Positions 1 to 56,660 of a stretch of 56,660 nt of DNA are shown piece by piece. Source of the stretch: Planctomycetota bacterium (GTDB taxonomy: Bacteria; Planctomycetota; UBA8108; UBA1146); the NCBI GenBank assembly GCA_014240375.1, contig JAAZXB010000019.1, forward strand, positions 1-56,660. The letters run 5' to 3'. The first letter of the stretch is position 1. Each line of letters opens with the position of its first letter. A program made the translations under genes and the position numbers. The notes under the pieces were generated by a model. That model had not been told where the DNA came from. It saw nothing but the letters and a program-made list of their open reading frames with translations, and ran no database searches.

Positions 1-2432
1 CGAATGAATCGGTCGGGAGGAATGCAGGTCAATTCGCAAGTCAGTTCTGGCAGAGCTTCACCGCAGACGGTGGTTCCACCGAGGAGAATCAGGCTGGGGA
101 CATTTGCGGCCAGGGTCACGGTCGCTGAGGTGGCATCCGCTGTGATCGGGTGATCGACTCCATTGACCGTCAACTGGAGCGAACTGTAGGCCTCTCCATT
201 CAACCAGCTCAGGCTCGCCTGGCAGGTGTAATGGTCGACCGAACAGATCAGGTCGGCAGTCGGCACGGGGACCGGCAGTGGATCGACCAGAATCTCACAA
301 CAGGTCGGCCCGGTGGTCGGCGGCGCACCGTTATTGATGGGTTCAACGCAGATGACCTGGGTGCCGGCACTCAGGGTGGTGGGCCAGTTGGTCGCATCTC
401 CCGGCAGAATGGCAGCCAGAGTCATGTTGGCCGCATCGGGTCCGACCGAGATCTGAACCTCATCGACATTGCCACTGAGGGCCCAACTCAACTGGTAACT
501 GTTGGTGCAGAAGTCGGTCAGGCTGCAGAGCAAATCGGTGGCAGGGGCCGGAGGTGGAGCGATACAGGTCAGTTCACAACTGACTGGAGGTAGTACGATG
601 CCACAGCTGGTGGTGGCGACCAGCGCCACGGTGGTCGCCACGTCCTGGTCCAGTGCCAGGATCGCTGTGGTCGCATCGGCGGTGATCGCCTGGTCGACCC
701 CATTCGAGGTCAACTGGAGCGAGGTGTAACTCTCTCCATTGATCCAGTTCACCGAAGCGGTGCAGGTTTCATGGTCGAGGGTGCAGGAGAAAAAGGTGGT
801 GGGGACAGGATCGGGAATCGGATCCACAACCACCTGGCAGCAGGTCGGTCCGTTGGCGGGGGACATACCATTGTTGAGTGGTTCCACACAGATGGTGGGA
901 GTCCCTGGAAGATTGATGATGGTGGTCCAACTGGTCGAACCTCCCGGAAGGGATGCCATCGGTGTCATGTTGTTGGGATCCGATCCCAACGAGATCAACA
1001 CGGCATCGACACCGCCAGAGAGGGTCCAGGTCACACCGTAAGTGTTGGTGCAAGGATCGATCAGGCTGCACACAAGATCGGCCGCCGCCGCAGGGCGCTG
1101 ATCGTGCCAGATGGCACCCAGATCAGGTAATGTGCCATCGGCGTCGGGGGAAGAGAGTGCGGATCCGGCATCGATGCAGAGCGAATTCGGCAGCAATGAG
1201 TAATCGCGCAGCGCCGGGTCGGTGAATCCAGGATCGCCATTGAGGACTACCGTTCCGGGGTACCCCCCCAGCACGTCGCAGTAGTCGATGGTGGCAGGGG
1301 TCGGGATGCTGATCTCGGCGGTGCCGGCAGGATTCCAGAAGATGGAATGGCTGGCGATGACGGTCGAGATGGCGGTTCCGTTAGGATCGATCGGAAGGTA
1401 GATCCCGCCGGAGCCTTGCAGTGCATTGTTGTTGGCGAGTGTCATGTGATTGAGGTTGATGCTGCTCGAGTTGAGGGTCGAGGCGATGGCCCCTCCCTGA
1501 GAAGTGGCGAAGTTGTTGGCAATGACACTTCTTTGGAGGATCACCGAACTTCCATCGATACCGATGGCGGCACCATGCCCCGCCACATTATCGAACAGTT
1601 CACAAGACACGATATTCGACGGGCTCTGGAACAGAGTCACGGCACCACCGATGAGGGTCGCCTCGTTGTTGGTGAAACTGCAATCAAAGATCTGCGTCGA
1701 GGTGGTCTTGGCATCGATGCCACCTCCGATCAGAGAATTGTTATTATCAAAGGTACTGTTGAGGACGTCTGCACCGGTGCAACCGTCCAGAGTCAAACCG
1801 CCTCCGGCAGTTTGTGCGTTGTTGCCGGTGAAGGAGCAGCCATTGATGATGACGGCACCGACATCGTGGAGGTAAGCTCCCGCTCCTTCGAGGCCGTTAT
1901 TACCGGTGAAAGTGAGCCCGAAGAGGTTCAGGGCGACACTTCCCGAAGCATGGAGGCCAGCACCGAGTTGTGCGGTGTTGGAGTCGAAGGTGCAGTTGAC
2001 CAGGGTGGGGGAGGATCCGCTGATCAGGATTCCTCCGCCTCTGGAAAAGGTACCTGTTGCGTCGGTGATGACCTTGCCGATTCCAGCGGTCAGGGTGAAC
2101 CCATCGATCACTGCCAGTGGAGACTCCCCCTGTTCAAAGACGAGCACCGAGCCATCGCCGGGACCGCGAGTCAGGCTACTGCCATTGATGATCGTCTGGG
2201 CAGCACCTCCTGTGGAGCGAAGGGTGATGCTCTTGCCCGCGAAGGTCAGGTTCTCGAAGTAGGTTCCAGGAGCCACGAGTACCGTATCGAGCAGGTTGGA
2301 CGAGTCGATGGCTCCCTGGATGGTACTGAACTGGTCAGGAACATGAAGGTCAGCAGCGTAGAGGCTGTTGGGATGAAGTAGGCTGAGGCTGAACATCAAG
2401 GACATGGTGAGTACGAATCGAGAGTGGAACAC
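1..2432 (-). CDS. Secreted parallel beta-helix protein with C-terminal Cys-paired Ig/Fn3-like modules (3' end outside window)
   Basis: The frame is open from a GTG at 2432 to the left edge (810 codons visible, no stop). A strong ribosome-binding site (GAGGAGGAG) lies 4 nt before the GTG. Residues 1-23 look like a signal peptide with cleavage after LYAA. Residues about 25-340 have the repetitive N/G-rich pattern of right-handed parallel beta-helix proteins, and the helix closes with the typical DPGF..D..L...S.CIDAG signature. After it come alternating modules of about 85 residues carrying paired cysteines (for example SCTLDHETC, CELTC), at least four visible. The DNA of the first and third such modules is clearly related, so they arose by duplication. 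This is an exported surface or adhesin-like protein; no enzymatic motif was found and the function is unknown. It is divergent from the lipoprotein gene at 2813. The missing C-terminus could hold a dockerin, as in other large proteins here, but that is not visible. Confidence 0.85.
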   Translation of the reverse strand, partial: MFHSRFVLTMSLMFSLSLLHPNSLYAADLHVPDQFSTIQGAIDSSNLLDTVLVAPGTYFENLTFAGKSITLRSTGGAAQTIINGSSLTRGPGDGSVLVFEQGESPLAVIDGFTLTAGIGKVITDATGTFSRGGGILISGSSPTLVNCTFDSNTAQLGAGLHASGSVALNLFGLTFTGNNGLEGAGAYLHDVGAVIINGCSFTGNNAQTAGGGLTLDGCTGADVLNSTFDNNNSLIGGGIDAKTTSTQIFDCSFTNNEATLIGGAVTLFQSPSNIVSCELFDNVAGHGAAIGIDGSSVILQRSVIANNFATSQGGAIASTLNSSSINLNHMTLANNNALQGSGGIYLPIDPNGTAISTVIASHSIFWNPAGTAEISIPTPATIDYCDVLGGYPGTVVLNGDPGFTDPALRDYSLLPNSLCIDAGSALSSPDADGTLPDLGAIWHDQRPAAAADLVCSLIDPCTNTYGVTWTLSGGVDAVLISLGSDPNNMTPMASLPGGSTSWTTIINLPGTPTICVEPLNNGMSPANGPTCCQVVVDPIPDPVPTTFFSCTLDHETCTASVNWINGESYTSLQLTSNGVDQAITADATTAILALDQDVATTVALVATTSCGIVLPPVSCELTCIAPPPAPATDLLCSLTDFCTNSYQLSWALSGNVDEVQISVGPDAANMTLAAILPGDATNWPTTLSAGTQVICVEPINNGAPPTTGPTCCEILVDPLPVPVPTADLICSVDHYTCQASLSWLNGEAYSSLQLTVNGVDHPITADATSATVTLAANVPSLILLGGTTVCGEALPELTCELTCIPPDRFI

Positions 2433-2812
2433 GGATCTCCTCCTCTGAAGATTGCTGATCGAGAGTCAAGATGGAACAGAGGGAATCTCTTTTGGAACCC
2501 CTTATGTCATTTACTCTACTGCCGTATTGTACTGCTAACAAACGGTGTTTGAACCATCGGTAATGACAATTGCTGTATTTTTCGTATATCCTGCCTAATT
2601 GTCGCTTATTTGCTGAAATACCCGTATGACTAGGCGGCCACCAAGAATGTCAATATAGACAAAGTGCCTAACATGGCTACAATCAGCGTTACCTTTCCTT
2701 TGCCATTTGAGCACCATCTCAGGCCTTACATTTGAATCGACTTGATCAGTACCTCGGGCTACGGCTCGCGGTGCGCAATGAAATCATGGGCAATAGCCCT
2801 GAGGAGGACCCG
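2433..2812. other. AT-rich divergent intergenic region
   Basis: This 380-bp gap separates the divergent beta-helix gene (minus) and the lipoprotein operon (plus). It is visibly more AT-rich than the surrounding genes. Apart from the promoter candidate at 2656-2683 I see no gene, repeat or hairpin in it. An in-frame TTG at 2732 would extend the plus-strand gene by 27 codons, but the extension lacks a signal sequence and was rejected. Confidence 0.6.
2656..2683 (+). promoter_or_regulatory. Candidate sigma70-type promoter for the lipoprotein operon
   Basis: TAGACA (5/6 to TTGACA) and TACAAT (5/6 to TATAAT) are separated by 16 bp. Transcription would start near 2690, leaving a leader of about 120 nt before the ATG at 2813. 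This is a pattern match only. Confidence 0.4.
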
Positions 2813-4234
2813 ATGCCGAGTTCTACAAGCTTCATCGGTAAAATGCTGCTGCTGGTCGTATTTACCGCACTCATCGGCGGTTGTTTTGGCCGAAGTACCA
2901 AGATCATGGCCCCCACGGCCCTCAGTTATCCGACTGCGGAATGGGTCTTGACGGTTGGTGAACCGGTAATTATTCCCGCCCCGCTGGTCGAGGGCGACGC
3001 ACCCGATCTGTGGGTCGTGACCCCCGAGTTGCCGCTTGGCCTGACTCTCGATTCGAAAAGCGGAATCATCACTGGAACCCCAGGAGAAAGCTGTCCAACG
3101 GCATTCTTCACCATCACGGCCTCTAACTACGGTGGCGAGATTGCGGTGGGCCTGGAGATCCGGGTGCTTCCCGAGGCGCCGTGCGACCTGGCGTATTCAC
3201 TCGACTCGGTACAGATCCTCGCCTTTACCTCTTTTCCGACTCTGACTCCCACTCTCGGATGTGGACCATCGAGTGACTACTCGGTGGATCCTGCACTGCC
3301 CGAGGGGGTTGTGCTCGATCCCCACAGTGGAGTCCTCAGCGGAACGCCAATCGTCAGCCAGGATGCGACCCTGCATCAACTGACCGCGGCCAACGAAAGT
3401 GGCACCGCCACCTTCTCGATTCTCATCGAAATCATTCCTGCGGGGCCCTGTGATCTCGCCTACCTCGAAGACGACAAGGTGGTCGCACCGTTTGCACCGA
3501 TGGACCCGATCTCCCCCACCACCGGGTGTGGCGAGGCGGAGCTGTGGCTGATCGATCCGGCCTTGCCGGAGGGGGTCTCCATCGATCCGACGACCGGGAT
3601 CATCTCCGGAACTCCCACCCTGGAAACTTCCAGGATCGTCTACACCGTCATCGCCTCCAATGAGCATGGCAGTGACGAGACAGAGATTGCCCTGCGCATC
3701 TCACCAGTCTTCACCTACCAGCTGGAACAGATCAGCGGTGAGTACGACCAGACCACCGGAGAGGGTGGAGCCGAGGTTCGCATCATCTTGACCGAAGGAG
3801 GGGATAACGTGACCTTCCCGACCCAGATCTTGATGCTCTCGCTGGCTCTGGCTCACGATGTCGAGCGCCTCGATCTGACCTCGGTGGTCCCGGGACAGGA
3901 TCTGACCGGATTCAACGACGGTAATGGTCCCGAGTTCTTCGCTCCCTTCGAGACCCCGGATGGGTTCACCCTGGGAATCGTTTTCTCCTTCTCTGCCGAC
4001 GCAGGTGGGCTGACGGCGGATCTCCCGCGAGAAGTGGCAGTGGTCACCTACAGTACGATTCCAGCTGCTTTCTCCGGCAACAGCGCCGGCGATCAGTCCG
4101 ATCTGGACTGGGGGAATCCTTCTGCTGGTGCTCCGGGCATACCTTCTGTTGGAAACACCGTGGTGCTGGATGGAGTGACGGGAATCTTGCCGATCACTGC
4201 TGGTGCCAGATTGGATCTCGTACCGAGCGAGTAA
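2813..4234 (+). CDS. Lipoprotein with three putative-Ig repeats and C-terminal cohesin-like module
   Basis: The start is the ATG at 2813, behind GAGGAGG, and gives 473 residues. It begins with a type II signal peptide, lipobox LIGG-C at Cys24. Three repeats of about 85 residues follow; each carries the putative-Ig (He_PIG) core of the type LPxGLxxDxxxGxIxGTP. Repeats 2 and 3 also hold a Cys pair (PCDLAY ... GCG) likely to form a disulfide. Residues about 305-473 form a beta-rich module that recurs at the end of the next gene and inside the proteins at 9098 and 47221; I call it cohesin-like from its size, hydrophobic pattern and coexistence with dockerins. The gene leads an operon, with the next gene starting 43 bp downstream. 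Probably a surface-anchored structural protein. Confidence 0.85.
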   Translation: MPSSTSFIGKMLLLVVFTALIGGCFGRSTKIMAPTALSYPTAEWVLTVGEPVIIPAPLVEGDAPDLWVVTPELPLGLTLDSKSGIITGTPGESCPTAFFTITASNYGGEIAVGLEIRVLPEAPCDLAYSLDSVQILAFTSFPTLTPTLGCGPSSDYSVDPALPEGVVLDPHSGVLSGTPIVSQDATLHQLTAANESGTATFSILIEIIPAGPCDLAYLEDDKVVAPFAPMDPISPTTGCGEAELWLIDPALPEGVSIDPTTGIISGTPTLETSRIVYTVIASNEHGSDETEIALRISPVFTYQLEQISGEYDQTTGEGGAEVRIILTEGGDNVTFPTQILMLSLALAHDVERLDLTSVVPGQDLTGFNDGNGPEFFAPFETPDGFTLGIVFSFSADAGGLTADLPREVAVVTYSTIPAAFSGNSAGDQSDLDWGNPSAGAPGIPSVGNTVVLDGVTGILPITAGARLDLVPSE

Positions 4235-4277
4235 TCGCATCGGTCGTTGCAGTGGATCAGAAGTGAGGGCCCCCCCG

Positions 4278-7200
4278 ATGTCACGCCTGAAGATGTTGCT
4301 CCTGTGGATGACGGCCTGCTGGCTTGCAGGATGTGGTGGAGGAGTGGGAAATTCACCCGCAGTAGAGACTTTCCCTCCCCAGTCGATCTCCTATCCCGAC
4401 ATCGATGGTTGGATGGTCGGATCGACCATCGAACCCGTCGCGCCGGAAGTGAACGGGGGCCTTCCCGATTTCTGGACGGTCGAACCCGATCTACCGCTGG
4501 GGATATCCATCGACCCGAATAACGGTGTCATCACCGGTGCCCCGTTGGAACTTCATCCGCTGACTCACCATATCGTGGTCGCTCAGAACGAGGGTGGACA
4601 GGTGACGTTCGTCATCTCCATCGAGGTGTCGCAAGAAGCGCCATGTGATCTCGATTACGGAGCCTTCAGTTTCCAGTGGATCGAGAATCAGCCACTCTCG
4701 CCGATCGTTCCCGTTTCCTCATGTGGAGTGGCCAGCAGCTGGAGCATCGCTCCTGCCTTGCCACAGGGTCTGTTCCTCGACCCCATGACCGGTGCCATCA
4801 GCGGTATTGCGAACGAATCGAGTGCGCTGGCGATCTACCTGATCGTCGCTCAAAACTCCGCCGGTCAAGGAGCGATCACTCTCGCCATCGAGGTGATGGC
4901 GGTGCCACCGTGCGACCTGACTTACCCGCAATCTTCACTGTCACTGCTACAGGGTGAAGTGTTGCCCCCGCAACTTCCCCAGGTTTCCTGTGGAGTGGTG
5001 GAGAACTATTCGGTGCAGCCTGCGTTCCCTGTGGGGCTCGAACTCGATTCGATTTCAGGGATCATCTCCGGCACCGCACTGGAGCTCAGTGGACAGACGA
5101 CGCATCTGATCCGTGCTGCCAATGGCAGTGGGGAGTCGACCTTTTCACTGACCCTCGAGGTGGAGATCCAACCCCCTTGTCTTCTGACCTATCCCGTGGC
5201 TCTGCTTTCATTGCAGGTGGGAGAGGCCGTGGCACCACTGGTTCCGACGGTTGAATGTGGATCGGTGACAGCGTTTACAGTGACACCAACCCTGCCTCAG
5301 GGTCTGACCATCGACTCGTTGACCGGGGTGATCGAGGGAGTGGCTACGACCACTTCTGACGCCACTTCTCATCAGGTCAGCGCCAGCAATGCCAGTGGCC
5401 AGAGTAGTTTCAACATCGTCATCGAGGTGCTGTCCCAGCCTCCTTGTGATCTTCAGTATCCGATCTCGCTGCTGTCGATCGAGGTGGGAGAGGGGGTCGG
5501 CCCATTCGATCCGACGGTCGGTTGTGGATCCGTGAGTAGCTTCAGTGTGTCACCGCTGCTCCCCGCCGGGCTCTTTCTCGATGTCTCGACCGGGGTGATC
5601 CTGGGTGCTGCGATGGCGATTTCAGAGAGCGCCAGTTACCAGATCACCGCCAGTAACGCGGTGGGGCAGACCAGTTTCGATCTGGTCGTAGTGGTGATGC
5701 CGCAAGCGCCGTGCAATCTCCAGTACCCACCCATCGAAGCAATGGTCGGAGAGCCGATCGCCGCCGTCGGGCCCACATCTTCCTGTGGTCCCATCCAGTT
5801 CTACTCGGTGAGTCCACCGCTTCCGCAGGGACTCACTCTCGATCCGATCAGCGGCTTGATCTCGGGGACTCCTCAACTGCAAGGGGGACCCACCCTCCAT
5901 TCGATCGAGGGAGAGAATGGTAGTGGTTCAACCGCGACTCAGATCAGTATCACGGTGAATCCCGCCGCTCCCTGTTCCCTGCAGTATCCGCACAACTCGC
6001 TCACCTTGATCGTCGATGAGGAAGCGGTATTCCTCGAGGCCACGGTCGGCTGTGGAGCGGCCTCCCTGTGGAGCGTCAATCCGGCCTTGCCGGCAGGATT
6101 GTCCCTCGATGCGCTCACCGGAGTGATCTCTGGCATCACAACGCAACTTCAGGGGTCTCTCCAGTACAGCATCGAAGCGTCAAACGTCAGTGGATCATCG
6201 ATCTTCTCGATCGGCATCGAGGTGGTGGAGCCGGCGCCCTGTGATCTTCAGTATCCGGTCGCTCTCATCTCACTGGAGGTGGGGGAGGTTCAATCGGCAC
6301 TGACTCCTGCAGTCTCCTGCGGAAGTGTCGAAAGTTACAGCGTGGTGCCGACGTTACCGACCGGCTTGTTGCTCGATCCACTGACCGGAGTGTTGTCAGG
6401 AACTGCAGCAGCGCTTTCCGATGCCACTGGATACCAGATCAGTGCCAACAATAGCAGCGGGCAGACCATCTTCGATTTGACCATCGAGGTGCTCCCGCAG
6501 GCACCCTGCGATCTCGGTTATCCGCTCCCAGTGCTCTCCTTGCAGGTGGCAACCGCACTGCTGCCCCAGTCTCCGACCGTCAGTTGTGGAGAGCCTTCTT
6601 CCTTCAGCGTGACACCGACCCTACCCTCCGGCCTGGTGCTGGATGGAGTGACGGGAGTGATCGAGGGAACGCCGCTGATCGCCGCAGAATCGACCAGTTA
6701 CCAGATCAGTGCCATCAATGTCACCGGTGTGGCCATCGTCGAGGTGGTGATCGAAGTGCTTCCGCAGGCGCCCTGCGATCTCCAGTACCCTACAGCGCTG
6801 CTGTCGGTGCCAGTGGCCACGGCGCTGGCTGCCATCACTCCCACCTCGGATTGCGGAGCGGTCGACAGTTACTCGGTGCTTCCGCCACTTCCTTCGGGTC
6901 TGGTCCTCGATGGCTCGACCGGCGAGATCAGTGGAACGCCCTTGACCAGTTCGACGGCGACCAGTTATCAGATCAGCGCCAGCAACATCTCGGGGCAGAC
7001 CAGTTTCGATCTGCTGATCGAGGTGCTGGCACTGGCTCCCTGTGATCTCACATACTCGCTCGCACAGCTTTCTCTGGTAGAGAGTGTCGCGATGCCGACC
7101 CTGCTTCCGCTGGTCGGTTGTGGAGTGGTGACATCCTTCACCGTCTCACCACCGTTGCCGGCGGGGCTGACCATCGACGTACTGTCTGGAGTGATCGAGG

Positions 7201-8873
7201 GGACCCCCTCGAGCAATTCGGCCCTCACCTCTCATCAGATCAGTGCCGAGAATGCCATCGGTCAGTCCACCTTTGATTTACTCATCGAGGTGTTGCCGCA
7301 GGTTCCTTGTGGACTGCAGTACTCCACCTCCAACTGGTTGCTGCTGATCGGACAAGATTTCTTGTCGGAGATCCCAACCTCGGACTGCGGCGCCATCGAT
7401 CACTACTCTGTGGTTCCTAACTTGCCGCTGGGATTGCAACTGGATGGCACCACCGGAGAGATCAGTGGAACTCCACAATTTCAAGGTGGGCCCACCTCTC
7501 ATGTGGTCATCGGCGGAAATGTCAGTGGATCCACAACGACCCTGGTGACGATCACCATCGCACCTGAGGCTCCCTGCACCCTGATCTATCCGGACCCATC
7601 GTTGACGGTGGTCGCGGCAGAAGATGTCGTGTTCCTGGTCCCAACGGTCGGTTGTGGATCGGTCAGCCAGTGGAGCATCGCCCCGGCATTGCCGGACGGG
7701 CTCCTTTTCGATGGCACCAACGGTGTGATCTCAGGGGTGGCGACGACCATCCAGGGCCCGACCGATTACCTGATCGAAGCGGCCAATAGCAGTGGCTCGT
7801 CCACCTTCACTCTCACCATCGAGGTGGTGGGGACGGCGCCCTGCCAGCTGCTGTATCCCGATTCCACCCTGGTGCTATTGCTCGGTGTGGCGCTCGATCT
7901 CCAGCAACCCACGGTGGGCTGTGGAACTGCCGATCTCTTCTCCATCGACCCTGCGCTGCCGGCGGGCCTCACCTTCGACGCCCTGACCGGATCCATCGGA
8001 GGGACCGCGTCGCAACTGACGGCGACCACCCAGCATCTGGTCACCGCATCGAATGGAATTGGAGCCACCAGCGTGTTTCTGACCACCGAGGTGATCGGCA
8101 TGGCCCCTTGTGATCTCCAGTATCCCCAGACTCCGCTCGCGCATCCTGTGGCCGTCACGATGGCTCCACAGATTCCTCAGGTGGGCTGCGGAAATGTCGA
8201 GATCTGGAGTGTGACTCCGCCTCTACCGAGTGGCCTGACCTTCGATGAAGCCACCGGTGCGATTGCTGGTCAGGCTCTGGCGGAGGGGGAAAGCACCCAC
8301 TTGATTCGTGGTGAGAATGGCTTCGGCAGCGTCGAGACGACCCTCGATGTCATCATCCGGGATGTCTTCTTGTTCCATGCCGAGCCGTTCCAGATCGGCT
8401 ACTCGCCGGTGACCGGAATCGGAAGCGGCCAGGTCGCCTTGATGTGTGAGGAGGGGAGTTCCAATCCGGGCTACCCGATGCCGCTGGCAGGGATCTCGAT
8501 GGCGATTCAGCACGATCCATCCCTGCTGAACTATGTCGCCGTCGAGCAAGGACAGGCGATGGCGAACTTGAACAATGGTGGAGGCCCCGATTTCTGGGGA
8601 GTGAACACCGTCGATGGAGCGGTCCTGGTCGGCGCCTTGATCTCGTTCACCTTCGGCGACGTGCTGGTCTGCGACATCGACAGTGAAATCGCCGTGATCG
8701 AGTTCGCCACCAATCCCCAGACGATGCAGGGAAATCCAACCGGAACCTCAGGAGTGCTTCCCTGGGGCAATCCAGGGACCACTCCTCCGCTCGATAATCT
8801 GGTGGTGGTCGACGGTACCGTCAGTGTCGACCCGGTATTCAAACCGGTCGAATTCCTGCTATTCCCCCAATAA
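4278..8873 (+). CDS. Giant lipoprotein: 15 putative-Ig repeats plus cohesin-like module
   Basis: The start chosen is the ATG at 4278 (weak GAGGG ribosome-binding site), because it opens a lipoprotein signal peptide with lipobox WLAG-C at Cys19; upstream in-frame ATG 4203 overlaps the previous gene and has no signal. The product is 1531 residues. I count 15 repeats of 85-90 residues: the first lacks the Cys pair, the next 14 each start with PC(D/N/S)L-Y and hold a second Cys in a (G/S/D)CG motif, followed by LPxGLxxDxxTGxIxG. Residues about 1365-1531 are the cohesin-like module shared with the upstream gene. The architecture equals that of the upstream gene with a longer repeat stalk, so the two are tandem paralogues differing mainly in stalk length. 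Likely an outer-surface filament that presents the C-terminal module. Confidence 0.87.
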   Translation: MSRLKMLLLWMTACWLAGCGGGVGNSPAVETFPPQSISYPDIDGWMVGSTIEPVAPEVNGGLPDFWTVEPDLPLGISIDPNNGVITGAPLELHPLTHHIVVAQNEGGQVTFVISIEVSQEAPCDLDYGAFSFQWIENQPLSPIVPVSSCGVASSWSIAPALPQGLFLDPMTGAISGIANESSALAIYLIVAQNSAGQGAITLAIEVMAVPPCDLTYPQSSLSLLQGEVLPPQLPQVSCGVVENYSVQPAFPVGLELDSISGIISGTALELSGQTTHLIRAANGSGESTFSLTLEVEIQPPCLLTYPVALLSLQVGEAVAPLVPTVECGSVTAFTVTPTLPQGLTIDSLTGVIEGVATTTSDATSHQVSASNASGQSSFNIVIEVLSQPPCDLQYPISLLSIEVGEGVGPFDPTVGCGSVSSFSVSPLLPAGLFLDVSTGVILGAAMAISESASYQITASNAVGQTSFDLVVVVMPQAPCNLQYPPIEAMVGEPIAAVGPTSSCGPIQFYSVSPPLPQGLTLDPISGLISGTPQLQGGPTLHSIEGENGSGSTATQISITVNPAAPCSLQYPHNSLTLIVDEEAVFLEATVGCGAASLWSVNPALPAGLSLDALTGVISGITTQLQGSLQYSIEASNVSGSSIFSIGIEVVEPAPCDLQYPVALISLEVGEVQSALTPAVSCGSVESYSVVPTLPTGLLLDPLTGVLSGTAAALSDATGYQISANNSSGQTIFDLTIEVLPQAPCDLGYPLPVLSLQVATALLPQSPTVSCGEPSSFSVTPTLPSGLVLDGVTGVIEGTPLIAAESTSYQISAINVTGVAIVEVVIEVLPQAPCDLQYPTALLSVPVATALAAITPTSDCGAVDSYSVLPPLPSGLVLDGSTGEISGTPLTSSTATSYQISASNISGQTSFDLLIEVLALAPCDLTYSLAQLSLVESVAMPTLLPLVGCGVVTSFTVSPPLPAGLTIDVLSGVIEGTPSSNSALTSHQISAENAIGQSTFDLLIEVLPQVPCGLQYSTSNWLLLIGQDFLSEIPTSDCGAIDHYSVVPNLPLGLQLDGTTGEISGTPQFQGGPTSHVVIGGNVSGSTTTLVTITIAPEAPCTLIYPDPSLTVVAAEDVVFLVPTVGCGSVSQWSIAPALPDGLLFDGTNGVISGVATTIQGPTDYLIEAANSSGSSTFTLTIEVVGTAPCQLLYPDSTLVLLLGVALDLQQPTVGCGTADLFSIDPALPAGLTFDALTGSIGGTASQLTATTQHLVTASNGIGATSVFLTTEVIGMAPCDLQYPQTPLAHPVAVTMAPQIPQVGCGNVEIWSVTPPLPSGLTFDEATGAIAGQALAEGESTHLIRGENGFGSVETTLDVIIRDVFLFHAEPFQIGYSPVTGIGSGQVALMCEEGSSNPGYPMPLAGISMAIQHDPSLLNYVAVEQGQAMANLNNGGGPDFWGVNTVDGAVLVGALISFTFGDVLVCDIDSEIAVIEFATNPQTMQGNPTGTSGVLPWGNPGTTPPLDNLVVVDGTVSVDPVFKPVEFLLFPQ

Positions 8874-9097
8874 GTTCGCCGGTGAGATCGCACGGAAACG
8901 ACCTGAGGTGATTCTAAAGAGACCTGATTGTCTAAAATGACCCCTATCATCCCGACCATCTATTCAGTACGATCGGGATACTAGTATTCAGGTGTGAGTT
9001 TTGTAAACTATACAGTCCGCTACCTATTCCATTTTCCCGATTCAAGGGGCTTGGAGTCGGCCGATATAATCCGGGAGATCCCGGGAGAGGTGCCAAG

Positions 9098-10456
9098 ATG
9101 CCAAATTGTAATCTGGTGGTCGTTTTTGCGATGATTCTGTTTTCTACATCCATGTCGATTGCCCAGGTCCATACAGTTACCGCTTCCAATGAAGTGGCAC
9201 TGCCGGGGGCCAGCGCTACCGTCGAGGTCACCCTCGATAATGAGGAAGCAGCGCGAGGATTCAGTTTAGGATTGGCCCATGCGGGGACGATCTTGACTCT
9301 CACTGCAATCAGTAGTGGTGCCGAGGTGGCAGACTCCAACGGTGGAGCGGGCCCGGACTTCGAGTTCATCGATCTGACAGCAGCCGGAGGACCTGGCGGC
9401 ACCTACGCGGTGATCCTCAGTTTCGCCCCTCCTCTCGATGAGATCGCCATCGGCACGGGCAATCAGATCGCTCTCTTCAGTTACACCTGTTCCGCAGCGG
9501 CAGCACCTGGCAGTAGTGAGGCACTCGATTTCTCCGATGTCCTGGGCGCACCCGCGGTGATCACCGTGATCAGTGTCGTTTCAGGAACCACCTCGATCAG
9601 TCGCGTTCCGATCCAGGTCTCGGGATCGGTCAGCATCGGCACACCTGCACCGAGTAACCTCTCCTGTTCCATCACCGACCCCTGTGGAGGGGGCGGATTG
9701 GGCGTCGGAACCCTCAACTGGAACAACGGAGGAAGTTACGACAGCGTCGAGGTCCTCACCGGAGGAGCCGTGATCCAGACACTGGCGGGAACCGCCACCA
9801 CCACCACCACCACCTCGGGGAGTGCTGGAACCGTTGGATATTCGGTGCGAGGAGTTCGCAACCTCAGCACCAGTGCAGAGAGCAATAACTGCAACTTGAC
9901 CTACCAGGTCACTCCGCCACCCGCGGCTCCAACAGGAGTCACTTGTGTGGTCGATCAGGTGACCGGCAACACTTCCGTCAGCTGGACCAATCCTGATCCG
10001 GTCTCCTCCGTCGAAGTGACGCTGGATGGAGTGGTGGTGGGAACCCTCGGAGCAGGTGCGACCTCCACCACGGTGACCATCGGAGGACCCGGTAGCTACA
10101 ATATCTGCGTCAGCGGATCGAACGTCTGTGGTGATTTCAGTGCCGATGGTTGCTGCACTGCAGTGCGTGACAACTTCTTCATACGCAACGACATGAACCA
10201 GGATGGATCCGAGAACATCGGTGACCCTGTAGGGGCACTCAACTACCTGTTCGGCGGGGGTACGATGGCTTGCCTGGATGCCGCAGATGTCAATGACGAT
10301 GGTGCGGTCGACCTCTCCGACGTCGTCTACAGTCTCAATGCCATCTTTGGCATTCCGGTGGGAGGATCCGTTCCAGTGGTACCCTCTCCCAATGGAGTTT
10401 GTGGCCCCGATCCGACCTCCGATAGCGTCAGTTGCGTGAGTTTCAACGGCTGTTGA
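9098..10456 (+). CDS. Secreted cohesin-like / Fn3-like / dockerin protein
   Basis: The ATG at 9098 follows GGGAGAGG and opens a Sec signal peptide (cleavage near SIAQ, residue 23) in a 452-residue protein. Residues about 24-185 are a cohesin-like beta module in which a GGAGPDFEF segment matches the GGGPDFW and SGPDFID segments of its relatives. Two Cys-containing Fn3-like modules follow (about 188-275 and 276-358). The C-terminus (about 362-452) is a dockerin-type pair of EF-hand-like loops, DMNQDGSENIGD and DVNDDGAVDLSD, each followed by a hydrophobic helix ending in an LFGG- or IFGI-type turn. One protein thus carries both a cohesin-like and a dockerin-like module, which could allow chain assembly. 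No catalytic motif was seen. It ends at a strong hairpin (10484-10516). Confidence 0.85.
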   Translation: MPNCNLVVVFAMILFSTSMSIAQVHTVTASNEVALPGASATVEVTLDNEEAARGFSLGLAHAGTILTLTAISSGAEVADSNGGAGPDFEFIDLTAAGGPGGTYAVILSFAPPLDEIAIGTGNQIALFSYTCSAAAAPGSSEALDFSDVLGAPAVITVISVVSGTTSISRVPIQVSGSVSIGTPAPSNLSCSITDPCGGGGLGVGTLNWNNGGSYDSVEVLTGGAVIQTLAGTATTTTTTSGSAGTVGYSVRGVRNLSTSAESNNCNLTYQVTPPPAAPTGVTCVVDQVTGNTSVSWTNPDPVSSVEVTLDGVVVGTLGAGATSTTVTIGGPGSYNICVSGSNVCGDFSADGCCTAVRDNFFIRNDMNQDGSENIGDPVGALNYLFGGGTMACLDAADVNDDGAVDLSDVVYSLNAIFGIPVGGSVPVVPSPNGVCGPDPTSDSVSCVSFNGC

Positions 10457-10483
10457 TCCGCAGCTTCCCATCGACCTTGATCT

Positions 10484-10516
10484 GCGCCTCACCCTCTCGA
10501 TGAGAGTGTGAGGCGC
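10484..10516. terminator. Strong hairpin between convergent genes
   Basis: A 14-bp stem (GCGCCTCACCCTCT with AGAGTGTGAGGCGC, one mismatch) has a 5-nt loop. It sits 28 bp after the dockerin gene stop and just beyond the end of the minus-strand hmgL remnant. There is no T-run on either side, so its action as an intrinsic terminator is inferred from position and stem strength. Confidence 0.55.
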
Positions 10517-10518
10517 TG

Positions 10519-10698
10519 CTATGAATGGCTGATCTCGCGCCGATTCATCAGCGATCGAGCCGCCAGTTCCTCACCGAGAGTCCGTTCCAGCCACAGACTC
10601 GACTCGATCGACATCTGGCGGTCGATGCCACTGCCGTAGCCGTGCTGTTCCAGTACCTCGAGCAGTTCTTCGGTGGCCACATTCCCCCGAGCGCCCGG
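10519..10698 (-). pseudogene. Duplicated 3' fragment of hydroxymethylglutaryl-CoA lyase
   Basis: These 60 codons, including an in-frame TAG stop, match the last 54 residues of the intact hmgL at 11666-12565. Both begin PGARGNVATE and both run through IESSLWLER. By eye about 42 of 54 residues are identical, with many synonymous changes, so this is a diverged copy rather than a recent exact one. The homology begins at the codon directly after the TGA stop of the DUF1080 gene and lies after the catalytic GGCPFA Cys motif, so the fragment cannot be an active lyase. It has no start codon or ribosome-binding site of its own. It may be the tail of a second lyase disrupted when the DUF1080 gene arrived. 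Confidence 0.8.
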
Positions 10699-11436
10699 TC
10701 ATTTACCGCCACCCAGCAGCGGGGCTCGCTCCTGGGGAGTGGTAATTCCCGGCGGCAGTTCCAGGATGCGAATATTGCGGAAGTGGATCTCCGCGCCCTC
10801 GGATTCCAGGCACAGGTATCCTCTCTTGACCGAGGACTTGCGCACGCCGTTGACGAACTTGCCGTTGACCGACAGCTTGACCACCCCGTCGACGCAGACC
10901 ACATCGTAGACGTTCCACTCGCCCTTGCCGTTGCAGCGGTTTTCAATCGATTTGCTGCGGCGGCCGCGGGGGTTATCGGGAATCGTCTCGAGGCCATTGG
11001 CGCCAAACAGTTCCCCGTGGACATAGGCGATCGGCGCCGCAACCCCTTCCTTGTTCTTGTGCTGGTTCACCCAGTCCAGTTCAAGCATCTGGACTTCCAT
11101 CCCCTTGGGCAGGCGCCGCCCCTCGGGAACGGTCCCCTCGCTCCAGGCAAAGACGCCGGAATTTCCTCCAGCTTCCATGTGCCGCCATTCGATGTGCAGG
11201 ATGAAATTCTCAAACTGCTCGGTCGACCGCATCACGCCGATCGGGTGGCCGGTGCAGACCAGCAGTCCGTCGCGAACAGACCAGGTCTCCTTGGAGGTGT
11301 TGACATCGACCCAGCCGGTCAGGTCCTTGCCATTGAAAAGGTCACGGAACGCTGCGGGTTCGTCGGTATCGGTGATCATCACTCCCGAAAAGACCAGCGA
11401 GATGCTGAATACAATGGTGAGGGCCTGGTTCGTCAT
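10699..11436 (-). CDS. Secreted DUF1080 (3-keto-disaccharide hydrolase-like) protein
   Basis: The ATG at 11436 follows AAGGGAG with good spacing, giving 245 residues with a signal peptide (residues 1 to about 20). The rest is one DUF1080/LamG-like sandwich with family hallmarks: FNGKDLTGW near the start, the NSGVF strand, a VQMLELD segment and [13 protein letters not shown] before the last strands. Members described biochemically hydrolyse 3-keto-glycosides or bind glycans; the substrate here cannot be read. The gene lies between intact hmgL and a duplicated hmgL tail and is not functionally related to the leucine operon, so it looks like an insertion. Its stop codon directly abuts the remnant. 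Confidence 0.85.
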
Positions 11437-11584
11437 CGTGTTTGCTCCCTTGTTTATCGTTGGTTCTGTCAATTACTTGTGTGTTAGTGGGCTCGATTTC
11501 AACGGGTGCAAATGCACCTTCTCCCCTTCCTTCGTGATCGCCTCGAACGTCACCGTCCGAGCGGCTGCGGTCGTGTCAAATCGC

Positions 11585-11620
11585 ATCCGGGCAAATGAGC
11601 AGGTCCGGGCAAATGAGCAG
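11585..11620. repeat. 2 x 18-bp exact tandem repeat
   Basis: Two identical copies of TCCGGGCAAATGAGCAGG, followed by the first 3 nt of a third, lie between the DUF1080 gene and hmgL. Confidence 0.85.
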
Positions 11621-11639
11621 GTCCATCGGTCGATGATCG

Positions 11640-11667
11640 AACGCAGCGGATCTAACGCAGCGGATCT
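11640..11667. repeat. 2 x 14-bp exact tandem repeat at the hmgL stop
   Basis: Two identical copies of AACGCAGCGGATCT; the second copy contains two bases of the hmgL stop codon (11666-11668), so the duplication lies at the very end of that gene. Confidence 0.85.
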
Positions 11668-12565
11668 AACGCCGATTTACCAGCGATTGAGCCGGTAGTT
11701 CCTCACCGAGACAACGCTCCAGCCACAGGCTCGACTCGATCAAGGCTTCACGATCGATACCACTGTCGAAGCCTTGCTGTTGCAGCACTTCGAGCAGATC
11801 TTCGGTGGCCACATTGCCGCGAGCGCCGGGTGCGAAGGGGCAGCCGCCCAATCCTCCCGCGGATGCATCAAAAGAACGAACCCCTGCGTCGAGACCTGCC
11901 CGTGCACACTCCAGTGCCGATCCATGAGTGTCGTGGAGGTGTAGTGAGATCTTGTCGATGGGGATCTCGGGGGTCAGCCGATCGATCAGGGTCGTGACCG
12001 CCTGCGCAGTGGCGATTCCGGTGGTGTCGGAGATGACGATCTCCTCGGCTCCGCCACCGAGCAGGTCGATCGATCTTTGCAGCACCTGCTCGGGATCGAT
12101 CACTCCCTCGTAGGGGCAACCGAAGCAGCAACTGAGATAGCCGCGCAAGGGGACATCGAGGGGGGGCGACCTCAATTGCTGGAGGTGTTGCAGCGATTGA
12201 TCGATGGAACAGCCGCTATTCTGTTGTGAAAAGGTCTCGCTGGCGGCGGTGAAGAAGGCAAGGTGTTTGGCTCCTGCGGCGACGGCTCGTTGTCCGCCGA
12301 TCCGGTTCGGGACCAGTGCCCACAACCGGACTGGAGTCACATCTCCCAGCAGAAGAAAGAGCGCATCGCTGTCGGCCATCGCCGGAACCCGATCGGGCCG
12401 GACAAAGGATCCCGCTTCGATCTCGCGGACTCCAGCGGCGATCAGTTTCTCGATCCATTCGCGCCGTTGCTCGATGGAGAGCTGGATCCCGCGGCTTTGC
12501 AGGCCATCTCTGGGACCGACCTCGACCACACGGACAGTGCGTTTCTCCGGTGCAGCGTGGTTCAT
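11666..12565 (-). CDS. hmgL: Hydroxymethylglutaryl-CoA lyase
   Basis: A 299-residue TIM-barrel of the HMG-CoA lyase family, which cleaves HMG-CoA to acetoacetate and acetyl-CoA in the last step of leucine breakdown. Visible signatures are EVGPRDGLQ (residues 15-23, metal and substrate binding Arg/Asp), the metal-ligand HLHDTHG segment and the catalytic-Cys loop GGLGGCPFAPGARGN. Length matches the family. The ATG overlaps the stop of the biotinyl-protein gene by 4 nt (ATGA), so it is translationally coupled as the last gene of the leucine operon. A diverged copy of its 3' end lies beyond the next gene. A dead or altered enzyme is unlikely because the motifs are intact. Confidence 0.93.
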   Translation of the reverse strand: MNHAAPEKRTVRVVEVGPRDGLQSRGIQLSIEQRREWIEKLIAAGVREIEAGSFVRPDRVPAMADSDALFLLLGDVTPVRLWALVPNRIGGQRAVAAGAKHLAFFTAASETFSQQNSGCSIDQSLQHLQQLRSPPLDVPLRGYLSCCFGCPYEGVIDPEQVLQRSIDLLGGGAEEIVISDTTGIATAQAVTTLIDRLTPEIPIDKISLHLHDTHGSALECARAGLDAGVRSFDASAGGLGGCPFAPGARGNVATEDLLEVLQQQGFDSGIDREALIESSLWLERCLGEELPAQSLVNRR

Positions 12566-13011
12566 TCAGGCTCCTGTGGTGGATCCAGTTCGACCAGCAT
12601 CGAACCCGCCACCACCGGATCCCCGCGGGTCACGGAGATGCTGCGGATGCTTCCATCTCTGGGCGATCGGATCGCCATCTCCATCTTCATCGCTTCCAGC
12701 ACCATCAGCACCTGTCCGGCACTGACCTGTTCGCCGACGCTGACCTTGACCTCGATCACGGTCCCTGGCATCGGAGCGGAAAGATCTCCGCTGGCGCTGG
12801 GTTCCGATCGCTTCGACTCGATGCGGCTGGTTCCGATGGAGAACGATTGGCCGCGCCAACCGACCTGAGCCTTGTGGGTCGACCCCGACAGCACAACGCT
12901 GCGGACCACACCCTCCACCTCGAGGGTCAACAGTGGTGGAATCCATTCGATCACCTTCCACTGAAGGGGAGGTTGAGAGGGTTCGATGCCATCGAGTTGC
13001 GACCGACTCAT
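12562..13011 (-). CDS. Biotinyl carrier protein, split C-terminal part of methylcrotonyl-CoA carboxylase alpha subunit
   Basis: A 149-residue protein. Residues about 80-149 form a biotinyl/lipoyl domain with the biotinylation motif EAMKM (Lys109). Residues 1-70 resemble the second half of the BT linker that joins biotin carboxylase to the carrier in ordinary MccA. Its ATG overlaps the stop of the biotin carboxylase gene by 4 nt (ATGA). The lengths of the two products (495 + 149) add up to one normal MccA of about 650 residues. It carries the carboxyl group from the biotin carboxylase to the MccB carboxyltransferase. Confidence 0.9.
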   Translation of the reverse strand: MSRSQLDGIEPSQPPLQWKVIEWIPPLLTLEVEGVVRSVVLSGSTHKAQVGWRGQSFSIGTSRIESKRSEPSASGDLSAPMPGTVIEVKVSVGEQVSAGQVLMVLEAMKMEMAIRSPRDGSIRSISVTRGDPVVAGSMLVELDPPQEPE

Positions 13012-14495
13012 GGCCAGATCCTTCCCGGAAGCCGTTGCCAGCAGCCCGCCACTTCAGCGCCATCCCCGGCGCTCTTTCGCAGCAGTTGACGCGCCGCCCG
13101 TTCGATCGCCTGGAGCCAGATCGGTTCCAGTTGTGGCGCCTGCCAATCTCCCCACTTCTCTTCGACCAAGGTGGTGTGAGCGGTTCCGGCAGCAAAATCG
13201 GAAGAACAGAGCAGGTCTCGACAGAAGGGAAGGGTGGTCTCGACCCCGGCGATGAGGGTCGCTTCGATGGCTGCCACCAACCGCCGGGTGGCGTCCTCTC
13301 GAGTCTCTCCATGGGCGATGATCTTGGCCAGCATCGGATCGTAGTGGGGGGTGATCCGATCCCCCTGACGGACGCCACTATCGATGCGTACTCCGTCCAT
13401 CTGAGGCCACAGACATCGATTTAATGTGCCTACCGATGGCAGGAAATCCGCCGCCGGGTCCTCGGCGTTGATGCGCACCTCGATGGCGTGGCCGTTGGTC
13501 GAGTTCGCATCGAGTTGGGCCAGTTGTGCCTGGCCGGTGGCGACTTGCCACTGCAATTTCACGATATCGACACCGTGCACCTGTTCGGTCACCGGATGCT
13601 CGACCTGAAGTCGAGTATTCATCTCGAGGAAATAAAACTGCTCTCCATCGAACAGGAACTCGACCGTGCCGGCTCCGCGATAGCGTACCGACTGTGCCAG
13701 TCTCCGGGCGGCCTCGTGCATGTCGCTACGCAGGCGCGGTGGTAGGGAAGGCGCGGGAGATTCCTCGATCAACTTCTGGTGGCGTCGTTGCAGCGTGCAT
13801 TCCCGATCCCCGAGGATCGCCACCTCGCCGAGACCATCGCCGATCAACTGGACCTCGATGTGACGCGCCGGTTCGATCAGTTTCTCGATGAAGACCGAAT
13901 CGTCCCCGAACGCCGCCAGCGCCTCTCGCTGCGCCGATTCGATCGACTCCTCGAGTTGGTCGAGATGGCGGACGATACGCATTCCTTTACCACCCCCTCC
14001 GCGAGTCGCTTTGATCAGCAGAGGAGAGTTCCAGCCTTTCAACTCACGGGTCCAGGAAGGGTCCTCTGTGCTCTCCGGGCCCGGCGGGACGAGGCTCGGT
14101 GCGCAGGGTACCTTTGAGGCGAGAGCGAGCGCCCTGGCCTGCGTCTTGTCGCCCAGTTGTAGCGCCTGCTCGGCGGTCGGGCCGATGTAGGTCCAACCCT
14201 CTTGCTCGACCCTTCGCGCCAGTTCGGGGCTCTCCGACAGGAATCCCCAGCCCGGATGCACGGCGTCCACTTCGACCTCGCGACCCGCTTCGATGATGCG
14301 ATCGATGTCGAGGTAGGAGTGAGATGGCGAGGCTGGGCCAATCTCCCTGCTGTGATCGGCCGCTTCGACGAATCGTGCGTTTCGATCCGCTTCGGAGTGG
14401 ATTGCAACCGTCTCCAGACCCAGCGCCGAAAGTGTGCGGATGATCCGGCAAGCACACTCGCCTCGATTGGCCACCAGAACCCGGCTCGGTGTCAT
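13008..14495 (-). CDS. mccA: Biotin carboxylase subunit of methylcrotonyl-CoA carboxylase (split MccA)
   Basis: A 495-residue biotin carboxylase of the ATP-grasp fold: VANRGECACRIIRT at the N-terminus, the Gly-rich ATP loop RGGGGKGM, HIEVQ and FLEMNTRLQVEHPVTE. It uses ATP and bicarbonate to carboxylate biotin. Assignment to methylcrotonyl-CoA rather than propionyl-CoA or acetyl-CoA carboxylase rests on its neighbours: MccB, a methylglutaconyl-CoA-hydratase-like protein and HMG-CoA lyase. The protein stops about 45 residues after the carboxylase core, inside the region equivalent to the BT domain; the remainder is the next overlapping gene. The start overlaps the liuC stop by 4 nt. Confidence 0.9.
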   Translation of the reverse strand: MTPSRVLVANRGECACRIIRTLSALGLETVAIHSEADRNARFVEAADHSREIGPASPSHSYLDIDRIIEAGREVEVDAVHPGWGFLSESPELARRVEQEGWTYIGPTAEQALQLGDKTQARALALASKVPCAPSLVPPGPESTEDPSWTRELKGWNSPLLIKATRGGGGKGMRIVRHLDQLEESIESAQREALAAFGDDSVFIEKLIEPARHIEVQLIGDGLGEVAILGDRECTLQRRHQKLIEESPAPSLPPRLRSDMHEAARRLAQSVRYRGAGTVEFLFDGEQFYFLEMNTRLQVEHPVTEQVHGVDIVKLQWQVATGQAQLAQLDANSTNGHAIEVRINAEDPAADFLPSVGTLNRCLWPQMDGVRIDSGVRQGDRITPHYDPMLAKIIAHGETREDATRRLVAAIEATLIAGVETTLPFCRDLLCSSDFAAGTAHTTLVEEKWGDWQAPQLEPIWLQAIERAARQLLRKSAGDGAEVAGCWQRLPGRIWP

Positions 14496-15322
14496 GCGGA
14501 ATCCTCATCGGAACTGTTTTCTGCCGCAGGTTTCTCGATCCATGGCGCAGACTTGCGTTCGAGGAACGCACTCAGGCCAGACTGGCCCTCTTGACTGGCT
14601 CTGCGAGCGGCGATTCGATCGGCGGTGTATTCTGCCAGCGAATCGGGAGATGGAAGACCGGAGACTTCGCGGATCAGGATCTTGGCTTCCTGTACCGCTT
14701 CCGGAGCACCGCCGAGGATCTCCTCGACCAGTTGATCGATGCGTGAGTCCAGTTGATCGATCTGGCAGACCTCGTGAACCATGCCGATCCGCAGGGCATC
14801 CTCGGCTCCAAATCGTTCGCCGGTGAGGAAGTAGCGACGCGCCTGAGCTGCGCCGATGCGCGCCACCGCATGGGGCGAGATGACGGAGGGCAAGATGCCC
14901 AGTTTGACCTCGCTGAAGGCAAAAACGCAGTCGTCGGAGGCGACCGTGATGTCACTGGCACAGACCAGGCCGGCACCACCGCCAAGTGCGGCACCGTGAG
15001 CTCGCACGATCACCGGGCAGCGAGCGCTGGAGATGGAAGACAACATTCGCGCCATGCCCAGTGCCTCGTTGCGATTCTCCTCGGTCGACAGTTCGATCGA
15101 CGCTCGCATCCAGTTTACATCGGCACCGGCACAGAAGACCTTTCCCTCGCCGGAGAGTACGATCACTCGCACCGTCGGATCGGAATTGAGGGAACTGAAG
15201 TTGTCGCGCAGTGCCGCAATCAATCGCCCATCGAAGGCATTGCGTACATCGGGTCTGGCGAGCACCACATCGGCTCGCGCGCCGTTTCGGGTCACCTTCA
15301 GGTGGTCTGAGAGTTCGCTCAT
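14492..15322 (-). CDS. liuC: Enoyl-CoA hydratase/isomerase family, probable methylglutaconyl-CoA hydratase
   Basis: A 276-residue crotonase. The oxyanion-hole segments are FCAGADVNWM (about 63-72) and GAALGGGAGLVCASDI; the catalytic Glu lies in FSEVKLGILP. The exact position between mccB and mccA in the leucine operon points to hydration of 3-methylglutaconyl-CoA to HMG-CoA, the step between the carboxylase and the lyase. GGAGTGACGG precedes the ATG, 11 nt after the mccB stop. Confidence 0.9.
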   Translation of the reverse strand: MSELSDHLKVTRNGARADVVLARPDVRNAFDGRLIAALRDNFSSLNSDPTVRVIVLSGEGKVFCAGADVNWMRASIELSTEENRNEALGMARMLSSISSARCPVIVRAHGAALGGGAGLVCASDITVASDDCVFAFSEVKLGILPSVISPHAVARIGAAQARRYFLTGERFGAEDALRIGMVHEVCQIDQLDSRIDQLVEEILGGAPEAVQEAKILIREVSGLPSPDSLAEYTADRIAARRASQEGQSGLSAFLERKSAPWIEKPAAENSSDEDSA

Positions 15323-15333
15323 CCGTCACTCCT

Positions 15334-16944
15334 CTACATCCGGTAGATACCGATCTTGCGTGGCTCCAGCGGGGCACAGGAAGCCGCTTCGATTCCCAGC
15401 CCCAGTACATCGCGGGTTGCTGCGGGGTCGATGATTCCATCATCCCAGAGGCGGGCAGTGGAGTACCAGGCACTTCCCTCGTGCTCGTAGCGCTGGAGGA
15501 TCGGGTCGGTGATCTCCTGCTGCTGCTTCTGGGTCAGTTTCTGGCCCGATTCAGCCAATTGGTCCATCTTGATGTGGAGCAGCACCTCGGCGGCTTGCTC
15601 CGCACCCATCACCGAGATGCGAGCATTGGGCCACATCCACATCTGACGCGGTTGGAATGCACGTCCACACATCCCGTAATTTCCGGCGCCGTGCGATCCT
15701 CCGATGACCACGGTGAAGCGCGGCGATGGAGAGTTGGCGACGGCATGAACCAGTTTCGCCCCATCCTTGGCGATTCCGCCTCTTTCATACTCCTGACCCA
15801 CCATGAAGCCAGTGATGTTCTGGAGGAAGATGATGGGAAAGCCGCGGGTCGAGCACAGTTCGACGAAGTGGGTGCCCTTGAGGGCCGATTCACTGAAGAG
15901 AACACCGTTATTGGCGACGATGCCGACCCGATGACCATGAATCCTGGCAAATCCACACACCAGGGTGGTGCCATACAGTTGCTTGAATTCATCGAACTCA
16001 CTGGCGTCGACGATCCGGGCAATCACCTCGCGCACCTCGAACGGCTGTCGTGGATCGGAAGGGATGATGGAGGAGAGTTCGGCCGGATCGTAGAGGGGCG
16101 GTTCGGTAGGCTGGAGGTCGAAGCCGGGGCGCGTTTGCGGCGGCAACGAGCGGAAGATGGTTCGAGCCCTGAGCAGCGCGTCCGTGTCGTCCTCTGCCAG
16201 ATGGTCGGTGACGCCGCTGATCCGGCAATGGACATCTCCGCCGCCGAGTTGCTCGGCGCTCACCTCCTCGCCGGTCGCTGCCTTGACCAGTGGTGGGCCT
16301 CCAAGAAAGATGGTTCCCTGGTTCTTGACGATGATCGACTCGTCGCTCATCGATGGAACATAGGCACCTCCAGCAGTGCAGGACCCCATCACCACGGAGA
16401 TCTGCGGAATTCCCTGAGCACTCATCCTGGCCTGGTTGTAGAAGATTCTGCCGAAGTGGTCGCGGTCGGGGAAAACCTGATCTTGCAACGGCAAGTAGGC
16501 GCCGCCGGAGTCGACCAGGTAGATGCAGGGGAGTTGGTTTTGCTCGGCGATCTCCTGCGCCCGAAGATGTTTCTTGACCGTCAGCGGGTGATAACTACCG
16601 CCCTTGACCGTCGCATCGTTGGCGATGATCACCGCCAGTCGATCCTCGACCTGGCCGATTCCAGTGACGATGCCGGCGCAGGGAAGAGGGGAATCGTAGA
16701 CCTGATGGGCACACAGACTCGCGACCTCGAGGAAGGGCGAATCCTCGTCGATCAGCGCAGCGATCCGATCCCTGACTAGCATCTTGCCGCGTGCCTGGTG
16801 GCGCTCGATGGCACCCTGGCTCCCCCCGGATCGAACCGATTGGAGATCCGAGCGCAATCGTCCCAGCAGTTCCTCCATCGCCTGGCGCTGGTCGGTCGCG
16901 CAGCGGTCAGCGGTGGGGAGAGGCGAACCGATCGTGGTGGTCAT
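15334..16944 (-). CDS. mccB: Methylcrotonyl-CoA carboxylase beta subunit (carboxyltransferase)
   Basis: A 536-residue carboxyltransferase of normal family length. It has the N-terminal acyl-CoA site ([14 protein letters not shown], then [26 protein letters not shown]) and C-terminal [11 protein letters not shown] and [11 protein letters not shown] segments typical of MccB and propionyl-CoA carboxylase beta. It transfers carboxyl from biotin to 3-methylcrotonyl-CoA. It is the first gene of the five-gene operon; AGAGGA lies 7 nt before the ATG. No isovaleryl-CoA dehydrogenase gene is present here. It is divergent from the zinc-ribbon gene at 17086. Confidence 0.93.
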
Positions 16945-17085
16945 GCAGCATCCTCTTTCCTGGTCGAAGAATAGGGAACTGGACCGGGATCGGCAAGGGG
17001 CCCGGTTTCAGGAGTCCTCTCCAACCATCCGGGCTGTTCCCCGATCGACCAGCGGATAGGCTGGCAGTTGCGAGAAAGAGGTCCC

Positions 17086-18978
17086 ATGAGCCGTCAGTGT
17101 CTGGAGTGTGAGAGTTTCAACGATGACGATGCCCTGCACTGCGACCAGTGCGGCAACTCTCTCGATGGACCTTCCCCGGCGACTATGGGGCTTCCTGGTG
17201 ACCGCTCGATACAGATCGCACAGATGATGGTGTTGGCCATCCTGATGGGACTTGTCTGGTGGGGGATCCAGCAGGCTCCTACCGATGTCTCGAGCGGTGA
17301 CGAAGATCGCCCGGGAACTGCGAGATCTGCCGATTCCGGAGCCGGTTCCGCTGGGACCGATGCCACCCCTGGCCCCGGCGATGATTTCCTGCTCAACGAT
17401 CAAGATCTTCCGGGAAGCCGCACCGGAGGCGCTACCGGATTGCTCTGGGGCTGGGTTCAGGTCACCGACCCGAGCGGCCGCACCCTCTCGCAACTGCCGG
17501 CGGCGGTGACCTCTGGCGGTTGGTTGGCGCTGCCTCGAGTCGCCTTGCTGGGTGCGGCTGAGGTGAGTTTTCGTGAGGGGAAGCCTGGGCAGGGTACGGT
17601 CTCCTCCGGACGCTTTCGCCGCTCCGATGATCTCTCGTTGTGGCAGCTCGACCCGATTTCAGCGGCGTCGTCATCGGCTCCGTTGGCTCGCTGGGATTCG
17701 CAACTGCCCTTGCAACTGCTCGACTCGGCCGGTCGTCAGAGCGAGTGGGAACCGGATCCGGGACTGATCCGTAACGGCGACTTCTTGCGCGGGCCCATCG
17801 ACCACCCGACAGCGGCAGTGCTGATGCAGCAGGGAGCCATCGTCGGGTGGATTCCAGGAGAGATTCTCGAGGGTGCATGGCTCTGGGTCGGTTCCGATGA
17901 GGATCAACTCACCCCAGTGGCCACACTCGATGATTTTCAGGCCGCAGAATTCGACGGCGGGCGGATCGCCGCCACCCGGCTGCTATTCGATGGGCAGATC
18001 GATGATCTGACCGCACTGCTGCGGCTCGATCAGGCGATGGGGAGAGAGGAACTTCTGCCAGCGGAGGAGATCCCCGTTCCCTATCGAAGAAATGCGATGT
18101 TCGAGGCGACCAGTGTTCGACTGTTGCGCGGGCTCGAGGCGGAAGATTGCGGATCTTACTTCGATGCGATCGGACTCGATGCCTTGCTGTGGCTCGAGGG
18201 ACCCGATCTGGTCGCCATCTGGCTCTCCCTGGCGATCCGTGACGGTGCTGTCCGTCGCCTTTCACGAGCGGTAGATGCGGGCGATCAACTGTACCGCAGC
18301 AGAGCCGATGACCCCGCCTGGCAGCGAGTATTCTCATTGTTGCCCGATCTGTTCGTGACCGGAGCCGAGTCGAGTCGAAGCAGCGGACTCGACAGCGAAG
18401 CGATCGCCTGGATCGTCTCGGGAAGGGCCCGGTTTCCCGCCGATGATGCGCTGCGATTACTCGATGCGGAACGACTGCTCGATGCCCAACAACTCGATCT
18501 GTGTGAGGAATTACTGCAACTCGAGGTGGTGCGTAGTGATCTCAAACTCGTGCGTCAGGGATTGCGATCTCGTTTGGAACGAGAACGTCGGGTCGAGGGG
18601 AGGGTGCTGATCGAGTTCCCCCCCGGTTCGCCGGTGATTGAGGCGACCGCCCTGGTCGGTGGGATTCCCGTGGTCTTCATCATCGATACCGGTGCTTCCG
18701 CGACCTCGATTCCATCATCGGCTCTCGCTGCATTGGGAATCGTCGTCGATCAGAATACTCCCCGAAGAAGGGTGCGAACCGCCAGCGATGAATTCGAGGC
18801 TCCGGTGGTCTCGCTACCGCCGCTCGATCTCGCAGGGGCGTTGGTCGAGGGGATGCAAGCGACGGTGCTCGATCTGCCAGGGCAACCCGACACCGGTTTG
18901 CTGGGACTGGATTTCCTCGGCCGATTTCGCATCGATCTCGATGTCGATCTTGGCTGGCTGATCCTGGAGCCACGCTGA
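17086..18978 (+). CDS. Membrane protein: N-terminal zinc ribbon, one TM helix, C-terminal retropepsin-like aspartic protease
   Basis: The ATG at 17086 (AGAGG upstream) gives 630 residues and was preferred to the in-frame TTG at 17068. Cys5, Cys8, Cys19 and Cys22 (CLEC ... CDQC) form a zinc ribbon. A single transmembrane helix follows at about 45-65. Residues about 100-500 are acidic and helical without a recognised domain. The last 120 residues are a clan-AA (retropepsin-like) protease half: catalytic FIIDTGAS with Asp534, later GLLGLDFLGRF, as in bacterial TIGR02281-like proteases, which dimerise to form the active site. A cytosolic metal-binding head with an extracytoplasmic protease tail is inferred. 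Substrate unknown. Confidence 0.8.
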   Translation: MSRQCLECESFNDDDALHCDQCGNSLDGPSPATMGLPGDRSIQIAQMMVLAILMGLVWWGIQQAPTDVSSGDEDRPGTARSADSGAGSAGTDATPGPGDDFLLNDQDLPGSRTGGATGLLWGWVQVTDPSGRTLSQLPAAVTSGGWLALPRVALLGAAEVSFREGKPGQGTVSSGRFRRSDDLSLWQLDPISAASSSAPLARWDSQLPLQLLDSAGRQSEWEPDPGLIRNGDFLRGPIDHPTAAVLMQQGAIVGWIPGEILEGAWLWVGSDEDQLTPVATLDDFQAAEFDGGRIAATRLLFDGQIDDLTALLRLDQAMGREELLPAEEIPVPYRRNAMFEATSVRLLRGLEAEDCGSYFDAIGLDALLWLEGPDLVAIWLSLAIRDGAVRRLSRAVDAGDQLYRSRADDPAWQRVFSLLPDLFVTGAESSRSSGLDSEAIAWIVSGRARFPADDALRLLDAERLLDAQQLDLCEELLQLEVVRSDLKLVRQGLRSRLERERRVEGRVLIEFPPGSPVIEATALVGGIPVVFIIDTGASATSIPSSALAALGIVVDQNTPRRRVRTASDEFEAPVVSLPPLDLAGALVEGMQATVLDLPGQPDTGLLGLDFLGRFRIDLDVDLGWLILEPR

Positions 18979-19056
18979 AGGCCACGCGGGCGGATTCTCT
19001 CCAGCGTGATTGGGGCCAGTGTGGGGGAATCTTGCCGCCCACTACGAGACGATGTT

Positions 19057-19104
19057 CAGTTTCAAGATCAGTTTCGAGATCAGTTCCAAGATCAGTTTCA
19101 AGAT
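19057..19104. repeat. 4 x 12-bp tandem repeat
   Basis: Four copies of CAGTTTCAAGAT (two with single changes) lie in the 232-bp gap between the convergent protease and ASPIC genes. Otherwise the gap contains no gene I can support. Confidence 0.85.
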
Positions 19105-19210
19105 CTGTGCCGTGAGGCCCGCGGTCTCTGCCGAACCTGCTGTCCACTTCACCATCCCCACCCGTTTCGTAGCCCAGCAGCTGACGAGATGAGCGTGGAG
19201 TACTTCTAGT

Positions 19211-20914
19211 TCAGCGAGATTGGCGGATCGAAGTGAATGTGCCGGCCGGGTAGGGGCCATGCTCACTGCGGGTTCCGTCGAGCCATTTCACGACGACTCG
19301 ATCGATCTGCACGGCCGTCGCCAGGCCGACGTGGATCCTCGGATCGTTGGATGAACAGTAGGAGTAACTGCGGGCCACGTGGCGATGGAGTACACGGTCA
19401 CCGCAGTGAATCTCGAGGCGAGCACCGAGTGCGGTGATGCCATCTTTATCGTGGAGGGTCAATGTTACCGAGCCGCCAGCCTTGGTGGTTTCATTGACCA
19501 GAATTTGTGCGGGACCATCATTATTGATCACCACGATGTCTACATCTCCATCGTTATCGAGGTCACCAAAGGCGCAACCTCTTCCGGTGTGTGCGATGGC
19601 GTTGGCCACCGCACCCTTCGGCATCAACTCGTGGAATCGTCCGCCACCTTGCCCCTGGAATAATTGATCCAGTTCGGCGTAGGGGTCGTTGTTTCCATCG
19701 GAGTCGCGGGTGCGAAGTACTCGCCCATTGGTCACGAACAGATCGAGGATGCTGTCATGATCAAAATCCTGGTATCCCATACCGAATCCGGTCATGTCTC
19801 GACTCACCGCAGAAAGTCCGGTCAGGATCGTGACGTCGGAGAAGACCCCACCATCATTGCGGTACCAGGTGTTCGATTCGTTGCGGATGTGTGTCATGAA
19901 CAGGTCGAGGTCGCCGTCTTCATCGACATCTGCGGCCTGAACCCCCATTCCCGCCTCGGCGGAGCCGTTGAGGTTCACCGCACAGCCGAGCGGTACCGCA
20001 ACATCTTCGAATTTCAGATCACCGAGGTTACGCCACAGCTGATTGGGAGAGCCATCGTTGGCGATGTAGGCGTCTCGCCGTCCATCCTGATCGAGGTCTG
20101 CCAGGACGACTCCAAGCCCGTTGCCGTAGACCGATTGAATCCCACACTCGGCGGAGATGTCAGTGAAGGTCCCGTCCCGGTTGTTGCGGTAGAGCAGGTC
20201 GTGAGCAGGAGCCTGGTAATTGTTAGGGGAGCAGTAATCCTCTCCGATGCCGGAACCGCACTTCAGTTCCTTGTTCGGGCTCCAGGAGATGTAGCGACTG
20301 ACAAACAGTTCCGGAAACTGGTCTCCATCGAGATCGCCAAAAGCAGCGGATGCGCAGAAGCCTGCGTTGCCGAGGCCGGAGATCGCCGTGCCATCCTCGA
20401 AGGTCCCGTCACCGGCGTTGATGTAGAGAACATCCTGGCCGAGATTGCTGACGAACAGATCGAGATCGCCATCTCGGTCGAAGTCACAACAGCTGGCTCC
20501 CATGCCGTAACCTCGGTCGCCGACTCCAGCCTGAGCCGTCACTTCGGTGAAGTGAAGATCGCCATCATTTCTGTAGAGTTGATTACCCGGGGCGTTGCTG
20601 CGGTCTCCTGCGAGTATCCCTCCCGCCTGGACGCAGTAGATGTCGAGATCCCCGTCGCCGTCAAAATCGAACAGGGCGACGCCGCCTGCGACACTTTCTG
20701 GAAGCCAGTATCGGCGCGTTGGCCCGAGAGAATGCACGAAGTCGAAACCCGATTCGGCAGTGAGGAGTCGAAACCATGGAGAACTCGCAGGTGCCGTCGC
20801 TGGCTGGCTCACCGAACTGGACCGATCGGTGCAGCCAGCAGTGATCATCAGCATCGAGGCCAGCAGAATCGAGGCCAGCAGAATCGAGGCCAGCAGAATC
20901 GACCGAGTCCTCAC
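19211..20914 (-). CDS. FG-GAP/ASPIC-UnbV (CRTAC1-like) lipoprotein
   Basis: 567 residues. The signal peptide has a core made of repeated SILLA pentapeptides and lipobox ITAG-C (Cys28). The body is a beta-propeller of FG-GAP/VCBS repeats with calcium loops such as DFDGDGDLD, DLDGDQFPE, DVDEDGDLD and DLDNDGDVD. The last 80 residues are an ASPIC/UnbV domain ending in VKWLDGTRSEHGPYPAG. Such proteins are abundant in planctomycetes and usually sit beside TPR lipoproteins, as here; their role is not settled (extracellular binding or polymer handling). The start overlaps the stop of the TPR gene by 4 nt. Confidence 0.88.
   Translation of the reverse strand: MRTRSILLASILLASILLASMLMITAGCTDRSSSVSQPATAPASSPWFRLLTAESGFDFVHSLGPTRRYWLPESVAGGVALFDFDGDGDLDIYCVQAGGILAGDRSNAPGNQLYRNDGDLHFTEVTAQAGVGDRGYGMGASCCDFDRDGDLDLFVSNLGQDVLYINAGDGTFEDGTAISGLGNAGFCASAAFGDLDGDQFPELFVSRYISWSPNKELKCGSGIGEDYCSPNNYQAPAHDLLYRNNRDGTFTDISAECGIQSVYGNGLGVVLADLDQDGRRDAYIANDGSPNQLWRNLGDLKFEDVAVPLGCAVNLNGSAEAGMGVQAADVDEDGDLDLFMTHIRNESNTWYRNDGGVFSDVTILTGLSAVSRDMTGFGMGYQDFDHDSILDLFVTNGRVLRTRDSDGNNDPYAELDQLFQGQGGGRFHELMPKGAVANAIAHTGRGCAFGDLDNDGDVDIVVINNDGPAQILVNETTKAGGSVTLTLHDKDGITALGARLEIHCGDRVLHRHVARSYSYCSSNDPRIHVGLATAVQIDRVVVKWLDGTRSEHGPYPAGTFTSIRQSR
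20856..20900. repeat. 3 x 15-bp tandem repeat inside a signal peptide
   Basis: Three exact copies of GAGGCCAGCAGAATC. On the minus strand they encode the repeated hydrophobic pentapeptide of the ASPIC lipoprotein signal sequence. Confidence 0.9.
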
Positions 20915-22335
20915 CGATCTCCTCCGCCACTCCTGCGAGCTTTGCGCAGTGCGTCATGAGCCTTGATCAGTTGTGGGTGTTGCCCGACCTGCTTGAAAAG
21001 TCCCTTGAGACGTTGATCCGCCTCATCGAATTGGTTCGATCGAATCAGCGTGAAGATGAGATTGACCTGCACGGGGAGGTGATTCGGATTCAGCAGTTCC
21101 GCGGCTCGAAGGTGCTTGCTTGCAGTATCCAGGACCCGGCTGGCGAGAGCCGCTTCTCCTGCAGCGGCATGGCACTGAAAATCGTCAGGCTGAAAACTCA
21201 GGCTCTTCTCGAAGGCTACGATCGCCTGGGGAAACTTTCGCTGCCGAATCAAACTCAATCCCAGCAGCTTGTAGGCGATTGGATTTTCGGAGTCGATCTC
21301 GACTGCTCTGGTGGCATGGAGTTCTGCGATGATAGGCTCTTCGAGTGCCAGATGAAGTTCGGATAGATTGATGCGGGTGGGGAAGTAATCGGAGTCGATC
21401 TTTAACGCGGCATCCAGCCGAGTCCTCGCCTCTTGAATCCTGTTCATCGTTCGTAGAGCCAGGGCCAGATTGTTGAGGGCGTCCTTGTCGTCTGGACTCA
21501 CTGTGAGCACCTTGTGCAACGTGATCTCTGCCTGGGGTGCGAATCCAGCTTCGATCAGATCTGCGGCATGATTGATCAACATCTGTGGAGCTGCGTAATA
21601 GCCGCTGAAGCGGCGGCGTCCCTCGTCGGGGTAACTGAGCCTGCTGGCGTTGAGCCCTGCCTTCAGGTCTCTTGCAGCCCGTTCATCCTGACCGAGAGCG
21701 CGGTAGGCCTGCCCCCTCGCGTTGAACACGGCAGGGTGGCCAGGCGCTTGCTGTAGAGCCTTGCTGGCGAGATCGAGAGCTTTCTGCGGGTGGCCCGAAA
21801 TCAACTCCAGTTCGGAAAGTGCAATCAAGGTCGCGGGGACCGCAGGCGCCAGTACTAACGATTCGGCGAATGCACTGCGGGCACCATCGAGATCCCCCGC
21901 ATCGAATCGAGCCAGACCTAGGATGTGCAGAAACGATGGCTCATCGGAAAAGCGTGAGGCCAGCGACTCGAGCCGAGCCAACTCTCCAGCAGAGTTTCCC
22001 ACCGAGTTTCGGGCCCTGTAAAGGTGCAGGGTCCACAGCGCACTGGCCGGATCGAGAGCCACTGCCGCCTCGAAGGCACGCGCTGCCGGTTCCCACATCT
22101 GATTGGCCTCGTACATCAGGCCAAGAGAGCCGTGATGCTCTGCATTGCCAGGGTCAGATTCGATCAACTGGATCTGTGGAGTGATCAGTTCTTCCACCAG
22201 TACATCGACATCTCCGGTGGGTAGTGCCGCTGGAAAGGTCAATGAGGGGCCGCAGCCACAGAGCCACAGCAGGACCAGAAGTAGAACCCCGGGAAGCCAG
22301 GTACCAGTCAGAGTTTTTCCGAGGATATGCCTCAT
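20911..22335 (-). CDS. TPR-repeat lipoprotein
   Basis: The start is the ATG at 22335, opening a lipoprotein signal peptide (LLLVLLWLCG-C, Cys28); upstream in-frame ATG 22383 would bury this signal. The protein is 474 residues with about nine tetratricopeptide repeats, recognisable by spaced G/A/P positions (for example NAEHHGSLGLMYEANQMW and NPIAYKLLGLSLIRQRKF). It is an envelope scaffold likely to act with the ASPIC protein translated by coupling from the same message. No enzymatic motif. Confidence 0.87.
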   Translation of the reverse strand: MRHILGKTLTGTWLPGVLLLVLLWLCGCGPSLTFPAALPTGDVDVLVEELITPQIQLIESDPGNAEHHGSLGLMYEANQMWEPAARAFEAAVALDPASALWTLHLYRARNSVGNSAGELARLESLASRFSDEPSFLHILGLARFDAGDLDGARSAFAESLVLAPAVPATLIALSELELISGHPQKALDLASKALQQAPGHPAVFNARGQAYRALGQDERAARDLKAGLNASRLSYPDEGRRRFSGYYAAPQMLINHAADLIEAGFAPQAEITLHKVLTVSPDDKDALNNLALALRTMNRIQEARTRLDAALKIDSDYFPTRINLSELHLALEEPIIAELHATRAVEIDSENPIAYKLLGLSLIRQRKFPQAIVAFEKSLSFQPDDFQCHAAAGEAALASRVLDTASKHLRAAELLNPNHLPVQVNLIFTLIRSNQFDEADQRLKGLFKQVGQHPQLIKAHDALRKARRSGGGDR

Positions 22336-22474
22336 CCGATGATCCTGTCCGCGGGGTGGGGGGACACCACTCCTTCGGCCCAACTATAGTGGAAATCGAT
22401 CTACATGGGGAGAATTGCTTGGCTGCAGAGGATCGCCGGTCCCCTTGCCGGGTCCAACGGGTCACCGAATCACC

Positions 22475-22515
22475 AAAAAAAAAGTACCCGGGAGAGTTTG
22501 AACTCTCCCGGGTAC
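22475..22515 (-). terminator. Intrinsic terminator of the large dockerin gene
   Basis: A perfect 13-bp stem (GTACCCGGGAGAG / CTCTCCCGGGTAC) with a 6-nt loop is followed on the minus strand by nine T residues. It lies 59 bp beyond the stop at 22574. One of the clearest terminators in the window. Confidence 0.93.
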
Positions 22516-22573
22516 CGCGGGTCACCATGGTCCGGCCCCCTTCGGAGGCCGCCCCTTGTATGGATCCCCTCGA

Positions 22574-25500
22574 CTACAGATCGCAGTTCGGGTTGGACGG
22601 CAGTACTGGAATGTCCGATCCCGTAACGAAGAAGTAGTAAAGAGCATAGACCACGTCTCCGAGGTCGACGTATTCGTCGCCGTTCAGATCCGCCACCTGG
22701 TAGCAGTTGTAACTGCCGCCACCGTAGAGGTAGGTGAGAACGGTGACCACATCCGCCGCATCGGAGTTGAGGTCATTGTTGGCGTCACCGATCAGCAGGA
22801 TCGTCAACGTGTCGCCGGAAAGCGTGTTGCTGCCGACAATGTTGTTGACCGTCACTGAAGGCGTGGCCAGGAAGCCAGCCGCACCCGGTACCAGAGCGAT
22901 CTGGTAGACGTGCGGAAGCGAACTGCCGAGGGCAGCAGTTTCGGTCGGTGAACCGTCACCCCAGTCGACCGTGATGGTCGCCGTGGCATCTCCACCGTCA
23001 TCGGAGGAGTCGGTCAGGGTCACCGGACGGAAGTTGATGCTGAACTCGGAGTAGCCGCTGAGTACGAAGCTCGCCGTCGGGTCGATGGCATCTGGAGTAT
23101 TCGTGATGGTCATGTTGGTGACACCTTGGGCGCCGTTGTATCCATCGATACGAATCAGGTACTCGGTACCGTTAGTGGCGGCAAACTCGAGGTCGGAGTA
23201 GTAGGCCTGGCAATCGATCAGGCCAGTTGTGGCATCACCGTTACAGGCGATCTGCTCTGCAACCGTGAGGGCAGCACAGTCTCCCAGGTGGACCGAAGCG
23301 TCGGTGTCGAAACCATCAATGTCACAGGTGTGAACATTGACCGTGCCATCGACAGTCGCCGTGTAGCTGAACCACATGTCATGACCACCTTGCGTCATGA
23401 AGGTACCGTCGCACATGAGATCGTCGATTACCGTACCACTGTTGGTAGCGAGGGTGTTGTCCACCACGGTGACTCCATCGGTCACGACGATGGCGTCACA
23501 TGGGTTGTCGCCAACCGGGGAGAAACTCAATTCCATGTTGGTCTCACCCTGATCACCGGCACTCCAGCCTCCATTACGGAAGTAGTAGGTGGTCCCGCTG
23601 GTCACCGCAGCCGAGTACTCGGAGTACCAAGGCTGACAGGCTCCACCGTTACCGTCTCCGGTGCCAGCGTCACCACTACAGGCGATCTGGGTCAGAGCTC
23701 CACAGGCACCCACACTGAGGCTGCTGTCGGTGTCGAAACCTCCGGTGTCGCAGGTGCTCACCGTCAAGGTTCCGTCCGCTGTCGCAGTCCAGGTGTGCCA
23801 GACATCCGCGGCCATGGCACCACCGGCGCAAGCTGCTGCGTCCCAGGGGTCTGCACTATCCGTGGCACTGACGTTGTAGACCGAGTTGGAGCCGAGCGCT
23901 GCAGCGAAGGCTGTGTCGCACTCGTCATTGTCAGGCGGTGCAAGACAACTGTTGGCGGCACCCGGGGTATCGGTTCCTGCGGCCGGGTCGAAGTCCGCGA
24001 CGCTCCATTCGGCGTTGCAGATCTCCACGTGGCCCGGGACGAAGTTTCCGTCGGGTCCAACCGTGGTGGCACTGTAGACCAGTTCGCCGCCGCTGGTGTT
24101 GCCAGTGCCTGGATCGATTTCGTTCTCCAGCAGGGCGACACTGTCGACCACTTCGGACCACGGTTCGACGTCAAGAGTGCCGTCGTCATCGGTGTCGAGG
24201 TCATCGCCACTGGCTCCGCTGAAGTCCCGGACCAGCAGGTGAGTGACGTTATCACTGTTTTCGAAGCCGAGAGAAGTGACCATATCCGGGGCAGCGAGCG
24301 TCATTGAAGCCTCACCGGCGACCCAGAATCCACTTCCACCCATCGCTTGACCAGTCAGGTCAGTGACCGATTCGATGGTTCCACTGCCACCGGCGCCGTC
24401 ACCGATGACGATGTAACTGAGTCCATCGAGGGACTGGGCAAATCCAGACAACTCGAAGTACTCATCGACGTCACCGCCGGGTTGGTCGATACGAATTTCA
24501 CTCAGCGCCGGAGGCGGAGGAGTACTGGTGATGGTGAGGGTTCCCGCACCTTGATCCGCAGCACCCCAGCCACCGACTCGGATGAGGATCGTCTCACCGG
24601 CGAGCACTGTGCCGATCTCGATGCGCGAGTCGTATGCCTGACAACCGCTGGTGGCGTCGGTGTTGCCGTCACCGTCACAGGCAATCAGGTTCAAACTACC
24701 GCACCCGCCGGCGTAGCCGGAAAGGTCGGTGTCGAAATTGTTGCCAGTGGTGTCACAGGTATCAATCACAACGTCACCGGAGACGGAGGCGGTGTAACTG
24801 AACCATCCGTCACTGGCGTTGGCGCCAAAGGAACTGGTGCAGATGCCGCTACTTGCGGGATCGGCCTCGGCACTATCGGTGAAGCCGGTGGTGTCGAAGG
24901 CGTTGGAACCTTCAGTCACGGCGATGGCAGACGAACACTCGTCGCCAGCGATCGGACATGGACCGGTGCCCTGGTCATCGATTCCAAGATCGATGATGAA
25001 CATCGACTGCGGGAAACCGATGGCATAAGGCGGAGTGAAGTCCGGCAATCCACAGGGAGCAGAAGCCAGATAGCAGTCAGCGGTCTCGGCGAGAGCGACG
25101 CCTGGGCGGAACACATCCGCACCTCCGGCGTAGTGAATCGCCACGACCACGGTCTGGCAGCCTTGCAGTGCCACCGGTGTCGCCAGGGTATGGGTCTGGT
25201 AGGTACCCGCCATGGCATCCATCACGGTGAAACTCTCACTGCTCAGCAGGGTGCAGTCTGCGAAGTTCGCAACGCCACCGCTGGAGTCGAGGTAAATCTC
25301 AAGATCAATCGACTGACCTGCAGCGGGATCCGCAGCCACAGCGGTCTGGATTCCGAAGGAGACGCTGGTCACGCGCATGCCGTTGGGGCAGTTGAGACTG
25401 GTGGAGTCGTAACTGCGCGCCCAGTAGTTCTCGAGGTTGGGGCACCAGACGGAGCCACCCGCTTCGGGGACAGTCTGTGGGGTTTGCGAGAGAGCCGTTG

Positions 25501-27010
25501 GACAGCCAATGCAAGAGGCATCGGTGTCGCAATCGGGATCGTCGCAGTCGAACAGGCCGTCTCCGTCGTTATCGATGCTGTCGGTGCAGTTTCCTGCTTC
25601 AAGACAAGCCGGTGCCGCGACGCAATCGGAATCTGCACAGTCTGCATCTCCGTCGCCGTCCTCGTCACCCGGGGTGTTGCAATCTTCTGCAGCAAGCGGG
25701 GTGAAGGTGATGTTGCAGGTACCGGGGCCATTCTCGCCAGCGCTATAGCCACCGATGTTGATGTAGTAGGTGACTCCTCCGGTGACGAGAATCCCGGTCA
25801 GGGCAGAACTATACGTCTGGCAACCAGCGGCACCACCGTCACCGTCACAGGCGACCAGGATCGGGGCGCTACAATCGCCCTCGTAGACCGCAAGATCGGT
25901 GTCGTGACTGTTTGGATCACAGGTATTGATGTCGACCAGGCCATCCGCTGCGGGAGTGTAGGTGTACCAACCGTCGGCGGCATTTCCACCGTAGAAGTTG
26001 GAGCAACCAGTCGGAGCGGTGCCGGTTCCGGGGAATCCGGTGGTATCGAAGGCGTTGGCACCTTCGACCATCGCCACGGCATTTGCGCATGCATTTGGAG
26101 GACAGCCGCCGGGGGTAATGGTCAAAGTACCAGGACCCTCTTCGCCTGCACCCCAGCCACCGACTCGGATCAGGTAAGTCGTTCCAGCGGTGACCGGTAC
26201 ATCGGTGAGTTTGGAGTCGAAACCCTGACAACCAGTAGCGTCACCACTGTCGCCGTCACAGGCGAGCAGGTTGAGAGCACCGCAGCCACCATCGTACATG
26301 GCGAGGTCGGTATCGAAACTGGCTCCATCGCAGGTCTCGACGGTCACGCTGCATGTATTCGGGCCAGCGGTCCAGGAGTACCAGCCGTCGGCTGCGTTAG
26401 CGCCATAAGAGTTGGTACAACCGGTCGGATTCGGCTCGGCACTGGCGGTGTAGCCGGTGGTGTCAATAGCGTTGGCGCCATCGACGACCATAGCCGCACC
26501 AGCGCAATCATCAGGAGTAGGACAGGCGGTGGGAGTAATGGTCAAAGTACCAGGACCCTCTTCGCCTGCACCCCAGCCACCGACTCGCATCAGGTAAGTC
26601 GTTCCAGCGGTGACCGGTACATCGGTGAGTTTGGAGTCGAAACCCTGACAACCAGTAGCGTCACCACTGTCGCCGTCACAGGCGAGCAGGTTGAGAGCAC
26701 CGCAGCCACCATCGTACATGGCGAGGTCGGTATCGAAACTGGCTCCATCGCAGGTCTCGACGGTCACGCTGCATGTATTCGGGCCAGCGGTCCAGGAGTA
26801 CCAGCCGTCGGCTGCGTTAGCGCCATAAGAGTTGGTACAACCGGTCGGATTCGGCTCGGCACTGGAGGTGTAGCCGGTGGTGTCGATCGCATTGGCGCCA
26901 TCGGCGACTGGACTTGCGGTCGCACATTCGTCATCCGCATACACTACAGGACTTGCGATGACGAGCGCAGCGATTGCGGCGACGGTCATACAGAAACGAG
27001 AAACACTCAT
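22574..27010 (-). CDS. Very large secreted PPC/lamin-tail/PKD/dockerin protein
   Basis: The ATG at 27010 follows AAGGAAGG and opens a Sec signal peptide (cleavage near VVYA). 1478 residues. Domain order: three pre-peptidase C-terminal-like (PPC-like) Cys-rich modules of about 140 residues, the first two almost identical; two Asp/Cys-rich calcium-type motifs (DEDGDGDADC, DNDGDGLFDC); an unassigned module (about 515-700); a fourth PPC-like module; a lamin-tail-like domain (LSEIRIDQPGGDVDEYFEL); two further PPC-like modules; a PKD-like module (VDWGDGSPTE); and a C-terminal dockerin (about 1400-1478) with DANNDLNSDAAD and DLNGDEYVDLGD loops. No catalytic residues were seen, so it looks structural or adhesive. 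It ends at a strong terminator. Confidence 0.88.
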   Translation of the reverse strand: MSVSRFCMTVAAIAALVIASPVVYADDECATASPVADGANAIDTTGYTSSAEPNPTGCTNSYGANAADGWYSWTAGPNTCSVTVETCDGASFDTDLAMYDGGCGALNLLACDGDSGDATGCQGFDSKLTDVPVTAGTTYLMRVGGWGAGEEGPGTLTITPTACPTPDDCAGAAMVVDGANAIDTTGYTASAEPNPTGCTNSYGANAADGWYSWTAGPNTCSVTVETCDGASFDTDLAMYDGGCGALNLLACDGDSGDATGCQGFDSKLTDVPVTAGTTYLIRVGGWGAGEEGPGTLTITPGGCPPNACANAVAMVEGANAFDTTGFPGTGTAPTGCSNFYGGNAADGWYTYTPAADGLVDINTCDPNSHDTDLAVYEGDCSAPILVACDGDGGAAGCQTYSSALTGILVTGGVTYYINIGGYSAGENGPGTCNITFTPLAAEDCNTPGDEDGDGDADCADSDCVAAPACLEAGNCTDSIDNDGDGLFDCDDPDCDTDASCIGCPTALSQTPQTVPEAGGSVWCPNLENYWARSYDSTSLNCPNGMRVTSVSFGIQTAVAADPAAGQSIDLEIYLDSSGGVANFADCTLLSSESFTVMDAMAGTYQTHTLATPVALQGCQTVVVAIHYAGGADVFRPGVALAETADCYLASAPCGLPDFTPPYAIGFPQSMFIIDLGIDDQGTGPCPIAGDECSSAIAVTEGSNAFDTTGFTDSAEADPASSGICTSSFGANASDGWFSYTASVSGDVVIDTCDTTGNNFDTDLSGYAGGCGSLNLIACDGDGNTDATSGCQAYDSRIEIGTVLAGETILIRVGGWGAADQGAGTLTITSTPPPPALSEIRIDQPGGDVDEYFELSGFAQSLDGLSYIVIGDGAGGSGTIESVTDLTGQAMGGSGFWVAGEASMTLAAPDMVTSLGFENSDNVTHLLVRDFSGASGDDLDTDDDGTLDVEPWSEVVDSVALLENEIDPGTGNTSGGELVYSATTVGPDGNFVPGHVEICNAEWSVADFDPAAGTDTPGAANSCLAPPDNDECDTAFAAALGSNSVYNVSATDSADPWDAAACAGGAMAADVWHTWTATADGTLTVSTCDTGGFDTDSSLSVGACGALTQIACSGDAGTGDGNGGACQPWYSEYSAAVTSGTTYYFRNGGWSAGDQGETNMELSFSPVGDNPCDAIVVTDGVTVVDNTLATNSGTVIDDLMCDGTFMTQGGHDMWFSYTATVDGTVNVHTCDIDGFDTDASVHLGDCAALTVAEQIACNGDATTGLIDCQAYYSDLEFAATNGTEYLIRIDGYNGAQGVTNMTITNTPDAIDPTASFVLSGYSEFSINFRPVTLTDSSDDGGDATATITVDWGDGSPTETAALGSSLPHVYQIALVPGAAGFLATPSVTVNNIVGSNTLSGDTLTILLIGDANNDLNSDAADVVTVLTYLYGGGSYNCYQVADLNGDEYVDLGDVVYALYYFFVTGSDIPVLPSNPNCDL
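26115..26884. repeat. Near-identical direct repeat of about 350 bp, 420-bp period
   Basis: 26115-26464 and 26535-26884 match with only two mismatches that I can find (26168/26588 and 26446/26866). The offset of 420 bp is 140 codons, so the duplication is in frame and copies one whole PPC-like module. The lack of synonymous drift points to recent duplication or ongoing conversion. Confidence 0.92.
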
Positions 27011-27445
27011 GGGAAGGCCTTCCTTCTTACGCTTAGCAGTATCTCGGCCGCCAAATGGAGGCCGATAACCAAGAATTCTGGTGAACAAAATTTGTAACAA
27101 AAATTAATGCGCGAAATTTTAATGCGCGAGCGCCGCCGAAAAGACTGGCCCGAAGCCCCCCGATAAACTGGAGGTCCAGGGTAGTTTTCTTGAACAACAC
27201 CTCGCTCAGCCCAAGCTGATCCAGGAGTAGAGTTTCCCAGACCGTATCTACAACTTTATTGGACGATGGCCACATCCGCAACCGGGTCATTAAAGAGAGT
27301 CTTGGGAGGTTCCATATTCGCTGGATGAATAGTCCAAATAGCAGAGGCCATGACAGCAAATCCGGCAATAAGTTCTGGGCTCACAAGGACTAAGAGTTTC
27401 TGGTCACAGGTTAGTAATGATATACAGGTTGAGTTGCCCTCCCCA
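27011..27445. other. AT-rich intergenic region with a repeated 11-mer
   Basis: This gap lies upstream of the large dockerin gene and downstream of the sulfatase. TTAATGCGCGA occurs twice (27104-27114 and 27119-27129), a spacing of 15 bp that could serve an operator. A minus-strand frame from 27477 to 27256 can be read (73 codons), but it has no homology I recognise and no clear ribosome-binding site. No other gene is supported. Confidence 0.5.
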
Positions 27446-28888
27446 TCAGGGGCGGCTGCGCTCCAGTTTTCGCCCAAAAAAACCGGGCCGATGCTTCTCC
27501 AACTGGTTTTTTCTCCAAACTTTGCCGGTTTCCCACAGCGGATCGACCAGTTGCCGCTCCCAGTCTGCCAACCGTTTCGACAGATCGGCGACCACCTGCG
27601 GTTGCCCGGCGGCGAGGTCGTAGCGTTCGCCGGGGTCGTCGACCAGCTGGAACAGTTGAGTGGGCAAGCCCTCGACTCGGATCAGTTTCCACGGGCCACT
27701 GCGTACCGCTGCAGCGACCGCTCTGCGCCAGAATAGATCGGGGTGATCGGAGCCATCGGTGACCCCGGTCAGGGCAGCGGTCAGATCGATCCCGTCCAGA
27801 TCCTCGACCGATCCGAGGTCGACTCCGGCGGCAGCGAGCAAGGTGGTGGAGATGTCGAGGGTGCTGATCGGATGTCGGTGGCGGCTTCCCGCAGCAATTC
27901 TCGAGGGCCATCGAACGGCCCAGGGGACGCGGATCCCACCCTCGAACTTGGATCCCTTCATCCCGCGGTACGGACCGTTGTCGCTGGCGTTATTGGTCGC
28001 GCCGCCATTGTCGTTGAGGAACATGACGATGGTGTCATCGCTCAGCCCCTCCTGTTCGAGGGTCTGAAGGATCTCACCGACGGATCGGTCGAGCGCGACC
28101 GTCATCGCGAGCAGCTTCCGTCGCTTCGGATCCAGTTGTGGGGGCACATCCAGCAGATCGGGCTCGAGCAGATGCATCGGAGTGTGAACCGCATTGAAGG
28201 CGACATAGAGGAAGAAGGGTTGATTTCGGTGCTGGCGAATGAAGTTCGATGCACTGTGCCCGATGGCATCGGTGACATAGGGCTTCGGAAGCGGTGCGGG
28301 ATCTTCCCCGTCGAGCCAGACGGTCCGGCGCGGCAGCGCAGGGCGATCGTGGTAACTACGGGAGCCGCCGAGAAATCCATCGAACTGGTCGAAGCCGCGT
28401 TGCAGCGGTCGGTAGGGGGGATCCTCTCCCAGGTGCCACTTTCCGACGGCACCCGTGGCGTATCCCAGTGCCTTCAGTCGGTCGGCGATGGTCTGCTGAT
28501 CGAGTGGAAGTCCCAGGCCCGATCCCGCGGGCAGATTCATCTCATGGCCGAATCGCTGCGGATACCTTCCGGTCAGCAATCCTGCCCTCGATGGGCTACA
28601 GACCGAGGCGCAGACGTAGCCCTGCTCACAGATCACCCCCTCGGCGGCGATCTGATCGATATTCGGGGTCTGGATCGAGCGCAATCCGGTGAATCCGAAG
28701 TCGCTGTAGCCGGCATCGTCGGTGAGCAGGATCACCATCGAAGGGGGCCGCTTGGCCGAGTCGCCGAGCGGCTGGCCGATCCCCTGACAGCCACTGCACA
28801 GGCCGCCGCACAGCAGCGTGAAGAGGATCCGCCAGCGCCACGGCCGGTGCGCATCCCTTGGCAGCGGCCACCAGCCACGATTTCGCAC
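27446..28888 (-). CDS. Lipoprotein sulfatase (formylglycine-dependent arylsulfatase family)
   Basis: A 480-residue type I sulfatase starting at GTG 28888, 5 nt after the transketolase stop. A signal peptide with lipobox LCSG-C (Cys34) anchors it. The metal site begins with ILLTDDAGYSDFG (Asp57-Asp58). The modification motif is CSPSR (Cys97 becomes formylglycine), followed by AGLLTGRYP. Further family segments: AVGKWHLGEDP and FLNDNGGATNN. Planctomycetes carry many such enzymes for sulfated polysaccharides; the substrate cannot be told from sequence. Maturation needs a formylglycine-generating enzyme not present here. Confidence 0.92.
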   Translation of the reverse strand: MRNRGWWPLPRDAHRPWRWRILFTLLCGGLCSGCQGIGQPLGDSAKRPPSMVILLTDDAGYSDFGFTGLRSIQTPNIDQIAAEGVICEQGYVCASVCSPSRAGLLTGRYPQRFGHEMNLPAGSGLGLPLDQQTIADRLKALGYATGAVGKWHLGEDPPYRPLQRGFDQFDGFLGGSRSYHDRPALPRRTVWLDGEDPAPLPKPYVTDAIGHSASNFIRQHRNQPFFLYVAFNAVHTPMHLLEPDLLDVPPQLDPKRRKLLAMTVALDRSVGEILQTLEQEGLSDDTIVMFLNDNGGATNNASDNGPYRGMKGSKFEGGIRVPWAVRWPSRIAAGSRHRHPISTLDISTTLLAAAGVDLGSVEDLDGIDLTAALTGVTDGSDHPDLFWRRAVAAAVRSGPWKLIRVEGLPTQLFQLVDDPGERYDLAAGQPQVVADLSKRLADWERQLVDPLWETGKVWRKNQLEKHRPGFFGRKLERSRP

Positions 28889-28893
28889 CGCTG

Positions 28894-30837
28894 CTACTGT
28901 CTCTCGAGGGCAAATGCCTGGACTCGCTCACGGATCGAATCCGCATCGAGTCCCGCCAGGCGGTAGACCTCTGTCGAAGGGCCGCTGGGCGAGTAATTGT
29001 CGACCCCGATCCTCAACTGAGGAATTGCAGTGCCGGCTCCGAACAGTTGCTCAGCCACGCAGTTGCCGAGGCCGGTGCGAACCGAGTGATCCTCGACGGT
29101 GACAACAAACGGCTGGGTGGCCAGCTGCTGGATCGAAGCATCGTTGAGATCGGTCGGGGTCGCTGCATGAGCGAGACCGATATCGAGCCCCTCGCCGCGG
29201 AGCGCATCGACCGCTTCCAGCGCCTGTCCGGTCGGGGTTCCCATCGCGACCACCATACCGGCGGTACCGTTGCGGATGATATCGAGGTGACCCGGTGTGA
29301 ACTGGTAGTCTCCTCCGAAGAAGGGTTCCCCCGCCTCGTCGGTGATGGTCTTCAACTTCGAGCGTCCCATACCGATGAAAGCCATCCCTGAACTGGTCAG
29401 TGCATGGCGAACGATTCGGTCGGTCTGGTTTGGATCTGCCGGGACGTAGATGCTGATGCCGAAGATGTTTCGTAGAACCCCGACGAAATCGATGCACTGG
29501 TGAGTCTTGCCATCCTCGCCAACATCGAGTCCCAGGTGGGTACAGGCGATCTTCAGGTGGGCATGATTGATGTCGCTCAGTCGGTGCTGGTTGTAAGTCT
29601 CGCACACTCCAAAGACACCGAAATCTGCAAAGACGGTGGTGACGCCGCAGGTCGAGAGTGCTCCGGCACAGGTGGCAGTGTGATGCTCCTGGATTCCCGC
29701 TTGAAAGAAGCGATCGGGATACTGCTTGTGAAAGGCTCCCAGTTTGACCGAACCTTCCAGGTCACAGTCGAATGCGGCGATGGGGGGAGATCCCTGACCA
29801 TCTGCAGAAGCGCATGCGACATCGAAGATCGCCTGACCAAAGGCACTCCGGCAGTCAGTCTTCTGGTCGACCGCGTAGGTGATCGGTTCGCCGGAGTGGA
29901 GGGAGGGCAGTGGATCTGGCAGGGTCGGGACGGTGCTGTCCGGGCGCCGGGCTCGACGCTGCTGGAGTGGCTGCAGATCCCACAGGGCGGCATCTTCACC
30001 CAGTTCGGTGACCGCTGCGGCGAGTTCCTCCGTGTTCAGGGCACGGCCGTGGAAATCGGACTTGTTCTCCATGAAGGAGATCCCCTTGCCCATCACGGTG
30101 TGAGCGATGATGCACCAGGGGCGTTGCTCATCCTTGCGGGCTTGCTGCAGTGCCGAGAAGATCTGTTGGGGGTTGTGTCCATCGACCTCGACCACCCGCC
30201 AACCGTCCGCTTCCCAGCCGGCAGCGATCTCTTGCGGCATGATCTCATCGGTTTCGCCGCCGATCTGTAACTGGTTGCGATCGACGATGGCGGTGATCTC
30301 GTGGAGGCCAAACTTGACTGCAAATCGACGTGCCTCGGCGATCTGGCCCTTCTGCTGCTCGCCATCTCCCATCGGGACAAAGGCGTTGCAGCGGCGGCCG
30401 TGGATTCGATCTCCCAGGACCATTCCACAGGCGGCGGAGAGTCCCTGGCCGAGATTGCCGGTGGTCCATTCGACGCCAGGAATTTCGCGCTCGATATGAC
30501 CCTCAAACAAATTCTGGGTGCTACGGAACGATGAGACCGCCTCGTCATTATCGATGAAGCCCATCTCCGCCAGCACCGAATAGACTCCGGGCGATGTATG
30601 ACCGTGACTGACCACGATTCGATCCCGACCATCCATCCAGGGGTTTTCGGCTTCCACTTTTGCGCAGGACCACAGCACCAGGTACAGGTCGAGGGATGAA
30701 AGAGATCCCCCGGGATGACCGGAAGCGGCCAGACTGGTCATCTGGATGATGGCCCTGCGGCAGCGTTGAACTGCTTCCTGATGCCATTGAAGATGTTCGG
30801 CGGAAAGGGACGGGGCATCGAGAGAACTGCGGACCAT
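28894..30837 (-). CDS. tkt: Transketolase
   Basis: 647 residues from the ATG at 30837 (GGAAGGA upstream); an upstream in-frame ATG at 30954 adds 39 residues with no family match. The thiamine-diphosphate domain has SGHPGGS near the N-terminus and a GDGEQQKGQ ... VDRNQLQ motif (GDG-N metal/TPP binding). The pyrimidine-binding and C-terminal domains follow in one chain, as in full-length transketolases. Moves two-carbon ketol units in the pentose phosphate pathway. A sulfatase gene follows after 5 nt, an unusual partner. Confidence 0.9.
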   Translation of the reverse strand: MVRSSLDAPSLSAEHLQWHQEAVQRCRRAIIQMTSLAASGHPGGSLSSLDLYLVLWSCAKVEAENPWMDGRDRIVVSHGHTSPGVYSVLAEMGFIDNDEAVSSFRSTQNLFEGHIEREIPGVEWTTGNLGQGLSAACGMVLGDRIHGRRCNAFVPMGDGEQQKGQIAEARRFAVKFGLHEITAIVDRNQLQIGGETDEIMPQEIAAGWEADGWRVVEVDGHNPQQIFSALQQARKDEQRPWCIIAHTVMGKGISFMENKSDFHGRALNTEELAAAVTELGEDAALWDLQPLQQRRARRPDSTVPTLPDPLPSLHSGEPITYAVDQKTDCRSAFGQAIFDVACASADGQGSPPIAAFDCDLEGSVKLGAFHKQYPDRFFQAGIQEHHTATCAGALSTCGVTTVFADFGVFGVCETYNQHRLSDINHAHLKIACTHLGLDVGEDGKTHQCIDFVGVLRNIFGISIYVPADPNQTDRIVRHALTSSGMAFIGMGRSKLKTITDEAGEPFFGGDYQFTPGHLDIIRNGTAGMVVAMGTPTGQALEAVDALRGEGLDIGLAHAATPTDLNDASIQQLATQPFVVTVEDHSVRTGLGNCVAEQLFGAGTAIPQLRIGVDNYSPSGPSTEVYRLAGLDADSIRERVQAFALERQ

Positions 30838-31044
30838 GACGGTTCCTTCCGGGCTATGGTGGCTCAAGGGTTTCACGGACAAGGGTGTGCAGATGGATGG
30901 GTGATTCTGCTGCACAACGCTGCGTAAGATAGGCAGCGAATCGGGCACCATCAAGGTTGCCGGTCCGGATCATTGGATCTGCCTCTTTGAAATCGTGGCG
31001 GTTCTTGCTGTGGAGCGATCTTGTGACCTGGAAGGAATCGACCG

Positions 31045-32031
31045 ATGAAGACGGACCCCCGATTGAAGTCGATCGCCCAGCTGGCTGGCGAGGCGAGGAA
31101 GTGGATCGAACCTCGCGTGGTTCCCACCCCGCTGCAGCCAGTGCCCCGGGAACTGGTGGCTGCGGGCCCCGATCGACTGCTGTTGAAACTGGAGAATCAG
31201 CAGGTCACCGGTTCCTTCAAGGCGAGGGGGGCGGCTCACTTCATCGCCCGTCTGGTCGCTGAGCACGATCCGGCAGGGGTGTTGACCTATTCCAGCGGCA
31301 ATCATGGTCGGGCGGTTTCCGAGGTGGCGGCTGCGATGGGGATCGCGGCTCTGGTGGTGGCTCCCGACAGCATCGATCCGGTCAAGGCGGGTGCCATCAT
31401 CGAGGCGGGGGCGGAACTGGTGCAGGTCGGCCCGACCACCGACGAGCGCAAGCTACGCGCCGAGCAGATCGCAGCGGAGCGCGGCTGGGTGATCGTGCCT
31501 CCCTTTGATCACGAATGGATCATCTCGGGGCAGGGCACGCTGGTGCTGGAACTGATCGAGCAGCTGGGAAGCGCTCCCGATCACCTGTGGGTTCCGGTGG
31601 GGGGGGGCGGATTGTCGGCGGGATGTGCCGCCACGGCAGCGATCGAGATTCCGGAATGCACGGTTCACACCGTCGAACCGGAGGGATCGGCGGCGCTGGC
31701 GAGATCGCTCGCTTGCGATCAAAGACTCCATCTGGAAGAAACTCGATCGGAGGCGGACGGTTTATTGCCGTTGACGGTGGGGGATCTCAACTGGCAGCTG
31801 TTACGAGCCGCAGCAGTGGAGCCGCACCAGATCCGTGAGGAGCAACTGATCTCCACCTTGAGGATCTTGCAGCAGGACTGCGGGATCGGGGCGGAGCCGA
31901 GTGGCGCTTGCTCGTCGGCGCCGTTATTGGCCAGTCCACCGGGCACGCTGCTGGCCGGGGGGACCCACGCGGCTGTCGTGAGTGGTGGTAATGTCTCGCC
32001 CGAGCGGCTCAAGAGGCTGCTTTCGAGGTGA
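31045..32031 (+). CDS. PLP-dependent threonine/serine dehydratase-like enzyme
   Basis: A 328-residue fold-type II PLP enzyme. ATG 31045 follows GGAAGGA. PLP-lysine motif GSFKARGA (Lys59), substrate loop SSGNHGRA, phosphate-binding loop GGGGLSAG. Length and motifs fit TdcB-like threonine dehydratases and serine racemases; there is no C-terminal ACT regulatory domain. It would give 2-oxobutanoate or pyruvate plus ammonia. An AGCS amino-acid symporter starts 120 bp downstream on the same strand, consistent with amino-acid uptake and breakdown. Racemase activity is an alternative. Confidence 0.85.
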   Translation: MKTDPRLKSIAQLAGEARKWIEPRVVPTPLQPVPRELVAAGPDRLLLKLENQQVTGSFKARGAAHFIARLVAEHDPAGVLTYSSGNHGRAVSEVAAAMGIAALVVAPDSIDPVKAGAIIEAGAELVQVGPTTDERKLRAEQIAAERGWVIVPPFDHEWIISGQGTLVLELIEQLGSAPDHLWVPVGGGGLSAGCAATAAIEIPECTVHTVEPEGSAALARSLACDQRLHLEETRSEADGLLPLTVGDLNWQLLRAAAVEPHQIREEQLISTLRILQQDCGIGAEPSGACSSAPLLASPPGTLLAGGTHAAVVSGGNVSPERLKRLLSR

Positions 32032-32151
32032 CCTGCCGCGGCGAGATCTTCATCTTCTCGACCCTTGTATCGAAGCCGTGGATTGCCTAGGGTTCGACTT
32101 CGGCGGGAGCTCGATCCAGCCGTTGATCATTTCCCGGGAAGGAACAGCACC

Positions 32152-33921
32152 TTGGACCAGTTCTGGAAATTCATCGAAGAGATTGGCGCGTTGATCTGGA
32201 GTCCTCCGACCTTCATCGGGTTGCTGGGGGCAGGAGTGCTCTTCACCGTGTGGAGTCGATTTACCCAGTATCGGGTGATGACTCACGGCATCGATGTGAT
32301 TCGAGGGATCTACGACGATCCCGATGATCCGGGAGCGATCAGCCACTTCCAGGCGCTGTCGGCGGCTCTGTCGGCGACGGTCGGTCTCGGTAACATCGGT
32401 GGCGTGGCGCTGGCGATCTCGCTCGGTGGGCCGGGAGCACTCTTCTGGATGTGGGTGGTCGGTTTCTTCGGCATGGCGCTCAAGACCATCGAGATCACCC
32501 TGGCGATGATGTTTCGCGACACCTCCGATCCTGACAACCCGAGTGGTGGAGCGATGCATGTCGTACGCCATGTGATGGGTAAGAAGGGTGGTATGTGGGC
32601 GACGATGGGAAGCGTCATCGGAGGCATCTTCTGTGTCACCCTGATCATCTCCACCATTACCGGCGGCAACATGTTCCAGTCGTGGAATGTCGCCCTTCTG
32701 ACCCAGAGTTACTTCGGAGTGCCGAAGATCGCCACCGGCATCATCCTGGCACTGGTCGTGGGGATGGTGATCATCGGAGGCATTCGACGCATCGGTACGG
32801 TGGCCGGGAAGCTGGTGCCGCTGATGTGCTTGCTGTATCTGTTGGCTGGCCTTGCGGTGCTGGTGGTGAAGGCGGGCGAGATTCCGGCGACCTTTGCGCT
32901 GATCTTCCAGAGTGCCTTTGCGCCGCTCGAATCGCAGGGAGCCTTTGTCGGGGGGACGCTGGGCTTTGCCTTCATGGTTGGCATGAAGCGGGCGCTCTTC
33001 TCCAACGAGGCGGGGCAGGGATCAGCCCCCATCGCCCACGCAGCAGCCAAGACGGCGGAGCCCGCCCGGGAGGGGATCGTCGGCGGCATCGGCCCCTTCA
33101 TCGACACCATCTGTATCTGCACCCTCACCGCACTGGTGATCCTCACCACCGGAACCTGGAATCGAGAGGCGATCGGACCGCTCGGCGCCGAAGTGCAACT
33201 CGTCGTGGCGGCCGAGAGTGATGACGCATTTCACTACGATGTGGACACCAACGCATCGATCAGTGATCTCCCCAATCCGTTGCATGGTCCCTGGTCGAAG
33301 GGAGACAAGGTCTTCCTGCTCGCCGATGTGACCGGGCTCACGAGTAAAAATACCGGAGGATCGACGCTCAAGATCCAGGGCAAGATCGTTGCGAATGAGG
33401 CCAAACCGGATGCTGCAGAAATCCTGGCCATCGAGTGGAAGGCCGTGGAACTGACCAAGAGTATCTGGGATGGAGTTCCCGGAGAGATCCATATCCAGCA
33501 GGTCGAAGGTGGCGGTGCGGGGGTCTTCAAGGAGCATGAGGGAGCGCAGTTGACGGCGATCGCCTTTGACCGTGTCTTCGATGGGCTCGGCAAATACCTG
33601 GTGACCCTGGCGGCGTGGCTCTTTGCCATCTCGACGATGATTTCCTGGTCCTACTACGGCGAGAAGGGAGTCACTTACCTGTTCGGAAATGCCGGTGTAC
33701 TTCCCTACAAGATCGCATTCTTGATCCTCGCCATCGTCGGAGCCACCAGCATCGATGACACCACGCAGATGCTATTGCTGGCAGATCTTGGAACCGGCAC
33801 GATGTTGGTGGTCAACATCCCCATCGTGATCCTGCTCGGCGGCCTGGCGGTGGCTTCACTGCGAGAGTACGACCGCAAGTTGAAGGCGGGAGAGTTCCCC
33901 CGAAACGATCAGAAAGAGTAG
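32152..33921 (+). CDS. Sodium:alanine/glycine symporter (AGCS family) with a large inserted hydrophilic domain
   Basis: I chose TTG 32152 because GGAAGGAA precedes it and residues after it start with the usual AGCS N-terminus; the frame upstream encodes unrelated sequence. 589 residues with about ten transmembrane helices. Family segments: SATVGLGNIGGVALAI, KRALFSNEAGQGSAPIAHAA and SWSYYGEKGVTYLFG. Between TGTWN (about 333) and GAQLTAIAF (about 463) there is a hydrophilic stretch of roughly 120 residues not found in typical AGCS proteins (which are about 450-480 long). Imports small neutral amino acids with sodium. Its gene follows a threonine/serine dehydratase. Confidence 0.88.
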   Translation: MDQFWKFIEEIGALIWSPPTFIGLLGAGVLFTVWSRFTQYRVMTHGIDVIRGIYDDPDDPGAISHFQALSAALSATVGLGNIGGVALAISLGGPGALFWMWVVGFFGMALKTIEITLAMMFRDTSDPDNPSGGAMHVVRHVMGKKGGMWATMGSVIGGIFCVTLIISTITGGNMFQSWNVALLTQSYFGVPKIATGIILALVVGMVIIGGIRRIGTVAGKLVPLMCLLYLLAGLAVLVVKAGEIPATFALIFQSAFAPLESQGAFVGGTLGFAFMVGMKRALFSNEAGQGSAPIAHAAAKTAEPAREGIVGGIGPFIDTICICTLTALVILTTGTWNREAIGPLGAEVQLVVAAESDDAFHYDVDTNASISDLPNPLHGPWSKGDKVFLLADVTGLTSKNTGGSTLKIQGKIVANEAKPDAAEILAIEWKAVELTKSIWDGVPGEIHIQQVEGGGAGVFKEHEGAQLTAIAFDRVFDGLGKYLVTLAAWLFAISTMISWSYYGEKGVTYLFGNAGVLPYKIAFLILAIVGATSIDDTTQMLLLADLGTGTMLVVNIPIVILLGGLAVASLREYDRKLKAGEFPRNDQKE

Positions 33922-34003
33922 TGAGGGACGAGCGACGTATAGAGGGAGCGTGAGGTGCCGGAAGCGTGAAACCGAGTGGCAAGCCGGGGCTTGAAATGCT
34001 CGA

Positions 34004-34105
34004 GCCAGGAGGCAGGTGAAGCCAGGAGGCAGGTGAAGCCAGGAGGCAGGTGAAGCCAGGAGGCAGGTGAAGCCAGGAGGCCGGTGAAGCCAGGAGGCCG
34101 GTGAA
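34004..34105. repeat. 6 x 17-bp tandem repeat
   Basis: Six copies of GCCAGGAGGCAGGTGAA; copies 5 and 6 share one A-to-C change. Noncoding. The 17-bp unit is one of the few in the window that is not a multiple of three. Confidence 0.93.
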
Positions 34106-34164
34106 GCCAGGGCGCCGCTTCTTCCGTCGGGATTGGACGAACGAGCCGGTCGGCCTGGCTGTTC

Positions 34165-34227
34165 GGGCAGATCGGGCAGATCGGGCAGATCGGGCAGTTC
34201 GGGCAGTTCGGGCAGTTCGGGCAGTTC
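34165..34227. repeat. 7 x 9-bp tandem repeat
   Basis: Three copies of GGGCAGATC followed by four of GGGCAGTTC, directly before a poly-A tract. Confidence 0.93.
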
Positions 34228-34233
34228 GGGCAC

Positions 34234-34261
34234 AAAAAAAAGCACCGCCCAAAAGCGATGC
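34234..34261 (-). terminator. Minus-strand intrinsic terminator (distal)
   Basis: On the minus strand a 7-bp stem (GCATCGC / GCGGTGC, one G-T type mismatch) is followed by eight T residues. No gene ends directly before it; it is about 375 bp beyond the DUF1573 selenoprotein gene. Confidence 0.65.
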
Positions 34262-34544
34262 CGTACATCTCATGCCCTCGGAACAAGGTTTCCCGAGGAT
34301 TTATTCTGAAAATAGCCAAAATACCTCGGTTGGAGCTCTCATCCCCCCGTTTTTGGCGGTTTTGTTCACTATCCGAGGAGCCGGTGGTCCGTCAGCGGCC
34401 GCTTCAGCGACGGCGGTGCGTTCGCGATCTCGTCCCAGGAGCCGGATCGACGGCAGAAGTCGTCCGGAGGCCGAATCCCGGTTTCGTCGGTCCCCTGGAA
34501 ACCCTCTGGATTTGCCCTAAGTGTAGTGAAGCAAGAGGGATACG

Positions 34545-34575
34545 AAAAAGGCACAGCCCCCTGGGGAACTGTGCC
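34545..34575 (-). terminator. Minus-strand intrinsic terminator after the DUF1573 genes
   Basis: GGCACAG and CTGTGCC pair around a C/G-rich inner stem; on the minus strand five T residues follow. It lies about 60 bp past the stop at 34636. Confidence 0.8.
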
Positions 34576-34635
34576 GTATACTCATAGCCTTCTGAACAAG
34601 GGGTTTGGCCCGAAAAAATCAGAAAATTCCTGATT

Positions 34636-35955
34636 TCAGGGTTTCTGCGGCACAGGTTTCTGCGGCACAGGTTTCTGCGGCACAGGTTTCTGCGGCACAG
34701 GTTTCTGCGGCACAGGTTTCTTGACTCCCGCTTGCGGCTGGCCCGTCTTCAACCCTGGCCACGGCTTGGCCGAGGGAGACGGCTTGGCCGTGGGCGCAGG
34801 CTTCTGCCCCGGAGGGGCCGGCTTGGCCGTCGGAGTCACCTTGCGCCTCGGTAGCGGTGGCAGGGAAGCGCCGCCACCACGAGTCGGAGGGGGCGCAAAC
34901 TGTGCATATAGACGTGCGGTGAGCTCTGGCATCCCCTCGAGATCGGTCTGAATTCTCAAGGTGCCTCGAATCGATCGCTCGGGGCGGCTCTGCAACACTT
35001 CGACCGAGATCACGAAACGTTCGGATTCGCGAATCACCCGTTGAGTGACACCGAACACGCCCTCGGGCACATCATCGATGGAGATACTCTTGATATTGAA
35101 GCGGGTTCCGGGGCTGGTGGCGAAGACCTGGATGTCTTTCTTGACCACGGCAGCACCGGGTACCGAGAGGCGCTCGGTCTCCTTGCGCTGGAACACGATG
35201 TTGCCGCGAGGAACGATGGTGATGGGGGACTGGTGATCCAGGGTCAGCGGAACGGTGGTGGTGCGCAATTCTCCGTCACTGCAAACCACCTCGACATTGA
35301 CAATATCCCGGGTCATTCCGGCGATCAGCGCCGCAGGTGCGGTGAGGTGGATCTGGTACTTCTCACCTTCCACGACTTCGACGATCTGATCGAGATCGGC
35401 CTGGTTCTTGTTGACGGTCACCTCGGTGACTGTGATTCCCAGTTCGGTTCCCCTCGACACCTCGAACATACCGGAGAGCGGCTCTCCCACCGGACCCCTG
35501 AGGATCAGTGCATTGGGAGTGGACTTGATCACCTGGCGCAGGATGCCATGGATGTTGAGGCGGATACTGGGTTGCCGAGGATCGTTACAACTGACGGTAG
35601 CGTACTTCCGTACCGTTTCGGTGCGCAATTTGGAGGTGTCGACGCTGAGGGTGATTTCGCCCTCCCCACCGGGGAGAACTTCGCGGGTGAAAGTCCCGCG
35701 ACTGCAGCCTCAGCCAGGCTTTACATTGGTAATTCGGAGTACCGAGGAGCCGGTGTTGGTGAAGCGGTAGGTGTGTTCCACCTTGGTGCCTTGAAGCACG
35801 GTGCCCCAGTCATGGGTCAGTTGGTCGAAGGAGATGCGTGGACCGACCTCCGCCGGGGGAGGTGGAGGACCGAGGTCATCATCGCTCAGTTGGAAGGCAG
35901 AAAGGGGTAAGCCCGCTGCGATGGTCAGGAGAACTCCCAGGATTGTTTTTTTCAC
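34636..35955 (-). CDS. Exported DUF1573 protein, candidate selenoprotein (in-frame TGA at 35712-35710)
   Basis: Reading through one TGA gives a 439-residue protein from GTG 35955 (AGAGG about 11 nt upstream; ATG 35973 is an alternative). A signal peptide (KKTILGVLLTIAAGLPLSA) precedes a DUF1573 domain with FDQLTHDWGTVLQG. The TGA is codon 82, in NVKPG-U-GCSRGTF; the neighbouring paralogue has KVTSTCGCTSTRF here, so the TGA replaces the first Cys of CGC. The frame and family similarity continue unbroken for 357 codons after it. A perfect 7-bp stem-loop lies 9-29 nt beyond the TGA. The C-terminus is Pro/Lys-rich and ends in five VPQKP repeats. The gene itself stops at TGA, so reassignment of TGA to another amino acid is excluded. 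Function is unknown; thiol/selenol redox or metal binding is inferred. Confidence 0.82.
34641..34715. repeat. 5 x 15-bp tandem repeat encoding VPQKP
   Basis: Five exact copies of GTTTCTGCGGCACAG in the last codons of the DUF1573 selenoprotein gene; each adds the pentapeptide VPQKP to the C-terminus. Confidence 0.93.
35681..35701 (-). promoter_or_regulatory. Candidate SECIS stem-loop (DUF1573 gene)
   Basis: TCGCGGG and CCCGCGA form a perfect 7-bp stem with a 7-nt loop. The stem begins 9 nt after the TGA and the loop covers nt 16-22, inside the distance window of bacterial SECIS elements. If the closing G-C pair opens, the loop starts with G. It lies inside the coding sequence, as bacterial SECIS elements do. 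Confidence 0.65.
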
Positions 35956-36114
35956 CGAAAATCTGCCTCTCATGTGGTGGATCGCCAACGGGCTCCGATT
36001 TCCTGCGCTGGAAGACCGAGGTCGACTCGGGTCCAGACGTCAGGGAACAGTGGACGATCACCCTTAAAGATAACGGGAGAAGGCGCTTGGGGTCAAGTGG
36101 TCTGGGAGTCCGGA

Positions 36115-37305
36115 TCAGGGCGAATCGGGCTTTCTGAGCCGAAACTGAGCGATGATCGGCTTTTCCCTCACCTGATCTTCTCCCTCCCCGATGCGAATCC
36201 GAAGTGTGCCCTTGGCCTGGGAGAGGGGGTGGACCTTCAGCACATCGATGCGCAACTTGTAGTGATGTCCGGGCAAGACTTCGGTGATGATCAGGCCAAA
36301 GAGCCCCTCGGGGGCATCGATGATCTCTGCCGAGAAGGTCTCGAAGGGGAGGTCGTCGCGCACCGAGCGGACCTGCACCTCTTGCTTCACCTCACGCCGT
36401 ACCGGTCCATCGAGCGGTGCGGTATGTCTGCGATAGAACACGACATTGCCATTGGGGATCATCTGGACCCGATCCAGGTGAACGACCACCACCGGCAATG
36501 GAATCTTCAGCTCTTTCTGGTCCTCCAGCAGCAGTGACAGTTCCAGATCGTCTCTGAGGCTTCCCATCGTCTCGGAAGGTCCCGCTTCCAGGGTCAGACT
36601 CCAGCCCTTCTGGCCATCCTCGAGGGGGTCGATCGAGACCACCGAAAAGGAGCCGTTCTTGGAGCGCGCACCGGTCACCTCCAGTGGAAGTTCGGTGGCG
36701 GGCAGGATCGTGGTGGTCAGTCGCTTCGATTCGAAGGAGAGCCCCTCGAGTTTCAGGACCTTTTTCTCGAAGTGGAGCAATGGATCGACCAGTCCTGTCA
36801 TCCACAGTTGAATCTGTGGAGACTCCGGATCACTGGTCTGGACGAGAGCATTTTTTCGTGGACGACCCCCACTGAAATCGGTGGTGTCGACCTGTAGTTC
36901 GATGATGCCGACCGCACCGACCTCGATCCACTGATCGAAGCGAGTCGAGGTGCAGCCACAGGTGGAAGTCACCTTGAGGATTCTCAGCGGTGCCTTGCCA
37001 TGGTTCTCGACCTCGAAGGAGTGCTTGACCAGGCTCCCCTGGAGCACGGTGCCCCAGTCATGCTCCGTCTCGCCGAGGTGGATCACCGGCGCAGGGCCGA
37101 TCGGGAACGGAACTGGCGGTGGTGGATCTTGAGCCGCAATCAGGGTGACCGGCAGCCGCAGAAGAAGCAGAAGAAGCAGCAGTAGCGGGGCAGCGTTCCA
37201 CCACCCCGATGGAGGACTCGATTTCTGGAGGATCAGGTCTGGATTCGAGTTCGAGGAAGCACGGATCTGCGGGACTTGACGAGAATCGGCGGCTCTGAAA
37301 GTCAT
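36115..37305 (-). CDS. Exported DUF1573 protein with normal CGC motif
   Basis: 396 residues; AGGAG precedes ATG 37305 by about 11 nt. A long basic/polar N-terminus leads to a Leu9 signal core (residues 41-49) and likely export. Residues about 75-160 are DUF1573: TEHDWGTVLQG, then KVTSTCGCTSTRF with Cys116 and Cys118. Later segments resemble the C-terminal half of the neighbouring selenoprotein (PNGNVVFYRR here, PRGNIVFQRK there; DAPEGLFGL and DVPEGVFGV), so the two genes are full-length paralogues and only one uses TGA at the motif. It is divergent from the thioredoxin-like selenoprotein and probably cotranscribed with the DUF1573 selenoprotein 160 bp downstream. Confidence 0.85.
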   Translation of the reverse strand: MTFRAADSRQVPQIRASSNSNPDLILQKSSPPSGWWNAAPLLLLLLLLLRLPVTLIAAQDPPPPVPFPIGPAPVIHLGETEHDWGTVLQGSLVKHSFEVENHGKAPLRILKVTSTCGCTSTRFDQWIEVGAVGIIELQVDTTDFSGGRPRKNALVQTSDPESPQIQLWMTGLVDPLLHFEKKVLKLEGLSFESKRLTTTILPATELPLEVTGARSKNGSFSVVSIDPLEDGQKGWSLTLEAGPSETMGSLRDDLELSLLLEDQKELKIPLPVVVVHLDRVQMIPNGNVVFYRRHTAPLDGPVRREVKQEVQVRSVRDDLPFETFSAEIIDAPEGLFGLIITEVLPGHHYKLRIDVLKVHPLSQAKGTLRIRIGEGEDQVREKPIIAQFRLRKPDSP

Positions 37306-37359
37306 GGTCTTGAATACTCCTGATTCAACGCGAAGTGCGGGCCACTACGAGTGACTTCG

Positions 37360-37388
37360 ATGCTAGGAGTGCAATGTTGAATTGGCAA
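37360..37388 (-). promoter_or_regulatory. Candidate promoter of the DUF1573 pair
   Basis: On the minus strand TTGCCA (5/6) and TAGCAT (4/6) are 17 bp apart, 55 bp before the ATG at 37305, in the 208-bp gap shared with the divergent thioredoxin-like gene. Pattern match only. Confidence 0.35.
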
Positions 37389-37513
37389 CCCCACTTCGAA
37401 TTCATGGATTCTGGAACGAATGGGAGCCGAGGACCGTTGCGGAGGAAGTTGCTTTGAAGTCCATTTGACGCTATTTTGGCAGGCAGAGCACTGATGGGCT
37501 CGAAAGGAGACCA

Positions 37514-38509
37514 ATGTTAAAGAGAATCATGACTCGAAGCAGCGCGCTGGCGATCGCCATCCTGTTGCTCTCGAGTATTCCTGCGGATGCCGGTTCCGAG
37601 GTGGGGGATGTCGCTCCTGCTCTGAACGCAGGAGGTTGGATCAATATCGATACCAACACCTCCTGGGATTCGCTCCAGGGGAAATTGATCCTGATCGAAA
37701 AATGGGCCACCTGGTGAGGACCTTGCAAGGGCCAGATTCCGCACTTGAATCAATTCCATAAGGAGTTCAAGGATCGCGGACTGGTTGTCATCGGGGTCAC
37801 CGATGAATCTGAATCCAAGGCGAAGCCCTACATCGAGCGCAACAAGATGCAGTACCCGGTTGCTTTTGGTGGTGGCGCGAAAGAGTACAAGACCCGTGGG
37901 ATTCCCCACTCCTGGTTAGTCGGTCCGGGCGGAAAGATCGTCTGGAAGGGTCATCCCGGAGGTCTCAATGCGTCCATCATCGAGAAACACATCGAAGGTG
38001 CCCGCATGGGACCGAAGATCAGTCTGCCCCCGCAACTGGTGAAGAGTGAGAAGTATCTCAAGGTGGGCCAGTTTGGTAAGGCCTACAAAGATCTGGAGAA
38101 GCAAGCGGGCCGTGCCAAGGATCCAGCAGTGGAAAAGGCCGCTCGTGAGGCGATGCAAAAGATTGCCGAGTTCGCATCGGTTGAACTCTCCCGGGTCGCT
38201 CAGTTCAAGAAGGAGCACAAGTATTCGGCGGGCTTGCAGGCGCTACAGCGCGGCACCGTCTCCTTCAAGGGGATGACGATTGCCAAGGAGTTCGAAAAGG
38301 AACTGAAGGCGTGGAAGAAGGACAAGTCGATCCAGGCGGAGATGGCCGGAGGTGCGATGCTCGATGAAGCCAAGGACCTGGTCAAACGAGGCCAGTACGA
38401 AAAAGCAGCCAAGATTTACGCGACTCTGGTAAAGAGCAAGAAATACGCAGGATCGGAAGCCCAGAAGGAAGCGGAAATTCGCCTTCAGGAGATCAAGAAG
38501 TACCTCTAG
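37514..38509 (+). CDS. Exported thioredoxin-like (TlpA/ResA-type) selenoprotein candidate, Sec-Gly-Pro-Cys (TGA at 37715-37717)
   Basis: The ATG at 37514 follows AAAGGAG. Reading one TGA through gives 331 residues: signal peptide (1-26), thioredoxin-like domain (about 27-170) and a Lys-rich helical tail with TPR-like spacing (about 175-331). The TGA is codon 68 in KWATW-U-GPCKGQIP, the position of the first Cys of the WCxPC redox motif; the resolving Cys71 is present. Sequence after the TGA fits the family (VVIGVTDE, the cis-Pro segment TRGIPHSWLV, GPGGKIVWKGHPGG). Both halves are in the same frame, and the downstream half has no ribosome-binding site of its own. A stem-loop follows 18-34 nt after the TGA. 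A periplasmic reductase or peroxidase-like selenol enzyme is inferred. Confidence 0.88.
37735..37751 (+). promoter_or_regulatory. Candidate SECIS stem-loop (thioredoxin-like gene)
   Basis: GATTC and GAATC form a perfect 5-bp stem with loop CGCACTT; the stem starts 18 nt after the TGA and the loop covers nt 23-29. The second loop base is G, as common in bacterial SECIS loops. Outer GG/CC pairs (37730-37731 with 37756-37757) could extend it. The stem is short, so the evidence is moderate. Confidence 0.5.
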
Positions 38510-38535
38510 CACCTTCTTCAGAGTTCAACATTGAA

Positions 38536-38569
38536 AGCAGCCCCTCAGGTCAAGACCTGCGGGGCTGCT
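38536..38569. terminator. Bidirectional hairpin between convergent genes
   Basis: AGCAGCCCC/GGGGCTGCT with an inner CAGGTC/GACCTG stem, 27 bp after the selenoprotein stop and 30 bp beyond the gapA stop on the other strand. A short T-run follows on the minus strand only. Confidence 0.75.
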
Positions 38570-38598
38570 CTCATGTTGGGCTGATCTGTAGGAGAGTA

Positions 38599-39591
38599 TC
38601 AGGGACGCACGCGGTCGATCAGGTCGACCACGCGGCTCGAGTATCCCCATTCATTGTCGTACCAGGAGAGGATCTTGGCGGAGTGAGTTCCAATGGTGGT
38701 CGTCAGCCTTGAATCGAAGATGGAAGAATGAGGGTTTCCGATGATGTCAGAGGAGACCACCGCGTCGGTGCAGTACTGGAGAACTCCTCGCATCGGACCC
38801 TCGGCAGCTTCTTTCACCGCCGCATTGATCTCCTCGACCGAGACCGGGTTCTTGAAGGTGGCCACGAGATCCACCACGGAACCATTGATCACCGGGACTC
38901 GCATCGCCATACCATCGAGTTTTCCCTCCAACTGGGGCAGTACCTTTCCGACGGCCCGGGCCGCACCTGTCGAGGTGGGAATGGTGTTCTCACCGGCGGC
39001 ACGACTTCGACGGAGATCCTGGTGATACCAGTCCGCCAGACTCTGGTCATTGGTATAGGCGTGCACCGTGGTCATCACTCCACGGATCAGAGCGAATTTG
39101 TCATCCAGCACCTTGGCCACCGGAGCCAGGCAGTTGGTGGTACAGGAAGCATTCGAGATGATTTGATGTTCAGGTTTGAGAATCTCGTCGTTGACTCCGA
39201 GTACCAGTAATGCATCGATGTCGTCCTTGGGAGGGACGGTGAGGATGACCTTTTTTGCACCTGCAGTGATGTGCATCTGGCACTCTTCACGGGTGCGAAA
39301 GCGTCCGGTGGATTCGACGACCACATCGACCCCGAGGTCTTTCCAGGGCAGTTGAGCAGGGTCCTTCTCGGCCAGCATCTGGCAGCGCTGGCGTCCGGCA
39401 GAGATGACCCCGGAATCGAGGGACACCGGTTCAGGAAAGGGTCCCATCACCGAGTCGTAGCGCAGCAGGTAAGCGAGGGAGTCGGGATCAGAGATGTCGT
39501 TGATGGCGACGATATCGATGTCAGTGCGATCGGATGCGATTCTGAAGACACTTCTCCCGATGCGCCCGAATCCATTGATGGCGATCTTCAT
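38599..39591 (-). CDS. gapA: Glyceraldehyde-3-phosphate dehydrogenase
   Basis: 330 residues of normal GAPDH length. NAD-binding INGFGRIGRSVFR at the N-terminus; catalytic motif SNASCTTNC with Cys150 and His177 in HAYT; phosphate-site Arg in MRVPV; C-terminal WYDNEWGYSSRV. Interconverts glyceraldehyde 3-phosphate and 1,3-bisphosphoglycerate. Its start overlaps the stop of a second GAPDH-like gene by 4 nt, so the paralogues are co-translated. Confidence 0.94.
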   Translation of the reverse strand: MKIAINGFGRIGRSVFRIASDRTDIDIVAINDISDPDSLAYLLRYDSVMGPFPEPVSLDSGVISAGRQRCQMLAEKDPAQLPWKDLGVDVVVESTGRFRTREECQMHITAGAKKVILTVPPKDDIDALLVLGVNDEILKPEHQIISNASCTTNCLAPVAKVLDDKFALIRGVMTTVHAYTNDQSLADWYHQDLRRSRAAGENTIPTSTGAARAVGKVLPQLEGKLDGMAMRVPVINGSVVDLVATFKNPVSVEEINAAVKEAAEGPMRGVLQYCTDAVVSSDIIGNPHSSIFDSRLTTTIGTHSAKILSWYDNEWGYSSRVVDLIDRVRP

Positions 39592-40622
39592 GAATCTCTC
39601 CTCTCTCCTTCGTTCGGGGTCCTGGATCCGATGTGAGCGGCAAGTTCGACGATCCTGTGAGAGATTCCGCCGCCCTGCTCGTACCAGCCAAGGACCTTGA
39701 GAAGAACTCCATCCGTGACCAGAGTTGCGAGGCTATCAAAGACGCAGGATGCAGAGTTGCCGCCGATGTCGCTGGAGACGATCGGTTGGTCGGTGTAGGA
39801 GAGATACCCCTTGTGAATACTGGCGGCAGCGCTGCGGAACACCTCGTTCACCTCTGCTGCTACCACGGACTTTTTCATCTGCAAGGTCAGGTCGGTGCAG
39901 GAGACGCCGGGAACCGGCACGTTCAACTTGATCCCCTTGAACTTCCCCCGCAGGTGAGGGAATAACTGTTCGATGGCCTCGTCGGTCCAGGTGGTCTGAG
40001 GGACGATATTCTGCATCGCTGCGCGGGAACTTCGTAGATCCCCCCGAGCAGGAACATCGGTAAGGCTCTGTTCGGAGGTGTACGCATGGACCGAGGTGAA
40101 GGATCCCTCCTCGACTCCGAACGCATCGTCGAGAACCTTGACCAGCAGTGCGGTGGCATTGGCCGTCGATGATCCGCACGAGATGATCCGATTCGATCGG
40201 TCGACATCCGAGGGCGTCACCCCCTGGATGTGAAGGTGGTCGATATCGTCGGTCGGTGGGGTCGAAAGGATCACTCGATCCGCCCCTTGATCCAGATGTT
40301 TCTGGAGTTCGTGGCGTGCTCGAAACTTACCGGTGGCTTCTATCACCACATCGACGCCATGGTCATACCAGGGGATCTCTCCGGGCTCTCGGTGGTGCAA
40401 GACCTGGATCTGTTTGCCTCCGGCGTAGATCGAGTCATCGAGGATGCGGATCGGCTCTGCGAAGGGGCCTCGCAAGGAGTCGAATCGGAGCAGGTACTCC
40501 ATCGCATGGGTTTCTGCCAGTTCGTTGATCGCCACGATCTCGATGTCCTCACGGCCATAGACCGCCCTGAACACATTTCGACCGATTCGACCGAATCCCA
40601 TCAATCCAATTCGAACGCTCAT
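39588..40622 (-). CDS. Divergent GAPDH paralogue with altered phosphate-site residues
   Basis: 344 residues from ATG 40622 (CAGGAG upstream); an in-frame extension upstream lacks family match. The fold signatures are intact: LMGFGRIGRNVFRA, catalytic Cys149 and His179 (HAYTSEQS). But the SCTTNC motif reads SCGSST, and the MRVPV Arg segment is replaced by KLNVPVPGVSC, so two elements that bind the inorganic or substrate phosphate are changed. The C-terminus WYEQGGGISHR also differs from the normal WYDNEWGYS. Likely a dehydrogenase for another aldehyde, such as erythrose 4-phosphate, or a regulatory paralogue; the substrate is unknown. Confidence 0.85.
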   Translation of the reverse strand: MSVRIGLMGFGRIGRNVFRAVYGREDIEIVAINELAETHAMEYLLRFDSLRGPFAEPIRILDDSIYAGGKQIQVLHHREPGEIPWYDHGVDVVIEATGKFRARHELQKHLDQGADRVILSTPPTDDIDHLHIQGVTPSDVDRSNRIISCGSSTANATALLVKVLDDAFGVEEGSFTSVHAYTSEQSLTDVPARGDLRSSRAAMQNIVPQTTWTDEAIEQLFPHLRGKFKGIKLNVPVPGVSCTDLTLQMKKSVVAAEVNEVFRSAAASIHKGYLSYTDQPIVSSDIGGNSASCVFDSLATLVTDGVLLKVLGWYEQGGGISHRIVELAAHIGSRTPNEGERRDS

Positions 40623-40792
40623 CGCGAAACTCCTGTCCGGACATCCGGAATCCCAGTTGTTCCTGCTGGGCGCAGGCACCTGCGGGTTCCGGGTAGCGGT
40701 AGTTACGATCCCCAGACAGAATAGCGTCAACAAGAAAAAGGTCGAGGGATCCGCCAGCATCCGATGGGGCAATCCTCTGGCCATTCACCCGG

Positions 40793-40891
40793 AAAATAGG
40801 ACTCAAAATAGGACTCGAGGTCTCATTGAACAGTGATGTCTCATTGAACAGTGAGGTCTCCTTGAACAGCAGTGAGGTCTCTTTGAACAGC
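40793..40891 (+). promoter_or_regulatory. Multiplied translation-initiation region of the RuBisCO-like gene
   Basis: Two 12-bp copies of AAAATAGGACTC run straight into four units of 18, 18, 21 and 18 bp (40817-40834, -40852, -40873, -40891). Each unit has GAGG or GATG, then TCTC(A/C/T), then TTG AAC AG. TTG codons at 40826, 40844, 40862 and 40883 are all in frame, each preceded at 6-7 nt by an SD-like GAGGT (GATGT in unit 2). So the ribosome-binding site with its start codon has been tandemly copied, giving up to four possible starts. Confidence 0.75.
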
Positions 40892-42001
40892 ATCTTGGCG
40901 ACCTACAGGGTCGAGGGGGATCGAGCACACTCCGCTGAACTGGCCCGGGCGATGGCGGTTGAATTGACGGTCGAGGTTCCTCAGTCGTTGATCGATCGAT
41001 ATCCGCGAATCGTTTCGGATATCGTCGCAGAGGTGCGGCAGGTCGAGGAGCTGGAAGCAGGGGTTCAGCAGGTGACCCTCGGGTTGAACGGAGATCTCGC
41101 TCGATCCAACTTGAATCAACTGCTCAACCTGGTGCTGGGAAACTGTTCGATGCTGCCATCTATCCAGCTCACCCGGCTGGTCCTACCGGATGAAGTCCTC
41201 GCTCGATTTCAGGGACCGAGTTACGGCATCGAGGGAGTTCGAAAACTGGTCGGGGTGACGGGTAGGCCACTGGTAGCGACCGCTCTGAAGCCTAGAGGCG
41301 CACCGGTTTCAGACCTGGTGGATATCTGTAAGAAGTTCATCACCGGTGGTGGGGATCTGATCAAGGATGATCACAATCTGATCGATGATGATCTGGAGCA
41401 GTTTCGCGATCGGGTCGAGCGTTGCACCGCAGCCATCCGTCAGCAGCAGGGAGATCGACACCGTATCTATCTGGTCAATCTGCTGGCACCTTCCGAACAA
41501 CTGGATGCACGGATGGAGATCGCCCTCGAGGCGGGAGCCGATGGAGCATTGCTGGCACCCTGGGTGCTGGGGATCGACCGGGTGAGGGAGTTGACGCGCC
41601 GTTGGCCCGGGGTCTATCTCGGACATCCTTCGATGAGTGGTGTACTCACCGGAGGCTCCGGAATCGCAGCGCCGATCGTTCACGGCACACTGGCTCGGCT
41701 GGCGGGACTCGATGGTTCGGTGTTCGTCAATAGCGGCGGCCGTTTTCCCGTGACCCGGTCCGATGGAAGGGGCATCGCCGCAGCCCTGCGTCAGCCGCTG
41801 GCGAAACTGAAGCCAGCGTGGGCAGTACCCGCCGGCGGAATGAGTCCCGAGCGACTGCCGGAGATGATCGAGGACTTTGGCTGCGACACGATGATGTTGA
41901 TGGGAGGAGCCTTGCTCACCGCGAAGGAGGGGATCGAGGCGTGTACGAGAGAGATCGTCCAGCAACTGGAGGATCGGTTCGAGACTGCGGAGGAGATGTA
42001 G
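40826..42001 (+). CDS. RuBisCO-like protein (form IV)
   Basis: 391 residues from the first of four in-frame TTG starts; 372 from the last, after which the usual LATYRVE N-terminus begins. The barrel shows ALKPRG (loop 1 Lys), GGGDLIKDDHNL (the carbamylated Lys and first Asp kept, but the metal-ligand Glu of KDDE is His), GHPSMSG, HGTLARLAG in place of the loop-6 Lys region, and NSGGRFP. Loss of Glu and loop-6 Lys means it should not fix CO2; related form IV proteins act as enolases or isomerases in sulfur metabolism. The substrate is unknown. It leads a cluster with small membrane proteins and a NamZ-like protein, an uncommon context. Confidence 0.87.
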   Translation: MNSDVSLNSEVSLNSSEVSLNSILATYRVEGDRAHSAELARAMAVELTVEVPQSLIDRYPRIVSDIVAEVRQVEELEAGVQQVTLGLNGDLARSNLNQLLNLVLGNCSMLPSIQLTRLVLPDEVLARFQGPSYGIEGVRKLVGVTGRPLVATALKPRGAPVSDLVDICKKFITGGGDLIKDDHNLIDDDLEQFRDRVERCTAAIRQQQGDRHRIYLVNLLAPSEQLDARMEIALEAGADGALLAPWVLGIDRVRELTRRWPGVYLGHPSMSGVLTGGSGIAAPIVHGTLARLAGLDGSVFVNSGGRFPVTRSDGRGIAAALRQPLAKLKPAWAVPAGGMSPERLPEMIEDFGCDTMMLMGGALLTAKEGIEACTREIVQQLEDRFETAEEM

Positions 42002-42139
42002 ATGGGGACCCGGGTCGTCGGCGCAGGGTTGCTGGTGCTGGCTCTCTTGATGTTCATCCGGTCGGGTCAGGCCTTCAACGAACGGTGGATGAGTGGACCA
42101 GAAGAATTGGCGTACTGTTCCTGCTTCTTGCCGCACTGA
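42002..42139 (+). CDS. Possible small membrane peptide (45 aa)
   Basis: An ATG directly after the RuBisCO-like stop opens 45 codons with one hydrophobic segment (VVGAGLLVLALLMFI). It overlaps the next small gene in another frame. Coupling to the upstream stop and the hydrophobic N-terminus favour a real peptide; short length and no family match argue for caution. Confidence 0.35.
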   Translation: MGTRVVGAGLLVLALLMFIRSGQAFNERWMSGPEELAYCSCFLPH

Positions 42140-42303
42140 TCTTCGGCTCGATCATTATGTTCAATGTCGATATCAGTCGAGCGGTGGGGACAGCGGCTAA
42201 AGTCCCCCGGGATACTCTTTCGATCTCGACGAGGATTGTTCTGAGCGTCTATCAAGATGAGTCGATGGAGGATGCCATCACACGCCAGCAGTGGGAGAGG
42301 TGA
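42085..42303 (+). CDS. Small single-TM membrane protein (72 aa)
   Basis: From GTG 42085 (weak ribosome-binding site), 72 residues: a short N-terminus, one TM helix (IGVLFLLLAALIFGSIIMF) and a soluble tail of about 40 residues. The frame is also open upstream inside the RuBisCO-like gene, so the start is uncertain. The next gene begins 3 nt after the stop, so it fits an operon. Not recognised. Confidence 0.5.
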   Translation: MDEWTRRIGVLFLLLAALIFGSIIMFNVDISRAVGTAAKVPRDTLSISTRIVLSVYQDESMEDAITRQQWER

Positions 42304-42306
42304 AAG

Positions 42307-42630
42307 TTGGTCAAGATCACAGGTGTTGCACTGCTCTTGTTCGCCATCGGTATGGGGATGGTCGTGTTTCTGATCGGGCGGGATGCATCGAACAACTTTC
42401 TCCTGTTCTTTTCTCCTCAGCCGCATCCGAGCACGCTCTCGCTGCCGACCCGCGTGATCTTCCAGGTCTCCGCTGAGCCCACCGATCGATCGTGGAGCAA
42501 AAATTACGACTGGAACTTGCTGTTGAACCTCAGTTTCGCTGGCGGCGTGTTGGCCCTGATCCTCGTAGGTGCGGGATTGAGGACGATCCTCAAGGAGCCG
42601 GATCAGGGGCTCGACGATAGGCTCTGCTGA
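42307..42630 (+). CDS. Small two-TM membrane protein (107 aa)
   Basis: TTG 42307 follows GGGAGAGGTG with good spacing. Two TM helices (about 4-25 and 73-93) flank a periplasmic-type loop. The stop overlaps the next ATG (TGATG), so it is coupled to the NamZ-like gene. No family recognised; perhaps a partner of the neighbouring cell-wall protein. Confidence 0.65.
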   Translation: MVKITGVALLLFAIGMGMVVFLIGRDASNNFLLFFSPQPHPSTLSLPTRVIFQVSAEPTDRSWSKNYDWNLLLNLSFAGGVLALILVGAGLRTILKEPDQGLDDRLC

Positions 42631-43808
42631 TGCTGACTTCAGCGCTTCAATGTGGCCTCGATCGATTGCGGGATGAGAGTTTTCTCGCGCTTCGTGGCAG
42701 CCGGATCGGAGTCTGCTGCAATCGATCCGCCATCGATGGTCACGGAACTCACCTCGAAGACCTGTTCCAGGAGGCGGCCATCGATGTGGTGCGTTGGTTT
42801 GAACCGGAGCACGGTATCGAGACGACCGCCCAGGATATGGAGACGGTGGTCTCGAATCGACCCGAGGTGATCAGCCTCTACGGCGATGACGAGGCTTCCC
42901 TGCGACCCGATCCAAATGCCCTGGAGGATCTCGATCTACTGCTCTTTGACATCCAGGACATCGGCAGTCGCTACTACACCTTCGCCGCGACCCTGAGATA
43001 CATTCTGGAGGTGGCTGCGATCACCGGCACCCGGGTGATGGTGCTCGATCGCCCCAATCCGATCGGCGGGGTTGCCGTCGAGGGGGGCACCATCCATCCC
43101 GGATTCGAGAGTTTTGTCGGAGCCTCGCCCATCAGTATTCGCCACGGTCTGACGATGGGGGAGATCGCTCGGTTGCTGGTCGGGCCGCTGGGAATCGCTG
43201 CGGACCTGACGGTGATTCCCTGCCAGGGATGGTCGCGCGAGATGTTGCAGCAAGATGGCGCGCTTCCCTGGGTGGCCCCTTCACCGAACATGCCGACACC
43301 GGAGACCGCCCTCATCTATCCTGGCCTGTGCCTGATCGAGGGCACCGACCTGTCCGAGGGACGCGGTACCCGGCGTCCCTTCCACAGAGTGGGAGCCCCA
43401 TGGCTCGATGCCGATCGTCTCGCCGATGCCATCGAAGTTCGGTCGAGGCAGATGGAACTGCAAGGAGTGAGTTTCTCGCCGGTACACTTCGTTCCACACT
43501 TTCAGAAGTTTGCCGCTCAACAGTGTCACGGAATCGAGATCGAGGTGATCGATCCGGTGGCAGTCGAGGCATTGCTGCTGGGAGTGATCGTGCTGGAGCA
43601 GGCGCGCGCTCAGAATCCCGAGCGGTTTCGCTGGCGCACCGAGACCTACGAGTTCATCGATGATCCGATCGCCATCGACTTGCTGTGGGGTGGTTCTGAT
43701 CTGCGTCTCGGGCTGGAAGATGGGCTCTCGCCGCGCGATCTGATCGAGGCGCGAGAGGGGGAGCGTCTTCAGTTCCTGGGCCTGCGCCAGCAGAGTTTGC
43801 TCTACTGA
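42630..43808 (+). CDS. DUF1343/NamZ-like protein (exo-beta-N-acetylmuramidase family)
   Basis: 392 residues, family length. Signatures: RIGVCCNRSAID, FEPEHGIETTAQD, LLLFDIQDIGSRYYTF, LDRPNPIGG, SPNMPTPETALIYPGLCLIEGT and LSEGRGTRRPF. Characterised relatives (NamZ) release N-acetylmuramic acid from the non-reducing end of peptidoglycan fragments, so a role in cell-wall recycling is likely. No signal peptide is visible, which suggests the cytoplasm. The start overlaps the previous stop. The stop is 12 bp from the end of the convergent polymerase gene. Confidence 0.88.
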   Translation: MLTSALQCGLDRLRDESFLALRGSRIGVCCNRSAIDGHGTHLEDLFQEAAIDVVRWFEPEHGIETTAQDMETVVSNRPEVISLYGDDEASLRPDPNALEDLDLLLFDIQDIGSRYYTFAATLRYILEVAAITGTRVMVLDRPNPIGGVAVEGGTIHPGFESFVGASPISIRHGLTMGEIARLLVGPLGIAADLTVIPCQGWSREMLQQDGALPWVAPSPNMPTPETALIYPGLCLIEGTDLSEGRGTRRPFHRVGAPWLDADRLADAIEVRSRQMELQGVSFSPVHFVPHFQKFAAQQCHGIEIEVIDPVAVEALLLGVIVLEQARAQNPERFRWRTETYEFIDDPIAIDLLWGGSDLRLGLEDGLSPRDLIEAREGERLQFLGLRQQSLLY

Positions 43809-43820
43809 CCCGTGGTCACC

Positions 43821-46800
43821 TCAGGATGTTTGTTGTTGTGGCACCAGTCGCGTGACCCTGTGGGCGATCACCGAAACGGCTCCCAGCCGTTCTTCGACCT
43901 TTCCCTCGACCAGTAGAGGACCACTTCCATCGAGCAGGGTGCGCCGTACCGAGGGCCATATCGAACGGAAGCAAGTCACCTCACAGGTGCCATGTTCATC
44001 TTCGAGGGTGATGAAACCCATCGCACCGCGGGCACCGGGGTGATGTCGAGAGGCGATGCGGATCCCGCTGATCCTGACCCTGTCGCCGGCCTTTCTCGGG
44101 ACTTCGCTCAACGAGATGCAACCGAGACGCCGTCGGATGTCTCTGTGAAACTGCATCGGATGAGCACTGACTCCTGCTCCCAGTAACCGGATCTCGTGTT
44201 CGAGAAGCTTTTGCGGTGAAAGTTCAACGAGGGCGGGCCCCTCATCGACGATGCCTGCCAGGTCGCCGGTGGTCAGTTGGTTCCGGGTCGCACCGAGGTG
44301 TCGATATCGGGTCCGTGTACGCCACAGCAAGCGGGTACGGGGGATCTCGAAGTGGTCGAGTGCGCCGACCAGGATCCACTCTTCCAGTTCTGCCATTCCG
44401 ATCCGGGTCCGGCGCATCAGATCCTCGGGAGAATCGAAGGGGCGACCGGCGAAAACCGATTCGATACTGGACTGGCGTGAGCCGAGGATCATCGTCAACG
44501 GCATGCGTATCGCTCCATCCGGCTCCAGTATGAAGGTGTCGGCGGAATGTTCGACGCAGGGCAGCCGCAACGGCACACCGAGTCGCCTCGCCTCGGCGAC
44601 GAAGGCGGCGAAGGGATACATGCCGGCGTGGTGGCGAAACAGCGCACACAGAAACTCGGCCGGATGGTGGGTCTTGAGCCAGGCACTGCGCCAGGCGAGT
44701 AAGCCGTAGGAGGCGGCGTGCGCCTTGTTGAAGGAGTAGCGACCGAAGTGCAGCAATTGTTGCCACAACTGGCGTGCTTCTCCGGCGCCGAAATCGTTGC
44801 CGATGGCGTCGGCGATGAACTGGTCTTCGAGTCGTTGCAATTGTGCCGGGGAATCGCTGCGTGATGCACGGGCCAGCGCTCTTCGCAGCAGGTCACCGGC
44901 GGCGAGGCTCTGGCCGGTGATGAGGGCGACCAGTTCCATCAGATTCTCCTCGTAGAGGAGCAGACCACGTTGCTGTTCCAGTAGTGAAGTGAGCGCCGGA
45001 TGCGGTGGATCAGGGGCTTCCAGTCCTCTCGCCCGGCGGCAGAACGCATCCTTCAAACCGCCGGCGGAGGGGCCCGGGCGGATGAGGGCGACCGCCTGGA
45101 TCGTCTCCTGCGCATTGCTCGCCTTCATCTGGATCAACAGCGATCGCATCGCCGGGCTCTCCAACTGGAAGCAGCCGAGGGTGTCGCCGCGCTGCAGCAG
45201 TCGTGCGGTTTGTTCGCATCGTTCGGGGATGGCCGCGATGTCGAGGCGTTTGCCGCTGCGCTGTTCGATCAGATCGCGAACCGTTCCGATCTCCGAGATA
45301 CAACGGTTGCCGAGCAGATCGATCTTGATCAACCCGGTCTCCTCGATGGAGTACATGTCGAGCTGGGTGATGATGATTCCCCGAGCCGCTCTTTCGACCG
45401 AAGCGATCTGCTGGATGGGGCGATCGGCGATGCAGATTCCACCCGGGTGTACCGACCGATGATGCGGTCGCCCCAGTAACCACTGGGCATCTTCGAGCAG
45501 TTCTCGGCGAGTCGTTGCAGAGATTCCGAGCGCTGCGACGACGGGATCGTTGCGCAGAAATTTCGGGATCGTTGGAGGGGCACTGGATCCGCCACTGGAT
45601 TCGCCACTGGATTGATCGAGGCGATGGGGCAGTCGCCGAGAGATACCATCGACATCGGTTGGAGAGAGCCCGTGAGCCCGTGCTGCTTCTCGCATGGCAG
45701 AGCGAGGCTGTAGCGTGGTCCGGGTACAGATCATCGCCGTTCGGTCCTTGCCGTAACGCTGGTAGACATGATCGATGATGCGATCTCTTCCCTGCCAGCA
45801 CAGGTCGATATCGATGTCGGGGAGGTCCTTGCGGTCCGGATGGAGGAACCGTTCGAAGCGAAGACCGTGGGAGAGGGGGTCGACCTGGGTGATGCCGAGG
45901 GCATAGGAGACGATGGAAGCGGCTCCCGACCCGCGCCCTGCGCATTCAATCCCGAGCCGGTGGGCCTCTGAAACGATGTCGCCGACCACCAGGAAGTAGG
46001 GAACGAATCCCATCGAGTCGATGACATGTAGTTCGGTGGCGAGGCGTTCGAGGGCGGCTCGGGTGATACTACCGTAGCGTTTCACCAGACCTCGATGGCA
46101 CTGTTCGTACAGGAGCCCGAAAGGGGTCTGCCCCGGAGCGACCGGAAAGGGTGGGAAGATGGTCGGGGTCGCAGCTGGATCGGTTTCGGCGGACTGCTCC
46201 TCGATGCGTGCGGCGGATTCGAGGGCGGTGGGCAGATCACGGTACAACTGTTGCCATCGGGCTGGAGTGGGAATCGGAGCGAGTAGGGGAGAGATCTCTG
46301 GATCGCGCTGATCTCTCCGATCACGAGCGACCCGTTCGATGGTCGAGACACGGCGTACCGCTTCGAGCAGATCCAGCCTCGGTTGTGTCACCGGTTGTTG
46401 CATACCGATTCGCGATGAGGCGATCACCCCGAGTCCCAGTTGATCTGCTGCATCGAGGGCACGATGTTCCCGTGCGATGGGATCGCGTAGGCGGTCGATC
46501 TCGATCAGCACCCGCTCTCGTACCTGCGGACCGAGTTGGTCGACCAGTTGCCGTGCCAGCGACAGGTCGCGTACCAGGATCATCAGGGAAGGGGCATTGC
46601 CAACTTCATCGATCAGGTCAAAGGGCGTGTCTCTCCGATCGGCCCCGGTGGCTTCGGAGAGGCGCCGACCGCTGACCAGTGAGTGCAGTTGCGTGCGGCT
46701 TGCCGGGTCCCGGGCGATGGCGACCACCGATCGACCGCAACTCCCATCGACTTCGGCGGCGGCCAGCAGTTTCAGACCGACCGTTCGAGCCGTCCGGGTC

Positions 46801-46970
46801 GCCTCGACGATGGTCCCGAGATCGCCATCTTCGGCGACCACGACGCTGCGCCATCCGAGCCGGGCCGCTTCCTCGATGAGAGTGGAGATCGGCTCCAGCC
46901 CCCTGAGCAGGGAGCCCCAGGAGCGCAGAGAGAGAAGCAGTGAGAGAAGCAGTGGAGAGTCAGCAGACAC
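43821..46970 (-). CDS. DnaE-type DNA polymerase III alpha subunit (error-prone-like), degenerate PHP domain
   Basis: GTG 46970 follows GAGG by 6 nt and gives 1049 residues, near the size of DnaE2/DnaE3 enzymes; the frame upstream reads across repeats and was dropped. Order: PHP domain (1 to about 220), polymerase core with GRGSGAASIVSYALGIT and the catalytic LPDIDIDLCW, the GLIKIDLLGNR segment, thumb/fingers (IRPGPSAGG), helix-hairpin-helix region, C-terminal OB-fold (MGFITLEDEHGT). At the PHP start, where HxH metal ligands are expected, it has hydrophobic residues, so exonuclease activity is probably lost. No imuA/imuB neighbours. A 12-bp tandem repeat adds a Ser/Gly-rich loop. Translesion or repair role inferred. 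Confidence 0.87.
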   Translation of the reverse strand: MSADSPLLLSLLLSLRSWGSLLRGLEPISTLIEEAARLGWRSVVVAEDGDLGTIVEATRTARTVGLKLLAAAEVDGSCGRSVVAIARDPASRTQLHSLVSGRRLSEATGADRRDTPFDLIDEVGNAPSLMILVRDLSLARQLVDQLGPQVRERVLIEIDRLRDPIAREHRALDAADQLGLGVIASSRIGMQQPVTQPRLDLLEAVRRVSTIERVARDRRDQRDPEISPLLAPIPTPARWQQLYRDLPTALESAARIEEQSAETDPAATPTIFPPFPVAPGQTPFGLLYEQCHRGLVKRYGSITRAALERLATELHVIDSMGFVPYFLVVGDIVSEAHRLGIECAGRGSGAASIVSYALGITQVDPLSHGLRFERFLHPDRKDLPDIDIDLCWQGRDRIIDHVYQRYGKDRTAMICTRTTLQPRSAMREAARAHGLSPTDVDGISRRLPHRLDQSSGESSGGSSAPPTIPKFLRNDPVVAALGISATTRRELLEDAQWLLGRPHHRSVHPGGICIADRPIQQIASVERAARGIIITQLDMYSIEETGLIKIDLLGNRCISEIGTVRDLIEQRSGKRLDIAAIPERCEQTARLLQRGDTLGCFQLESPAMRSLLIQMKASNAQETIQAVALIRPGPSAGGLKDAFCRRARGLEAPDPPHPALTSLLEQQRGLLLYEENLMELVALITGQSLAAGDLLRRALARASRSDSPAQLQRLEDQFIADAIGNDFGAGEARQLWQQLLHFGRYSFNKAHAASYGLLAWRSAWLKTHHPAEFLCALFRHHAGMYPFAAFVAEARRLGVPLRLPCVEHSADTFILEPDGAIRMPLTMILGSRQSSIESVFAGRPFDSPEDLMRRTRIGMAELEEWILVGALDHFEIPRTRLLWRTRTRYRHLGATRNQLTTGDLAGIVDEGPALVELSPQKLLEHEIRLLGAGVSAHPMQFHRDIRRRLGCISLSEVPRKAGDRVRISGIRIASRHHPGARGAMGFITLEDEHGTCEVTCFRSIWPSVRRTLLDGSGPLLVEGKVEERLGAVSVIAHRVTRLVPQQQTS
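45579..45614. repeat. 3 x 12-bp tandem repeat in the polymerase gene
   Basis: Three near-identical units of type GCCACTGGATTC. On the minus strand they encode a Ser/Gly-rich stretch (QSSGESSGGSSAP) in a surface loop, in frame. Confidence 0.85.
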
Positions 46971-47085
46971 GAAAAACCTCGGATCGGTGGAAGCGGAGCG
47001 ATCGCAGGGTAGCGAACATCTGTTCGCTAGCCAAGAGGCTATTGCAGAGAGAAATCTGATCGACCGGATGCCCCGGCAGGAAGAG

Positions 47086-47160
47086 GGGCGGAAAGAACGA
47101 GGGCGGAAAGAACGAGGGTGGAAAGAACGAGGGTGGAAAGAACGAGGGTGGAAAGAACGA
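47086..47160. repeat. 5 x 15-bp tandem repeat
   Basis: Five copies of GGG(C/T)GGAAAGAACGA: two with C, three with T. They lie in the 250-bp gap between the polymerase start and the protease/dockerin terminator and are treated as noncoding. Confidence 0.92.
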
Positions 47161-47191
47161 GGGGCCGAGAAGGAGATTCCTTCTCGGCCCC
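47161..47191 (-). terminator. Hairpin after the protease/dockerin gene
   Basis: GGGGCCGAGAAGGA and TCCTTCTCGGCCCC form a perfect 14-bp stem with a 3-nt loop, 29 bp after the stop at 47221. No T-run follows, so it may act as a transcript-end stabiliser or factor-assisted terminator. Confidence 0.65.
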
Positions 47192-47220
47192 TGGAACTGC
47201 GCTGCTCGCCCGATGAAAGA

Positions 47221-50200
47221 TCAGGGGCAGGCGTCGTAGGTGGCACAGTCGAGAGCATCGGTGGTCGGATCTGCACCGCACACGGGAGCGGTCGGGGCCG
47301 GCATGTTGGGCCCACCCGAGAACAGATTCGACAATTCGTACACCGCATCTGCGATGTTGCCCATGCCGTCATCATTACAGTCTGCCGCATCATCGCAGCT
47401 GATGGAGCCACCGGTGAAGAGGGCCGCCAGCAGCGTAACGACATCGGCGATGTTGATTGCACCGTCGGAGTTGGTGTCACCGCGCATGAAGCCACCGGTC
47501 GAAGGCTGAAGGGTGACGGTGCCGTTGGTCAGAGCAGCGGGATTGGCCTGCCCATCGACGACGACGATGTTGACCACCGAGGGAGAGCCGAGCGAACTGC
47601 TCCAGTTCAGTGGAGTGGTGGTTCCGGAGCTGTTGCCGATGAGGCCGGAGGGGACGGTATCGTAAGCGACGCTTCCCACCGAAGTGCTGCTGGAGAAGAG
47701 CAAGAAGACCGTGTTGGAGAAGCTGTAGACACAGCCGACAGTGAGACCATCGACGTAGAAGTTGATATCGATGAAGTCGGGCCCGCTATTGCCGTTGAGA
47801 CCATCGAGGGACGCAGCAGCATTCCAGGTGGTGGCGGTGATCAAACTCGGGTTGTTGGCGAGGCCAAAAGAGAAGCCCTGGGTCTGGTTGGGGTACCCGG
47901 GGGCGGTGGCATCTTCCTCGATCGACAGGGTCGCCGAGAAACTGCCATTTCCGCTGGCCGGGGAGTAACTGGCCAGCACATCGGAAGCGATGAAGGTGAA
48001 CCCATCGAGCGGCACCTGACACGACGGTGCGCCCGCGCAGTCCGGATCGTCGCAGTCGGCCAGGCCATCGCCGTCGTCATCGGTTCCATTGGTGCAGTTT
48101 TCCGGCTGAGGACCGGCACAGGCCGGGTCGAGGTCGCAATCGGTATCTTCGCAATCGATCAGTCCGTCACCGTCGTCATCCACGCCATTGGTGCAGTTCT
48201 CCGCAGTCGGGGCTCCACCGAGGGTGATCTCCAGGGTTCCGGTTCCGAAGTCTCCACTGGCCCAACTGCCGAGTCGAATCATGTAGGTCGACCCCGCGGT
48301 CATGCTGACATCGAGGATCGAGGTGAATCCGCCGCAGCCGACACCATCTCCGTTGCAGGCGATCTGAGTCAGCGCACCGCAAGTGCCCTGGTAGACGACG
48401 ACGTCGCTATCGAAATCGATGAGGTCGCAGGTCGAGATGGTTGCGGTCCCCGAGGTGGGAGCGGTGAACTGGTACCAGGCATCCGATCCCATGTCGCCGA
48501 GGGCGGTACCGACACACTGAGCATCGTTGTATGGATCAGCACTGGCGGTCATCGCCGTGGTGTTGACTGCATTCAACCCGACCACTGCCACCAGCGGATC
48601 GGCACACTCGTCACCATTTCCGCCGCTACCGCCACAGGCGGGGTTGGACGTACAATCGGGATCTGCGCAATCGATCAACCCATCGCCGTCATCGTCGGTT
48701 CCGTTGGTACAGTTTTCAGTCACCGGTCCGCCGCCTCCGACACTGATGGTGAGGGTTCCGGTTCCGGAAGTACCGTTCAACCAGCTACCCACTCGGATCA
48801 TGTAGGTGATACCAGCGGTCATGCTGACATCGAGGGAGGAGGTGTATGCGGTACAGGTGGGTCCATCGCCGTTGCATGCGATCTGGGTCAGCGCGCCGCA
48901 GGTGCCCTCGTAGATGACGAGGTCGCTGTCGAAATCTATCTGGTCGCAGGTCGAGACGGTGGTGATGCCGCTGGTGATGGCAGTGAACTGATACCAACCA
49001 TCGGAAGCCATGTCGCCGAGGAAGGTACCGGGGCACTGGGCATCGTCATAGGGATCGGCACTGGTGGTCATCGTCGTGGTGTTGATCGGGTTGGCACCCT
49101 CGACCACGGTCAGCGGGTCGGCGCATTCATCTCCGGCGCTACCGCCACCACCACCACCACCAACGGTGATGTTGAGAGTCCCGGTCCCGGAGTCGCCACT
49201 GAGCCAACTTCCAACTCGGATGTAGTAACTGTTACCCGCCGTCATACTGACCGTGAGAGTCGAGGTGAATCCGGTACATCCAGCACCATCGCCGTTGCAG
49301 GCGATCTGGGTCAGAGCACCGCACCCGCCCTCGTAGATGACGATGTCACTGTCGAAATCGATGGTGTCACAGGTGGATACGGTGGTGGTTCCAGATGTGT
49401 TCGCGGTGAACAAGTACCAGGCATCCGAGCCCATGTCGCCGAGGGATGTACCGACACACTGAGCGTCATTGTAGGGATCTGCACTGGTGGTCATCGCGGT
49501 CGTGTTGACCGGGTTGGCCCCTTCCACTGCAACCAGTGGATCCGCACATTCGTCGCCGGATCCGCCACCGCCGCCGCAGAGCGGATTGGCAATGCAATCG
49601 GGGTCGACGCAATCGATCAGTCCGTCGCCGTCATCGTCGGTGCCGTTGGAGCAGTTCTCGGTCGCAGGACCGCCGCCACCGACGGTGATGGTCATGGTGC
49701 CGCTACCCGGGGTTCCATCCCAGGTGCCCATTCGGATCAAGTACTCGACCCCCGCAGTGACGGGAACCCCGCTGATCATCGAGGTGAATCCGCCGCAGCC
49801 GGTTCCATCGCCGTTGCAGGCGATCTGGTCGAGGGTGCCACAAGCACCGACGTAGACCGCAAGGTCGGAATCGAAGTCGATGGTGTCACAGGTACTCACA
49901 TCCATCGATCCACTGGAAGTGGGGGTGAAGGAATACCAGGCATCTTGCCCGAAGATGCCGAGAGCGGTACCGGTGCACTGGGCATCACTGATCGGGTCTG
50001 TTCCGGTGGTCATCGTCGTGTTGTCGACCGCATTGGCCCCTTCGACCACGGCGATGGCGGTGCTGCACTCATCTCCGGCACCTGCCGGAAGGCAGGCGGG
50101 ACTGGTGAAACAGTCGGGGTCGAGGCAGTCGATCATGCCGTCGCCGTCGTCGTCGACTCCGTTGGAACAGAGTTCCACGTTGCCGCCACCACCAGCGGGA

Positions 50201-51507
50201 AGAGTATCGATGGTCAACTGACCGGTGCCGGCGGAGTCGAGCCAGGCGCCCAGACCCAGACCCCAGGAGCGAGAGAATCGCCCGTAGTCGTCAGAGAAGT
50301 TGTTGCCGCAAGCCGCGGTGCCGCAGCACAACTGACCGATGACGCGGTGATTTTGATCGAACAGCGGTGAGCCGGACGATCCCGGCTCGGTGGTTCCCAG
50401 ATCCCAGTCGTTGACAGTGACGAAGTTGGTCGTCAGGGTCGGCGCCTGATTTTCGAAAGAGATTCTCTTTTCCTCGACATTGGGGTGGTGAATGCCAGTG
50501 GCATTGGTGGGTTGCGAGGTCGAGGCATTCCAGCCGCAGAACGAGACCCCGTAGGCGGGATTGGGTGGGCTGGTCAACTCGACCAGCGTGTAGTCGGAGG
50601 TGCTGGAGCCGGACCGGAAGATGGCGCCGCTACTGAACTGGTTCAAGGTGCCATTGCCGGGTCCTCCACTGGAGGCGGATCCGGGAGGACGACAGGTCGA
50701 GTTCTCGTAGTTCCAGTACACCACCAGCGATCCAGCATTACCGCTGGTGACTCCGCAGTGATCGGCAGTCATGAAGAAAGGAGTTCCGTCCTGGGCGGTG
50801 TTATTGACCATGAATCCGGTGCAGAAGAGGAAACCTCCGCTGGAGATGACTCCGACACAGTCGATCTCGTTCTCCCAGCTCGCCGATTGTGGGCACACCA
50901 CATCGACATTGCAGGATCCGGACATCGACGGGCCCGTGTTGGTCGAGGCGGGTACGCCAAAGTTCTGATGAAATCCGCGATAGCCGGGGTTGATGGAAGC
51001 CAGTACCACCTCTTGGTTGATCATCCAGCGATCCTCGAGAGCGCAGGTGATCTCGATGACCACGTCATTGCCGGCGACGGCGGGAGTCCAGAGTACGCCG
51101 GAGTCCTGGATGTCGTCGACGGTGAAGGGGCGAACTCGGTGGGTTCGATCGATGTTGTAGAGTTTCATCTGACCCTCGACCGGTACCAGCCAGTTGCTGA
51201 AGCCGAAGTTCATGCTGATGGCATTCTTGCAATGGGCTCGTAGACGCCACACTGCGGTCTGGTCATCCAACTTGCTCCACTGCCCGTGGGTCGAAGGACG
51301 GATGTCGACCGACTGAGGAACGGCATAGCGAGGAGCCATCCCGGCTCGGTCGCGATCGATGTCCTCCAGCGCCAGAGACTCGATATCCAGGGCGGGGATC
51401 TCGACAACGGGCACATCCTTCAAGGAGATGTCAGCGCTGGCCAAGGTCGAGCCGAGGAAAAGAAGGGACAGAACCAAAGCAATAGTGGTCAGCGATCGAA
51501 CTAACAT
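47221..51507 (-). CDS. Secreted trypsin-like serine protease with PPC, Asp/Cys, cohesin-like and dockerin modules
   Basis: Two adjacent ATGs (51510, 51507) follow GAGGAGG; the second has better spacing and gives 1428 residues. A signal peptide (1 to about 25) and propeptide (to about 200) precede a chymotrypsin-fold, lysyl-endopeptidase-like protease: FMTADHCG (His), DYTLVEL (Asp), EPGSSGSPLFD (Ser), with many Cys. Then come four PPC-like modules interspersed with five Cys-Asp motifs of the type CxNGxDDDGDGxxDC (calcium type), a cohesin-like module (about 1170-1330) and a terminal dockerin (about 1340-1428; DTNSDGAINIAD, DCNDDGMGNIAD). A cell-surface or secreted protease carrying both partners of a cohesin/dockerin pair is inferred. 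Confidence 0.9.
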   Translation of the reverse strand: MLVRSLTTIALVLSLLFLGSTLASADISLKDVPVVEIPALDIESLALEDIDRDRAGMAPRYAVPQSVDIRPSTHGQWSKLDDQTAVWRLRAHCKNAISMNFGFSNWLVPVEGQMKLYNIDRTHRVRPFTVDDIQDSGVLWTPAVAGNDVVIEITCALEDRWMINQEVVLASINPGYRGFHQNFGVPASTNTGPSMSGSCNVDVVCPQSASWENEIDCVGVISSGGFLFCTGFMVNNTAQDGTPFFMTADHCGVTSGNAGSLVVYWNYENSTCRPPGSASSGGPGNGTLNQFSSGAIFRSGSSTSDYTLVELTSPPNPAYGVSFCGWNASTSQPTNATGIHHPNVEEKRISFENQAPTLTTNFVTVNDWDLGTTEPGSSGSPLFDQNHRVIGQLCCGTAACGNNFSDDYGRFSRSWGLGLGAWLDSAGTGQLTIDTLPAGGGGNVELCSNGVDDDGDGMIDCLDPDCFTSPACLPAGAGDECSTAIAVVEGANAVDNTTMTTGTDPISDAQCTGTALGIFGQDAWYSFTPTSSGSMDVSTCDTIDFDSDLAVYVGACGTLDQIACNGDGTGCGGFTSMISGVPVTAGVEYLIRMGTWDGTPGSGTMTITVGGGGPATENCSNGTDDDGDGLIDCVDPDCIANPLCGGGGGSGDECADPLVAVEGANPVNTTAMTTSADPYNDAQCVGTSLGDMGSDAWYLFTANTSGTTTVSTCDTIDFDSDIVIYEGGCGALTQIACNGDGAGCTGFTSTLTVSMTAGNSYYIRVGSWLSGDSGTGTLNITVGGGGGGGSAGDECADPLTVVEGANPINTTTMTTSADPYDDAQCPGTFLGDMASDGWYQFTAITSGITTVSTCDQIDFDSDLVIYEGTCGALTQIACNGDGPTCTAYTSSLDVSMTAGITYMIRVGSWLNGTSGTGTLTISVGGGGPVTENCTNGTDDDGDGLIDCADPDCTSNPACGGSGGNGDECADPLVAVVGLNAVNTTAMTASADPYNDAQCVGTALGDMGSDAWYQFTAPTSGTATISTCDLIDFDSDVVVYQGTCGALTQIACNGDGVGCGGFTSILDVSMTAGSTYMIRLGSWASGDFGTGTLEITLGGAPTAENCTNGVDDDGDGLIDCEDTDCDLDPACAGPQPENCTNGTDDDGDGLADCDDPDCAGAPSCQVPLDGFTFIASDVLASYSPASGNGSFSATLSIEEDATAPGYPNQTQGFSFGLANNPSLITATTWNAAASLDGLNGNSGPDFIDINFYVDGLTVGCVYSFSNTVFLLFSSSTSVGSVAYDTVPSGLIGNSSGTTTPLNWSSSLGSPSVVNIVVVDGQANPAALTNGTVTLQPSTGGFMRGDTNSDGAINIADVVTLLAALFTGGSISCDDAADCNDDGMGNIADAVYELSNLFSGGPNMPAPTAPVCGADPTTDALDCATYDACP

Positions 51508-51618
51508 CATGGTCCTCCTCAGGACATGTTTTGGGGTCGAACCGGCCATGGTGATCATGACCCGAACGACCATCTCCCGCGGATCTATCCGATCGAGGGA
51601 GATCAAATTGGACGACAA

Positions 51619-51684
51619 CACACCTCTTCAACTCCGGATCATCCTTGCGGATTTCGATTCGATCGGCGGGGTTCAAGAGGTGTG
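51619..51684. repeat. Inverted repeat upstream of the protease gene
   Basis: CACACCTCTTCAAC (51619-51632) and GTTCAAGAGGTGTG (51671-51684) are complementary except one base, with a 38-bp spacer, 110-180 bp before the protease start. It could be a leader hairpin or a protein-binding site. Confidence 0.7.
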
Positions 51685-51716
51685 CTATCTGTAATTACTG
51701 GATTATTAAGCCGCTT

Positions 51717-54700
51717 CTATTGTCCTTGCTGACCATTTTTCCGCAAGTGGCTATTCTCTGAACCCGGCCGGGAGGAGTTGCCGAGATACGCCCAAAGATC
51801 TCGTACCTGACCTTCATCGAGGGTGTCGATCAATCCGTTGGGCATCGGCGAGTCGGGAGACGCCTCGATGGAGATCACCTTCCCGCTCAGGGTCAGCGGC
51901 TGGTACCCGAATGGATCGGTGTTGAGAACCACTGAATCCGCGTCTTTACGCAGGATGCGTCCGACTGCCAGGTCGTCCTCGGTGGTGACGATACTCCAGT
52001 GGTACTGATCGGAGACATCGCGCGATGGGGTGAGGATCGCCCGGACCAGGTCGATGTTGGAGAAGCGTGCTCGGACCCCGGTCAGGTCGGGGCCGGCACC
52101 ACCACCGATCTGTTGAAAACGATGGCAGCGGCTACAGAGCGCCTTGTGGTAGGCGGCCTGACCGCGCCCGGCATCGCCACCGGGTTGGCGCACTGCTGTG
52201 AGCAGCGTGCTCTCGGTCCAGCGGGTCACCGGATCGGGAAGCACCGGGGGGGCCAGTTCGGGGGTGGTCAGCACTCCCGAGCCATCATCGAGTTGCCGCA
52301 CCATCTGATCGGCAAAGCCACGCAAACTGTTGCCTCCACTGCGGCCGCGGATCACCTTCAGCGCCGCGGCGATGCGTTGTTGCTGGGTTTCGTCCGGCTT
52401 CATGAATCGCAGCAGCCGCAGTGCTGCCAGTCCCTCCGCCGCATCGGCTTTGGCGTCCATCCAGTCGAGGATGCGGGCGGTCAAATCGGGCGCGGAGAGG
52501 CGCACCAGCAGATCTCCTCGGAGGCGATTTTCGGCCAGATCTGGACCGGGGAAGTTGTTGTCAAAGCGCGCCAGCAGTCGCTGACGGGTCGCTCCTGCGG
52601 GGTCACCCAGACGGGCGATGGCGACGGTGGCGACGCGCAGTTGCTCGAGTAGTTGGCGTCGGTCACTCGCCGGAGGGAGGTCGCACAATCGTTCGAGCAG
52701 CGCGTCTCGGTCGATCTTTTCTCCGACTCGAGCCAGCGTCAACAGACCGATCGATCCGGCACTGGATGCGGGGTCGAGCGCCCACTCTCTCCAGCGAGCG
52801 GGGGGGAACTGTTCGATGGCCACCCGTGCGGCATAGCCGATCGCCTGGTCTCGATGCGACAGGTGACTCCAGCTGAGGGTCAACAGATCCTCGGCCGGTT
52901 GTAGATGTCCCGTTTCCAGCTGTTTCTTGAGTGCCCTGGCCTGGCGACCCCGATCGGTGGTGGGGGCTGCCATCGGATCACGATCGTCACCCTCCGCTCG
53001 GATGCGAAAGAGGGTGCTGGCGGTTCCGCGTCCACCGGTGACTCCGTAGAGGGCGCCGTCGTCACCGAACACCATGTCGGCGACATTGAATGCGGCAGCA
53101 GCGGCGAATGGTTCCGCGCGGCCTCGCCAGCCGGCGCCGTGCTCCTGCGGGAAGTAGGCCAGGATGCGACCGTAGGCCCAGTCTGCGATGTAGATGGCAT
53201 GGCGCCAGCGGCCCGGAAAGTTCCCCTCGAGTCCGGAGGAGACTCCCGTCGGGGAGGAGAGGTCGGTCTCGACCGATGGCATCACCGCGTCGGGAATCCC
53301 ATCGGGCCACTTGCCGTCGCCGCCGCGCCAGCCCGCCTCGCCACCGGAGACCACCTCGACCACTCTCGGTGAACGGTACCAGGGAGTGCCTATATCCCAT
53401 TCCATGTCGGCATCGTAGGTGAAGAGCGACCCATCGTGGTGGAACGCCAGGTCATAGGAGTTGCGAAAGCCACCTGCGACGCGCTCCCACTCGAGGGTCT
53501 TTGGATCGATGCGAAGCACCTGTCCGGCAGGAGCGAGATGTCCGACGGCATGACCATTGGGATCCCACAGTCGTGGCAGGATCAGATCCTCTTGCCAGTG
53601 ACGATAGCGATCGCGAGTCAACAGCGACTCCGGTACATCGATGTGATTGCCGACCACGGTCCAGACATCTCCATCGGGACCACGCACCAGCGCGTGAACG
53701 CCATGTTCGCCACCGGGGCCCATCGCCGACAGGCGCTTCTCCTGATCGAAGAAGCCGTCTCCATCCGGATCGGAGAGGATCCACAGACCCCCCCGATCCT
53801 TGCGGTGTCCGGCAACATGGACCCACAGATCTCCATCGACCAGCAGTAGTCCCTGGGCATCGCCGAAGGAGGCACAGTCGGTGACGGTCACCCCCTCCTC
53901 ATCGATGACCACTCGCTTCAGCACTCCCCGTTGCGGGGACGTGATGAACTTCCCGGGACCTTCGCTGGCGATACACACCCAGGAGCCATCGGCCTTGTCG
54001 ACATGGTGGAGGATCTCCGCTTGAAACCCCTGGGGAAGGCTCCAGCGAGTGACCGATCCGCCGGGGGTGAGGCCGATATCTCCCCAGGGAGCGGTGCCGG
54101 CCCATTGGCTCCTGATCCCAACCAGATGAAGAAAAGTGAGGCCGATATCTCCCCAGGGAGCGGTGCCGGCACCCACATCTCCGATGACCCGCACCGGCTT
54201 CTCGGTTCCATCCTCGAGGTGACGCCACTGCGAGTCGGTGACGATGGAGACGACGGTTCCATCGTCTTCGGTCCAGCCGAGAATTCCCGCCAGTGCTGCA
54301 GGACCTCCGTCATTGATGCAGCGAACACGCAGCTGATGAGGTCCGGCGGTCAACTGGGAGAGGATCGCTCGTGCCGGCTTTGACCAGTCATCTCCCTTGA
54401 GGATCTGTTTACCATCGAGGAATGCCACGAAGTGATTGTCGCCACTCATCGTCAGCGACGCCTCGACCGGTTGATCGACCTCGAAGCTGCGAACCAGCTC
54501 GACCTGCTCCTGGCTGTTGCCCTGCGCCCAGATCCAGTGCACGGGTTGTGCCTCGGGCGGGGTGGAGTTTCGCGCACAATCGAGCACCGGGTCGCCGTCG
54601 AGCGGCTGCCATGGCCGCGCCCGGATCGATTTCCACTCGATCTTCATCGGTCCACCGCCATGAATCTGCAATCCGATGCGACCGCTGGTCACCGCATCGG

Positions 54701-55334
54701 GTGCCCCATCGGTGAAGGCGCAGACGGGGGTACTATCGATCTCATGTCGGATCGATGAGCCGTGGGCGATGATCCGCAACTGGTGCCAGTTTCCATCGGA
54801 GAGGCGCTCGACGGCACTCTCGGCATCGGGGTGGAAACCGACCACATCGCGGGTTCCATCCGCCGCCAAGGTGGCCACCTCTCCGCGCGGCACCGCAATT
54901 CCTCGTCCGCGCGATTCGTAGAGCATCCCCGAGTATTGATTGGCCGCGTCGAGGTCTGCCTGGTAGCCGATCGCCTCGCCATCGGAGGCGCGACGACTGC
55001 GATACTGGATGCCGCTGTTGCCGCCCTGGAGGCGGAAGTGAGCCTCCAGTACGAAGTCATTCCAGGTCGACTCGTGCCACAAGTAGTCGCTCCGGGGCAC
55101 CGGACCCCCTGCCGGTCCCTCGCCGACGATCACTCCATCTTCGACCTGCCACAACTTCGAGTCGCCACTCCAGCCCGCCAGGCTGTGGCCATCAAACAAC
55201 TCGGTCCATGCCAGCTCCTGGGCCGCTGCTCCGGTCGTGATCGACCACGAAATCGCCAGCCACAGCAGGCCACGCAACGAGATGGCCAACGAACTCACGA
55301 CAACGATCGGATCACGGGTGCGCTTCTCATTCAT
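51717..55334 (-). CDS. DUF1080 + PVC-type propeller dehydrogenase-like + cytochrome c fusion
   Basis: ATG 55334 was chosen because a signal peptide (LLWLAISWSITTGAAAQ) follows; the frame extends upstream through the glycerate kinase gene. 1205 residues. Residues about 40-225 are DUF1080 (LFDGHSLAGW, NSGIQYRSR). About 235-385 is a beta-sandwich with a carbohydrate-binding look. About 385-760 is a propeller of the membrane-bound-dehydrogenase type common in PVC bacteria (ASEGPGKF, WTVVGNHIDVPES, GGRGTASTLFRIRAEG). A helical-repeat region follows, then a C-terminal heme domain with CSRCH (about 1065-1069) and a distal Met. A periplasmic sugar-oxidising enzyme with its own electron carrier is inferred. 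It has an internal 23-codon duplication. It starts 26 nt after glycerate kinase. Confidence 0.85.
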   Translation of the reverse strand: MNEKRTRDPIVVVSSLAISLRGLLWLAISWSITTGAAAQELAWTELFDGHSLAGWSGDSKLWQVEDGVIVGEGPAGGPVPRSDYLWHESTWNDFVLEAHFRLQGGNSGIQYRSRRASDGEAIGYQADLDAANQYSGMLYESRGRGIAVPRGEVATLAADGTRDVVGFHPDAESAVERLSDGNWHQLRIIAHGSSIRHEIDSTPVCAFTDGAPDAVTSGRIGLQIHGGGPMKIEWKSIRARPWQPLDGDPVLDCARNSTPPEAQPVHWIWAQGNSQEQVELVRSFEVDQPVEASLTMSGDNHFVAFLDGKQILKGDDWSKPARAILSQLTAGPHQLRVRCINDGGPAALAGILGWTEDDGTVVSIVTDSQWRHLEDGTEKPVRVIGDVGAGTAPWGDIGLTFLHLVGIRSQWAGTAPWGDIGLTPGGSVTRWSLPQGFQAEILHHVDKADGSWVCIASEGPGKFITSPQRGVLKRVVIDEEGVTVTDCASFGDAQGLLLVDGDLWVHVAGHRKDRGGLWILSDPDGDGFFDQEKRLSAMGPGGEHGVHALVRGPDGDVWTVVGNHIDVPESLLTRDRYRHWQEDLILPRLWDPNGHAVGHLAPAGQVLRIDPKTLEWERVAGGFRNSYDLAFHHDGSLFTYDADMEWDIGTPWYRSPRVVEVVSGGEAGWRGGDGKWPDGIPDAVMPSVETDLSSPTGVSSGLEGNFPGRWRHAIYIADWAYGRILAYFPQEHGAGWRGRAEPFAAAAAFNVADMVFGDDGALYGVTGGRGTASTLFRIRAEGDDRDPMAAPTTDRGRQARALKKQLETGHLQPAEDLLTLSWSHLSHRDQAIGYAARVAIEQFPPARWREWALDPASSAGSIGLLTLARVGEKIDRDALLERLCDLPPASDRRQLLEQLRVATVAIARLGDPAGATRQRLLARFDNNFPGPDLAENRLRGDLLVRLSAPDLTARILDWMDAKADAAEGLAALRLLRFMKPDETQQQRIAAALKVIRGRSGGNSLRGFADQMVRQLDDGSGVLTTPELAPPVLPDPVTRWTESTLLTAVRQPGGDAGRGQAAYHKALCSRCHRFQQIGGGAGPDLTGVRARFSNIDLVRAILTPSRDVSDQYHWSIVTTEDDLAVGRILRKDADSVVLNTDPFGYQPLTLSGKVISIEASPDSPMPNGLIDTLDEGQVRDLWAYLGNSSRPGSENSHLRKNGQQGQ
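54067..54170. repeat. Exact 35-bp direct repeat in frame
   Basis: 54067-54101 and 54136-54170 are identical over 35 bp. The offset of 69 bp equals 23 codons and duplicates AGTAPWGDIGLT within the fusion protein. Confidence 0.92.
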
Positions 55335-55360
55335 CGGCTCTGCTCTTTTCAGCGATGGAA

Positions 55361-56287
55361 TCAAAGGTTCCATCCAGGAGTTTGCGGATTGGTCTGGATC
55401 GATAGGATCGATCGATCCTCGGCGATGTCGGCCACGAAATCTGCCACCGCAGGGAGGGTCTCGATGGTCCAACGGGTCAATCTTTCGTAGTGATCGAGGA
55501 ATCTTCGCAGTGCAGCAGCATCCATCGAGCGGCTGGCGTCGTGGCCGCGGTCGGCTCTCAGGCGAGCCTCTTGCTGGCCGCGCCAGAGGGAAACTGTTTC
55601 CCACGAGGGGACCTTGAGGATCGCCAGCTGGTCGAAGCGACCAAACAATTGCTGGTAGGGGCCTGCCAGCTGATCGCGGATCCGCTTCCGCCACACCATG
55701 TCGGGATCTTCAGCTCTTTCGAGATCATTGATGGGGGTCTCCCAGTCAAACTCGGTGCAGGCACCGAGCCCGGTACACCATCCCTCGAAGATCACCACAT
55801 CGTAGGGGCCGGTGACCCGGCTCGACCGGGTCGTCGGCAGTCGGTCATCGATCCCCTTGTCGAAGTGGGGGATGGTCGCCGATGCACCGGCCGGATCGGC
55901 CAGTGCGCCGATGATCTCGCAGGCGAGTTCGGTGTCGTGGGTGCCCGGGACGCCTCGGGTGATCCACAGCGGGTGACTCTGCTGCGCCAACTGCTGTCTT
56001 TGGTGGAGCGGAAGATAAACATCATCGAGCGCAACGATGGCGACCTTCAGATCGAACAGATCCCGAGCCAGCGGCACCACCAGCTCGCACAAGGTGCTCT
56101 TGCCTGCTCCCTGACACCCCTGCAGGCCGACCACCACTGGAGCGGATTTGTGCTGGTGCCACTGCTGTAGCGATTCGACGAAGGGGAGGTGGAGTTGATC
56201 GAGTAATGGAGTGGCGCTCTCGGGAAGGCCGAGTCGTTGTCGCCCTCGATTCCAGCGCTGTCCGACATCGGTATCGAGAATCGACAT
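55361..56287 (-). CDS. D-glycerate 3-kinase (P-loop kinase family)
   Basis: ATG 56287 follows GGAGGGGTGAG; 308 residues. Walker A is GLQGCQGAGKST (about 52-63); a later DDVYLP and TRGVPGTHD, then HFDKGIDDR, match plant and fungal-type glycerate kinases and related YKL-like proteins. It would phosphorylate D-glycerate to 3-phosphoglycerate (or 2-phosphoglycerate), linking glyoxylate/serine metabolism to glycolysis. Phosphoribulokinase- or pantothenate kinase-like relatives are less likely given the PGTHD motif. Confidence 0.83.
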   Translation of the reverse strand: MSILDTDVGQRWNRGRQRLGLPESATPLLDQLHLPFVESLQQWHQHKSAPVVVGLQGCQGAGKSTLCELVVPLARDLFDLKVAIVALDDVYLPLHQRQQLAQQSHPLWITRGVPGTHDTELACEIIGALADPAGASATIPHFDKGIDDRLPTTRSSRVTGPYDVVIFEGWCTGLGACTEFDWETPINDLERAEDPDMVWRKRIRDQLAGPYQQLFGRFDQLAILKVPSWETVSLWRGQQEARLRADRGHDASRSMDAAALRRFLDHYERLTRWTIETLPAVADFVADIAEDRSILSIQTNPQTPGWNL

Positions 56288-56477
56288 CTCACCCCTCCAG
56301 CGCAAGAGGATACCCGAGGAAATGGAGGTTGGAACGGGAGACCGACGACCACGGGACCTTCCCAGGTCGAATGGGCAAGAGGAACCGGGATACGGCTCTT
56401 GCGACCCTGCGTCAGTCGAGGCACGATCCTGGCCAAGAGTTCATTCGAACTGGGCAAGTTCCCGAAGGAGAGCCGTC

Positions 56478-56660
56478 ATGGCAGCGAGGAAATCGACACC
56501 ATTGGTCCCCTGCTGGGCGTATTTCCTGCTGATCGCCATCCTAGGACTGCCGGGTTGCATGATACTTCCGGTTCCGGGTGGCGAGCAGGCGGCGGTCTTT
56601 CAGGTCTTCGAACCGAAGGCTCGTGTCGAGGACACCGGGATCGGGCTCTCGGGGTACTGG
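56478..56660 (+). CDS. Lipoprotein, N-terminal fragment (runs off right edge)
   Basis: GAAGGAG precedes ATG 56478. The 61 visible codons encode a type II signal peptide with lipobox LPG-C (Cys27) and the first 34 mature residues; there is no stop before the window ends. It is divergent from glycerate kinase. The function cannot be told from this piece. Confidence 0.75.
   Translation, partial: MAARKSTPLVPCWAYFLLIAILGLPGCMILPVPGGEQAAVFQVFEPKARVEDTGIGLSGYW

What the first reader, a model, noticed from the sequence alone, without database searches (positions are those of the whole stretch)
34636..35955. DUF1573 protein with TGA in place of the first Cys of the CGC motif
Codon 82 is TGA in NVKPG-x-GCSRGTF. 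The adjacent paralogue (36115-37305) has TCGCT at the same aligned position, giving an in-window control. The reading frame stays open and paralogous for another 357 codons. The gene ends at an ordinary TGA stop, which excludes global TGA reassignment. A selenocysteine form of DUF1573 is, to my knowledge, not a standard selenoprotein family; this needs a literature check.
Basis: partly seen in the sequence, partly recalled or inferred. Interest (0 to 1): 0.93.

Follow-up and report, generated by a model that had tools for sequence, protein, structure and literature searches.

The report
Selenocysteine form of a DUF1573 protein
This Planctomycetota gene carries an in-frame TGA, kept at the same spot in related bacteria, that is likely read as the rare amino acid selenocysteine in a predicted exported protein; selenium forms of this protein family are already listed in print, so it is a new member of a known kind.

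Summary
Window 34636-35955(-) is a DUF1573 gene with one in-frame TGA on the first Cys of CGC; its neighbour 36115-37305 has Cys there. The selenocysteine reading is well supported. The genome holds selA, selB, selD (with its own in-frame TGA) and a tRNA-Sec with anticodon TCA. In the 16 genomes of the bacterial family, 27 of 71 DUF1573 matches have one TGA, always at this codon; none has TAA or TAG. Both sides of the TGA are under purifying selection. Synonymous codons are unusually conserved just after the TGA in two Sec groups but not in the Cys paralogue.

New here: two Sec paralogues in one Planctomycetota family, a Cys twin and a divergent Sec-thioredoxin beside this one, and truncated database copies. 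The SECIS hairpin by itself is inconclusive, and function (redox or metal) is inferred.

The parts
34636..35955 (-). Sec-DUF1573 gene (GTG start at 35955; an in-frame ATG at 35973 is an alternative): signal peptide by eye, three Ig-like domains in the model, Pro-rich tail
   Evidence: signal peptide judged by eye
35710..35712 (-). in-frame TGA, codon 82, aligned with the first Cys of the CGC motif; likely read as selenocysteine
35671..35709 (-). about 13 codons after the TGA: hairpin TCGCGGG/CCCGCGA and high synonymous-codon conservation; putative bacterial SECIS (hairpin alone not significant)
36115..37305 (-). Cys-DUF1573 paralogue (CGC at the same column), next to it on the same strand
37514..38509 (+). 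divergent thioredoxin/ResA-like gene with an in-frame TGA at WATW-TGA-GPC (TGA at 37715-37717): a second putative selenoprotein

Best explanation
The gene is a DUF1573 gene whose in-frame TGA, on the first Cys of the CGC motif, is likely decoded as selenocysteine by the genome's own SelA/SelB/SelD/tRNA-Sec set, giving a predicted exported protein of three predicted Ig-like domains that would carry a Sec-Gly-Cys redox pair. Shown: the TGA and its conservation, the complete sel gene set, the Cys paralogue, purifying selection on both sides of the TGA, and extra synonymous constraint after it. Inferred: Sec insertion itself, helped by a SECIS in the codons after the TGA. Inferred and less sure: that Sec82 and Cys84, in a turn between two strands of the first Ig-like domain, form a selenenylsulfide that is reduced by a thiol (perhaps by the neighbouring Sec-thioredoxin), so that the protein is an envelope thiol/selenol carrier or sensor.
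For: selA (529.7 bits), selB (390.9), selD (344, itself with TGA in ASCAG-TGA-AAKL) and tRNA-Sec with anticodon TCA in the same genome. 27 of 71 DUF1573 matches in 16 family genomes have TGA, all at this codon, no TAA/TAG. In a sample of 392 Planctomycetota genomes, 26 of 78 strong NF041425 matches have one TGA, 52 none; 25 of the 26 lie in this family, one in another family of the order, where the motif is U-S-C. Column 82 is Cys or TGA in 36 of 36 rows that reach it (8 of 44 rows, all truncated database proteins, are gapped there). Full-length Cys relatives with KPGCGC exist (P0016, P0019-P0021). Ka/Ks is 0.035-0.151 upstream (domain part, 5 of 7 pairs computable) and 0.038-0.252 downstream (7 of 7 pairs). 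Synonymous-codon identity in the 14 codons after the TGA: group A 0.746 against a gene mean of 0.459, group B 0.737 against 0.448, Cys paralogue 0.444 against 0.405. Rule-based hairpins are somewhat stronger in 24 Sec genes than in 600 background codons (p 0.0098). Structure model: U82 between strands 73-80 and 84-89.
Against: The hairpin is not more stable than in synonymous shuffles (mean z -0.80 in 24 Sec genes, -0.50 in 16 Cys genes, p 0.42). With bSECIS-like rules 56% of 600 background codons also pass the -7.5 kcal/mol limit (67% of Sec genes), and Sec and Cys genes do not differ clearly (p 0.13). The window hairpin has 14 nt before its loop, short of the 16-37 nt model. Pair changes give no clear covariation (48 of 500 shuffles as high). 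selB is below its cut-off in G007, which has two TGA genes. Nothing shows the redox role: the Ig-like fold is a scaffold fold, and the thioredoxin lies in a block whose other genes are conserved too and is not seen beside the G251 pair.
Confidence: 0.88

Rival explanations
1. Selenocysteine is inserted, but Sec-Gly-Cys binds a soft metal ion (mercury, copper, silver) rather than doing thiol-disulfide exchange; the protein would be an envelope metal trap.
For: A C-x-C/U-x-C pair in a turn of an Ig-like scaffold suits binding as well as redox chemistry; some other selenoprotein families in the review tables bear metal-related names.
Against: No further conserved Cys ligands: Cys123 and Cys225 are invariant in the five-sequence group A alignment but not across 44 rows. 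A predicted redoxin with Sec lies next door.
Confidence: 0.25
2. The TGA is a true stop: the gene is broken or makes a short exported peptide, and the rest is a separate gene starting at an internal codon.
For: An internal start (TTG 35628) opens a 330-aa frame, and public databases hold just such shortened proteins.
Against: The TGA splits one Ig-like domain; both halves are under purifying selection in pairs drawn from three genera; 27 of 71 family genes have TGA on the same Cys and none a TAA or TAG; a full sel set is present.
Confidence: 0.04
3. TGA is read through by an ordinary tRNA as Cys or Trp, or is a sequencing error.
For: None beyond the codon itself.
Against: Twelve genomes share the TGA in this orthologue; 13 of 21 chosen window frames end in TGA; the genome has tRNA-Sec.
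Confidence: 0.03

Closest known systems
OS_HP2 / DUF1573 selenoprotein family (PF07610, motif UGC or UxC; NCBIfam NF041425), listed in PMC2398784, PMC9312934, PMC13188914
   Same: Same domain, same Sec position as the printed motif UGC; NF041425 matches the window protein over residues 45-138 at E 1.3e-26
Cys-type DUF1573 proteins of Planctomycetota and other phyla (P0016, P0019-P0036)
   Same: Same domain; KPGCGC in P0016 and P0019-P0021, which are also similar in length
   Different: Cys instead of TGA; 36-38% identity for those four
ASH / HYDIN-type Ig-like domains (PF22544; VesC Ig domain 6bqm, HYDIN 2e6j)
   Different: A shared fold only; no function follows from it

Membership tests
DUF1573 (PF07610) | Pfam match over the gathering score | tested here: met
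   69.3 bits, cut-off 26.1
DUF1573 selenoproteins as listed in reviews | TGA in place of the first Cys of CGC (UGC) | tested here: met
   motif given as UGC
DUF1573 selenoproteins as listed in reviews | Sec synthesis and insertion genes in the same genome | tested here: met
   selA, selB, selD, tRNA-Sec
DUF1573 selenoproteins as listed in reviews | bacterial SECIS hairpin downstream (loop 3-9 nt, stem 4-16 bp, G in first two loop positions, spacing 16-37 nt, MFE <= -7.5) | tested here: inconclusive
   loop, stem, G and energy fit (-10.5 kcal/mol) but 14 nt before the loop; rule not specific here; synonymous conservation supports an RNA element
DUF1573 selenoproteins as listed in reviews | selenium in the mature protein | not testable with these tools
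   needs mass spectrometry or 75Se
NCBIfam NF041425 OS_HP2_seleno | score over the curated cut-off of 100 bits | tested here: not met
   92.8 bits; paralogue 85.7; C42 gene 94.2
ResA/TlpA thiol-disulfide oxidoreductase (neighbour 37514-38509) | NCBIfam ResA model NF002854 over cut-off | tested here: not met
   64.5 bits, cut-off 170; Pfam AhpC-TSA, Redoxin and Thioredoxin are over their cut-offs

The most novel reading that the evidence does not exclude
The three neighbouring genes form one envelope selenol relay: a Sec-thioredoxin (WUGPC) that reduces a Sec-Gly-Cys carrier built on an Ig-like scaffold, with a Cys twin as its sulfur backup. That would be a non-enzymatic scaffold turned into a dedicated selenium electron carrier, which would give the unknown-function DUF1573 family a role.
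Probability: 0.25. Interest if true: 0.65.

Novelty: new member of a known kind. Interest (0 to 1): 0.42.

Why it matters
DUF1573 is a bacterial domain that Pfam still labels as of unknown function. A Planctomycetota family that keeps Sec at one column in two paralogues, beside a Cys twin in the same genome, marks that Cys as probably reactive and gives a natural Sec/Cys pair to test. It also shows that public records hold these proteins cut short at the TGA, so surveys by annotation will miss them.

Tried and rejected
SECIS by folding energy: shuffles with synonymous codons gave no excess stability, a rule-based search was too unspecific in this G+C-rich DNA, pair counting gave one compensated cell only. 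In one search the slice for the thioredoxin was one base off, so its value is not used. Synonymous conservation was the useful test; for the thioredoxin it was only slightly raised (0.598 against 0.516; 51 of 310 windows as high).

Function from neighbours: the thioredoxin lies beside the Cys-DUF1573 in 14 of 14 genomes that have it (of 16 searched). But of the 13 relatives compared, all 13 also keep both GAPDH-like genes and 7 keep the symporter-like gene in place (the other stretches end at or near a contig end), so the order says little about function. The names GAPDH, symporter, transketolase and lyase are my reading of the sequences, not a family search. In G251 the DUF1573 pair has no such thioredoxin in the 14.9 kb read. 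G015 lacks the A, B and C genes and the thioredoxin, yet has selB; this may be common loss or an assembly gap.

Tree of Sec and Cys forms: one search had three rows read in a wrong frame (F_G002C307, O_G077, O_G145) and was redone. The Sec label needs three changes on 40 rows, in three places (group A, group B, G251); one origin with losses is not ruled out, and ten rows have long branches.

Rows dropped or special: one search used 7 of 12 group A, 7 of 15 group B and 6 Cys paralogue genes, to avoid near-copies (one group B entry had no coordinates and was removed in the script). One search listed 40 distinct genes (24 TGA, 16 Cys) after merging copies that are identical around the motif and leaving out matches that lack its motif pattern. 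One search's longer matches list TAA or TAG in nine rows; all nine were checked and the stop lies at the gene's own end, far behind the CxC motif. One search's 'one TGA' for a G230 gene and for the second G251 gene is likewise the ordinary end stop.

Literature: searches for DUF1573, OS_HP2, and Planctomycetes/Planctomycetota with selenoprotein listed no paper on this Planctomycetota pair or its thioredoxin neighbour. PMC4807772 (passages) does report selenoproteins in two other planctomycetes; DUF1573 is not named in its main text and its table of candidates (a supplement) was not seen. The original 2007 paper is not held, so I rely on the later papers. Seen as passages only: PMC9312934, PMC13188914, PMC2398784, PMC4807772; all others only as search listings.

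Full report
What is there. On the minus strand at 34636-35955 a frame of 440 codons holds one internal TGA, codon 82, in NVKPG-TGA-GCSRGTF, then 357 sense codons and a TGA stop. The next gene upstream on the same strand, 36115-37305, is a paralogue with TSTCGCTST at that place. Pfam DUF1573 spans the TGA. The start may be the GTG at 35955 or an in-frame ATG at 35973. The N-terminus looks like a signal peptide (judged by eye, no tool).

The host can make selenocysteine. The window is contig C31 of a 3.39 Mb assembly. The same assembly holds selA (529.7 bits), selB (390.9 bits), selD (344 bits) and a tRNA-Sec with anticodon TCA; selA, selD and the tRNA gene are neighbours on C32. selD itself has an in-frame TGA at ASCAG-TGA-AAKL. 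Of 21 window frames that I chose as likely genes, 13 end in TGA, so the code is not changed as a whole. Four same-genus genomes were listed; the contigs of three have the length and match of records titled Planctomycetota bacterium, the fourth that of a record titled Bacillota bacterium.

The TGA is conserved. In 16 genomes of the bacterial family, 71 DUF1573 matches were found, 27 with one TGA and 44 without a stop; none has TAA or TAG (rows counted by hand). All 27 have the TGA on the first Cys of CGC. They fall in two groups: A (this gene, 12 genomes) and B (on contig C42 in this genome, 15 genomes); 15 of 16 genomes have at least one. In a sample of 392 Planctomycetota genomes searched with NF041425, 78 matches in 45 genomes passed E 1e-22: 26 with one TGA, 52 without, none with TAA or TAG (counted by hand). 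25 of the 26 are in this family; one, G251 of the same order, reads NNVKPG-TGA-SCTAL. In an alignment of 44 relatives, column 82 is Cys or TGA in all 36 rows that reach it; the 8 gapped rows are truncated database proteins. Selection on the protein is purifying on both sides of the TGA in the pairs that could be computed. This makes sequencing error and a true stop very unlikely.

An RNA signal. In group A (7 genes) synonymous codons are identical in 74.6% of comparable pairs over the 14 codons after the TGA, against a gene mean of 45.9%; 15 of 334 windows reach this value, and the eight highest start between 3 codons before and 7 after the first codon behind the TGA. In group B (7 genes) the figures are 73.7%, 44.8% and 4 of 317. 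In the Cys paralogue (6 genes) they are 44.4%, 40.5% and 106 of 320. So the excess goes with TGA, not with the place in the gene. A hairpin lies there, but folding tests are weak or negative: synonymous shuffles, a rule-based search that 56% of 600 background codons pass, with Sec genes better than background (p 0.0098) but not clearly than Cys genes (p 0.13), and covariation. Its loop begins 14 nt after the TGA, under the 16-37 nt of the published model. I therefore call the SECIS putative.

Known or new. Two reviews list 'DUF1573 domain-containing protein, pfam07610/PF07610, UGC' as a selenoprotein family, and the 2008 ocean survey lists OS_HP2, pfam07610, UxC. NCBIfam NF041425 'OS_HP2 family (seleno)protein' matches the window protein at 92.8 bits, just under its cut-off of 100. 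Of 18 database homologues, 15 (P0001-P0015) have 270-336 aa and no Pfam domain; nine of these were checked and lack the part up to the TGA (P0002 read; P0001, P0003-P0006, P0008, P0014, P0015).

Surroundings. A divergent gene at 37514-38509 is thioredoxin-like with WATW-TGA-GPC. It is in 14 of 16 family genomes, always with one TGA, and always beside the Cys-DUF1573. The neighbourhood as a whole is conserved, however, so this is a hint, not evidence, of a shared job.

Noticed in passing
window 37514-38509 (+), TGA at 37715-37717: Thioredoxin/ResA-like gene with TGA in place of the first Cys of WCGPC; a second putative selenoprotein in the window, present with TGA in 14 of 16 family genomes.
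   Followed up: partly
L001/L006 (contig C42 of the same genome), TGA codon at L001:1600: A second Sec-type DUF1573 (NGT-TGA-GCLV) on another contig; its group is seen in 15 of 16 family genomes.
   Followed up: yes
L015 (contig C32:222151-223074): selD with an in-frame TGA (ASCAG-TGA-AAKL), next to selA and tRNA-Sec.
   Followed up: partly
   Followed up: no
G015 (same family): Lacks both Sec-DUF1573 groups, the Cys twin and the Sec-thioredoxin, yet keeps selB.
   Followed up: no
window 38599-39591 and 39588-40784 (-): Two adjacent frames overlapping by 4 bases that look like glyceraldehyde-3-phosphate dehydrogenases (name from reading the sequence, no family search); both kept in order in 13 of 13 relatives compared.
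   Followed up: no
window 34640-34720 and about 33900-34230: Short repeats: QKPVP repeats at the end of the DUF1573 gene, and a repetitive-looking stretch between it and the symporter-like gene.
   Followed up: no
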